Virus record (IMG/VR): IMGVR_UViG_3300031141_000677
Location: 1-32,772 of that record
DNA: 32,772 nucleotides
Source of the DNA: a virus
Strand: one strand, 5' to 3'
Shown here: in pieces, positions 1 to 32,772 of the stretch
Numbering within the stretch: position 1 is the first letter of the stretch
Layout of the letters: every line of letters begins with the position of its first letter
Made by a program: the position numbers and the translations under genes
The notes under the pieces: model-generated
Told to the model about the DNA's origin: nothing
Database searches by the model: none
What the model saw: only the letters and a program-made list of their open reading frames with translations

Positions 1-1297
1 CAAAGCTCTTCTTCTTTAAGAACATGTCAGTGTGTACGCGATCATCACTAATCTCTGGACGTATTTGTCCAATAACAGTTTCTGGCGCCATGTTTAATGC
101 ACGAATCACTGAAGGATACAGTGAATTCAAATCCATTGAAGCTACCCACTTGTGTAAGCCTTTCTTTGGATACGCAACATACGCACCGGCTGCCTGTGTA
201 GCTTCCTCATCACGCTTTTTACGATTAGGAACTTGCAATCCTCTGTGATGTGCTTCGTTAACAATCGCTTGTTCTGTAACAGCTACAGCACCCATTGTAG
301 TTTGTAGCATAACAGTATTAGCATGTGCTAGTTCGTTGCTTAGATCAATAAAGCGAAGCTTCTTGTCTAGTTTGTCAAGTAATGCAGTATCCTGAATGTT
401 ATATTCAATAAACTTTCGGAAGTCATTGTTATAAAGTGCGTCAAGTGTACCTTCATACGGCACTTTGTTTTCGCCTACTTCAATTTCACCAATTGCATCT
501 AGTCGATATGTGTGACGCTCCTCATAAGTGTACTTACGATACAAGTTCAAACTATCCAAGTGTACACGCCCGACTAGGTCAAACGTTTTACTTGTCTTAC
601 CAAACTTCTCATACTCGCGTTCTTTAGGTAATTGTCCCCACAAGCAGAACCTACGTGTGTCGTCCTTGCTTAGTACACGCTTAGTTCGGTTTACAGTATA
701 TGGAATATCATATCCTTCACTGTTCCAACCACTAAGTACGTCACTGTCTTCAATTAGCGTTAAGAAAGTATCGATCATGTCGCCTTCTTTCTCAAACAAC
801 ATTACATTGTCAATGCCTTCTAGCTCTGCTCTTGCTTGCTCCATAGTAAGCGTCTTGGGCGGAACAGCAATACACACCATTGTGTCTAACCACTGTAAGT
901 ATACAGAGATAGAAGTAATAGGCATGAACGGATCACTAGGATCAGCAAAGCCTCGCTCAGGATCAAAGTCAGTTTCAATGTCAAAGAAAGCAATGTTTAG
1001 TTTAGGAGCATCTTGGTTAAGATAGTTTTCACTTAAACATTGGAAAATAGGATTAATGTCACTTTCAAACAGTGTTTTGTCTCTGTTAATAGCAACTTCT
1101 TTGCGGAAGTCTTTTGTGCTCTTACACACAATGCGACTTAATGGATCACCGTATACGCTTTTGTACTTGCCCCGTTGGTCTTTATAATAAAATGTATATT
1201 TTGCTTGATATTCGCGATAAGTTCTCTTACCGTCTTTGCGTTCTACTACCCGGATCATGTCTTGATCGCGGTCCATCATTGCGTCTACGTAACTCAT
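1..1297 (-). CDS. 43: Family-B DNA polymerase, T4 gp43-like (3' end cut off by window edge)
   Basis: Replicative DNA polymerase with 3'-5' proofreading. The first 432 residues are visible; the C-terminal part lies beyond the left edge. The exonuclease domain shows motif I (DIE, about residues 106-108, in FFDIETDFD), motif II (SGWNSEGYDIPY) and motif III (YNIQDTALLDKL). Polymerase motif A is at about 389-396 (DLNSLYPS). The start is ATG 1297, giving MSYVDAMMDRDQ, with an AAGGAG ribosome site 4 bases before it. Transcription is likely from the sigma-70 promoter at 1363-1391, and translation may be controlled by the hairpin at 1308-1325. Family B polymerases of T4-like phages work with the clamp and the gp44/62 loader, and a gp44-type gene lies at 18192-19106. 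Identification is secure from the ordered motifs. Confidence 0.96.
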   Translation of the reverse strand, partial: MSYVDAMMDRDQDMIRVVERKDGKRTYREYQAKYTFYYKDQRGKYKSVYGDPLSRIVCKSTKDFRKEVAINRDKTLFESDINPIFQCLSENYLNQDAPKLNIAFFDIETDFDPERGFADPSDPFMPITSISVYLQWLDTMVCIAVPPKTLTMEQARAELEGIDNVMLFEKEGDMIDTFLTLIEDSDVLSGWNSEGYDIPYTVNRTKRVLSKDDTRRFCLWGQLPKEREYEKFGKTSKTFDLVGRVHLDSLNLYRKYTYEERHTYRLDAIGEIEVGENKVPYEGTLDALYNNDFRKFIEYNIQDTALLDKLDKKLRFIDLSNELAHANTVMLQTTMGAVAVTEQAIVNEAHHRGLQVPNRKKRDEEATQAAGAYVAYPKKGLHKWVASMDLNSLYPSVIRALNMAPETVIGQIRPEISDDRVHTDMFLKKKSF

Positions 1298-1301
1298 TAT
1301 G

Positions 1302-1325
1302 CTCCTTCGTTGCTTCTGGCCAACG
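1302..1325 (-). promoter_or_regulatory. Hairpin abutting the gp43 ribosome-binding site (possible autogenous operator)
   Basis: On the mRNA strand, CGTTG (1325-1321) and CAACG (1312-1308) form a 5-bp stem around an 8-nt loop (1320-1313, GCCAGAAG). AAGGAG (1307-1302) follows with no gap and the ATG is at 1297. In T4 and RB69, gp43 represses its own translation by binding a hairpin with a 5-bp stem and 8-nt loop next to its Shine-Dalgarno. The geometry here is the same but the loop sequence differs. Seen: the hairpin. Inferred: its role. Confidence 0.55.
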
Positions 1326-1362
1326 TACCGTCTACATGCCGATTATACAGCGTGATGTTATT

Positions 1363-1391
1363 ATTATAACAAACTTATTTAACATTGTCAA
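1363..1391 (-). promoter_or_regulatory. Sigma-70-type promoter for gp43
   Basis: Minus strand TTGACA (1391-1386), a 17-bp spacer, and TATAAT (1368-1363): a perfect consensus for host sigma-70 polymerase. The predicted start is near 1356, giving a leader of about 60 nt before the gp43 ATG that includes the operator-like hairpin. It overlaps the 3' end of the upstream SGNH-like gene. Confidence 0.85.
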
Positions 1392-1944
1392 TGATTATTT
1401 GGTGTAACTTCTGATTGCCTGTTGTGCTATAGTGATTTTGAATGCCTCGATGTTCGTCCCAAAACTCACTAAAGTCAATATGTGTATCTTCAACAACAAA
1501 TAACCTAGCAACTTCAACATGTGATATACTAATGTATTGTTTATTTGTTAATAGTGTATTAATTTGTTGACGTACTAATGCATATATGTCGCATTGGTAT
1601 TGATCGTCATAGTGATACCGAAAGTATCCTTTAGCCGCAGATAAACTAGAATTAAAAAATGTTGTTCTATCGATATCATTCCACAATAGATCGCAGTCTT
1701 TATGTAAGCCTTGTTTATGTAAAGGATGATTAGGTGTATGCACTCTACTAGGACTAGTATGACTTACAATAACACAGTCGTACTCGTCTAAGTTTGCTTT
1801 TTGTATTTGTTTGAATATTTTGTATTCACCGCACCCTGCTTGTGCAACGTTAGTAACTTCGTGCGATTGTGCAAGCAGTTTGACCCAGCCATCATCGCCG
1901 GGCCATTCTGCCGCAAAACTATCACCTGCTACTAATATCTTCAT
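1375..1944 (-). CDS. SGNH-hydrolase-like protein
   Basis: A 189-residue protein opening with MKILVAGDSF, the block I GDS motif of SGNH/GDSL esterases (nucleophile Ser9). A glycine-containing block II follows (QAGCGEYK). A late His sits in NHYSTTGNQKL, where the catalytic Asp/His block V normally lies. Members of this superfamily hydrolyse esters and acyl groups on sugars and lipids. Similar phage proteins are known, but their substrates are mostly unknown. It has no signal peptide or membrane segment. It is first in line before gp43 and is joined upstream by an ATGA overlap with a membrane-protein gene, so the two are probably co-translated. The substrate cannot be told from sequence. Confidence 0.7.
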   Translation of the reverse strand: MKILVAGDSFAAEWPGDDGWVKLLAQSHEVTNVAQAGCGEYKIFKQIQKANLDEYDCVIVSHTSPSRVHTPNHPLHKQGLHKDCDLLWNDIDRTTFFNSSLSAAKGYFRYHYDDQYQCDIYALVRQQINTLLTNKQYISISHVEVARLFVVEDTHIDFSEFWDEHRGIQNHYSTTGNQKLHQIIIDNVK

Positions 1945-2249
1945 AGTACGTCAATTATTAGTCTTGCTAATGATATTGTATTCATTATAGAAAACCATCC
2001 ACATAGCAATATAACAAATCCTGCTCTGCGTAGTATTGCACTTGTAAGACCAAATAGACTTCCAACTAAGTACAATGGAATAAACCACTGTGTAGCAGGG
2101 TCAAGCACTGTCACAGTTAGGACAATGCTTGCACCTACAAGCAAAACAAGTTCGATTGCTTCAGCATAAAATATGACTGGAGATAATCGATATGTTTCGC
2201 CAAAGTAAGCTATAATCTTTCTATAGAAAGAGATAACTTTTTGGATCAT
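1941..2249 (-). CDS. Small integral membrane protein, unknown function
   Basis: A 102-residue hydrophobic protein. At least two, perhaps three, membrane segments can be seen: about residues 28-48 (AEAIELVLLVGASIVLTVTV), 54-72, and 74-100. The N-terminus is basic and amphipathic (IQKVISFYRKIIAYF). ATGA overlaps link it to dsbA upstream and to the SGNH-like gene downstream, so all three are probably read from the promoter at 2539-2567. I do not recognise the family. A role in the host membrane is inferred only from hydrophobicity. Confidence 0.75.
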   Translation of the reverse strand: MIQKVISFYRKIIAYFGETYRLSPVIFYAEAIELVLLVGASIVLTVTVLDPATQWFIPLYLVGSLFGLTSAILRRAGFVILLCGWFSIMNTISLARLIIDVL

Positions 2250-2506
2250 TTATCGCGGCCTACTGTAGTAACAAGTGTTTCAAGATCATCAAACTCGTCA
2301 TATACACGAGACCAATCGCCTTTCTGGCCAATCTTAATTGCTTTGTTGATTAAACTTGGTTTAATGTCAAGTTCTTCAGCAACTGCCTTAACAGTTTCTT
2401 TCAAACCCATTTGAAGGTCTTCAACCTCTTGCAGTACTGTAATGCCTTCGTTAACAAGACGTTCTAGCTTTGCTTTTTCTTCTGCACCATAGGTACGATC
2501 ACTCAT
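2246..2506 (-). CDS. dsbA: DsbA-type dsDNA-binding protein, late transcription regulator
   Basis: An 86-residue acidic, helical protein. The length and the central pattern (AEELDIKPSLINKAIKIGQKGDW) agree with T4 DsbA and its marine T4-like relatives, which bind double-stranded DNA near late promoters and stimulate late transcription. T4 DsbA is of about the same length. The ATG at 2506 has a GGAG site 7 nt upstream. Its own strong early promoter lies at 2539-2567, inside an inverted repeat (2517-2558). Early production of a late-transcription factor fits the ATAAATA late boxes found elsewhere in the window. The assignment rests on recalled family resemblance, not a search. Confidence 0.75.
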   Translation of the reverse strand: MSDRTYGAEEKAKLERLVNEGITVLQEVEDLQMGLKETVKAVAEELDIKPSLINKAIKIGQKGDWSRVYDEFDDLETLVTTVGRDK

Positions 2507-2516
2507 ATTGCTTCTC

Positions 2517-2558
2517 CGTTAAGTAGTAAGTATATGTTATTATACTAGCTACTTAACG
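2517..2558 (-). promoter_or_regulatory. Inverted repeat spanning the dsbA promoter core and touching its RBS
   Basis: Outer arms 2517-2526 and 2549-2558 are perfect 10-bp complements. A 2x2 internal loop leads to perfect 6-bp inner arms (2529-2534, 2541-2546) around a 6-nt loop. On the mRNA strand the hairpin ends at the first G of the GGAG site (2517-2514). RNA reading through from upstream would form it. RNA starting at the promoter inside it (start near 2532) would lack the upstream arm. Confidence 0.6.
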
Positions 2559-2567
2559 AAAAGTCAA
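2539..2567 (-). promoter_or_regulatory. Sigma-70-type promoter for dsbA
   Basis: Minus strand TTGACT (2567-2562), 17-bp spacer, TATAAT (2544-2539). The predicted transcript starts near 2532 and serves dsbA, the membrane protein and the SGNH-like gene. The promoter core lies inside the inverted repeat 2517-2558. Confidence 0.85.
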
Positions 2568-2595
2568 GTGTTTTTATTAATTTATGAATATTTTG

Positions 2596-3279
2596 TTATT
2601 TGGTTATTAGAGCGGCTAAGTTTGCTTGTAACGTTGCATTGTATGACTCGGAAGTATACTTTTTGCTTTTCTTAGCACGTGAACCACGTTCTGGAAGTGT
2701 TCGTGTACCTTCTTTAGTAGTCTTGTCGTTGTAACGAGGATTACCTTTTTTCATTTGTTGATAAGCAGGCGAATTTGCTTTTTTATCAGCGTCGGTAACA
2801 TCCATCTTCTTTGGAGTCTTTTCTTCAAGTGTTATTTCATCACCATCAGGACCTTTTACTTTGTCGCCTTTTTTCTTGCCATTCATTTTAGCTTTAGCTA
2901 CTGCACCGCTGTATGCATTACCTTCGTCCGTTTCTTTTTCTTTACCTTCTTCTGGCTTCTTGCCTGACTTCTTAGCCAGCATTTTTGCAAACGCGGCCTT
3001 TTGTGCTGGACTTTGTGCTTCATTCATATCTGGAGCATTTGTTTCATAATCTAAATGATGATACACACTACCAATCATGTCAGCGGCTTTAGTAATCTTA
3101 GATTGAACCCAACCTTCTAAGCCTTCTTCTTCACTTACGTTCGAAAGCATTTTATGCAAGTGTACTGTGTACTTTGCCATTTTATATAGTTCGGCACGTG
3201 CCATCTGTACTTCATGATCACGTTCTATACCGTCAGCTAGTTCGCCTAAACCTTCAGTTATTTCATTATTTTTCATCAT
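2596..3279 (-). CDS. Lysine-rich helical protein, possible virion or internal head protein
   Basis: A 227-residue protein. An N-terminal helical part contains a block (GWVQSKITKAADMIGSVYHH, about residues 57-76) that I recognise as recurring in marine T4-like phages without a known function. A long Lys/Glu-rich, low-complexity region with KKSGKK and KMNGKKKGDK-type patches follows. The N-terminus (MMKNNEITEG) contains ITE followed by Gly, which would suit a gp21-type prohead protease cut. Two adjacent ATGs (3279, 3276) follow a GGAG site, and the second has better spacing. A late-type box sits just upstream at 3297-3304. A charged internal head or scaffold-associated protein is plausible but unproven. 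Confidence 0.75.
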   Translation of the reverse strand: MMKNNEITEGLGELADGIERDHEVQMARAELYKMAKYTVHLHKMLSNVSEEEGLEGWVQSKITKAADMIGSVYHHLDYETNAPDMNEAQSPAQKAAFAKMLAKKSGKKPEEGKEKETDEGNAYSGAVAKAKMNGKKKGDKVKGPDGDEITLEEKTPKKMDVTDADKKANSPAYQQMKKGNPRYNDKTTKEGTRTLPERGSRAKKSKKYTSESYNATLQANLAALITK

Positions 3280-3296
3280 TAAACTCCGTTACAAAG

Positions 3297-3304
3297 TATT
3301 TATC
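3297..3304 (-). promoter_or_regulatory. T4-type late promoter box (GATAAATA)
   Basis: The minus strand reads AAGATAAATACTTTG, matching the T4 late consensus TATAAATA at 7 of 8 positions. It lies 17 nt before ATG 3279, with room for the GGAG site between. Confidence 0.65.
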
Positions 3305-3992
3305 TTTTAATTGTTTTGCCGCCCATGACATTAGTTTTCATGTCTAGTGCGTTTTTAGCTGTTCCGTCTGCATTAGTTGCTTGTGGTGCTTTTGGTGCGC
3401 CGTATTTTCCTTTTTTAGAAACCTTACGTTTAGCACCAACTACACTTGAAACACTAGCAATAGCTCCTGCACTAGTAGCACCAGCAGTTGCGTCTTCTTT
3501 TACTTTAGGCTTATCATGACTCCAACCTTTTGCTTTCATATCTAAATGATCTTTTTCAACTTTTGCATGCTTGCCTTTTCCTGTCTTAGGATCGTACATC
3601 ATGTGTGGTTCAAACTTTTCTTTAGCGTCTTCGTTAGTAACTGCTTCTGCATGCATTGCGGCCATATGTTTCTTGTACTTTGCAGTACCTTTTTTATGCG
3701 GACTTTTGCCTTCGTTCTTCTTACCTAGTATCTTATCTTTAATCTTACCTTTGGCTTCTTCGCCACCGCCTTCACGTCCAGCTTTTCTTAGCTTGTCCAT
3801 GCCAGCTTTGCCATATTTTTTATTACCAATATGAGCTTGCAACCCTGATTCGTCTACTTTATTCTTTTCATAACAGTCACAATGTTTACAATCTGGTCCG
3901 CATTTACATTCCGTTATAGGCTTACCACAACATGCTTCTGAGCACATTTCTACCTTTGCTTCTTTTACATATATAAATTCACTTGCCTTCAT
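3300..3992 (-). CDS. Basic Lys/Gly-rich protein with N-terminal cysteine cluster
   Basis: 230 residues from ATG 3992, chosen over the upstream ATG at 4010. It has an AAAGGAG site 7 nt before it and forms an ATGA overlap with the preceding gene. The N-terminus MKASEFIYVKEAK is followed by eight cysteines within about 25 residues (CSEACC, CKC, CKHCDC), a metal-binding type of pattern. The rest is very basic and low in complexity (KKGTAKYKKHMAAMHAE, KVSKKGKYGAPKAP), as in DNA-binding or internal head proteins. The upstream neighbour also carries a cysteine cluster. I do not recognise a named family. The capsid-targeting reading of the N-terminus is discussed under findings. Confidence 0.75.
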   Translation of the reverse strand: MKASEFIYVKEAKVEMCSEACCGKPITECKCGPDCKHCDCYEKNKVDESGLQAHIGNKKYGKAGMDKLRKAGREGGGEEAKGKIKDKILGKKNEGKSPHKKGTAKYKKHMAAMHAEAVTNEDAKEKFEPHMMYDPKTGKGKHAKVEKDHLDMKAKGWSHDKPKVKEDATAGATSAGAIASVSSVVGAKRKVSKKGKYGAPKAPQATNADGTAKNALDMKTNVMGGKTIKR

Positions 3993-4270
3993 TTCTTTTC
4001 TCCTTTGCATGTGTCACATTTACAAAATCCACATACGTCATTGGCGCATGTAGGACATTCTTTGTCTCGATGACATTCGTGTCCGCAGGTATCACATGTA
4101 TGTTTGTAGTCATTATTCACATCTAAAAGTCCTGTTTGCTTGTACTTTATATACTTATCATCTAAGACAACTAATTGTGTTTCGGATATGTACGAATGTG
4201 GACACATTAATGTGACCCAAAGGCCGCTTTCGTACACACTGTCTTGTATATATGTCGTGCCTACTATCAT
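3989..4270 (-). CDS. Small cysteine-rich, zinc-ribbon-like protein
   Basis: 93 residues. The C-terminal third carries nine cysteines and two histidines in CxxC-type pairs (CDTCGHECH, CPTC, CGFCKCDTC), as expected for a protein binding zinc or other metals through two or more knuckles. The N-terminal part is not cysteine-rich and has predicted strands. It overlaps both neighbours by ATGA (the oxygenase-like gene upstream, the basic cysteine-cluster protein downstream), so the three are translationally coupled. The function is unknown; a protein-interaction or nucleic-acid-binding zinc module is possible. Confidence 0.75.
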   Translation of the reverse strand: MIVGTTYIQDSVYESGLWVTLMCPHSYISETQLVVLDDKYIKYKQTGLLDVNNDYKHTCDTCGHECHRDKECPTCANDVCGFCKCDTCKGEKK

Positions 4271-4833
4271 TTTAGCAACTGACCTTTTCTATACATAGTT
4301 TTTAAACTGCTTACTGTAAATTCTTCGTTAAATGTTATGCCTAATATAAATCTAGCAACTGACGACGAGTTAGTAACACCGTGTGGATCTCTTGTATCAA
4401 AGCATATAGGAACCTCATAGTTAAGCTGAGCTTCAAGTTCGCTATGTGGATAAAATCGACTTTCTGGAATATCTTTAAAGCGTTCTGCAGGAGATGCTAC
4501 TTTTACTGGGGGTGTATATTCATAACTATCTAAACTAGAATTCTTAAAATCACCAGATATAGGAATATTTATAGCACATCCGCGACCGAAATCAGAATGT
4601 GGGCCTATAATGCCATGCGGGTTGACTAAGTTATATGCAACTGCGCTTATTATTTCATCAGCATTTTTAAATATGGAATCTACTATATCTAATGTTTCGT
4701 TATCGGCGTCACCTGTATAGAACTTAAAACGCCCGGTGCCAAAATACCCCCAGGTGTGATACTGGTCGTATACTCTTTTTTCGAGGCTGTTTTTGTCTAC
4801 AATGAGATCTGGAAGGAGAAAATGTTCTATCAT
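4267..4833 (-). CDS. 2-oxoglutarate/Fe(II)-dependent oxygenase-like protein
   Basis: 188 residues from ATG 4833 (MIEHFLLPDL). The open frame extends to 4986, but that would overlap the upstream gene, which stops at 4865. The double-stranded beta-helix signature is visible: HSD (in GPHSDFGRGCAINIPI) as the HxD iron ligands, a distal His in RDPHGVTNS, and a following Arg in VARFILGI as the 2-oxoglutarate ligand. Many marine T4-like phages carry such proteins, with unknown substrates. No strong ribosome site is seen. It overlaps the zinc-ribbon gene by ATGA. The catalytic class is well supported; the substrate (protein, DNA base or small molecule) is not known. Confidence 0.8.
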   Translation of the reverse strand: MIEHFLLPDLIVDKNSLEKRVYDQYHTWGYFGTGRFKFYTGDADNETLDIVDSIFKNADEIISAVAYNLVNPHGIIGPHSDFGRGCAINIPISGDFKNSSLDSYEYTPPVKVASPAERFKDIPESRFYPHSELEAQLNYEVPICFDTRDPHGVTNSSSVARFILGITFNEEFTVSSLKTMYRKGQLLK

Positions 4834-4864
4834 AACTATATTTATTTTGTTAGCTACGGTAGTA

Positions 4865-5662
4865 TTAAGATACTGGGTTTGTGTCTGCCATATGTTGCTT
4901 AATATCTTTAGCAGTACGTTCAAACTTATGATCTTTATGTTTAAACCCAATGCCGCCGGCCGCTTCCCAGGCATTAATATTAACACCGTAGTCGTCGATT
5001 AGTATGTTTGCTGAACCGTTTTGTGCAGTAGCATACTGTGGTTTGTTGTGTGTAATGTAAATATTCTTAGGTGGAAAAAACGCTAAATTCTTTTTAATCC
5101 ATTCACGCTTATGTGGCTCTGAATTTGGATCATCTGCTAAAGGACTTGTACAAATATTGTATTCGCCTTTAACTTTTTTAATTAATGACAATAGTTTTTT
5201 TGCTTCTGGAAGTAATGGTAACTGTAACCAAAAATCATCAGTATCGCGGATTTTTTGGAGTGCATCACCTATGTCATGTTGTTTGTGAATGTCGGAAAAG
5301 TGATCTACTTTCATTAACTTAGCCCACTCACCAAAGAAGTCAGCAAGAACACCGTCCATATCGACGTATATTTCTGTTGTTTTATTTAATTTGTTAATTG
5401 CTTCGTACATATGCTTATAGTATAACACATGTTTGTTGGTATTGTCAACCATTAACTTAGTTGCTTCAGCAAGCCCTAAGTTAAACAACACGTTGGTACT
5501 TTTGCCTTTTACTTTTTTACTAAGTGTAGGCGGACGACCGTCTTTATCTACATCATAACCTAATTTAGCGGCTTCTATTGATAGTTGATTTACACCTACA
5601 TCAACAGTAGTATTAACACCTTTTACAATGCGGCCATCTTCTCTAATTTCAGAAAACCTCAT
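4865..5662 (-). CDS. HAD-family 5'-nucleotidase-like phosphatase with an extra N-terminal module
   Basis: 265 residues. The C-terminal part (from about residue 95) is a HAD phosphatase of the 5'(3')-deoxyribonucleotidase type. It has motif I YVDMDGVLADFF (Asp101, Asp103), a TSP motif (CTSPLADDP) for motif II, and ILIDDYGVN for the acidic motif IV. Such enzymes remove phosphate from (d)NMPs. The first 85 residues are a separate module (TTVDVGVNQLSIEAAKLGY, GRPPTL) that I recognise as recurring in other marine phage proteins, function unknown. The N-terminus MRFSEIREDG resembles a capsid-targeting peptide. A second in-frame ATG at 5410 would make a HAD-only protein and is preceded by a promoter-like sequence. 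The upstream junction is an ATGA overlap. Confidence 0.82.
   Translation of the reverse strand: MRFSEIREDGRIVKGVNTTVDVGVNQLSIEAAKLGYDVDKDGRPPTLSKKVKGKSTNVLFNLGLAEATKLMVDNTNKHVLYYKHMYEAINKLNKTTEIYVDMDGVLADFFGEWAKLMKVDHFSDIHKQHDIGDALQKIRDTDDFWLQLPLLPEAKKLLSLIKKVKGEYNICTSPLADDPNSEPHKREWIKKNLAFFPPKNIYITHNKPQYATAQNGSANILIDDYGVNINAWEAAGGIGFKHKDHKFERTAKDIKQHMADTNPVS
5419..5448 (-). promoter_or_regulatory. Possible internal promoter inside the HAD fusion gene
   Basis: Minus strand TTGACA (5448-5443), an 18-bp spacer, and TATACT (5424-5419) with an extended -10 TG at the expected place. The predicted start is near 5412, next to the in-frame ATG 5410 that begins the HAD domain. It lies inside coding sequence and the spacing differs from the other six promoters, so confidence is modest. 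Confidence 0.35.
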
Positions 5663-5901
5663 TTACGTGTGCGCCCTCTAAGTCCTTGTGGTATATTAAC
5701 AGCGCCACCACCTTTTTCAGTCATTTTAGGTAAACTGAACCATAGTTCAAACCATTCTTTGTCGCCTGGACGAATGTTTTTTGATTTCATTTGTTTAACA
5801 TTTTTAGCGGCAGCGTCACTAATGTTTTCTAGAGTGTATTCAGTGTACCCCTTATATTCGTTTACACCTGCAAGTTGCTTTATGCGCTCTAGTTCATCCA
5901 T
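5659..5901 (-). CDS. Small conserved phage protein (LERIKQLAG / GLRGR type), unknown
   Basis: 80 residues from ATG 5901, which forms a TAATG junction with the nucleotidyltransferase gene. An upstream ATG at 5916 has no better ribosome site. The protein begins MDELERIKQLAG, a short helical opening that I recall from many T4-like marine phage proteins. It then has a conserved-looking block (IRPGDKEWFELWFSLPKMTE) and ends in a basic tail (PQGLRGRTRK). No catalytic motif is visible. It sits between a nucleotidyltransferase and a nucleotidase-like gene, with overlaps on both sides. Confidence 0.72.
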   Translation of the reverse strand: MDELERIKQLAGVNEYKGYTEYTLENISDAAAKNVKQMKSKNIRPGDKEWFELWFSLPKMTEKGGGAVNIPQGLRGRTRK

Positions 5902-6851
5902 TACTTTGGTACACACTTGTTTACACGCTTGCCTTTGTTTTTACCTGTGCCAGCTTGTGTGCCAGCTTTTTTGAACTTGGGCCAGCATTTTTTAGGTCCT
6001 GCTACTTCTGTTTGAATATCGTTAAATGCTTCAGTAATGTCTGTGCTTTCAATACGGTAACGGTTACCGTGAGCATGAACTTCTTTACCTACCATCATTT
6101 TTAGTATACGAGATAACTTCTCAACATCATCCTGTTTGTCTAAGTAATCCATAATTACATTTTTTATATGCGGAACAAGTGATGCTTTATTTAAAACAAG
6201 CTCGCCTTCTTTCGTTTGCTGTTCTCTTTTCATTTCGCCATATGCATTGATTGCGGCGGCGGCATCATTCATTTGCTGTGATTCTTGTTCAGTAACGCCT
6301 AATGCATCTCTAATAGAATCAAACATGTCTTGTGCAATGCTTTGATTAGCTACACCTTGCTTAAATAAGTCAAACTTATCTTCAAGTGCGGCAGCTCGCA
6401 TTTTACTTGCGCTCATACCTTCAGCACCATCTGCATCAGGATCACGTTGACCTGCATTTACAATCTTGATACTGTTAAAAGTATAGTCTTTGCCGTTGTA
6501 ATCATTTAATAATTTTTCAAACTGTTCTACTCTATCAGAGCCTGCAATGTATACAATATCAGTATACCCTAAACTTTCAAGTTTCTGCATCATTTGAATA
6601 ATAGTTCTAACACCTTCATTACCTACTGTAACATGGCTGCCAAAACTTGCCTTTGCAAATCTAACTTTTTGTTCAAAACTTAGTGGATTCTTTTTCTTAT
6701 CTTGTGTGTGACTTACAAATACAAAATGGTCACCGGGCATAGTCATCATTGCATCAGTAAGTTTCTTATGTCCTATCGTCGGCGGATTCATGCGACCAAA
6801 TGCGGCAACAGCAACCTTACTAGGTGCTTCAAATAACTGTCTTAGTCTCAT
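5901..6851 (-). CDS. Nucleotidyltransferase (cytidylyltransferase/NMNAT-like fold) with conserved C-terminal tail
   Basis: 316 residues. Residues 12-160 form a nucleotidylyltransferase domain: NPPTIGHKK (22-30) carries the HxGH-like motif, and MSASKMR (146-152) replaces the ISSTxxR motif. The family joins a nucleotide to a small phosphate ester (NMN, pantetheine phosphate, sugar or glycerol phosphate), releasing pyrophosphate. The substrate here is unclear. A helical linker (ASLVPHIKNVIMDYLDKQDD) follows, then a basic, cysteine-bearing tail from about residue 287 (GPKKCWPKFKKAG, GKRVNKCVPK) that I recall at the end of unrelated marine phage proteins. It begins MRLRQLFEAPS, with LFE before Ala as in gp21-type cleavage sites. 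ATGA overlap upstream. Confidence 0.82.
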   Translation of the reverse strand: MRLRQLFEAPSKVAVAAFGRMNPPTIGHKKLTDAMMTMPGDHFVFVSHTQDKKKNPLSFEQKVRFAKASFGSHVTVGNEGVRTIIQMMQKLESLGYTDIVYIAGSDRVEQFEKLLNDYNGKDYTFNSIKIVNAGQRDPDADGAEGMSASKMRAAALEDKFDLFKQGVANQSIAQDMFDSIRDALGVTEQESQQMNDAAAAINAYGEMKREQQTKEGELVLNKASLVPHIKNVIMDYLDKQDDVEKLSRILKMMVGKEVHAHGNRYRIESTDITEAFNDIQTEVAGPKKCWPKFKKAGTQAGTGKNKGKRVNKCVPK

Positions 6852-7192
6852 GAGTTGTATGTACCTTTTTTAATTTCGTGCATCTCTTCAGCATAAATCT
6901 TCTTTGCTATGGCCATTCTATCTTTTTCAGTAAAGACATCAGCATCAGTCCTAGCTAGTTCGTATACTTCGACGTACCTTTTTATTGCTTTCTCTACAAC
7001 AGGAAACAATGTTGTTTTTGGGTTAATCTTTTTCTTATTAGCGAAATCAGCAGCCATCTTATCTATCATTGGAAAAAAGTGCTTACGATAAAATATAGGA
7101 TCGTTACGCATGTAGACACATACATCATCTACTATGTCAAAGTTTGGCTCAAATTCGTCTATAGAGACATTGTTAAATTCATTAATTTTCAT
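6848..7192 (-). CDS. Conserved T4-like marine phage protein, unknown function
   Basis: 114 residues from ATG 7192 (MKINEFNNVS). This start follows the previous stop by 1 base and has an AGGAA site; a longer frame from 7249 would overlap the upstream gene. A conserved-looking block, CVYMRNDPIFYRKHFFPMID, followed by a helical region (VEKAIKRYVEVYELA), is one I recall from marine T4-like phages but cannot assign. The first residues (MKINEF, then SIDE) fit the pattern of short N-terminal tags in this cluster. It couples by ATGA to the nucleotidyltransferase. Confidence 0.75.
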   Translation of the reverse strand: MKINEFNNVSIDEFEPNFDIVDDVCVYMRNDPIFYRKHFFPMIDKMAADFANKKKINPKTTLFPVVEKAIKRYVEVYELARTDADVFTEKDRMAIAKKIYAEEMHEIKKGTYNS

Positions 7193-7193
7193 A

Positions 7194-7787
7194 TTACCAT
7201 TTCCTGCATGACCAGTAACGTGCTTTAGTACGTGGTCCTGGATTGTCACAATTATGTCTAGCTCTAAATGAGCGCCTTGCCGCTGGATTATTTTTCTTAA
7301 TCTTCATAGCTTTACCTTTAACACTGCTTCCGCCGTGACCAAAGTTAACTTTCTTGGTGTTTCCTGTCTTAGGATCCTTAACGTATACTTTAAACTTCTT
7401 AACATCGCCTTGCATAGGCTTGCCTAGTTTAACTTTGCGTCCTTGGTATTCTGCTTCGTCCATGATGTCATCTTCATTGTACCACATAGTGCCGTACTCT
7501 GCATAAAACTCATCATCGTCTTCAAACGTTTCTTCATCAATAGCATCTTCATTAGACATTGATACTTCAATATCAAAATCGTCATACCCTTCGGAGAACA
7601 TGTAGGCTGTTAGTCGCTCTGCATATTCGTCTGCTTCAGTTTCTGATAATTCTCTTTGTAATGGAATCTGGTATATAGTTGCGCCTTCAACTGACTCAAA
7701 TACTAATGAGTTAGGAAATATTGACTCGTCTAGCGACTCTGTCAGTCCTTCTTTTTTGTCCATTACTATGTTTACAAAATGTTCCAT
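7194..7787 (-). CDS. Acidic protein with conserved C-terminal RARHNC module
   Basis: 197 residues. An acidic N-terminal half (EDAIDEETFEDDDEFYAEYG) is followed by a basic C-terminal module. That module has EYQGRKVKLGKPMQGDVKKF, a KVYVKDPKTGNTKKVNFG segment, and the ending RRSFRARHNCDNPG ... YWSCRKW. The module recurs, to my knowledge, at the ends of several marine T4-like phage proteins, and its function is unknown. The paired Cys/His (HNC, SCRKW) could bind metal. The ATG at 7787 has an AGGA site. The acidic half plus basic half resembles scaffold- or head-associated proteins, but this is inference. Confidence 0.75.
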   Translation of the reverse strand: MEHFVNIVMDKKEGLTESLDESIFPNSLVFESVEGATIYQIPLQRELSETEADEYAERLTAYMFSEGYDDFDIEVSMSNEDAIDEETFEDDDEFYAEYGTMWYNEDDIMDEAEYQGRKVKLGKPMQGDVKKFKVYVKDPKTGNTKKVNFGHGGSSVKGKAMKIKKNNPAARRSFRARHNCDNPGPRTKARYWSCRKW

Positions 7788-7795
7788 TATAATTC

Positions 7796-8134
7796 CTAAT
7801 GATTTAATTTAATACTTGTGACTGCACCATTGGTATACGTTACTACTGTTCTAACCCAAACATAGTTACCAGTAAAGTTATATATTGATGCACCTGTAGT
7901 ACTCGTTTCCGTAGTACTTATAATATCAAAATAATCGCTGTTAGTAGGTGTAGTAGCTAATGTGCCTTGCATCTTAATAGTTCCTATAAAACTATTTAAA
8001 TCATATTGCACAGTATGAATGCCGTCACTACGTCCGTAGTAACCATCACCTTTAAATGCTGAGCCAGTAATAGTGACAACTGTACTATCTCCTGGGTGTG
8101 TGTTTGTTGTTAATATTGTTTCGCTGTTTGCCAT
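7796..8134 (-). CDS. Small beta-rich, probable virion surface or fibre-associated protein
   Basis: 112 residues from ATG 8134 (MANSETILTT). A longer frame from 8179 would run into the upstream gene. The composition (Thr, Ser, Gly, Asn; alternating hydrophobic pattern) and blocks such as GYYGRSDGIHTVQYDLNSF and YNFTGNYVWVRTVVTYTNG are typical of small beta-sandwich proteins I recall near tail genes in pelagic phages. No signal peptide. A GATAAATA-like sequence lies only 5 nt upstream, too close for a normal leader. Structural assignment is by resemblance only. Confidence 0.65.
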   Translation of the reverse strand: MANSETILTTNTHPGDSTVVTITGSAFKGDGYYGRSDGIHTVQYDLNSFIGTIKMQGTLATTPTNSDYFDIISTTETSTTGASIYNFTGNYVWVRTVVTYTNGAVTSIKLNH

Positions 8135-8138
8135 ACAA

Positions 8139-8810
8139 CTATTTATCAATATCGGACTTGTTAATAAATTTATCGACACGCCTAATTGCGCCTCCGATTA
8201 TGATACTAACAAACTGTAATATTTTCATATCTCTACAGTAAAAGTACATTCCATTAACATAATTGTTAGCTTCAACTAGATTTAAAAATACCCTTCCAGC
8301 TTTAACTTTGTCTGGATTCTTTCTAGCCCATCCTGCAAACGAACTATCTACGTCAGTACCAACAGTAACTTTATATTCAAATTCAATTGGACTGTTGCTA
8401 ATAATAACATTAGGCTCTAGTAAGTGTACAGAACTACTGTCAGCTGGTTTCCAAATTTCTGTAACATGATCAACTGTACTTACTAGATGTTCGATCCAAT
8501 AAAGGTCATTTGAGTATACTACTATAGTCGGACTTTCAATTCTTAGTTTATAACTGCTTTGTTTTTGAGTTGAAAACTCATTGTACAGATGACATGCGTG
8601 GATCAGCGTAGATATACTAATAGTCTTAGTTCGCTGGCCCCATTGATCAGTAATAAATCCGCGGTTATCTAATTGTGTGTAGAAGTCGTCAAGTACGCCG
8701 CGAGCTTTAGAGAGGTGTTTCTCTCTAAAGATCGGCGCTATCAGACAAGTTATCGATACTTTGTAAAGGTAAGTATCGTAAAATAACTTAGTTGTCTCAA
8801 ATTGTTTCAA
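8139..8810 (-). CDS. Conserved T4-like marine phage protein, unknown function (TTG start)
   Basis: 223 residues. The start appears to be TTG at 8810 (MKQFETTKLFYDTYLYKV): an AAGAAG site precedes it, and the opening MKQFETTKLFY is of a kind I recall in marine T4-like phages. It overlaps the end of the clpA-type gene by 14 bases, suggesting coupling. Blocks include IFREKHLSKARGVLDDFY, VYSNDLYWIEHLV and a C-terminal YVNGMYFYCRDMKILQFVSI. It has no membrane segment or recognisable catalytic motif. The product is unknown. Confidence 0.7.
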   Translation of the reverse strand: MKQFETTKLFYDTYLYKVSITCLIAPIFREKHLSKARGVLDDFYTQLDNRGFITDQWGQRTKTISISTLIHACHLYNEFSTQKQSSYKLRIESPTIVVYSNDLYWIEHLVSTVDHVTEIWKPADSSSVHLLEPNVIISNSPIEFEYKVTVGTDVDSSFAGWARKNPDKVKAGRVFLNLVEANNYVNGMYFYCRDMKILQFVSIIIGGAIRRVDKFINKSDIDK

Positions 8811-11037
8811 CTATTTCTTCTTTAACTTCGGACACTAAAACGATCTCGTCGTCTTTAATGCTAATAGATACAGCGCCACCGTTCTTAAGAGCGCCGAATA
8901 ACATTTGTCTTGATAGCGGACGTTTAATGTCTTTATCAATAACACGTTGTAATGGTCTTGCACCCATCTTAGCATCAAAGCCTTTGTCAACTAAGTAGTC
9001 AAGTGCTTCGTCGGTAATTGTAATGCTAATGTTTTTACTATTAACCATTCCTTTAAGTTCAACAAGGAACTTACCAACAATCTTCATCATTACTTCTTTA
9101 GTCAACTTGCCAAACGTAATAACACCGTCAAGTCTATTTCTAAACTCAGGAGCAAAAAACGCTTTTAATGCAGTATCGTCTTGTACGTTTTCTGCACTTT
9201 CATTGAAGCCAATAGTGTTCTTTTCTGCGTCACGAGCACCTAAGTTAGTAGTAAGAATTAGTACACAGTTACGTGCATCTGCTTCTTTACCATTAGATCC
9301 TGTAATCTTACCATTGTCCATAACTTGTAACAAGATTTGTGATACATCTGGATGTGCTTTTTCAATCTCATCAAGCAGAAGCACACAGTTAGGATTTTCT
9401 TGCAATTTAACAATAAGTTGTCCTGCATTATCCTCGTGTCCTACATAACCTGGAGGGCTACCAATTAGTTTAGCAACACTATGGCGCTCTTGATATTCAC
9501 TCATATCAAACCTTACTAAGTTTACACCAAGTTGCGTAGCAAGTTGTTTAGCTGTTTCTGTCTTACCAGTACCAGTTGGGCCCATAAACACAAAGCTACC
9601 AATTGGTTTATCATCAGGCTTAAGACCTGCTTGACTAACAAGGATCTTATCAACAATGCCTTCAATAGCATCGTCTTGTCCGTATACAACTTTCTTAAGA
9701 TTAGCTTCAAGATTCATCAAGTTTTCAGTTTCTTTTTCAGCAACTTGCTCTTCAGGCATTTTAATGATCTTAGCAAGTTCAAACTGTACACTTGCCGCAT
9801 CAATAACTTTTTCACCTTCGTGTTCTTTAAGGTTAAAGCGTGAACATGCTACGTCAATTAAGTCAATTGCTTTATCTGGCAACTTCTTGTCGTTCTGATA
9901 CTTAACACTTAGCTTGATTGCTTCTGCAATAGCTTCGTCGGTAATAGTAGTATCATGAAACTCTTCGTAATACTTCTTAATACCATGTAGGATATCACTA
10001 GTTACTTCTACACTAGGCTCATCAACTGTTACACGCTGGAATCGACGCATTAATGCACGATCCTTCTCAAAGAACTTACGATATTCTTCCCAAGTAGTTG
10101 AAGCAACAACTTTAATGTTACCTTTAGAAAGTACAGGCTTGAGCATGTTAGCAAGGTCATTGCTACCACCGCCACCTGACGCACCGGCACCGCTCATCAT
10201 GTGTGCTTCGTCGATGAATATGATAGTCTTGCCTTTCTTCTTAATACCAGCAAGTACTAATTTAAAGCGTTCTTCAAAGTCTCCACGATACTTACTGCCA
10301 GCAAGCATAGCACCAATGTCTAAGTTATATACACGATATTCTTGTAAAAACTCAGGACATTCTTTGTTAACAATCTTGTACGCAAGTCCTTCTGCAATAG
10401 CAGTTTTACCAACACCTGGATCACCAACAAGCAATACGTTATTTTTCTGTCGACGGCCCAACGATAGTGCAATACTATCAAGCTCTTCAGCTCGGCCAAT
10501 GACGGGATCAATTTTATTGTCTTCAACCTCACTATTAAGATCAGTTGTAAATGCACGTAGCGCACGATCAGCTTGGCTTGCATTTTCGTCTGCAAACTCT
10601 TCATCTGTATCAGCGTTAATAAATTCGTTAAACTTTTCTTTGTCTACGCCGCCTTTTTCAAGCCAGTAGCAACCTACACTTTTCTTTTCACTTAGCACAC
10701 TAAGAATAACGTCAGTTAGTTCAATATTAGCTCTACCGCTGAATAGTGTTTGTGTAAATGCTCTGTTTAATACACGTTCTACCGTTTGTGTTTTCTTAGG
10801 CTTGTATTTTGTAACTTCCATTTTCTGGTCGTCACAGTTATTCTTAAGATGGTGTTCTAGATTTGTTTTTACATAATCTAAGTCTGCACCAAAACCAGTA
10901 AGTGCTGCCGCCAACTCTTGCTCACATAGCATAGCATATAATAGATGTTCAATTGTTACATATTCGTGTTGTAATTTTTTAGCATCCTTCATAGCCTTTT
11001 CAAAAACTACTTGTAATGCTTCGCTTGGTTCTACCAT
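8797..11037 (-). CDS. clpA: ClpA-type AAA+ protein unfoldase
   Basis: 746 residues, near the usual ClpA length. An N-terminal Clp repeat domain (1-140) is followed by two AAA+ modules. D1 has Walker A GDPGVGKT (205-212), Walker B IIFIDEAH (272-279) and pore loop GSKYRG (248-252). D2 has Walker A GPTGTGKT (486-493), Walker B LLLDEIEKAH (553-562) and pore loop GSPPGYVG (526-533). There is no ClpB-type middle coiled coil. IGF at 609-611 sits where ClpA carries its ClpP-docking IGL, so docking to a ClpP is plausible. No clpP is in the window, so it would have to use host ClpP or one elsewhere. Its own promoter is at 11072-11100. It lies next to a DnaJ-like gene. Confidence 0.95.
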   Translation of the reverse strand: MVEPSEALQVVFEKAMKDAKKLQHEYVTIEHLLYAMLCEQELAAALTGFGADLDYVKTNLEHHLKNNCDDQKMEVTKYKPKKTQTVERVLNRAFTQTLFSGRANIELTDVILSVLSEKKSVGCYWLEKGGVDKEKFNEFINADTDEEFADENASQADRALRAFTTDLNSEVEDNKIDPVIGRAEELDSIALSLGRRQKNNVLLVGDPGVGKTAIAEGLAYKIVNKECPEFLQEYRVYNLDIGAMLAGSKYRGDFEERFKLVLAGIKKKGKTIIFIDEAHMMSGAGASGGGGSNDLANMLKPVLSKGNIKVVASTTWEEYRKFFEKDRALMRRFQRVTVDEPSVEVTSDILHGIKKYYEEFHDTTITDEAIAEAIKLSVKYQNDKKLPDKAIDLIDVACSRFNLKEHEGEKVIDAASVQFELAKIIKMPEEQVAEKETENLMNLEANLKKVVYGQDDAIEGIVDKILVSQAGLKPDDKPIGSFVFMGPTGTGKTETAKQLATQLGVNLVRFDMSEYQERHSVAKLIGSPPGYVGHEDNAGQLIVKLQENPNCVLLLDEIEKAHPDVSQILLQVMDNGKITGSNGKEADARNCVLILTTNLGARDAEKNTIGFNESAENVQDDTALKAFFAPEFRNRLDGVITFGKLTKEVMMKIVGKFLVELKGMVNSKNISITITDEALDYLVDKGFDAKMGARPLQRVIDKDIKRPLSRQMLFGALKNGGAVSISIKDDEIVLVSEVKEEIVETI

Positions 11038-11071
11038 TATTTCTTTTACCTTTAAATTTAATGTACTGTTT

Positions 11072-11100
11072 ATTATAACAACAATATGCTAATATGTCAA
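11072..11100 (-). promoter_or_regulatory. Sigma-70-type promoter for the clpA-type gene
   Basis: Minus strand TTGACA (11100-11095), 17-bp spacer, TATAAT (11077-11072): perfect consensus boxes in the gap between the dnaJ-like and clpA-type genes. Predicted start near 11065, leader about 28 nt. Confidence 0.85.
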
Positions 11101-11103
11101 GAC

Positions 11104-11901
11104 TTACTTTAGTAAATTGTCTTTGATCTCTTTTAATTTTATTAAGTCAACTGGGTCGTTAAGTAACGGTGTATATGCGTCAAGTGTTACAAACATGTTG
11201 CCTCGCCTGTTTGTATTTACTTCTGGCAAGCCGTGACCTGTAACATTAAACGTTACTCCGGGCTTTGTACCAGCCGGTATTGTTAACCTAATTTTAGTTC
11301 CTTCTAGTGTCGGTATATCATCCTGACATCCTAATAACAAATCTATTACACTAATCCTGTGACGCATAATTAAATTGTGCCCGTCGCGATCAAACATAGG
11401 ATGTCGCTCTACTTGTATTTGTACAATTAAGTTACCACGAGGTCCGGGTATTATTTCTTCTCCCAGTCCTTGATACCTAACCTGATTTCCGTCTATTGCA
11501 CCAGGGGGAATATTAATGTCGACTGTCTCTTCTCGTCCGTTTCGTAGTCTAAATGTCGCAAGTACTTGTTTACCAGTTACACATTCTTCTAGTGTAATAG
11601 CAACAGCAATAGTTACATCTGGGTTTTGATGATGTTGCCGTTGATTTCTAAACCCAAACTGAGCAAATATGTCGCCAAAGTTGGCATTCATATTTTGAGT
11701 ATTATACTGTGCTTGTGGATTATCGTACTGTTGGCGTTTTTGGGGATCTTTTAAAGTAGAGTATGCTTCGTTAACTTCTTTGAACTTCTCTGCATCACCG
11801 CCCCTGTCAGGATGATGTTTCATACTTGCTTTTTTATATGCATGTTTAAGTTCGTTGTTATCTGCGCCTCTGTTGACGCCTAGTATATTATAGTAATCCA
11901 T
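11104..11901 (-). CDS. DnaJ/CbpA-type co-chaperone
   Basis: 265 residues. An N-terminal J domain (MDYYNILGVNRGAD ... KKASMKHHPDRGGDAEKF) carries the HPD motif at 30-32 that stimulates DnaK ATPase. A short Asn/Gln-rich linker (about 66-95) replaces the Gly/Phe region. The two C-terminal substrate-binding beta domains follow directly (VTIAVAITLEECVTGKQV, LIVQIQVERHPMFDRDGHNL), with no zinc finger, so it is of the CbpA (class B) type. It probably feeds host DnaK. T4-like and other marine phages sometimes carry J proteins. No strong ribosome site is seen before ATG 11901. The clpA-type gene follows under its own promoter. Confidence 0.93.
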   Translation of the reverse strand: MDYYNILGVNRGADNNELKHAYKKASMKHHPDRGGDAEKFKEVNEAYSTLKDPQKRQQYDNPQAQYNTQNMNANFGDIFAQFGFRNQRQHHQNPDVTIAVAITLEECVTGKQVLATFRLRNGREETVDINIPPGAIDGNQVRYQGLGEEIIPGPRGNLIVQIQVERHPMFDRDGHNLIMRHRISVIDLLLGCQDDIPTLEGTKIRLTIPAGTKPGVTFNVTGHGLPEVNTNRRGNMFVTLDAYTPLLNDPVDLIKLKEIKDNLLK

Positions 11902-11918
11902 ACTAGTACTTATCGAGC

Positions 11919-12338
11919 TTATTTACGTCCTTTGCTAGATCCGGTATATAGACCAAACCAAGCGGCTCCAGCACCAACAACAACACTAACTAAACCTGAT
12001 TGTTCCATAGTTGCGTCTACGCCTAAATTCATATACCAATGTACAACTTGGTACAGTAAAACAATATAAACTGATATAAAAATACGTGGAAAAATTCTCC
12101 AACTATCAACAGCTTTTGCCATATGTATAAGTTTAGCATACGGATTAGGACCTAAGTCTTTAATACTTGTATCAACTTCTAAGTCCAATTTAACTCTACG
12201 TGTAGTTGATTCTTTTGATGTTACAATTTCAGCTTCGTAATCATCTTCTTCGTAAGTAATTGTTTCTACAGGCGTCGGTCTAGGTTTAGGAGCTTCTTTA
12301 GCAACTGGTTCTAAATCTTCTAGTTTTTTACGTGGCAT
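11919..12338 (-). CDS. Small membrane protein in lysis region, holin candidate
   Basis: 139 residues. The N-terminal 75 residues are charged and cytoplasmic in character (KKLEDLEPVAKEAPKPRPTP, then Asp/Glu-rich). Two membrane segments follow, at about 95-113 (PRIFISVYIVLLYQVVHWYM) and 120-135 (GLVSVVVGAGAAWFGLYTG), with a short basic tail. This topology, and the position directly before spanins and endolysin, make it a possible holin or regulator of lysis, but no family match is recalled. A TAATG junction links it to the MscS-like gene upstream. Confidence 0.65.
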   Translation of the reverse strand: MPRKKLEDLEPVAKEAPKPRPTPVETITYEEDDYEAEIVTSKESTTRRVKLDLEVDTSIKDLGPNPYAKLIHMAKAVDSWRIFPRIFISVYIVLLYQVVHWYMNLGVDATMEQSGLVSVVVGAGAAWFGLYTGSSKGRK

Positions 12339-12736
12339 TATGTATTATTCCCATTCATATGTTTGTCAATTAGTTGACTGTTTTTATCAATACGTTTACC
12401 ATTAGACATTGGTGTAGTATCAAATATAATCTTCTCTAATTTTAAAGTAGCTATACGCTCATTTGGTACATATCTCCAACAGTAATCACCATCTAGTGAT
12501 CCGCCTTCTTTAGTAATACCAAACACTGTAACAGAGTTTCCTATTTTAACAATTAACGCTCGTTCTCCGTCTAGTATTACTTTGTCACCTTCTTGGAAGT
12601 CTTTACTCAGTCTAAATGCAAGCCCCCGAGCAATACCAGCCGCATAATCTTTAAACATTAGTGTAATAACTAATGCAAGTAATGCCGTACCAAATGGCAT
12701 AATCATTTCAGCAAAATCCATACCAACAGTTTCCAT
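12338..12736 (-). CDS. MscS-like mini-protein (one membrane helix plus beta domain)
   Basis: 132 residues. One membrane segment (about 10-28) leads into KDYAAGIARGLAFRLSKDF, like the pore-lining TM3 of MscS. A small beta domain with the MscS hallmarks follows: FQEGDKVILDGERALIVKIG (47-66) and WRYVPNERIATLKLEK (87-102). Full MscS has two more N-terminal helices and a larger C-terminal alpha/beta vestibule; both are missing. MscS proteins are tension-gated channels. A short TM3-beta form could make a pore in the inner membrane, which is suggestive given the adjacent lysis genes. Domain resemblance is by motif only; the function is inferred. Confidence 0.7.
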   Translation of the reverse strand: METVGMDFAEMIMPFGTALLALVITLMFKDYAAGIARGLAFRLSKDFQEGDKVILDGERALIVKIGNSVTVFGITKEGGSLDGDYCWRYVPNERIATLKLEKIIFDTTPMSNGKRIDKNSQLIDKHMNGNNT

Positions 12737-12737
12737 A

Positions 12738-12986
12738 CTACTTCTCCAACTCGACTATACGTGCTTCAAGTTCTATAATTTTTGCGGATATTTTTGGATG
12801 TACTTTTTTCCATGCCTCGGGATCTTGGTTAAGCCAAGACCAACCGTAACGGTCTCGTAACCAATCACATGTTTGGTCAAACTTAGAATAGCCCCAAAGG
12901 CCAAGTCTAGTGTCTTTAATATAGAATAGTACCGCGGCACCAATTAATGAGCCAGCAATACTAGTGTAAATCCAAAGATAATCCAT
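12738..12986 (-). CDS. Small single-pass membrane protein, first gene of the lysis-region operon
   Basis: 82 residues: an N-terminal membrane helix (about 3-24, LWIYTSIAGSLIGAAVLFYI), a Trp-rich stretch (DQTCDWLRDRYGWSWL), and a C-terminal coiled-coil-like helix (ISAKIIELEARIVELEK). AGGAG precedes ATG 12986 by 8 nt, and a late-type box lies 19 nt upstream. It begins a tight run of three membrane-protein genes. A lysis or membrane role is possible from context; I recognise no family. Confidence 0.7.
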   Translation of the reverse strand: MDYLWIYTSIAGSLIGAAVLFYIKDTRLGLWGYSKFDQTCDWLRDRYGWSWLNQDPEAWKKVHPKISAKIIELEARIVELEK

Positions 12987-13005
12987 ATAGTTCTCCTACT
13001 GTATG

Positions 13006-13013
13006 TATTTATG
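13006..13013 (-). promoter_or_regulatory. T4-type late promoter box (CATAAATA)
   Basis: The minus strand reads GCATAAATACATAC, 19 nt before ATG 12986 with AGGAG in between. It fits late expression of the three membrane-protein genes next to the endolysin. Confidence 0.6.
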
Positions 13014-13024
13014 CATGATCTACG

Positions 13025-13495
13025 TTAATTGAAGGGGTTAAACTTATCCCAATCTGAAACAGGCTTTGTTTTGTTAGCGGCGTCTACTTTTGAATTAATA
13101 TCATTGATTGAATCATTTGCGCTATCAAGTGCTTGTTCCGAAGCGTTGTAATAACCTTCATACGCGGCAATAATAGTTTGCTGTTGTTGTACTAGTGCTC
13201 TAATGTCACTAAAGTTTAAGCCTAAATCTTCATATCCTTGATCAGTTAATCCAAACAGTACTACAGGTCTACCTGTTTTCTTTAACTCAATAACTGCGGC
13301 TTCCCAGTTATCGGGTGTAACAACAATCCACTTAACATCTTTCATGTTAAGCTGATCTACTTTTGGTAATACAAGTACTGGCTTATCTATTGGCTTTGCA
13401 CTTACCTCTAAAACTTGAGGCATTGAAGTACAGCTACTTAGAAGAAGTACTACTAGGCCACAGCCAAGGACATTCGCTATTAAACTGTTTCGCAT
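13025..13495 (-). CDS. Outer-membrane lipoprotein, Rz1-like o-spanin candidate (long form)
   Basis: 156 residues from ATG 13495, which has an AGGAAG site 6 nt upstream; a frame start at 13513 lacks one. The signal peptide RNSLIANVLGCGLVVLLL ends in the lipobox LSSC, so the mature protein would be lipidated. A VLPKVDQLNMKDVKWIVVTPDNW block and a helical C-terminus (about 105-150) follow. It overlaps the Rz-like gene by 62 nt in another frame, the usual Rz/Rz1 layout, and the spanin pair would fuse inner and outer membranes at lysis. Typical Rz1 proteins are much shorter and Pro-rich, so this is an enlarged type. Confidence 0.75.
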   Translation of the reverse strand: MRNSLIANVLGCGLVVLLLSSCTSMPQVLEVSAKPIDKPVLVLPKVDQLNMKDVKWIVVTPDNWEAAVIELKKTGRPVVLFGLTDQGYEDLGLNFSDIRALVQQQQTIIAAYEGYYNASEQALDSANDSINDINSKVDAANKTKPVSDWDKFNPFN

Positions 13496-13898
13496 TCGTC
13501 GCTTCCTTTTCATTGTCAGTTAGTGGTGATCCACTTAATAATTCAAAACAGCGCCCTGCTTTACCAGTTGCGCTGTCTACTATTCTTTCTACTAAGCCCG
13601 GCTTAGCCGAAGCCAACACACCTAAATCATGCTTTTGAAGTTTCTTTGCCAACACTGTGTTTTGTTGTCTAATGTCAGCAAACTGCGCATTAACTTTAAT
13701 AATTGACTCGTTAGCCGCCTTAATATCTTTAAGTAGTGCTTGATTAGTTGCTTCGGCAGTCTGTGCGGCTATCTTAGCAGTTGCTTCATTTTGGATTAAT
13801 ATAGCCATACGTTCTTGTGTATCGTTATAGTACCAATAAACCCCACCGGCCATTATTGACATTATTACAAACGATATTATTGCTATTTTTAATCCCAT
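13434..13898 (-). CDS. Rz-like inner-membrane spanin
   Basis: 154 residues. An N-terminal membrane helix (about 3-24, LKIAIISFVIMSIMAGGVYW) is followed by an Ala/Gln-rich coiled coil (about 30-90), then a cysteine-bearing C-terminal part (KAGRCFELLSGSPLTDNEK, NSECPWLW). This is the architecture of i-spanins, which pair through the periplasm with the o-spanin encoded in the overlapping downstream frame. An AGGA site precedes ATG 13898. It follows the endolysin gene with an 8-nt gap. The spanin pair implies a Gram-negative host. Confidence 0.82.
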   Translation of the reverse strand: MGLKIAIISFVIMSIMAGGVYWYYNDTQERMAILIQNEATAKIAAQTAEATNQALLKDIKAANESIIKVNAQFADIRQQNTVLAKKLQKHDLGVLASAKPGLVERIVDSATGKAGRCFELLSGSPLTDNEKEATNAKQFNSECPWLWPSSTSSK

Positions 13899-13906
13899 CT
13901 TAGTTC

Positions 13907-14755
13907 CTAACCTAGTAATTTTCCCAATGTCTTAGGACCTACTATTCCGTCAGCACCTAATCCATTTTTGCTTTGCCATTTTTTGACAGCTCGTGCAGTT
14001 CCTGGACCAAAAATACCATCAGCGGTTAAGCCAAGTTTTTCTTGTACTTCCGCTACAACTGGTCCACGTGATCCTACACGTACAGTTACATTATAATCGA
14101 CTTTTGGTTCTTCATAGTCGCCGCCTAATACATCTAGGGCGTGTATATAATGCTTCTTGCGATCTTCTAATCCAATCGTGCCACCATTAATACGTTTAGT
14201 CATTCCAACAATGTCTTGATTGTCGCAATACTTGTTAATCTTGTTTGTATCCCAAAACCAGCAAGCACTATCTAACGCACCTTTTTTAGTACGCACATAG
14301 TCTGTTGCATCTTCTGGTGTCATCTCAACTGCTTTACCAAACTCTGTATAGTTATAACGCCCAGTTAACTGAAGTATGCCACCGCCGCGAAACTGCCAAC
14401 CGTCACCGCTATTAGTGTCGCCGTTGTCCATACGTGAAGCGTAAATAACGTTTGCAATTTTTTTTGGCTGTCTGTGATATGGTTGTGGGTCTCTTCCTGC
14501 TCGTACAAAGTATTTTCCAAATATTTTATTTAATGCAGATGCACTGTAGTTTAAGTTTTCTGTTAATACGTTAAAGTGTCTAGACTCGTGTCCACATTGT
14601 GCAATAAATCCTGCAACACGCTCAATTGTGTCTACTTCCCATAACGGAAGTATTTCGCACATTGCTTCATACCATGCTTTGTGATCGCTATTACCTTCTA
14701 GAAGTTCTAGAACCATCCACTCTTCGAAATTAAATTTAAAGTGTTCTTTTGCCAT
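13907..14755 (-). CDS. Endolysin: GH19-type lysozyme/chitinase domain plus peptidoglycan-binding domain
   Basis: 282 residues. Residues 1-205 form a glycoside hydrolase 19 domain: CGHESRHF carries the first catalytic Glu (57), ENLNYSA a second Glu (66), and GWQFRGGGILQLTGRYNY is the substrate-binding signature. A C-terminal PG_binding_1 domain (about 222-282) contains two short repeats (LTADGIFGPGTARAVKKWQ, GADGIVGPKTLGKL). It cuts glycan strands of the host cell wall. There is no signal peptide, so it needs a holin to reach the wall. It is followed directly by the two spanin genes. An AGGA site lies before ATG 14755. Confidence 0.93.
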   Translation of the reverse strand: MAKEHFKFNFEEWMVLELLEGNSDHKAWYEAMCEILPLWEVDTIERVAGFIAQCGHESRHFNVLTENLNYSASALNKIFGKYFVRAGRDPQPYHRQPKKIANVIYASRMDNGDTNSGDGWQFRGGGILQLTGRYNYTEFGKAVEMTPEDATDYVRTKKGALDSACWFWDTNKINKYCDNQDIVGMTKRINGGTIGLEDRKKHYIHALDVLGGDYEEPKVDYNVTVRVGSRGPVVAEVQEKLGLTADGIFGPGTARAVKKWQSKNGLGADGIVGPKTLGKLLG

Positions 14756-14807
14756 GTGATATATTCCTATGTTTGGCAGTGTTCACATTACACTGACTTA
14801 CAGTTAC

Positions 14808-15524
14808 TTATACTATACGTTTTAGTAGAAGTGCCTTTCCGGAATTTTCAAATGTTAGTTTGTCGCCAAACTTTGTAATATTATAGTCACCGACGTACTT
14901 ACATAAGAATATGATTTCCGAAAAGTCGTTTACGTTAATTTTATCTTTAATTGATTCTATTAATGGCTGTGTGTCGCCAAAAGCAAGGAATTCAAAATGT
15001 ACAGGAGCACACCATTTCTTAGTTATAGTTAATGTATTTTCTAACAAAGTAATGTCGTCTACAAACCCTCTACTAAAGAAGTTTTTGTAATTGTCTAAAT
15101 TACTTTCGCTTATGCCTTGTCCATAAGACGCTGGATCGTTAGGTACTAGTTCTTCTAATCCTGTTAGAGTTAACTTTGTTGATTTCCAATTCTTATAATA
15201 ACGGAATCGCCAATCATTCCTCTCAGCAAGTTTGCTTACACCGTCCATTACTTCCATTATTTGATCGTGTATTTTTCTACTACGTTCCATTTCAACAAAC
15301 ACTTTATATGTACCATCGGATTGTTCACCTGGAGTAATGTCTGCATCTAATACAAACTCATAACCTTTTTCAATAAAGCCCATGAGGTCTTCTGCGGCTG
15401 ATTTCTCTTTAATACTAAAGCTAAGTGTAACAATGTCTTTATCATCACCCATTTTACTTGCAAAGGAATCAATTTCTAATACCTTGTAAACCATGTCACG
15501 TAAATCACCTATGCGTAAACCCAT
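14808..15524 (-). CDS. Conserved T4-like marine phage protein, unknown function
   Basis: 238 residues starting MGLRIGDLRDMVYKVLEID. It alternates helical and strand regions. Blocks such as FSIKEKSAAEDLMGFIEKGYEFVLDADITPGE are of a type I recall from other marine T4-like phages without a known role. No membrane segment or catalytic motif is seen. A TAATG junction joins it to the upstream gene, suggesting that the two products act together. A structural role is possible from the late-type promoter upstream of the pair, but not proven. Confidence 0.75.
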   Translation of the reverse strand: MGLRIGDLRDMVYKVLEIDSFASKMGDDKDIVTLSFSIKEKSAAEDLMGFIEKGYEFVLDADITPGEQSDGTYKVFVEMERSRKIHDQIMEVMDGVSKLAERNDWRFRYYKNWKSTKLTLTGLEELVPNDPASYGQGISESNLDNYKNFFSRGFVDDITLLENTLTITKKWCAPVHFEFLAFGDTQPLIESIKDKINVNDFSEIIFLCKYVGDYNITKFGDKLTFENSGKALLLKRIV

Positions 15525-16063
15525 TATACTGCCATCCCTGCGGCTACTTCATCTGGAGCATCCGCCATTGCTTGATCTGCTGGTTGCATTTCACTTTCTG
15601 CTTGTGCTGATGCATCAACTGCTGGTTCCGTTTCAAAATCTACCATATCTTTGTAGCCTGAATAAATGTCCATAACTAGCGACTTTGGCATTTGTATTTC
15701 TACTAACCAAATTGGCTTTTTATCAAGTTTACCTTTTTTAGTACCAGGACGCATATCGCCCGGTTTACGTATTATACGTGGTACAACTACATATGTTTCT
15801 TGGTACTTTACTTTACAGTCGTAATCGGTTAAACGCTTGCCGCCCATTGGGTCAGGCATCTTACCTTTAGGCCACATAAATGTACAAGTAATCCAATGTC
15901 TATCGATAACTGGTCCTTTAGCAAGTTCGCCTTCTTCCCAGTTCTTATATACATAGATATCCAACTCGTCGATTACTCGTTCAAAGTCTTTTAGTACCTG
16001 GAAAGCAGTGTTGCTTCCGTAGACACCTTCTATGTTTCTTACTAAATCATAAACGTCTTGCAT
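15524..16063 (-). CDS. Conserved T4-like marine phage protein, unknown function
   Basis: 179 residues. The body (VRNIEGVYGSNTAFQVLKDF, then CTFMWPKGKMPDPMGGKRL and RIIRKPGDMRPGTKKGKLD) is of a kind I recall across marine T4-like phages. The last 35 residues are an acidic Ala/Glu/Gln-rich tail (AQAESEMQPADQAMADAP). It is first in a two-gene unit with a late box (16089-16096) and an AGGA site, and shares a TAATG junction with the next gene. No enzyme motif is visible. A virion or assembly role is a guess based on promoter type. Confidence 0.75.
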   Translation of the reverse strand: MQDVYDLVRNIEGVYGSNTAFQVLKDFERVIDELDIYVYKNWEEGELAKGPVIDRHWITCTFMWPKGKMPDPMGGKRLTDYDCKVKYQETYVVVPRIIRKPGDMRPGTKKGKLDKKPIWLVEIQMPKSLVMDIYSGYKDMVDFETEPAVDASAQAESEMQPADQAMADAPDEVAAGMAV

Positions 16064-16088
16064 ATTTTAGTTTCCTATCTTATATACT

Positions 16089-16096
16089 TATTTATC
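16089..16096 (-). promoter_or_regulatory. T4-type late promoter box (GATAAATA)
   Basis: The minus strand reads TGATAAATAAGTAT, 25 nt before ATG 16063, with an AGGAA site between. It lies in the 156-bp divergent gap that separates this operon from phoH. I see no comparably strong promoter for phoH in the same gap. Confidence 0.65.
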
Positions 16097-16219
16097 ATGA
16101 TCTAATAGTTAACATATCTTTTTTCTCTTGTACGCAGATGATAAGTAAAAGTGTAAGGCAATGCTTTACTACTTAAAGCAACAATTGTCTTACTCCATTA
16201 ACGCACAGGAGGACACTTA

Positions 16220-16966
16220 ATGGGCGCTAAAAGAAAAACTGCAAACAAGTCATCAAATGGCCGAAAGCAGTCAAACAACAACTTCAACAACAATGTCGTT
16301 GAGATGAAGAACTTTACTCAAAAAGAAAAACAAGTCGCAATACTTCCCCGAAATAGAAATCAAGAGCAATACGTGCTTACACTGTTAGACCCTAAGAAAG
16401 ATATAGTCTTTGGCGTAGGGCCGGCAGGAACAGGTAAAACCCTGTTGGCCGTGCAGGTTGCTGTTAAACTATTCAAAGAAGGAAAGGTTGATAAGATTAT
16501 TGTGACTAGACCGGCTGTATCAGTGGACGAAGACTTAGGTCATTTACCTGGTACTTTGGAGGAAAAAATGGCTCCATGGACAAGACCGATCTTTGATGTT
16601 TTGCGTGAATACTTCAATGCACGAGAAATCGAAGGTATGATTAGTGAAGGCGTAATTGAAATTTCACCATTAGCATATATGCGTGGTAGAACTTTTAAGC
16701 AGAGCTTTATACTTGCAGATGAAATGCAAAATGCAACCCCTAACCAAATGAAAATGTTATTAACACGTTTAGGCGAAGGTTCTATGATGGCTGTTACAGG
16801 CGATCTTAACCAAGCTGATAGACGAGAAGATAATGGTTTAATAGATTTTACAAGGCTGTTAAAGAACAGCGAATCTAAGCATTTGGATGTAGTCCAATTC
16901 GAACGAGGAGATATCGAACGTCACGAAGCTGTTAAGGAAGTCTTAGAAGTTTACGGCGACGAGTAA
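16220..16966 (+). CDS. phoH: PhoH-like ATPase
   Basis: 248 residues, the only plus-strand gene in the window. It has Walker A GPAGTGKT (67-74), Walker B ILADEMQN (164-171), and the conserved VTRPAVSVDEDLGHLPG (95-111) and LAYMRGRTF blocks of the PhoH family. PhoH proteins are RecA-fold ATPases, very common in marine phages; a helicase or RNA-processing role is suspected, and the link to phosphate stress is uncertain. The first 35 residues are Asn/Lys-rich and variable. AGGAGG precedes the ATG by 7 nt, the strongest ribosome site seen here. It ends at a strong intrinsic terminator. Confidence 0.94.
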   Translation: MGAKRKTANKSSNGRKQSNNNFNNNVVEMKNFTQKEKQVAILPRNRNQEQYVLTLLDPKKDIVFGVGPAGTGKTLLAVQVAVKLFKEGKVDKIIVTRPAVSVDEDLGHLPGTLEEKMAPWTRPIFDVLREYFNAREIEGMISEGVIEISPLAYMRGRTFKQSFILADEMQNATPNQMKMLLTRLGEGSMMAVTGDLNQADRREDNGLIDFTRLLKNSESKHLDVVQFERGDIERHEAVKEVLEVYGDE

Positions 16967-16974
16967 GTAGTACA

Positions 16975-17013
16975 CCTGTGTACTACATGTTAAATTGTAG
17001 TACACAGGTTTTT
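16975..17013 (+). terminator. Intrinsic terminator after phoH
   Basis: A perfect 12-bp stem (16975-16986 with 16997-17008, CCTGTGTACTAC / GTAGTACACAGG), a 10-nt loop, then five T (17009-17013). A nested alternative palindrome, 16967-16986 (9-bp arms, 2-nt centre), shares the left arm. It lies between the convergent phoH and thyX genes. On the minus strand the hairpin lacks a T-run. Confidence 0.9.
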
Positions 17014-17014
17014 G

Positions 17015-17692
17015 TTACAACTCTTTAATTAGCGGAAAGATTTCTGCTATTACTGATGCACATGCAACAGCAACATCCATATGTTCTTTCTGTGTGCCAT
17101 TTGCACTGCGCAATTCGATGTAGTGTACCCAACTACGTAATGTACCATTCATATATAACCTTGTCTTAGTAAGGCCTTCTGGTAATACTTTACGTGCTAC
17201 TTCTTTAGCAATGCCATTATTAATAGCCCAGTCATATGCACGACCTGCTGTGTAGATAACGTCTTGTTGCATTTCTTCCCATTTAACAATTAGCTCAGCC
17301 ATACCTTCATCGGCCATGTCAACGTCAATTGAGTTCTGTCTGTTCTTAGTGTCTTGCAAACGTGCTTCGCTAGTAATAAACACTTCGCCCATTTCTTTAG
17401 GATCTGCATACCGCTGACTAAACTCTTGGAAAGCAAAACTACGATGACGTACAATTTGATGTGCAATGTCGCGTGTTGTGTTAATTTCAATTGTAGCATT
17501 AACCATCTCTAAAGGTGACCAATGTTGATGTTTAATCAAATACTTAATTAAACGTTCACTTGTTTCTGAATTAATTTGTGCTGTAGGGTTACTAACTTTT
17601 GCACAAAATGCAATTAGCTCTTGTACGTCTGTTAACCCTTCTGCTTCAAACTCGGGTGTTGCTTTGCTGTAGCTTATTAATCTTGTTGTCAT
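17015..17692 (-). CDS. thyX: FAD-dependent thymidylate synthase ThyX
   Basis: 225 residues. The ThyX signature RHRX7S is present (RHR at 82-84, Ser92, in RHRSFAFQEFSQR). Further family blocks include EMVNATIEINTTRDIAHQIVRHR and LYMNGTLRSWVHYIELR, and the length is normal. ThyX makes dTMP from dUMP using methylene-tetrahydrofolate, with FAD carrying reducing power from an external donor. An AAGGAA site precedes ATG 17692. A 52-residue reading frame and a ferredoxin gene lie directly upstream and overlap each other, so the three are probably transcribed together. Confidence 0.96.
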   Translation of the reverse strand: MTTRLISYSKATPEFEAEGLTDVQELIAFCAKVSNPTAQINSETSERLIKYLIKHQHWSPLEMVNATIEINTTRDIAHQIVRHRSFAFQEFSQRYADPKEMGEVFITSEARLQDTKNRQNSIDVDMADEGMAELIVKWEEMQQDVIYTAGRAYDWAINNGIAKEVARKVLPEGLTKTRLYMNGTLRSWVHYIELRSANGTQKEHMDVAVACASVIAEIFPLIKEL

Positions 17693-17804
17693 CTTTTGGT
17701 TCCTTAATTATTTTGTCAATTTCTTTTATCCACTCTGGCGGAGCCTGAGCAAGTATTTCGTCTATTACATTATCTAATTCTGCTAGGCTGCGTCTTTTAT
17801 TCAT
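17646..17804 (-). CDS. Small 52-residue protein overlapping ferredoxin and thyX, hypothetical
   Basis: The frame begins at ATG 17804 ([20 protein letters not shown]), overlapping the ferredoxin stop by 8 nt and the start of thyX by 47 nt. The N-terminal 35 residues look helical and charged ([18 protein letters not shown]). The preceding GGTG is a weak ribosome site. Without it there would be a roughly 100-nt gap between two tightly packed genes, which supports it being real. No family recognised. Confidence 0.5.
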
Positions 17805-18162
17805 CACCTTTACCTGCAGTTTCTGAAAAGTGATCTTCGTACTTATTAGGAACACCATCCCATTGTTCGCGTTCTTCCGCGCTAGGTCTGTTTTCAGTAA
17901 TAGTAGTTACTACAGGCCATAGTGCTGAATACTTTGTATTGATGTCTAACCATTTTGCTAATTCATCCGGCTGGTCTTTAAGTGAATAGTCAGTAACAAT
18001 AGCATTTGCTGGGCATTCTGCTTCACACACACCGCAGTCGATACATTCGTCTGGATTAATTACAAGAAAGTTTTCGCCTTCGTAAAAACAGTCTACTGGA
18101 CATACTTCGACACAGTCCATGTGCTTACACTTAATGCAATTATCAGTTACTAAATACGTCAT
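17797..18162 (-). CDS. 7Fe ferredoxin (FdI / FdxA type)
   Basis: 121 residues. The pattern [21 protein letters not shown] ... [18 protein letters not shown] closely follows Azotobacter FdI. By that alignment Cys9, 17 and 50 would bind the [3Fe-4S] cluster and Cys21, 40, 43 and 46 the [4Fe-4S] cluster; all seven are present. The C-terminal extension ([13 protein letters not shown] type) is also typical. It carries single electrons at low potential in the cytoplasm. GGAG precedes ATG 18162, and a late-type box lies at 18179-18185. Its place directly before thyX, a flavoenzyme needing an electron donor, is suggestive. Confidence 0.93.
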
Positions 18163-18178
18163 TCATTATCTCCAACAT

Positions 18179-18185
18179 TATTTAG
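18179..18185 (-). promoter_or_regulatory. Late-type promoter box (CTAAATA)
   Basis: The minus strand reads CTACTAAATAATGTT, 17 nt before ATG 18162. CTAAATA is a variant I recall for marine T4-like phages. It would serve the ferredoxin/thyX unit. Confidence 0.45.
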
Positions 18186-18191
18186 TAGACA

Positions 18192-19106
18192 TTATATCCT
18201 TGCTAATCTAATAAGTGTTGCCGCTAAATTAATCTCCGGATCTGCAACTAATGTATGATCAACTAGTCCTTGTTTAATAGTCAATACTGCTGTATCTTGT
18301 TGTGCGTCATCACCAAACAGTTCAATGTTGTCATAAAGCCAGCGATAGATTTCTTCCATTTCTTCAGGTCGAACTGCTCCGCACAATAGCTTACGTGCTT
18401 CTGCAATTTTGCCTGCTTTAAATAGCTCAACCATATCAAGTTTCCAGTCAGCTTCACCTGTGTCGCCTTCATTTGGGCGTAGTAAACTACCGTCTGTGCT
18501 ATTCATTTGTACAGTGTTAATACACTTGCGCAAGTCAGGATACGTTGCTTTAACATAAGTGTCAAGCGTGTCTAAGTCTGGCGTAATACCTTCAGTAATA
18601 AGGATCTCAGCTACTCGTGCAGTAAACTCTGTTTGGTCAATTTTAGCAATGTGAAATCCTTGACAACGACTATGTAGTGCAGGAATAATCCTATTAGGAT
18701 AGTTACATGTTAAAATAAAACGTGCAGTTGTGTGATACTCTTCCATTACACCACGTAGCGCGGCTTGTGCGTTTGGGCTTAAATAATCAGCCTCGTCAAG
18801 TAGCACAACTTTAAAGTCACCAAACGGAATCATTTGTACAAAGTTAATAATCTTATCACGCACATCGTCTACACTGTTAGTACGACTTGCGTTAATTTCT
18901 AAAATGTCTAAGTCTTGTATTTCAAGTTCGTTAAACAATAACTTAGCAAGTGTAGTTTTACCAATACCTGCGTTACCACTAAACAACAAATGCGGAATAG
19001 TCTTTTCTTTAATCCAAGTGTTTACTTGGTTGCGTTGTGCGTCATCACGAAACACGTATCCTGATACTGTATTAGGACGATACTTTTCTACCCATAATTC
19101 TTTCAC
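18192..19106 (-). CDS. 44: Sliding-clamp loader large subunit, T4 gp44-like
   Basis: 304 residues. AAA+ protein with Walker A GNAGIGKTT (44-52), Walker B LLDEAD (102-107), the SRC arginine-finger motif (146-148), and the opening LWVEKYRP shared by RFC small subunits and gp44. With gp62 it loads the gp45 clamp for the polymerase and for late transcription. The start is GTG 19106, overlapping the stop of the upstream membrane-protein gene (GTGA), with a weak AGAGG site. It is probably read from the promoter at 19313-19341. Confidence 0.95.
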   Translation of the reverse strand: MKELWVEKYRPNTVSGYVFRDDAQRNQVNTWIKEKTIPHLLFSGNAGIGKTTLAKLLFNELEIQDLDILEINASRTNSVDDVRDKIINFVQMIPFGDFKVVLLDEADYLSPNAQAALRGVMEEYHTTARFILTCNYPNRIIPALHSRCQGFHIAKIDQTEFTARVAEILITEGITPDLDTLDTYVKATYPDLRKCINTVQMNSTDGSLLRPNEGDTGEADWKLDMVELFKAGKIAEARKLLCGAVRPEEMEEIYRWLYDNIELFGDDAQQDTAVLTIKQGLVDHTLVADPEINLAATLIRLARI

Positions 19107-19294
19107 TTATTTGCCTCTTTTTGTTTGTTAGTGTTATTTCCGTATTCACTTCCAATACCCATTAGTATTAAAAATATATAAAGCAACGGCCAAGCCCATC
19201 CTACTAGATGCCCCATAATATGAAGTATCATTAGTGCTACGCCACTAGCACCTGCGGTACCAATGCCTGTGTTTTTATATTCAGGGAATTTCAT
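19103..19294 (-). CDS. Small Gly-rich membrane protein, unknown function
   Basis: 63 residues with two membrane segments (about 12-31, GTAGASGVALMILHIMGHLV, and 33-48, WAWPLLYIFLILMGIG) and a hydrophilic, Lys/Asn-rich tail. GGAG precedes ATG 19294 by 5 nt. It is the first gene behind a perfect early promoter and overlaps the gp44-type gene by GTGA. It is therefore an early membrane protein made together with the clamp loader. No family recognised. Confidence 0.7.
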   Translation of the reverse strand: MKFPEYKNTGIGTAGASGVALMILHIMGHLVGWAWPLLYIFLILMGIGSEYGNNTNKQKEANK

Positions 19295-19312
19295 GCTGTC
19301 TCCTTATACATT

Positions 19313-19341
19313 ATTATACATTAAACCCATCCTAAAGTCAA
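19313..19341 (-). promoter_or_regulatory. Sigma-70-type promoter for the small membrane protein and gp44
   Basis: Minus strand TTGACT (19341-19336), 17-bp spacer, TATAAT (19318-19313). A tandem direct repeat, TTATACATTA twice (plus strand, about 19304-19323), covers the -10 region and the start site. Confidence 0.83.
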
Positions 19342-19487
19342 GTCTTAACTTCTAATAGTTTTACAATTTTAGTTAGTAATTTTCTAATCTTTACTAGTTC
19401 TTTTATGTCCGAGGACTCTTCTGGCTCATTAGGCTTTACTAGCTTTTGAATCTTTGTACCTTCAGCTTCAACCTGTGATAATTTCAT
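19338..19487 (-). CDS. Small charged protein, hypothetical (49 residues)
   Basis: The frame starts at ATG 19487 (MKLSQVEAEGTKIQ) with a GGAAAGAG site about 4 nt upstream, overlapping the HAD gene by 20 nt. A longer frame to 19532 would lie deeper inside that gene. The C-terminal half is a Lys/Leu-rich amphipathic helix (DIKELVKIRKLLTKIVKLLE), possibly a coiled coil. No family recognised. Confidence 0.6.
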   Translation of the reverse strand: MKLSQVEAEGTKIQKLVKPNEPEESSDIKELVKIRKLLTKIVKLLEVKT

Positions 19488-20037
19488 ATATCTCTTTCCA
19501 ACTGTCTGCCCTAATAAGTCCTGGATGCTCAAAGTCTTTATTGTACGGGTGCGTAATAAGAATAGACTTATGACCAGCGTTAATGCCAGCTACTATATTT
19601 TCTGGCTTATCTTCAATCCACCAATGTCCGGGTTCCCACTGTTTTAAGTATTCGTCTTTGTCTGCGCCTGTTTCAATACATTGGCAACTTATAAATGCAG
19701 TTCCAAAATGATCTAACAAATTTAAACTTCTTGCCTTGCCAGCATATTCATCATTACTCAAAGAAGTAAGACCGGCAAATTGATAACCTTCTTTTCTTAA
19801 CTTAGTTGCGTACTCAACTGCACCTTCCATAGGTGTTAAGTAGCCCATCCAAGCACTTTCGTTAAATTGGATGATTAGTTTGTCTGCCCAACTTTTTGAA
19901 ATACCGTAGCGCACTGCTTGACTATATACATCTGGTACTTCAACCTTAAATTTCTTAGATGACATCCACTTAGTAAATGCAGTATCCCACCTAAGGAATA
20001 CTCCGTCAATATCTGTTAAAATTAATTTTTCATTCAT
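19468..20037 (-). CDS. HAD-superfamily hydrolase
   Basis: 189 residues. Motif I is LTDIDGVFLRWD (Asp9, Asp11), motif II is at GLTSLSN (Thr91 or Ser92), and motif IV is WWIEDKPENIVAGINAGH (Glu142, Asp143). It is probably a phosphatase acting on a small phosphorylated metabolite or a DNA 3'/5' phosphate; the substrate is unknown. It is not closely similar to the HAD domain at 4865-5410. An ATGA junction follows the dexA-type gene, so the two may be made together. Confidence 0.85.
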   Translation of the reverse strand: MNEKLILTDIDGVFLRWDTAFTKWMSSKKFKVEVPDVYSQAVRYGISKSWADKLIIQFNESAWMGYLTPMEGAVEYATKLRKEGYQFAGLTSLSNDEYAGKARSLNLLDHFGTAFISCQCIETGADKDEYLKQWEPGHWWIEDKPENIVAGINAGHKSILITHPYNKDFEHPGLIRADSWKEIYEIITG

Positions 20038-20570
20038 CGTTTGATGCCTAGTTCCTTATATGCTATTTGAATAGCTTTTGATTGATAGTATGCATCTGCT
20101 AATGCATTGTGTAATGAGTTTTGAATCTTCTTACGGGGATCACTTTCACAACAACCAAATAATGTACGCGAATCCTTAACTTGCCAAAAGTTATAAGGAA
20201 TTGGCATTTCTTTGCTTCGAAACATGTTTTCTATAATAGTATAGTCAAATCCATAACCTTGTCCCCATAGTGTGTCTACACTACCAACAAATTTCCTAAT
20301 ACGTATTAATGCTTCTTCTACGCTAATAGCACCTTCTTGGTCAAACGCCTCTTCCATAATAGCAGGATCTTGGTTAGCCCACCATGCAATTGTGTCGTCA
20401 CTTGTTGTACGACCCAAAGCGTCTTGTTCGTCAATGTTAATTTTAAAGTACATTTCACTATGTGGTTCTGAATCATTTAGTGGGTTGAACTTAACAGCAC
20501 CTAAACTTAGTACAGTTGCACTAGGTTGTGTGTCAATTGTTTCGAGGTCGATACTTGCGTGTATGGTCAA
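20034..20570 (-). CDS. dexA: DexA-type 3'-5' exonuclease (TTG start)
   Basis: 178 residues. DEDDh exonuclease: DLE at 8-10 (Asp8, Glu10), FDY (Asp109, in GQGYGFDYTIIENMF), and His154 ... Asp159 (HNALADAYYQSK). The architecture and length suit T4 exonuclease A, thought to help degrade host DNA. The start is TTG 20570, giving MTIHASIDLET, with AAGGAG 7 nt upstream. That site lies in the arm of a strong hairpin (20577-20621) which also contains the gene's own promoter. Confidence 0.87.
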   Translation of the reverse strand: MTIHASIDLETIDTQPSATVLSLGAVKFNPLNDSEPHSEMYFKINIDEQDALGRTTSDDTIAWWANQDPAIMEEAFDQEGAISVEEALIRIRKFVGSVDTLWGQGYGFDYTIIENMFRSKEMPIPYNFWQVKDSRTLFGCCESDPRKKIQNSLHNALADAYYQSKAIQIAYKELGIKR

Positions 20571-20576
20571 AATAAA

Positions 20577-20621
20577 ACTCCTTAGATTTATATATATTAT
20601 AACATATAAAGTCTAAGGAGT
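20577..20621 (-). promoter_or_regulatory. Long hairpin enclosing the dexA promoter and masking its RBS
   Basis: Arms 20577-20586 and 20612-20621 are perfect 10-bp complements. After a single bulged base (20611), 7 more pairs form (20587-20593 with 20604-20610) around a 10-nt loop. On the mRNA strand the second arm contains the AAGGAG site of dexA and is followed by TTTATTTTG. Read-through RNA would hide the ribosome site and might terminate. RNA starting inside (near 20589) lacks the first arm. Confidence 0.65.
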
Positions 20622-20624
20622 CAA
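20596..20624 (-). promoter_or_regulatory. Sigma-70-type promoter for dexA
   Basis: Minus strand TTGACT (20624-20619), 17-bp spacer, TATAAT (20601-20596). It lies inside the inverted repeat 20577-20621. The predicted start near 20589 gives a leader of about 20 nt containing AAGGAG. Confidence 0.85.
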
Positions 20625-20639
20625 GCAGTATTATATATA

Positions 20640-20999
20640 TTATTTGTCAATAAACTGCGATAGTTCAGGTGCTTTCCAGCCTTCTGGTTTAAGTACTTTA
20701 CCGTCTTCACGCTTAATTACTTTACTGGTTGTAGGATCAATCTTTGCAAAGTTTGTGTTCATTACTTCTTTCCAGGCAGCTTCACCGTCCCAGCCTGCGG
20801 CACGTATTGCACCCATAGTAACAACTAAAATGTCAACTAGTGCATCAAGTTGTTCTACTTTGTCGTGCGTTCTAAGTGCTTTTTGAAGTTCAATATACTC
20901 TTCGTCTATTAGATCAAGGTACATATTGTAGTTTGCTTCACTTGCTGGTTGGTCACATGCTGTTGCAAACATGTCTACATCGTTAAATGGATTAGTCAT
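20640..20999 (-). CDS. MazG-like nucleotide pyrophosphohydrolase
   Basis: 119 residues of all-alpha type. The metal-binding pattern EExxE (33-37, DEEYIEL) followed by ExxD...D (Glu49, Asp52, Asp56, in EQLDALVDILVV) is that of the MazG / dUTPase-2 / HisE superfamily, which cleaves NTPs to NMP and pyrophosphate. Marine phages often carry such enzymes; roles in dNTP clean-up or (p)ppGpp control have been proposed. TAATG junction with the GroES-like gene. Confidence 0.8.
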   Translation of the reverse strand: MTNPFNDVDMFATACDQPASEANYNMYLDLIDEEYIELQKALRTHDKVEQLDALVDILVVTMGAIRAAGWDGEAAWKEVMNTNFAKIDPTTSKVIKREDGKVLKPEGWKAPELSQFIDK

Positions 21000-21448
21000 T
21001 AGTAAACTTTTCTCTCTGCTTTTTGATTTAATGCTGTTTGTACAAAGTCACCTGGATCGATAGTATCTGGGTTCCAGTCACCAGCGGAATTTTCACTGTA
21101 TCTAATGTCGTCTGGCTTTTCGTCTGCAAACGCTAAAATGCTCTTTGCTTCTACCATACGCACTACATATTCATCACTGTCGTCATTGTCTTGCATTGAA
21201 AGACCTCTAGTCCAGCGACCGTGCTCAACTAATATCCATTGCCCAACTGCAAACTCGTCTTTGTTGTCAGGACCTTTTGCAAATACCTTACCCCAGCGCG
21301 GATATACACCTCTAACATTGCCGTCATCGCCAGCAATAAGTATGCCACCTTTAGTCTTTTGTTCACCAAAATCCATATCAGTAACAAGTACTCTATCTTT
21401 AATTGGGCTTAGTCTGCCTTTAATTGTCTTAATGTTACTTGTAGCCAT
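20999..21448 (-). CDS. GroES-like co-chaperonin (functional analogue of T4 gp31)
   Basis: 149 residues. Residues 13-105 match the Cpn10 fold: LSPIKDRVLVTDMD at the start, GGILIAGDDGN as the mobile loop with the hydrophobic ILI tripeptide (36-38) that would contact GroEL, and a VYPRWGKVFAKGP strand. A roughly 40-residue C-terminal extension is absent from GroES (about 97 residues). T4 gp31 replaces GroES so that GroEL can fold the large capsid protein gp23, and this is probably its counterpart. It sits between a MazG-like gene and a conserved small protein. Confidence 0.88.
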   Translation of the reverse strand: MATSNIKTIKGRLSPIKDRVLVTDMDFGEQKTKGGILIAGDDGNVRGVYPRWGKVFAKGPDNKDEFAVGQWILVEHGRWTRGLSMQDNDDSDEYVVRMVEAKSILAFADEKPDDIRYSENSAGDWNPDTIDPGDFVQTALNQKAERKVY

Positions 21449-21453
21449 TTAAG

Positions 21454-21837
21454 TTATTCACCTTTTTGTGTAAAATTACCGTCTGCATCTTCAACCCAAT
21501 CATCGGTCAAATCTTTCTCAACTTTTTGTTGTGCTCTAGAACGTGTTGTGCGTGGTGCTTGCACTTGTTCTACTTCAGCAACAGCTTCAGTTGCTTCCTG
21601 TTCTACAGTTGCTTGCTCATCAGGCATACTTGCTGGGTTATCAGTATAGTAATCCCTGTCTAGTTCTTCTTTTTTACGAATAATTTTGCCACCTGGTCCT
21701 AATTCGTCACCACGTGCATTTACTCTAGCATTACCGACTGCTACTGCTAACTCATTACGTTGACGTAGCATATCCATATCAACTTGTTTGCCTTGCATAC
21801 TTCTATAGGTCTTTTGACCTTTTGTTTTCATTACCAT
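21454..21837 (-). CDS. Conserved T4-like marine phage protein with acidic tail, unknown
   Basis: 127 residues. The N-terminal half is basic and of a kind I recall in cyanophages and pelagic phages (KTYRSMQGKQVDMDMLRQRN, VGNARVNARGDELGPGG). The second half is acidic, disordered-looking and Glu/Ala-rich (EQATVEQEATEAVAEVEQVQ) before TTRSRAQQKVEKDLTDDW. ATG 21837 follows an AAGGAG site by 7 nt; a second ATG (21831) is in frame. No catalytic motif. A virion or assembly role is possible but unsupported by motif. Confidence 0.75.
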   Translation of the reverse strand: MVMKTKGQKTYRSMQGKQVDMDMLRQRNELAVAVGNARVNARGDELGPGGKIIRKKEELDRDYYTDNPASMPDEQATVEQEATEAVAEVEQVQAPRTTRSRAQQKVEKDLTDDWVEDADGNFTQKGE

Positions 21838-21862
21838 TTTTACTCTCCTTCTCTATTAATAC

Positions 21863-22420
21863 TTATCTCAGGAACTCGGTCCAGTCCAGGTCATACTGGA
21901 TTGAGTCTACTTTGTGTACGCCTATTAAGTATAGTACATAACTTGCTACACTACTTCCTCTACCTACACCCCAAACAATATCATTCCCACGCATAAAATC
22001 TACTAGATAAACCATATAGCGTAATAGATCATCCATACCACGACTAGCAAATTCAGCATATTCTTCATTAACTCTGGACCATTCTTTAGAGTATTGTGCA
22101 GTTGCTAAACTATCAGATTGTAGTTTTTCTTGTAGTTTTTCTAATAACCAACCTTTTATGTCTATGGCTTTATACGCATCAGGCATAAACCATTCTGACT
22201 GTAATACACCATCAAATTCTTTTTGGTCTACATCTAGTGGAATATATGGAGTAAGTGCAGGTCTGCCTTGATCTTCCATAGCTTTATTAAACTTGGATAT
22301 ATCATCACTAGGTTCACATAATACAACATGACACTTGTCAACATGACCTGAATAGATCATATCAACTAAGTCTTTATTTGTAAATCGGGGTATTCCTAGA
22401 GGGTCTGTTTTTATCAGCAT
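21863..22420 (-). CDS. Protein with DnaE-like GRGSS segment, lacking the catalytic aspartates
   Basis: 185 residues. The C-terminal segment WGVGRGSSVASYVLYLIG ... YDLDWTEFLR mirrors the part of bacterial Pol III alpha (family C) just before its catalytic PDxDxD motif, where the nucleotide triphosphate is bound. The protein stops there, so it cannot be a polymerase alone. The N-terminal 130 residues have no family I recognise. A nucleotide-binding or regulatory role is possible. The promoter at 22427-22455 has its -10 only 6 nt from the ATG, so this message may be leaderless. Confidence 0.65.
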   Translation of the reverse strand: MLIKTDPLGIPRFTNKDLVDMIYSGHVDKCHVVLCEPSDDISKFNKAMEDQGRPALTPYIPLDVDQKEFDGVLQSEWFMPDAYKAIDIKGWLLEKLQEKLQSDSLATAQYSKEWSRVNEEYAEFASRGMDDLLRYMVYLVDFMRGNDIVWGVGRGSSVASYVLYLIGVHKVDSIQYDLDWTEFLR

Positions 22421-22426
22421 AAGTAT

Positions 22427-22455
22427 ATTTTAACTTACATTGATGAGTTTGTCAA
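22427..22455 (-). promoter_or_regulatory. Sigma-70-type promoter for the DnaE-like gene
   Basis: Minus strand TTGACA (22455-22450), 17-bp spacer, TAAAAT (22432-22427). The predicted transcription start coincides, within a base or two, with ATG 22420, and no Shine-Dalgarno could fit. Confidence 0.65.
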
Positions 22456-22663
22456 GTCCTGATTGTGAATTATCCATATCTTTTTGCATTGATACTGCAC
22501 GTCTACCATGTGCTTCTGCAATATACATATCAAGCAATGAAGATATTTGTTCGTGTACTTGAGGATTAGATGTCATAAAATACTTACGTTGTAATTCATT
22601 AATCTTATCCTCCAGTTCAGGAAGTGTAATGTCTTCAAAACTTTGTACTAACGGATTAAACAT
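22430..22663 (-). CDS. Small conserved helical protein, unknown
   Basis: 77 residues, all helical. MFNPLVQSFEDITLPELEDK and INELQRKYFMTSNPQVHEQI, followed by LLDMYIAEA, form a pattern I recall from T4-like marine phages next to structural genes. The ATG is immediately after the stop codon of the upstream structural gene (TAA-ATG), so it is probably translated by re-initiation. No motif gives a function. Confidence 0.72.
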   Translation of the reverse strand: MFNPLVQSFEDITLPELEDKINELQRKYFMTSNPQVHEQISSLLDMYIAEAHGRRAVSMQKDMDNSQSGLDKLINVS

Positions 22664-23230
22664 TTATAGTAAATTCGTTATAAATTGACCTTTGTACTCG
22701 CCGTATATACTAGCACCGGCATCGTATGACCAAAAGTCGAATATGTAAGGTTGTGTAGCACTGTCGACTGTAGTTGGATTTGTAAATCCTGTTGGTACTC
22801 TAAATGTACTACCTAATGATGTAAATGTAACAGTGTGTCCACCGGCACTACCAATTAAGTGTACGGTCATTTTAGCAAGTTTTCCACTTGCTGGAAAGTC
22901 TGTTAGTGTTAATGTAACATTAGCGCCAATTGTAAAGGCTTGATAATGTCCATTTGAAAAACTAACGTTAGTGTTGCCACTTAGTGAACCGCCATTATAA
23001 AACGCTTCAGTCTGTTGAAGTATATTTCCGCTAATTTGATTATTACCTGAAAACGTGTTTGCGGCATTTAATACCGAACTTGTTGTCTGTAATGTTGTGA
23101 TTTCAGAAGTAGCAGTTGCTAATCCTGTTTTGATAATTGTGAAATTATCTCTAAATCCTTGACTATCATTGTCTTGTCCAGCTACTGGATAAGTCCCGTC
23201 AATTGTTGCTGATATAATTGTACTTGCCAT
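22664..23230 (-). CDS. Beta-rich virion protein, probably tail/baseplate or fibre-associated
   Basis: 188 residues, Thr/Ser/Gly/Asn-rich. The N-terminal block (ATIDGTYPVAGQDNDSQGFR, then DNFTIIKTGLATATSEI) is one I recall in phage tail proteins, where it attaches beta-structured arms. It resembles the ANDGTGDDLR...VNSNFDEL opening of the gene at 26603. A helical/coiled linker and a jelly-roll-like C-terminal half (AGGHTVTFTSLGSTFRVPTG) follow. A late box lies 19 nt upstream of ATG 23230. It lies downstream of two larger structural genes in the same direction. Confidence 0.75.
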   Translation of the reverse strand: MASTIISATIDGTYPVAGQDNDSQGFRDNFTIIKTGLATATSEITTLQTTSSVLNAANTFSGNNQISGNILQQTEAFYNGGSLSGNTNVSFSNGHYQAFTIGANVTLTLTDFPASGKLAKMTVHLIGSAGGHTVTFTSLGSTFRVPTGFTNPTTVDSATQPYIFDFWSYDAGASIYGEYKGQFITNLL

Positions 23231-23249
23231 GTTAATTCCTCTACTGTGT

Positions 23250-23257
23250 TATTTATC
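23250..23257 (-). promoter_or_regulatory. T4-type late promoter box (GATAAATA)
   Basis: The minus strand reads CGATAAATAACACAG, 19 nt before ATG 23230, with GAGGAA between. It fits late expression of the structural gene it precedes. Confidence 0.65.
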
Positions 23258-23261
23258 GTTG

Positions 23262-26200
23262 TTATGCGTTGTAGTCGTAATTCGCGAACAGGATATATTG
23301 TTCTGCACTATTGCCTGAAGTACTGTCTACAACATAACGATCGATAGTTACGTCTAATGATTGAAAATTAAATTTACTATTTTTAATGTTAGTTAATACT
23401 TCTGCACTCTTTCCAGGTTTACAATAACATAGTGGTATTGCTAATGTAAAGCCTGCTTCTTGCGTACCTGCACTTTGCGGAGTACGCATCCATAATGGTA
23501 AAAACCCGTATGCTGTTGCTCCAGTAGCTTCTAAACTTTCGCGCATATTAGTAATGTTAGCAATGTGTCTTACTTCGTCACCGCCTGATACTTTAATAGC
23601 ATCACTGTCAGCTAACGGAATGTTTTTCGCTTCACCTTGGTTGAAGTTTTGACTATCAGTTTCACTAAGCACTGTTAAAATACTACTATTATCCTGACTT
23701 ACTATTGTATCGCCTACTTCTAAATATGTTTTACTACCTGGAAAGTAATACTGTGAATTGCTTTCATCTGCACCTGTTGATATATAGTTTGGTGTGTATC
23801 CTGATACACCTTCTGCATTGTCTTTGTATATTGATCTTAATTTTACTTTGCCAGGCTTTGTAAGAACCGGTTCGATATAAGTTGTGTACAATGCATGGCC
23901 TAATGGATTATTACCAGCGGCTGCAATTCCTTCTGGTGTACGCATATTATCATGCCATTCCGGTGCTAGTGATCCGCTTGTTACAAACTCAGTAACATAG
24001 TTCCATTCACCTAATACTAGCAACCAAAGATATTCACGCATTAGTAATGCTCTAAAGTCTGTGTCAGTTCCTGGAAATGTACCACTGTATCCAGAAATAT
24101 TAAATCTACCATTGTTTATTGCTTCTACCATTGCAAGGTATAATGCACTAGTTTGATTAGATTGTGATAAAGCTGGCTCAGCTGATAAGCCGTAAACAGT
24201 AATAGTGTGTATTAAGTGTTCTAGTACTTCAAGTGCTTGATCATCGCCTACAAGGCTCTCACCTGGCTGTTCCCAAATATGATCTACACTTTGAAAGTTG
24301 TATTGAAACTTAGTTAATCCTGGATAACTGTCACCTGCATTATCAGACAGCATACTAGGAGTGTAAGCACCTACACCTACCCAACCAATCTTTTGTGCTG
24401 TCTTCATTGACTTCATGTTGTTAACTGCTATCATTTGCTTAGTAGGGTTAGTATTGCCGCCGTATGTACTATCTAATAGTAAAGTTACAGTCTTTGCTAC
24501 TTTCCTTATAAACTCGCTAGTATTTGCTTTAGCACCGCCTATAGCAGGAGTTCCTACTAGTTTAATGCCATACACATCTAAGAATCTATCATACGGTGTA
24601 TATCTGCTACTAGATAACAACGGGTCTGTATTAAACACTTCGTCGCCGCCTTTCATTACAGGTATACCATCGTTAGTAAAGTCTCGATTGTTTACATCAA
24701 AAACTCCTACTCTATCTACAGTTACAGTGTTGCCACCTTTAATTGTAAAGTCTTTTTTGGTTTTACCTTTAATTGGTTCTGAAGGGTCAATTACTTCTGC
24801 ATAGATAACTTCGTATACTGTATCAGTTGTTCCTGGAGTTATTGCTAACGCAGTCTTAACTGTGCCTACTTTATAACGCCTTTTCTTGTGATACTTTTGA
24901 CTGCTTGCAAAGAATGTGTCTAACGATTTTGTTTCTAATCCTGCGTATGCTAATATCTTAACATCTTTTTGTAATCCAAAGTCTGCATCGTTTGGACGAT
25001 ACAATACGTTTGATGGAAATACATTTGGATTGCTTATTAATCCTCTATAAGATGCTCTTATAGTTTCATTCATAAACGGTTTCATAAACAAGTTACTGTA
25101 CAACAAATCGTTTTTATCTAAAATATTAATAGTGAATTCTTTAGTTACTGCACTGTACCCGAATCTATCTTTAGCTTCAACAGTAAACGTATATGTTCTG
25201 TCAACTGTAGTATCAGCACCGTCAATTAACAATAATCCGGTATCAAATATTGTTAATCCGCTAACTAACGGACTTAACGTACCAAACTGTTGCACTTTAC
25301 CTGTTATTTCACCATCAAGTTGTAACGCTAGTCCAAAAGGTAATCTTCCTGCTGTCTTAGTATAAAGCAACGGAGCATCTGTAACTGAACTAGTTGCTTC
25401 AACTCTAAATACACTTGTAAAGTTTGCGTCTATGGTTCCTAATACCTTCTTAGTAGTAAATGCAATAGTCGAATCTACTTGTCCTAGTATCTTTACTGTA
25501 AATGTTTTATCTTTTGATGACTGTATAACTTGCGCATCAATTAAATTAGCGGTAACTGTAAATTTGTATTCTTTAGTTACTGACGGCTGGTAAGGTATGC
25601 GTCCCGCAACTTCCCCAGTTGATACATCTAAAGTCATACCTGGAGGTAATGTACTTGCACTAGTATCTGGATTTGTTGCTTTTAATACAAACTGTGTACT
25701 ACCTTGTTGTAAGTTGTTCTTTAGTACATCAAGAAATATTGTAACGTAATTATTAGCTCGTCTATATCCTATATCACTGTTTGTTAACCATACAGGAGTT
25801 CTAAGATATGTGTTGTCTGTAGTAAACACTCCAGTGCCTACTTGCAATAGTACGTTGTCTGCTCTTAAGAAGTCATCGCCTACTACATAAATTGTAAAGG
25901 ATCTTTTAACAACAGTGTCGCCGTCATTTGCACTTACAATAAATTGGTAAAATCTGTTAAGTTTCTTTGGTGGAGCAAATACTGCGTTTGGAAAGTACTC
26001 TCCATTATAGTAATACGAACTTATACTAGTAAAATCAAATGCATATCCGTCATAGTTATTTGTATCATATGCACCTTTATTTGCCGCTAGGTCTAGTGCT
26101 AGTAATGGATCAACTACACCTGATATTAGACCGTTGCTGTCCATAGTAATACCTGAAGGAAGTTCTCCGTCATCTTTATTAATGTAGTACTCTAATGTTT

Positions 26201-26600
26201 GTCCAGCTGGTAAATCTAAATCTGTTGCTTGTAATTGGAAATTAATAATTTCGTTGTCTAGTACAAAGTAACGTTTGTTCTCTGCACCTACTGACAAGTT
26301 CCCTGCAGGAGTTAACCACTCAGGTTCGTCTGCTCCTTGCACTTCAATAGTAAACGTTCTGTCTTGTACTTGCAAAGCCGCATTAGTTGCTCTAAGAACA
26401 AACGTACTAGTAGTAGCACGTGGCACTGCTGTTGGTGTTCCAACAATTTGGTTATTTTTTAGACGCATACCCGCTGGTAAGCTACCTGATATTAATTTTG
26501 TTATAATAGTACCACTATTAAGAGGTAAGTTAACTATAGTCGTAATACTTTCTTGCAAAGTAGTTAACTTAGTTCCGGTGAGTTGTGTCCAATGGCTCAT
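23262..26600 (-). CDS. Large structural protein with repeated Ig-like (putative He_PIG) domains
   Basis: 1112 residues. The N-terminal half (about 1-495) has four or five Ig/cadherin-like repeats of He_PIG style: LPAGMRLKNNQIVGTP, LPSGITMDSNGLISGV, LPPGMTLDVSTGEVAGR and LPFGLALQLDGEITGK, each followed by a TFTIEV/TFTVKI-type strand. The middle (about 500-960) is mixed; EHLIH at 794-798 could be a metal site but is not a recognised protease motif. The C-terminus (LPLWMRTPQ ... IPLCYCKPG ... YILFANYDYN) is of a type I recall in marine T4-like structural proteins. It is probably a tail or baseplate arm for adhesion. It lies between beta-rich virion genes. The exact baseplate position is unknown. 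Confidence 0.82.
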   Translation of the reverse strand: MSHWTQLTGTKLTTLQESITTIVNLPLNSGTIITKLISGSLPAGMRLKNNQIVGTPTAVPRATTSTFVLRATNAALQVQDRTFTIEVQGADEPEWLTPAGNLSVGAENKRYFVLDNEIINFQLQATDLDLPAGQTLEYYINKDDGELPSGITMDSNGLISGVVDPLLALDLAANKGAYDTNNYDGYAFDFTSISSYYYNGEYFPNAVFAPPKKLNRFYQFIVSANDGDTVVKRSFTIYVVGDDFLRADNVLLQVGTGVFTTDNTYLRTPVWLTNSDIGYRRANNYVTIFLDVLKNNLQQGSTQFVLKATNPDTSASTLPPGMTLDVSTGEVAGRIPYQPSVTKEYKFTVTANLIDAQVIQSSKDKTFTVKILGQVDSTIAFTTKKVLGTIDANFTSVFRVEATSSVTDAPLLYTKTAGRLPFGLALQLDGEITGKVQQFGTLSPLVSGLTIFDTGLLLIDGADTTVDRTYTFTVEAKDRFGYSAVTKEFTINILDKNDLLYSNLFMKPFMNETIRASYRGLISNPNVFPSNVLYRPNDADFGLQKDVKILAYAGLETKSLDTFFASSQKYHKKRRYKVGTVKTALAITPGTTDTVYEVIYAEVIDPSEPIKGKTKKDFTIKGGNTVTVDRVGVFDVNNRDFTNDGIPVMKGGDEVFNTDPLLSSSRYTPYDRFLDVYGIKLVGTPAIGGAKANTSEFIRKVAKTVTLLLDSTYGGNTNPTKQMIAVNNMKSMKTAQKIGWVGVGAYTPSMLSDNAGDSYPGLTKFQYNFQSVDHIWEQPGESLVGDDQALEVLEHLIHTITVYGLSAEPALSQSNQTSALYLAMVEAINNGRFNISGYSGTFPGTDTDFRALLMREYLWLLVLGEWNYVTEFVTSGSLAPEWHDNMRTPEGIAAAGNNPLGHALYTTYIEPVLTKPGKVKLRSIYKDNAEGVSGYTPNYISTGADESNSQYYFPGSKTYLEVGDTIVSQDNSSILTVLSETDSQNFNQGEAKNIPLADSDAIKVSGGDEVRHIANITNMRESLEATGATAYGFLPLWMRTPQSAGTQEAGFTLAIPLCYCKPGKSAEVLTNIKNSKFNFQSLDVTIDRYVVDSTSGNSAEQYILFANYDYNA

Positions 26601-26602
26601 GG

Positions 26603-27145
26603 TTAGATTGATCCAAGATTAGTAGAAGCAATCGGAGCAAGTATAGTTCCGTAGTCGACATCTACTACATATTGTAAATAATCTCTATGACTAAGGTGTG
26701 CTTGCGATATTGCTCCAAAGTCAAAATTATTTTCAAAAGAAGTACTTCCAGTATCATTATTAATTGTAATAAAATCTCCTGATGCACTAGTACTAATACC
26801 TGTACCGCCGAATATTTTAAATGTAGTACCGTCAGTTATTGCAAGACTACCCGAGTCAGTAACAATAGTATGTCCATTTAAGTCTGCCGCAATAGTAATT
26901 AAGTCACCGGTAGTTGTAACAGCTATTCTATCGCCTCCTACAATTTTACGGAATTCTAAGTTGTATCCTGTCTTTTGTTTGAATACAGCGTTTCCGCCTA
27001 CCCCTACATTTGAACCAGTAGTTGCTTCGTCATTACGCAAGTCAAGTTCATCGAAGTTAGAATTAACTTTAAGAAACGCGGCTCTGAGATCATCTCCAGT
27101 ACCGTCATTAGCTAAAGCGCCTATATTGATTGTTTGTATTGTCAT
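26603..27145 (-). CDS. Tail/fibre-type structural protein (ANDGTGDDLR family)
   Basis: 180 residues. The opening INIGALANDGTGDDLRAAFL then KVNSNFDEL is a signature I recall from many marine T4-like tail/fibre proteins, where it precedes beta-helical or trimeric stalks. The rest is strand-rich with short repeats (GDLITIAADLNG, GDFITINNDTG, SLAITDGTTFKIFGG). A late box (27165-27172) and an AAGGAA site precede ATG 27145. It begins a structural operon including the 1112-residue gene. Confidence 0.78.
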   Translation of the reverse strand: MTIQTINIGALANDGTGDDLRAAFLKVNSNFDELDLRNDEATTGSNVGVGGNAVFKQKTGYNLEFRKIVGGDRIAVTTTGDLITIAADLNGHTIVTDSGSLAITDGTTFKIFGGTGISTSASGDFITINNDTGSTSFENNFDFGAISQAHLSHRDYLQYVVDVDYGTILAPIASTNLGSI

Positions 27146-27164
27146 TATATTTTCCTTATACTAG

Positions 27165-27172
27165 TATTTATT
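27165..27172 (-). promoter_or_regulatory. T4-type late promoter box (AATAAATA)
   Basis: The minus strand reads GCGAATAAATACTAG, 19 nt before ATG 27145 with AAGGAA between. It overlaps nothing but the short gap after the giant fibre gene, whose stop is at 27176-27178. Confidence 0.62.
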
Positions 27173-27175
27173 CGC

Positions 27176-30100
27176 TTACGGATAATCGCCTGCGCCCCAC
27201 TGAATTCTAACTCCGCCATCTTGTGCATTATCGAGGGGTTGAGCAACGACAAACCACTTATAATAGCTTGGCGGATTGTAGTTATTAGCATTGACATCTT
27301 CATAACGTATTCTGCCGCCATTACCGCCGCCACCGCCACCGCCTACTGATACAGTTGCATCATTACTATTACTTCCTACTCCGCCGTTTGTTGCATTACC
27401 GTAATCATAGTATGGGTAACTAGCAGTTACTAATTCGGCGGCTCTTGTACCAGTAGCACCAGTAGTGCCTTTGCCGTGTAGCTCTACGCCACCGCCACGT
27501 CCAGAAAGACCGTTTTTCTTATATCCACTGCCGCTGTTGCTATACGCCGCTCTACCGTAGCCACCTTGGCCACCACCGCCACCGCTACTAGTATTATCGT
27601 ATCCTGCCGCGCCACCGCCGCCACCGCCTCCACTAGTGTTACCGCTTGCAGTATAGCCACCAGCACCAGCCATGCCGGTTCCGCCGCCTCTAGTAGTTCC
27701 ATAATCGCTGTTGGTTTGAAAAGTTCCAGCCGCTCCGCCAGTCGTAGCGTTATAGGCTTTACCGCCGCCGTTACCGTATATTATAGTAGTGTTGCCGCTG
27801 TCCTTAACTGTACTACTTCCGCCACTTGTTGGAACAGTAATAGTTCCGAAACCGCTTGTAACAGGGTCCCAGGAAGTGTTGGCGTTAAATGCGCTGTCAA
27901 CAAACAATTTATAATAGTTATCAGTGTAATTTCCTGAGCAGTCTCCTCTATTACCCCCTGCACCTACTGTTACAGTAAATGTGTCTCCAGGGCTTACTGT
28001 AATATTATTACAATATGCTAGGCCACCACCAGCGCCGCCGCCACCGGATCCGCCTGATCCTCTACCAACCATACCACCACCGCCACCACCTACTGCTACT
28101 ATGTCAATTGATGTTACACCAGCTGGTACTGTCCACACAGACGCTCCTGGACTATAAAACGTTGCCGAGCCCGCTGGGGCCGCACTTGAGTCGTTAATTA
28201 TAACGCTACTTGTAACGCTTTTTCCATCAAGTGTTAATAGTAAAGTTTCTTCACCATCAGCACTTTGGTCTGCTGTAACTGCAACTGATAGTGTAGCAGA
28301 GTTGTTACTAACTGTGAAGGTACCTGTTAGATTTGCTCCACCTATGTCTGCTGATTGAATGCCAGTCATTGTATATGCTACAGTTACATTGTTTGCTACA
28401 TTAGTTGTTGTCAACGTAAAGACTATTGTTGCTCCTTCGTTTACAGTACTAGCACTGCTGGCCAATGCATACGTTGCAGTTCCTCCACTAGCTGTTGTAT
28501 ATGGATCTAATGGCATTTTATATTCACTTGTTACTGACGGACTGCTTAATGCACTTAACGCAGTTCTAGCAAATGCACTAGCAGATTCTGACACAACTAG
28601 TGACTGTGGGCCTGACCAACTGTTGTAAGTTACTCCGGTAAAGTTACTGTCTCCGGCTGTTCTTGCCTCTACAAATCCTGTTTCACCAATAGCCCAATCT
28701 TCATATGTTTGTGAAACCACTGAAGACCTATTACCAATCCCTGCCCCGTAATGGTCTTCTGACCCTATTGGAAGTATTGCTACAAACTGCGAAGCATTAC
28801 CTGTTGGCAGTTTAGCTCCTGGGCTACCTTGCCCACCAACTATTAACTTTGTCGGGCTTGCCACTGACTTGTCTACGTAAACACTGTTTATAAATGTATT
28901 ACTAGTAGTAAGTAACAATCTACTATCAGCAGTAGTTAAATCAGCAGTGTCTATTGTAGCATAAAATCCGTTCAACGCTCCTACATAAGGAGTAAAGTTT
29001 TTTGCAGTATCTTCTTTTTGTTGTCCTACTACATAGATCTTTGTGCCGTCTATCTTAACATCTGTTAGTACGTTTCTCTCAGTAGTGCCTGATCCATCGT
29101 AAAGACTAATACGTTGAAGTGTGTCAATACCCTGATGATGTATGCGCCATACTTCTCCCTTACCAGAAGATGTATCGTTTAGTGTTACTACTATACCTGG
29201 ATACTTTATTACATCAACATTCTCACCGTCTACTTCTTCTTGAACCGTGTATTGGTCCTCGACGTCCATTCCACCTATAGTAATATCAGTTGATGCATCT
29301 TTATTTTCAAAAGTAACTTCTTTATATTCAGCTGGCAATCCAGTTCCGCCTATTTCGTATATTCTTACAAAGATTTTATCTTTTTGTTGTGTCCAATCAC
29401 TGCCAACTTGTGTAGGTGTCCTACCAAAACTAGTGCCTGCAATGTAATAAAAGTTACCACTGTTTAATCCAGTAAACTGTTTATATGCAATATGTGTAAA
29501 CTCTGTATTAAGACTGTTTGTAGCAACTAATCCTGGGTAGTAATAAGTAGTAGAACCACTAGTTAGTTCCACATTTGTTCCGTTTGTTGGGTTTAGTCTA
29601 TCCCAAAATGATCCAGTACCGTCTGTTGTCCAGTCGTCTACTTTTACAACACCTATAACATCAATTACACTTGTTCCGGTATACGGAGTCGGCAAGTCTA
29701 CTTTAATGATATCTAATGCCCATGCATGACTTGCTGTGCCTGCTGATTTAGTATACTTATTAATCCACTGTGTTGCGCCGTCAGTATCAAGTTTAACTAC
29801 TAGTACTTGACATTTTCCAGTATCAACACCTTTGTCAATAGTACCGTCTATCATATTTTTATCAATGCCGCCTGCTACATATATGTCATTTGTAGATACA
29901 TCAACATATAATGCTTGAAGAAACCCAGTAGATGGAATAGCCTTACGCCATACTAACTCACCATTTATGTTTAGCTTGTACACAAAATATGTATATACAT
30001 TAGAACTTGTAATTGACTTTGATATAGCAACTGTACTGCCTATACTATCAGCTACTACTTTTATTACTGATTCTGATGCAGAGGTATAGTCTGTAGATTT

Positions 30101-32772
30101 AGCCCAGTAAGTTCCACTAGTGTATATTGTTCCGTTCATTAACGAATGTGCTGAACATTGGTAGTATGTCTTGCCTGATGTTCTTGGAGTGTATGATACT
30201 ACACCTGATTGTGAACCGTTGTTAGTTACATCAGCTACTTGATTTTGAGTACCAACTCCAACTTGTGTTTTTATATAAAATGGATGTCCTGAAGCGTTAA
30301 CAGTAAATGCCATTGTATCATCTTTATTTAATACTATAAACGGATTGTTACCAGTAAATGCCGCATTCCTGTCTGTTGCTGAGCTAAACGAATATGCTCC
30401 ACTGCCTGCATTTGTTACGTTACTAGTGAAGCTTTGTTCTGATCCAGTTGATGTATCAGCAATTACTACACTTACATTTGATGTGCCGTTGTCAAGAGTC
30501 ATTGTAAATGTTTCGGTACTTTCTAATGCACTATCTGCTGTAACTGCTATTGTTTTTGTATTTGATGCTGGTGTAAGATTACTAGTTAGTGTTTCGTTAC
30601 TAATATCTGCACTAGTAACACCAGAGATTGTATACGGTATCGGAGTGTTTGTAACTGTTATGTTATTTGTTAGTGTAACAACGAAGTTAGTACCTTCTGA
30701 CACTGATGATTTATCTGATGATAATGCGTAACTTGGTGCTTGGAATTTATATGTTGTAATATTACCAGGCCATGTAAACATTAATGCTCCTGCAATTCCA
30801 GCGTTTGCACCAGGCGCAGAGCCTGCTAATGAATGTACTAACACTCCACCACCTGCCGCACCGGCAGCTAGAGCGGCTCCTACTACGTTTCCTGTGCCGC
30901 CAGCAACTCCGTTACTAGCTGTACCTGCACCTGTAATAGTTTGACTTGTTACTGTAGTGGCCTTTAGTCCACCGAGTCCACTACGACCTAGTGTAACGGC
31001 AACACCGCCGCCCCTTGCGCCTGTAACAGCACCAGTACCACTTTGCCAATCTTGTGTCCATCCATGACCACCGCCACCACCTGATCCAATTGTTCCGTCA
31101 ATAGTTGTTTCTGCTGGAGCAAGTTGTCCTGCCGCAACTGATATTGCAGTTTGTGGAGATCCTTTGCCGCCAACCGCACCCATGCCTGCCGCACCACCGC
31201 CACCACCAACTACTGCTGATCCTGTTGCCGCTGCCGGACGGAAACTTGCTCCGCCTGCTCCTCCACTCTTTGATCCGTCCCACGGACCTGATACGCCACC
31301 GCCGGCGCCACCTGCAAGTAACGCTCCGACAGATAATGATGCTAATGCAGAACTTGATCCTGCAACACCACCGCCTGCTACATAAGTTACACTGTTTATT
31401 GTTATTGAAGTGTTTCCGCCATTTGCACTACTTCCTGATCCGCCCGTGCCTATAGTAAATGCTATAACATCACCAGGAGTTACTGTGATGTTATTCTTGA
31501 AGCCGACAGCACCACCGCCACCTCCTGAAGTTATAGTTCCTGCGCTTCCACCGGTTAATCCTGCGGCTCCGCCACCTACAGACATAAATCCAATATTAGT
31601 AACTCCTGAAGGAACTGTAAATGTTCCGCCACCTGCTGAAGTAAATGCTTGTGTTCCTGATATAGTATCAAGACTAGTATCAATTATTAACGCTTGAACA
31701 TATACTGCTGGGTAAGCGTTTAATGTAAATTGTAAGGTTTCGTTTCCGTCTGTAGTTAAATCATTTGCTAATGTAATTGTTGCAGTTTCGGTAGTTCCTA
31801 CTACAAATGATCCTGTTAGTGCATTACCAACAACATCGCTTGCACTTACTCCTGTTATAGTCCACGGAATAACTACTCCTGGAACACTATTTAAGCCTGA
31901 CAATGTTACAACAAGTGATTGTCCTTCGTTTATTTGACTAGCTGATATTGCTAATGTATATGTTGCCGCTACTGTACTTGAATCAGCTATCACTGCTATC
32001 ACTGATGCTTCGCCATTATCTAATGCAAATGTTAATGATTCTTGACCTTCTGATGTTTCGTCTGCATTAAGTACTAATGAGATAGTATCTGTAGTCCCAA
32101 CTACAAATGATCCGGTTAAAGACGCATCGCTAATATCTGAACTAGTAACACCGCTAATTGTATATCCTAATGTAGTGCCTGTGGCAACGTTGCCTGTTGT
32201 TAAGGTAACTATTAAAGTAGTACCTTCGTCTGGAGTAGCATCATTAAATGATAAGAAATATGTAGCTGTTGGTTTGCTAGTGTCAGCAATTGTTACGCTA
32301 GTTGTTGCGTTGCCGTTGTCAAGTGCTAATGTAAATGTTTCTGTACCGTCATCAAACGTAGTATCAGCTGATGCTTGTATTGTTATTGAACTAGCTCCAC
32401 CAACAATGAAGTTTCCTGTTAAACTTGCTCCGCCAATATCTGTAGTACTAACACCTGTAATAGTGTACGGAACGATTGTACTAGTAACAAGATTTGTTGT
32501 TGTTAATGTTATAGTAAACGTGTCGCCTTCATTAACACCGCTTGCTGTTGATGTTAGTGCGTATGTTGGAACTGCTACTTCTTCCTGTTCTTCACTACTA
32601 ACTGTTCCGGCTGCTTGAAGGACTATGGCACTATTATACGGCTGGAAAGCATATACGTTTGGACCGGTAAATAATGAAACGGTACTTGTGAATAAATCTA
32701 CATCTGCAAGTGGATTATATAGAAGGCTTGATATAGCATTTGATGTTATCCAAGTTTTACCTAGTGCTGTAG
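27176..32772 (-). CDS. Giant modular fibre/adhesin protein (5' end beyond window edge)
   Basis: At least 1864 residues are visible; the frame is open to the right edge. The GTG at 32002 is internal, because the frame continues upstream with Calx-beta-like repeats. Order from the N-terminal side: three tandem Calx-beta-like repeats (about 32572-31679), glycine-rich domain 1 (31651-30770), a fourth Calx-beta-like repeat (30733-30455), a cupredoxin-like domain (30439-30119), a beta-propeller-like region with VAGG/VVGQ repeats (about 30060-28520), a fifth Calx-beta-like repeat (28480-28187), and glycine-rich domain 2 to the end (28165-27179, ending GAGDYP). Glycine-rich tips form receptor-binding faces in some T4-like adhesins. 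It probably acts in host recognition on the virion surface. Confidence 0.85.
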   Translation of the reverse strand, partial: TALGKTWITSNAISSLLYNPLADVDLFTSTVSLFTGPNVYAFQPYNSAIVLQAAGTVSSEEQEEVAVPTYALTSTASGVNEGDTFTITLTTTNLVTSTIVPYTITGVSTTDIGGASLTGNFIVGGASSITIQASADTTFDDGTETFTLALDNGNATTSVTIADTSKPTATYFLSFNDATPDEGTTLIVTLTTGNVATGTTLGYTISGVTSSDISDASLTGSFVVGTTDTISLVLNADETSEGQESLTFALDNGEASVIAVIADSSTVAATYTLAISASQINEGQSLVVTLSGLNSVPGVVIPWTITGVSASDVVGNALTGSFVVGTTETATITLANDLTTDGNETLQFTLNAYPAVYVQALIIDTSLDTISGTQAFTSAGGGTFTVPSGVTNIGFMSVGGGAAGLTGGSAGTITSGGGGGAVGFKNNITVTPGDVIAFTIGTGGSGSSANGGNTSITINSVTYVAGGGVAGSSSALASLSVGALLAGGAGGGVSGPWDGSKSGGAGGASFRPAAATGSAVVGGGGGAAGMGAVGGKGSPQTAISVAAGQLAPAETTIDGTIGSGGGGGHGWTQDWQSGTGAVTGARGGGVAVTLGRSGLGGLKATTVTSQTITGAGTASNGVAGGTGNVVGAALAAGAAGGGVLVHSLAGSAPGANAGIAGALMFTWPGNITTYKFQAPSYALSSDKSSVSEGTNFVVTLTNNITVTNTPIPYTISGVTSADISNETLTSNLTPASNTKTIAVTADSALESTETFTMTLDNGTSNVSVVIADTSTGSEQSFTSNVTNAGSGAYSFSSATDRNAAFTGNNPFIVLNKDDTMAFTVNASGHPFYIKTQVGVGTQNQVADVTNNGSQSGVVSYTPRTSGKTYYQCSAHSLMNGTIYTSGTYWAKSTDYTSASESVIKVVADSIGSTVAISKSITSSNVYTYFVYKLNINGELVWRKAIPSTGFLQALYVDVSTNDIYVAGGIDKNMIDGTIDKGVDTGKCQVLVVKLDTDGATQWINKYTKSAGTASHAWALDIIKVDLPTPYTGTSVIDVIGVVKVDDWTTDGTGSFWDRLNPTNGTNVELTSGSTTYYYPGLVATNSLNTEFTHIAYKQFTGLNSGNFYYIAGTSFGRTPTQVGSDWTQQKDKIFVRIYEIGGTGLPAEYKEVTFENKDASTDITIGGMDVEDQYTVQEEVDGENVDVIKYPGIVVTLNDTSSGKGEVWRIHHQGIDTLQRISLYDGSGTTERNVLTDVKIDGTKIYVVGQQKEDTAKNFTPYVGALNGFYATIDTADLTTADSRLLLTTSNTFINSVYVDKSVASPTKLIVGGQGSPGAKLPTGNASQFVAILPIGSEDHYGAGIGNRSSVVSQTYEDWAIGETGFVEARTAGDSNFTGVTYNSWSGPQSLVVSESASAFARTALSALSSPSVTSEYKMPLDPYTTASGGTATYALASSASTVNEGATIVFTLTTTNVANNVTVAYTMTGIQSADIGGANLTGTFTVSNNSATLSVAVTADQSADGEETLLLTLDGKSVTSSVIINDSSAAPAGSATFYSPGASVWTVPAGVTSIDIVAVGGGGGGMVGRGSGGSGGGGAGGGLAYCNNITVSPGDTFTVTVGAGGNRGDCSGNYTDNYYKLFVDSAFNANTSWDPVTSGFGTITVPTSGGSSTVKDSGNTTIIYGNGGGKAYNATTGGAAGTFQTNSDYGTTRGGGTGMAGAGGYTASGNTSGGGGGGGAAGYDNTSSGGGGGQGGYGRAAYSNSGSGYKKNGLSGRGGGVELHGKGTTGATGTRAAELVTASYPYYDYGNATNGGVGSNSNDATVSVGGGGGGGNGGRIRYEDVNANNYNPPSYYKWFVVAQPLDNAQDGGVRIQWGAGDYP
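27179..28165 (-). repeat. C-terminal glycine-rich domain 2 of the fibre
   Basis: It opens WTVPAGVTSIDIVAVGGGGG and carries many runs of 4-8 glycines (GGGGGGMVGRG, SGGGGGGGAAGY, VSVGGGGGGGNGG). The opening is nearly the same as that of domain 1 (FTVPSGVTNIGFMSVGGGAA), so the two are homologous copies within one protein. The Gly runs give CC-rich patches in the plus-strand DNA, unlike the AT-rich surroundings. Confidence 0.75.
28187..28480 (-). repeat. Calx-beta-like repeat 5 of the fibre
   Basis: About 98 residues: TYALASSASTVNEGATIVFTL then VAYTMTGIQSADIGGANLTG and DGEETLLLTLDG. It shares the NEG...I, TITGV/MTGI...LTG and E(E/S)TL...L signatures with the other copies. Confidence 0.7.
30119..30439 (-). 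other. Cupredoxin (plastocyanin-like) domain inside the fibre
   Basis: About 105 residues. GHPFYIKT supplies the first His, and YYQCSAHSLMNGTIY supplies Cys, His and Met at spacings like a type-1 copper site (C-x2-H-x2-M; Cys codon at 30157-30155). The VVSYTPRTSGKTYYQC strand is typical of the fold. All four ligands are present, so copper binding is possible. Confidence 0.7.
30455..30733 (-). repeat. Calx-beta-like repeat 4 of the fibre
   Basis: About 93 residues: SYALSSDKSSVSEGTNFVVTL, IPYTISGVTSADISNETLTS, ESTETFTMTLDNGTSNVSVV. It ends IADTSTG, immediately before the cupredoxin-like domain. Confidence 0.7.
30770..31651 (-). repeat. Glycine-rich domain 1 of the fibre
   Basis: It opens FTSAGGGTFTVPSGVTNIGF and carries repeated Gly runs (GGAGGGVSG, VVGGGGGAAGMG, GSGGGGGHGW) with few charged residues. 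It is homologous to domain 2 by its opening and by NNITVTPGD / NNITVSPGD in both. Confidence 0.75.
31679..32572 (-). repeat. Three tandem Calx-beta-like repeats of the fibre
   Basis: Three copies of about 290-300 bp (about 32572-32275, 32272-31982, 31969-31679). Shared marks are TYALTS/TYFLSF/TYTLAI, then NEG or DEG, TITGV/TISGV with LTG, SADTTFDDGTETFTLALDNG-type acidic turns, and a closing TIADTS. These beta-sandwich units usually build long stalks on surface proteins; acidic turns may bind calcium. Confidence 0.72.

Follow-up and report, generated by a model that had tools for sequence, protein, structure and literature searches.

Short glutamate-ending leaders and a capsid N-fist copy suggest head-packaged proteins in an uncultured T4-like virus

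Does a run of adjacent genes in an uncultured virus encode proteins that are built into the phage head and cut there? The question comes from a sequence-only reading, which likened the N-termini of five contiguous genes to the capsid-targeting peptides of T4 and proposed that a nucleotidyltransferase, a nucleotidase-like enzyme and Lys-rich basic proteins are packed in the head and injected with the DNA. The window analyzed here is the entire 32.8-kb (32,772 nt) virus record IMGVR_UViG_3300031141_000677, which has no match among known phages at the DNA level. Its genes include PhoH, ThyX, a clamp loader, ClpA-like, DnaJ, spanins, an endolysin and PHROGs "virion structural" proteins, several of these names being presumed from their families, and this predicted gene content points to a T4-like myovirus of the marine type. 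It was compared with 34 related viral loci, one of which lies on a 267.8-kb contig (G001). The five N-termini are real, all being at best-scored start codons on the minus strand, and the one reading MKASEFIYVKEA belongs to gene 3300-3992. In six adjacent minus-strand genes (2596-7787), a leader or boundary closes with hydrophobic-x-Glu; NCBIfam gave no credible match. The features are as follows.

2596..3276, minus strand: late gene with leader MKNNEITE, then a conserved domain, DHEVQMARAELYK...EGWVQSKITK, and a Lys-rich tail
3253..3276, minus strand: predicted leader MKNNEITE, cut before G9, from ortholog comparison
3297..3304, minus strand: late-promoter-like GATAAATA preceding 2596-3276, from a motif search
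3300..3992, minus strand: fusion of leader MKASEFIYVKE, a Cys-/Lys-rich middle, a second site KVKE, a capsid N-fist copy and a basic tail ending GGKTIKR
3438..3494, minus strand: N-fist copy DATAGATSAGAIASVSSVV, immediately after Glu166 of 3300-3992
3960..3992, minus strand: predicted leader MKASEFIYVKE
4865..5662, minus strand: NT5C-type (5'-deoxynucleotidase-like) protein, from Pfam NT5C and phrog_2643
5639-5662, minus strand: leader MRFSEIRE of the 4865-5662 protein, from comparison of relatives
5659..5901, minus strand: 80-aa protein with boundary LAGVNE at residues 10-15 (nt 5857-5874), then YKGYTEY
5901..6851, minus strand: nucleotidylyltransferase with motifs GRMNPPTIGH and SASK and C-terminal module KCWPKFKKAGTQ...NKCVPK, from phrog_3041
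6828-6851, minus strand: leader MRLRQLFE of the nucleotidylyltransferase
6848..7192, minus strand: operon gene beginning MKINEFNN, without a convincing cut site
7194..7787, minus strand: fusion with C-terminal basic part AEYQGRKVKL...RARHNCDNPGPRTKARYWSCRKW after DIMDE (nt 7455-7469)
8140..8147, minus strand: late-promoter-like GATAAATA upstream of the run, preceding 7796-8134

The 2596, 3300, 4865 and 5901 genes, though not the 6848 gene (MKINEFNN), have an N-terminal leader that stops with (L/I)xE where a module begins. Three further sites had been overlooked: LAGVNE-Y (E15, 5659-5901), IMDE-A (7194-7787) and the second site, VKE-D, of 3300-3992. The bare motif is little proof, because [LI]xE lies within the first 18 residues of 50 of the 250 G001 genes, against 33 ± 5 in shuffles. 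The pattern search suggested earlier thus gives a weak genome-wide excess in this relative, but also a clear cluster in the families of the run: 8 consecutive genes of the matching G001 cluster carry [LI]xE. Across the 34 loci, LxE is conserved within the N-terminal 12 residues mainly in families from 2596-7787 or in modules split off from them; ClpA, DnaJ, an 889-aa neighbor and most other families score 0. Since it is clustered in the run and conserved across relatives, the motif is meaningful. Judged by sequence comparison, it is weak in single sequences and strong across relatives, where leaders vary or vanish into fusions and the Glu stays fixed.

Glu8 is invariant in 10/10 orthologs of the 2596 protein and in 15/15 phages with the nucleotidyltransferase, including the cultured S-SZBM1 and Melnitz, the latter with the same gene cluster; catalytic-motif residues of the nucleotidyltransferase are invariant too. 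What precedes the Glu in nucleotidase-family proteins varies in both sequence and length (MRFSEIRE-DG, MRWHEISKLSE-GVG, and a long leader ending YLRKVQE-DG), and leaders of the APPGGW family vary likewise (MKITDLME-A, MKLTDLSNEFDNINE-A). Relatives encode the C-terminal part of 7194-7787 on its own, in a gene whose product begins MTKTFKDFLTE-A or MSKTFKDYLKE-T, very similar to MKTYQEFIAE-A in the T4 genome. The IPIII arrangement, with hydrophobic side chains at positions 4 and 7 and processing residues at 8 and 10, is absent from the window leaders, which are shorter, and present in the ortholog MTKTFKDFLTE-A and in cyanophage leaders; the Tyr4/Phe7 pattern of the T4 internal proteins is likewise missing from most leaders of this shorter type. 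The T4 proteins beginning MKTYQEFIAE-A are those we take to be IPII and IPIII.

The two enzymes named in the sequence-only reading are borne out. The 4865-5662 protein scores 39.3 bits against Pfam NT5C (cut-off 24.8, E 8.1e-10) and matches phrog_2643 (8.4e-23), which by the domain criterion places it, as a prediction, in the NT5C nucleotidase family. The 5901-6851 protein matches phrog_3041 (1.6e-55) and keeps its motifs. A sequence search for solved relatives of this protein found none, so it was assigned via fold comparison: the predicted structure has a core of pLDDT ~88 with a disordered leader and C-terminal module, and the closest folds are CoaD and NadD/NadM (best E 1.8e-6). The modeled fold, together with HxGH-type and SxSxxR-type motifs, identifies it as a predicted NMNAT/PPAT-type nucleotidylyltransferase. 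The model of the 2596 protein is of low confidence (mean pLDDT 53).

In G001, many structural genes are preceded, 13-40 nt upstream, by (G/T/C/A)ATAAATA, and a copy also precedes the ortholog of 3300. Coding-strand copies in the window are concentrated at gene starts, with 5/8 within 5-35 nt (P ~2e-6); one precedes 2596-3276 and another 7796, and from 7796 the run continues via overlapping genes. Another form, TATAAATA, was rejected as a window late promoter: it has one copy, fewer than chance, and GATAAATA is the better form for this group. Neither a gp21 in the 32.8-kb fragment nor a gp23 among its ORFs was found. G001 encodes an S77 prohead protease, gp21 (4.5e-27), and a gp23 with a predicted cut WLNE-TATAGSTSAGNVATLNRV. 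T4 gp23 is cleaved after residue 65 (PMC9958956). Equivalent sites in further gp23 proteins share the leaders' pattern: FLTE-A (T4), LLTE-A, FLAE-A, FLSE-A, FLGE-I, ILTE-T, MLNE-V and ILTE-A.

Virion mass spectrometry of three cyanophages bears on packaging. An NMNAT-like protein or cytidylyltransferase was detected in virions of S-CREM2 (PMC10665884), S-SZBM1 (PMC9146016) and S-SCSM1 (PMC9602691); the S-CREM2 and S-SCSM1 authors considered the enzyme possible carry-over. These homologs begin MKNFSSFLTE-A (S-CREM2 gp154), MRFRQFIIE-A (S-SZBM1_140) and MKSFLQFLKE-A (S-SCSM1_91). Further S-CREM2 virion proteins with leaders are an SAM hydrolase (MKDFDSFLEE), gp13 (MKDLHSFLTE), a kinase (KRFDAFLTE) and a Cas9-like protein (RFASFMAE). 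A strict T4-type leader occurs in 4/28 non-structural or unnamed S-CREM2 virion proteins versus 1/167 undetected ones (p=0.0016), with a pattern that was defined after viewing those N-termini; it was no predictor of virion proteins in S-SCSM1 (1/17 versus 1/186, p=0.16). In T4, used as a control, it matches three proteins, gp61.1 and two internal proteins. Textbook leaders are also present on S-SZBM1_191 and _192, which are unnamed among the detected proteins in the legible part of the S-SZBM1 report. The C-terminal module KCWxGY (KCWPKF in the window nucleotidyltransferase) also occurs in S-CREM2 gp160, S-SCSM1 ORF29 and S-SZBM1_139, each of which is listed among the virion proteins of its phage.

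The fusion 3300-3992 carries a piece of capsid protein, which the sequence-only reading had not mentioned. Its last 64 residues begin, after Glu166, with DATAGATSAGAIASVSSVV, the predicted mature N-terminus of the group's gp23; the virus's own gp23 lies outside the window fragment, and relatives' gp23 served for the comparison (WLNE-TATAGSTSAGNVATL in G001 gp23 versus E-TATAGGTSAGAIATV in the module). In T4, this N-fist is gp23 residues 66-91; it touches four capsid subunits and, when the head expands, passes from the inner to the outer side; in the five portal-facing subunits it is disordered (PMC9958956, PMC7136217). A scan of viral contigs for the module gave 297 relatives, of which 80 were kept and 60 were nonredundant. 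Glu precedes the module in 60/60 of the latter; where the search pattern did not contain that Glu, 34 of 34 relatives carry it at P1, together with I/L/V/M/F at P3. The leaders in front are unrelated and span 3-669 residues.

Each phage's own proteome was also searched with the N-terminal 32 residues of its gp23, with shuffled queries as the null. One clear extra copy each was observed in S-CREM2 (gp160, 95 versus a null maximum of 61), S-SCSM1 (S-SCSM1_97, 83 versus 48), Syn9 (96 versus 49) and T4 (gp61.1, 69 versus 46). The G001 copy was borderline (54 versus 53) and is backed by the family data, and S-PM2 and S-SZBM1 gave none in this search. Melnitz gp30 and HTVC008M 115347 look similar and were rejected, their scores being within the null. 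The copies each match the gp23 type of their own phage group, and S-CREM2 gp160 and S-SCSM1_97 are virion proteins; for the latter, an in-frame upstream start yields MDKTDRVIQLIRE-MIAVGAGG. T4 gp61.1 (NP_049649, phrog_1823) consists of a T4-type leader and a fist copy, MKTFKEFIKE-DMVAGDSGGNPENISIGTTSGAVVNKGP, followed by a Lys-rich tail, and phmmer aligns its residues 3-39, the leader among them, with gp23 58-94 (E 0.0067). It is annotated only as "hypothetical", and at least 1386 phage records contain a relative. The homologs of other Straboviridae follow a further domain in one fusion protein, where the boundary reads, for example, LFE-DMVAGD or ITE-DMIAGD. The idea that gp61.1 homologs track gp23 strictly within a family was rejected, similarity being at group level only. 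We found no prior description of capsid N-fist copies in the literature searched, a scope that excluded most subscription papers.

On this basis, we propose that 2596-7787 is a set of late genes whose products would become part of the prohead. Short leaders of 8-15 residues, with hydrophobic-x-Glu at their end, would recruit them to the assembling prohead, and a gp21-type (S77) protease would then cleave after the Glu, as with the T4 internal proteins, Alt, gp24 and gp23. Because the Glu is fixed, the promoters are late-type, a relative has the matching gp21 and gp23 site, and homologs occur in cyanophage virions, we consider packaging and cutting in the window phage likely; the earlier claim of both thus stands by comparison with relatives, but not for 6848-7192. 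The cargo would comprise the nucleotidylyltransferase, the 5'-nucleotidase-like protein and Lys-rich basic proteins staying with the DNA, and may enter the host. A second cut in 3300-3992 would free a fragment with the N-fist copy first and the basic tail after, which may bind the shell at gp23 N-fist docking sites, or at empty fist positions near vertices, and either tether shell to DNA or seal the shell. Such docking after cleavage is a tentative proposal, somewhat short of an even chance. Only slightly better placed is its generalization, that T4-like phages of three groups (Straboviridae including T4 gp61.1, Kyanoviridae and the window's uncultured marine group) make a small protein that mimics their own gp23 N-fist, is carried into the prohead, is exposed by the protease and docks on the shell, plugging it or tethering it to DNA.

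That the N-terminal LxE arises by chance, or as a general helix start, in ordinary cytoplasmic late proteins would agree with the modest excess of the bare motif in G001 and with the siteless 6848 gene; we regard it as very improbable, given a Glu that is invariant behind shifting leaders in several families, the concentration of the motif in the 2596-7787 cluster and the detection of homologs in virions.

A greater challenge comes from the view that these proteins, packed within or on the head, work only there, as structural glue or DNA condensers rather than as delivered effectors. We give this a substantial, though less than even, probability. The Lys-rich basic tails, a fist copy directed at the shell and the two fist proteins and three CWxGY-module proteins found in virions all agree with it; the enzyme domains, however, retain catalytic motifs, which is hard to square with pure structure, and ejection of Alt and of the T4 internal proteins is established (PMC9026906). 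It is rather unlikely that the fist module is a targeting tag which holds precursors against the inner face of the immature shell and is not meant for the mature N-fist sites. The T4 N-fist region does lie inside the prohead before expansion (PMC9958956), and in many proteins the module is at the C-terminal end of long fusions, but the Glu boundary would sever the fist from its partner, which is odd in a tether. Head packaging with cleavage, our preferred reading, would give a sequence-based reason for the recurrent metabolic enzymes in cyanophage virion proteomes, where authors left carry-over possible, and a rule to predict the head cargo of abundant uncultured marine phages. It also makes T4 gene 61.1 a concrete question in the best-studied phage head: is there an N-fist copy in the shell, and for what purpose?

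The closest known system is T4, in which IPI-III and Alt bear a capsid targeting sequence (CTS) and are processed by gp21 (PMC9026906). Shared with the window are a short leader ending in (L/I)xE, basic cargo and enzyme cargo (Alt), and a prohead protease of the same family is encoded by the window's relative. However, the window leaders are mostly of 8 residues, M(K/R)xxE(L/I)xE, the cargo enzymes are others, and leaders occur on fusions and swapped modules. Like 3300-3992, T4 gp61.1 and its fused Straboviridae homologs (phrog_2086) have a CTS-type leader or a fusion, a Glu boundary, an N-fist copy of their own group's gp23 and a basic tail; the window fist differs in being of another sequence type and lying behind a 166-residue Cys/Lys-rich part. 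S-CREM2 gp154, S-SZBM1_140 and S-SCSM1_91 share the domain and a Glu-ending leader with the window nucleotidyltransferase, the virion detection being theirs, and the authors of those three studies described neither a leader nor N-terminal trimming on these enzymes. More distantly, the prohead-protease ejection proteins of phiKZ and SPN3US (PMC9026906), which belong to another phage lineage and are likened here by description, are also head cargo that is cut after Glu and injected.

Immediately upstream of the cargo run, the late genes whose leaders end in a predicted prohead-protease site, lie two adjacent genes (window 8797-11901), one encoding an AAA+ protein that resembles ClpA/ClpC and the other a DnaJ-like protein; the pair is kept in relatives. 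Another leader-like N-terminus, MKLSQVEAEGTK, begins a small ORF beyond the run (19338-19487). The 185-amino-acid protein of 21863-22420 matches the DNA polymerase family phrog_11127, contains the GRGSSVASYVLYLIG motif and resembles a piece of a bacterial-type replicase.

Neighboring genes in relatives (L004, L011, L014) exchange short basic C-terminal modules, of the types KCWxGYKKxGT...NCV, NASGEKAKMYHWCANMKSGKK, EGKSPHKKGTxKYKxHMAA and RARHNCDNPGPRTKARYWSC. Those in the window are as follows.

5904-5993, short basic C-terminal module
3684-3713, short basic C-terminal module
7248-7265, short basic C-terminal module

For S-SCSM1_97 (L067 5122-5307), a virion protein with a copy of the gp23 N-fist, an in-frame ATG upstream of the annotated start gives MDKTDRVIQLIRE preceding the copy; the annotated start is probably too far downstream. 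This protein and S-CREM2 gp160 match phrog_696 ("major head protein," 263 amino acids) through the N-fist-like start only, and that label looks like a misannotation carried over from gp23. Possible short copies, under significance, occur in Melnitz gp30 (L060 12688-13206; TED-APANASGSAV) and HTVC008M (115347-116426; QED-IANVAGDGAV).

In cyanophage S-CREM2, nearly all of the following proteins have capsid-targeting-type leaders.

L053 3837-13331, gp6 and gp12-gp15: SAM hydrolase, Cas9-like protein, APH-type kinase and small proteins

This region is an island of packaged enzymes, and a SAM hydrolase and Cas9-like protein carried in the S-CREM2 virion could target host defenses during entry.
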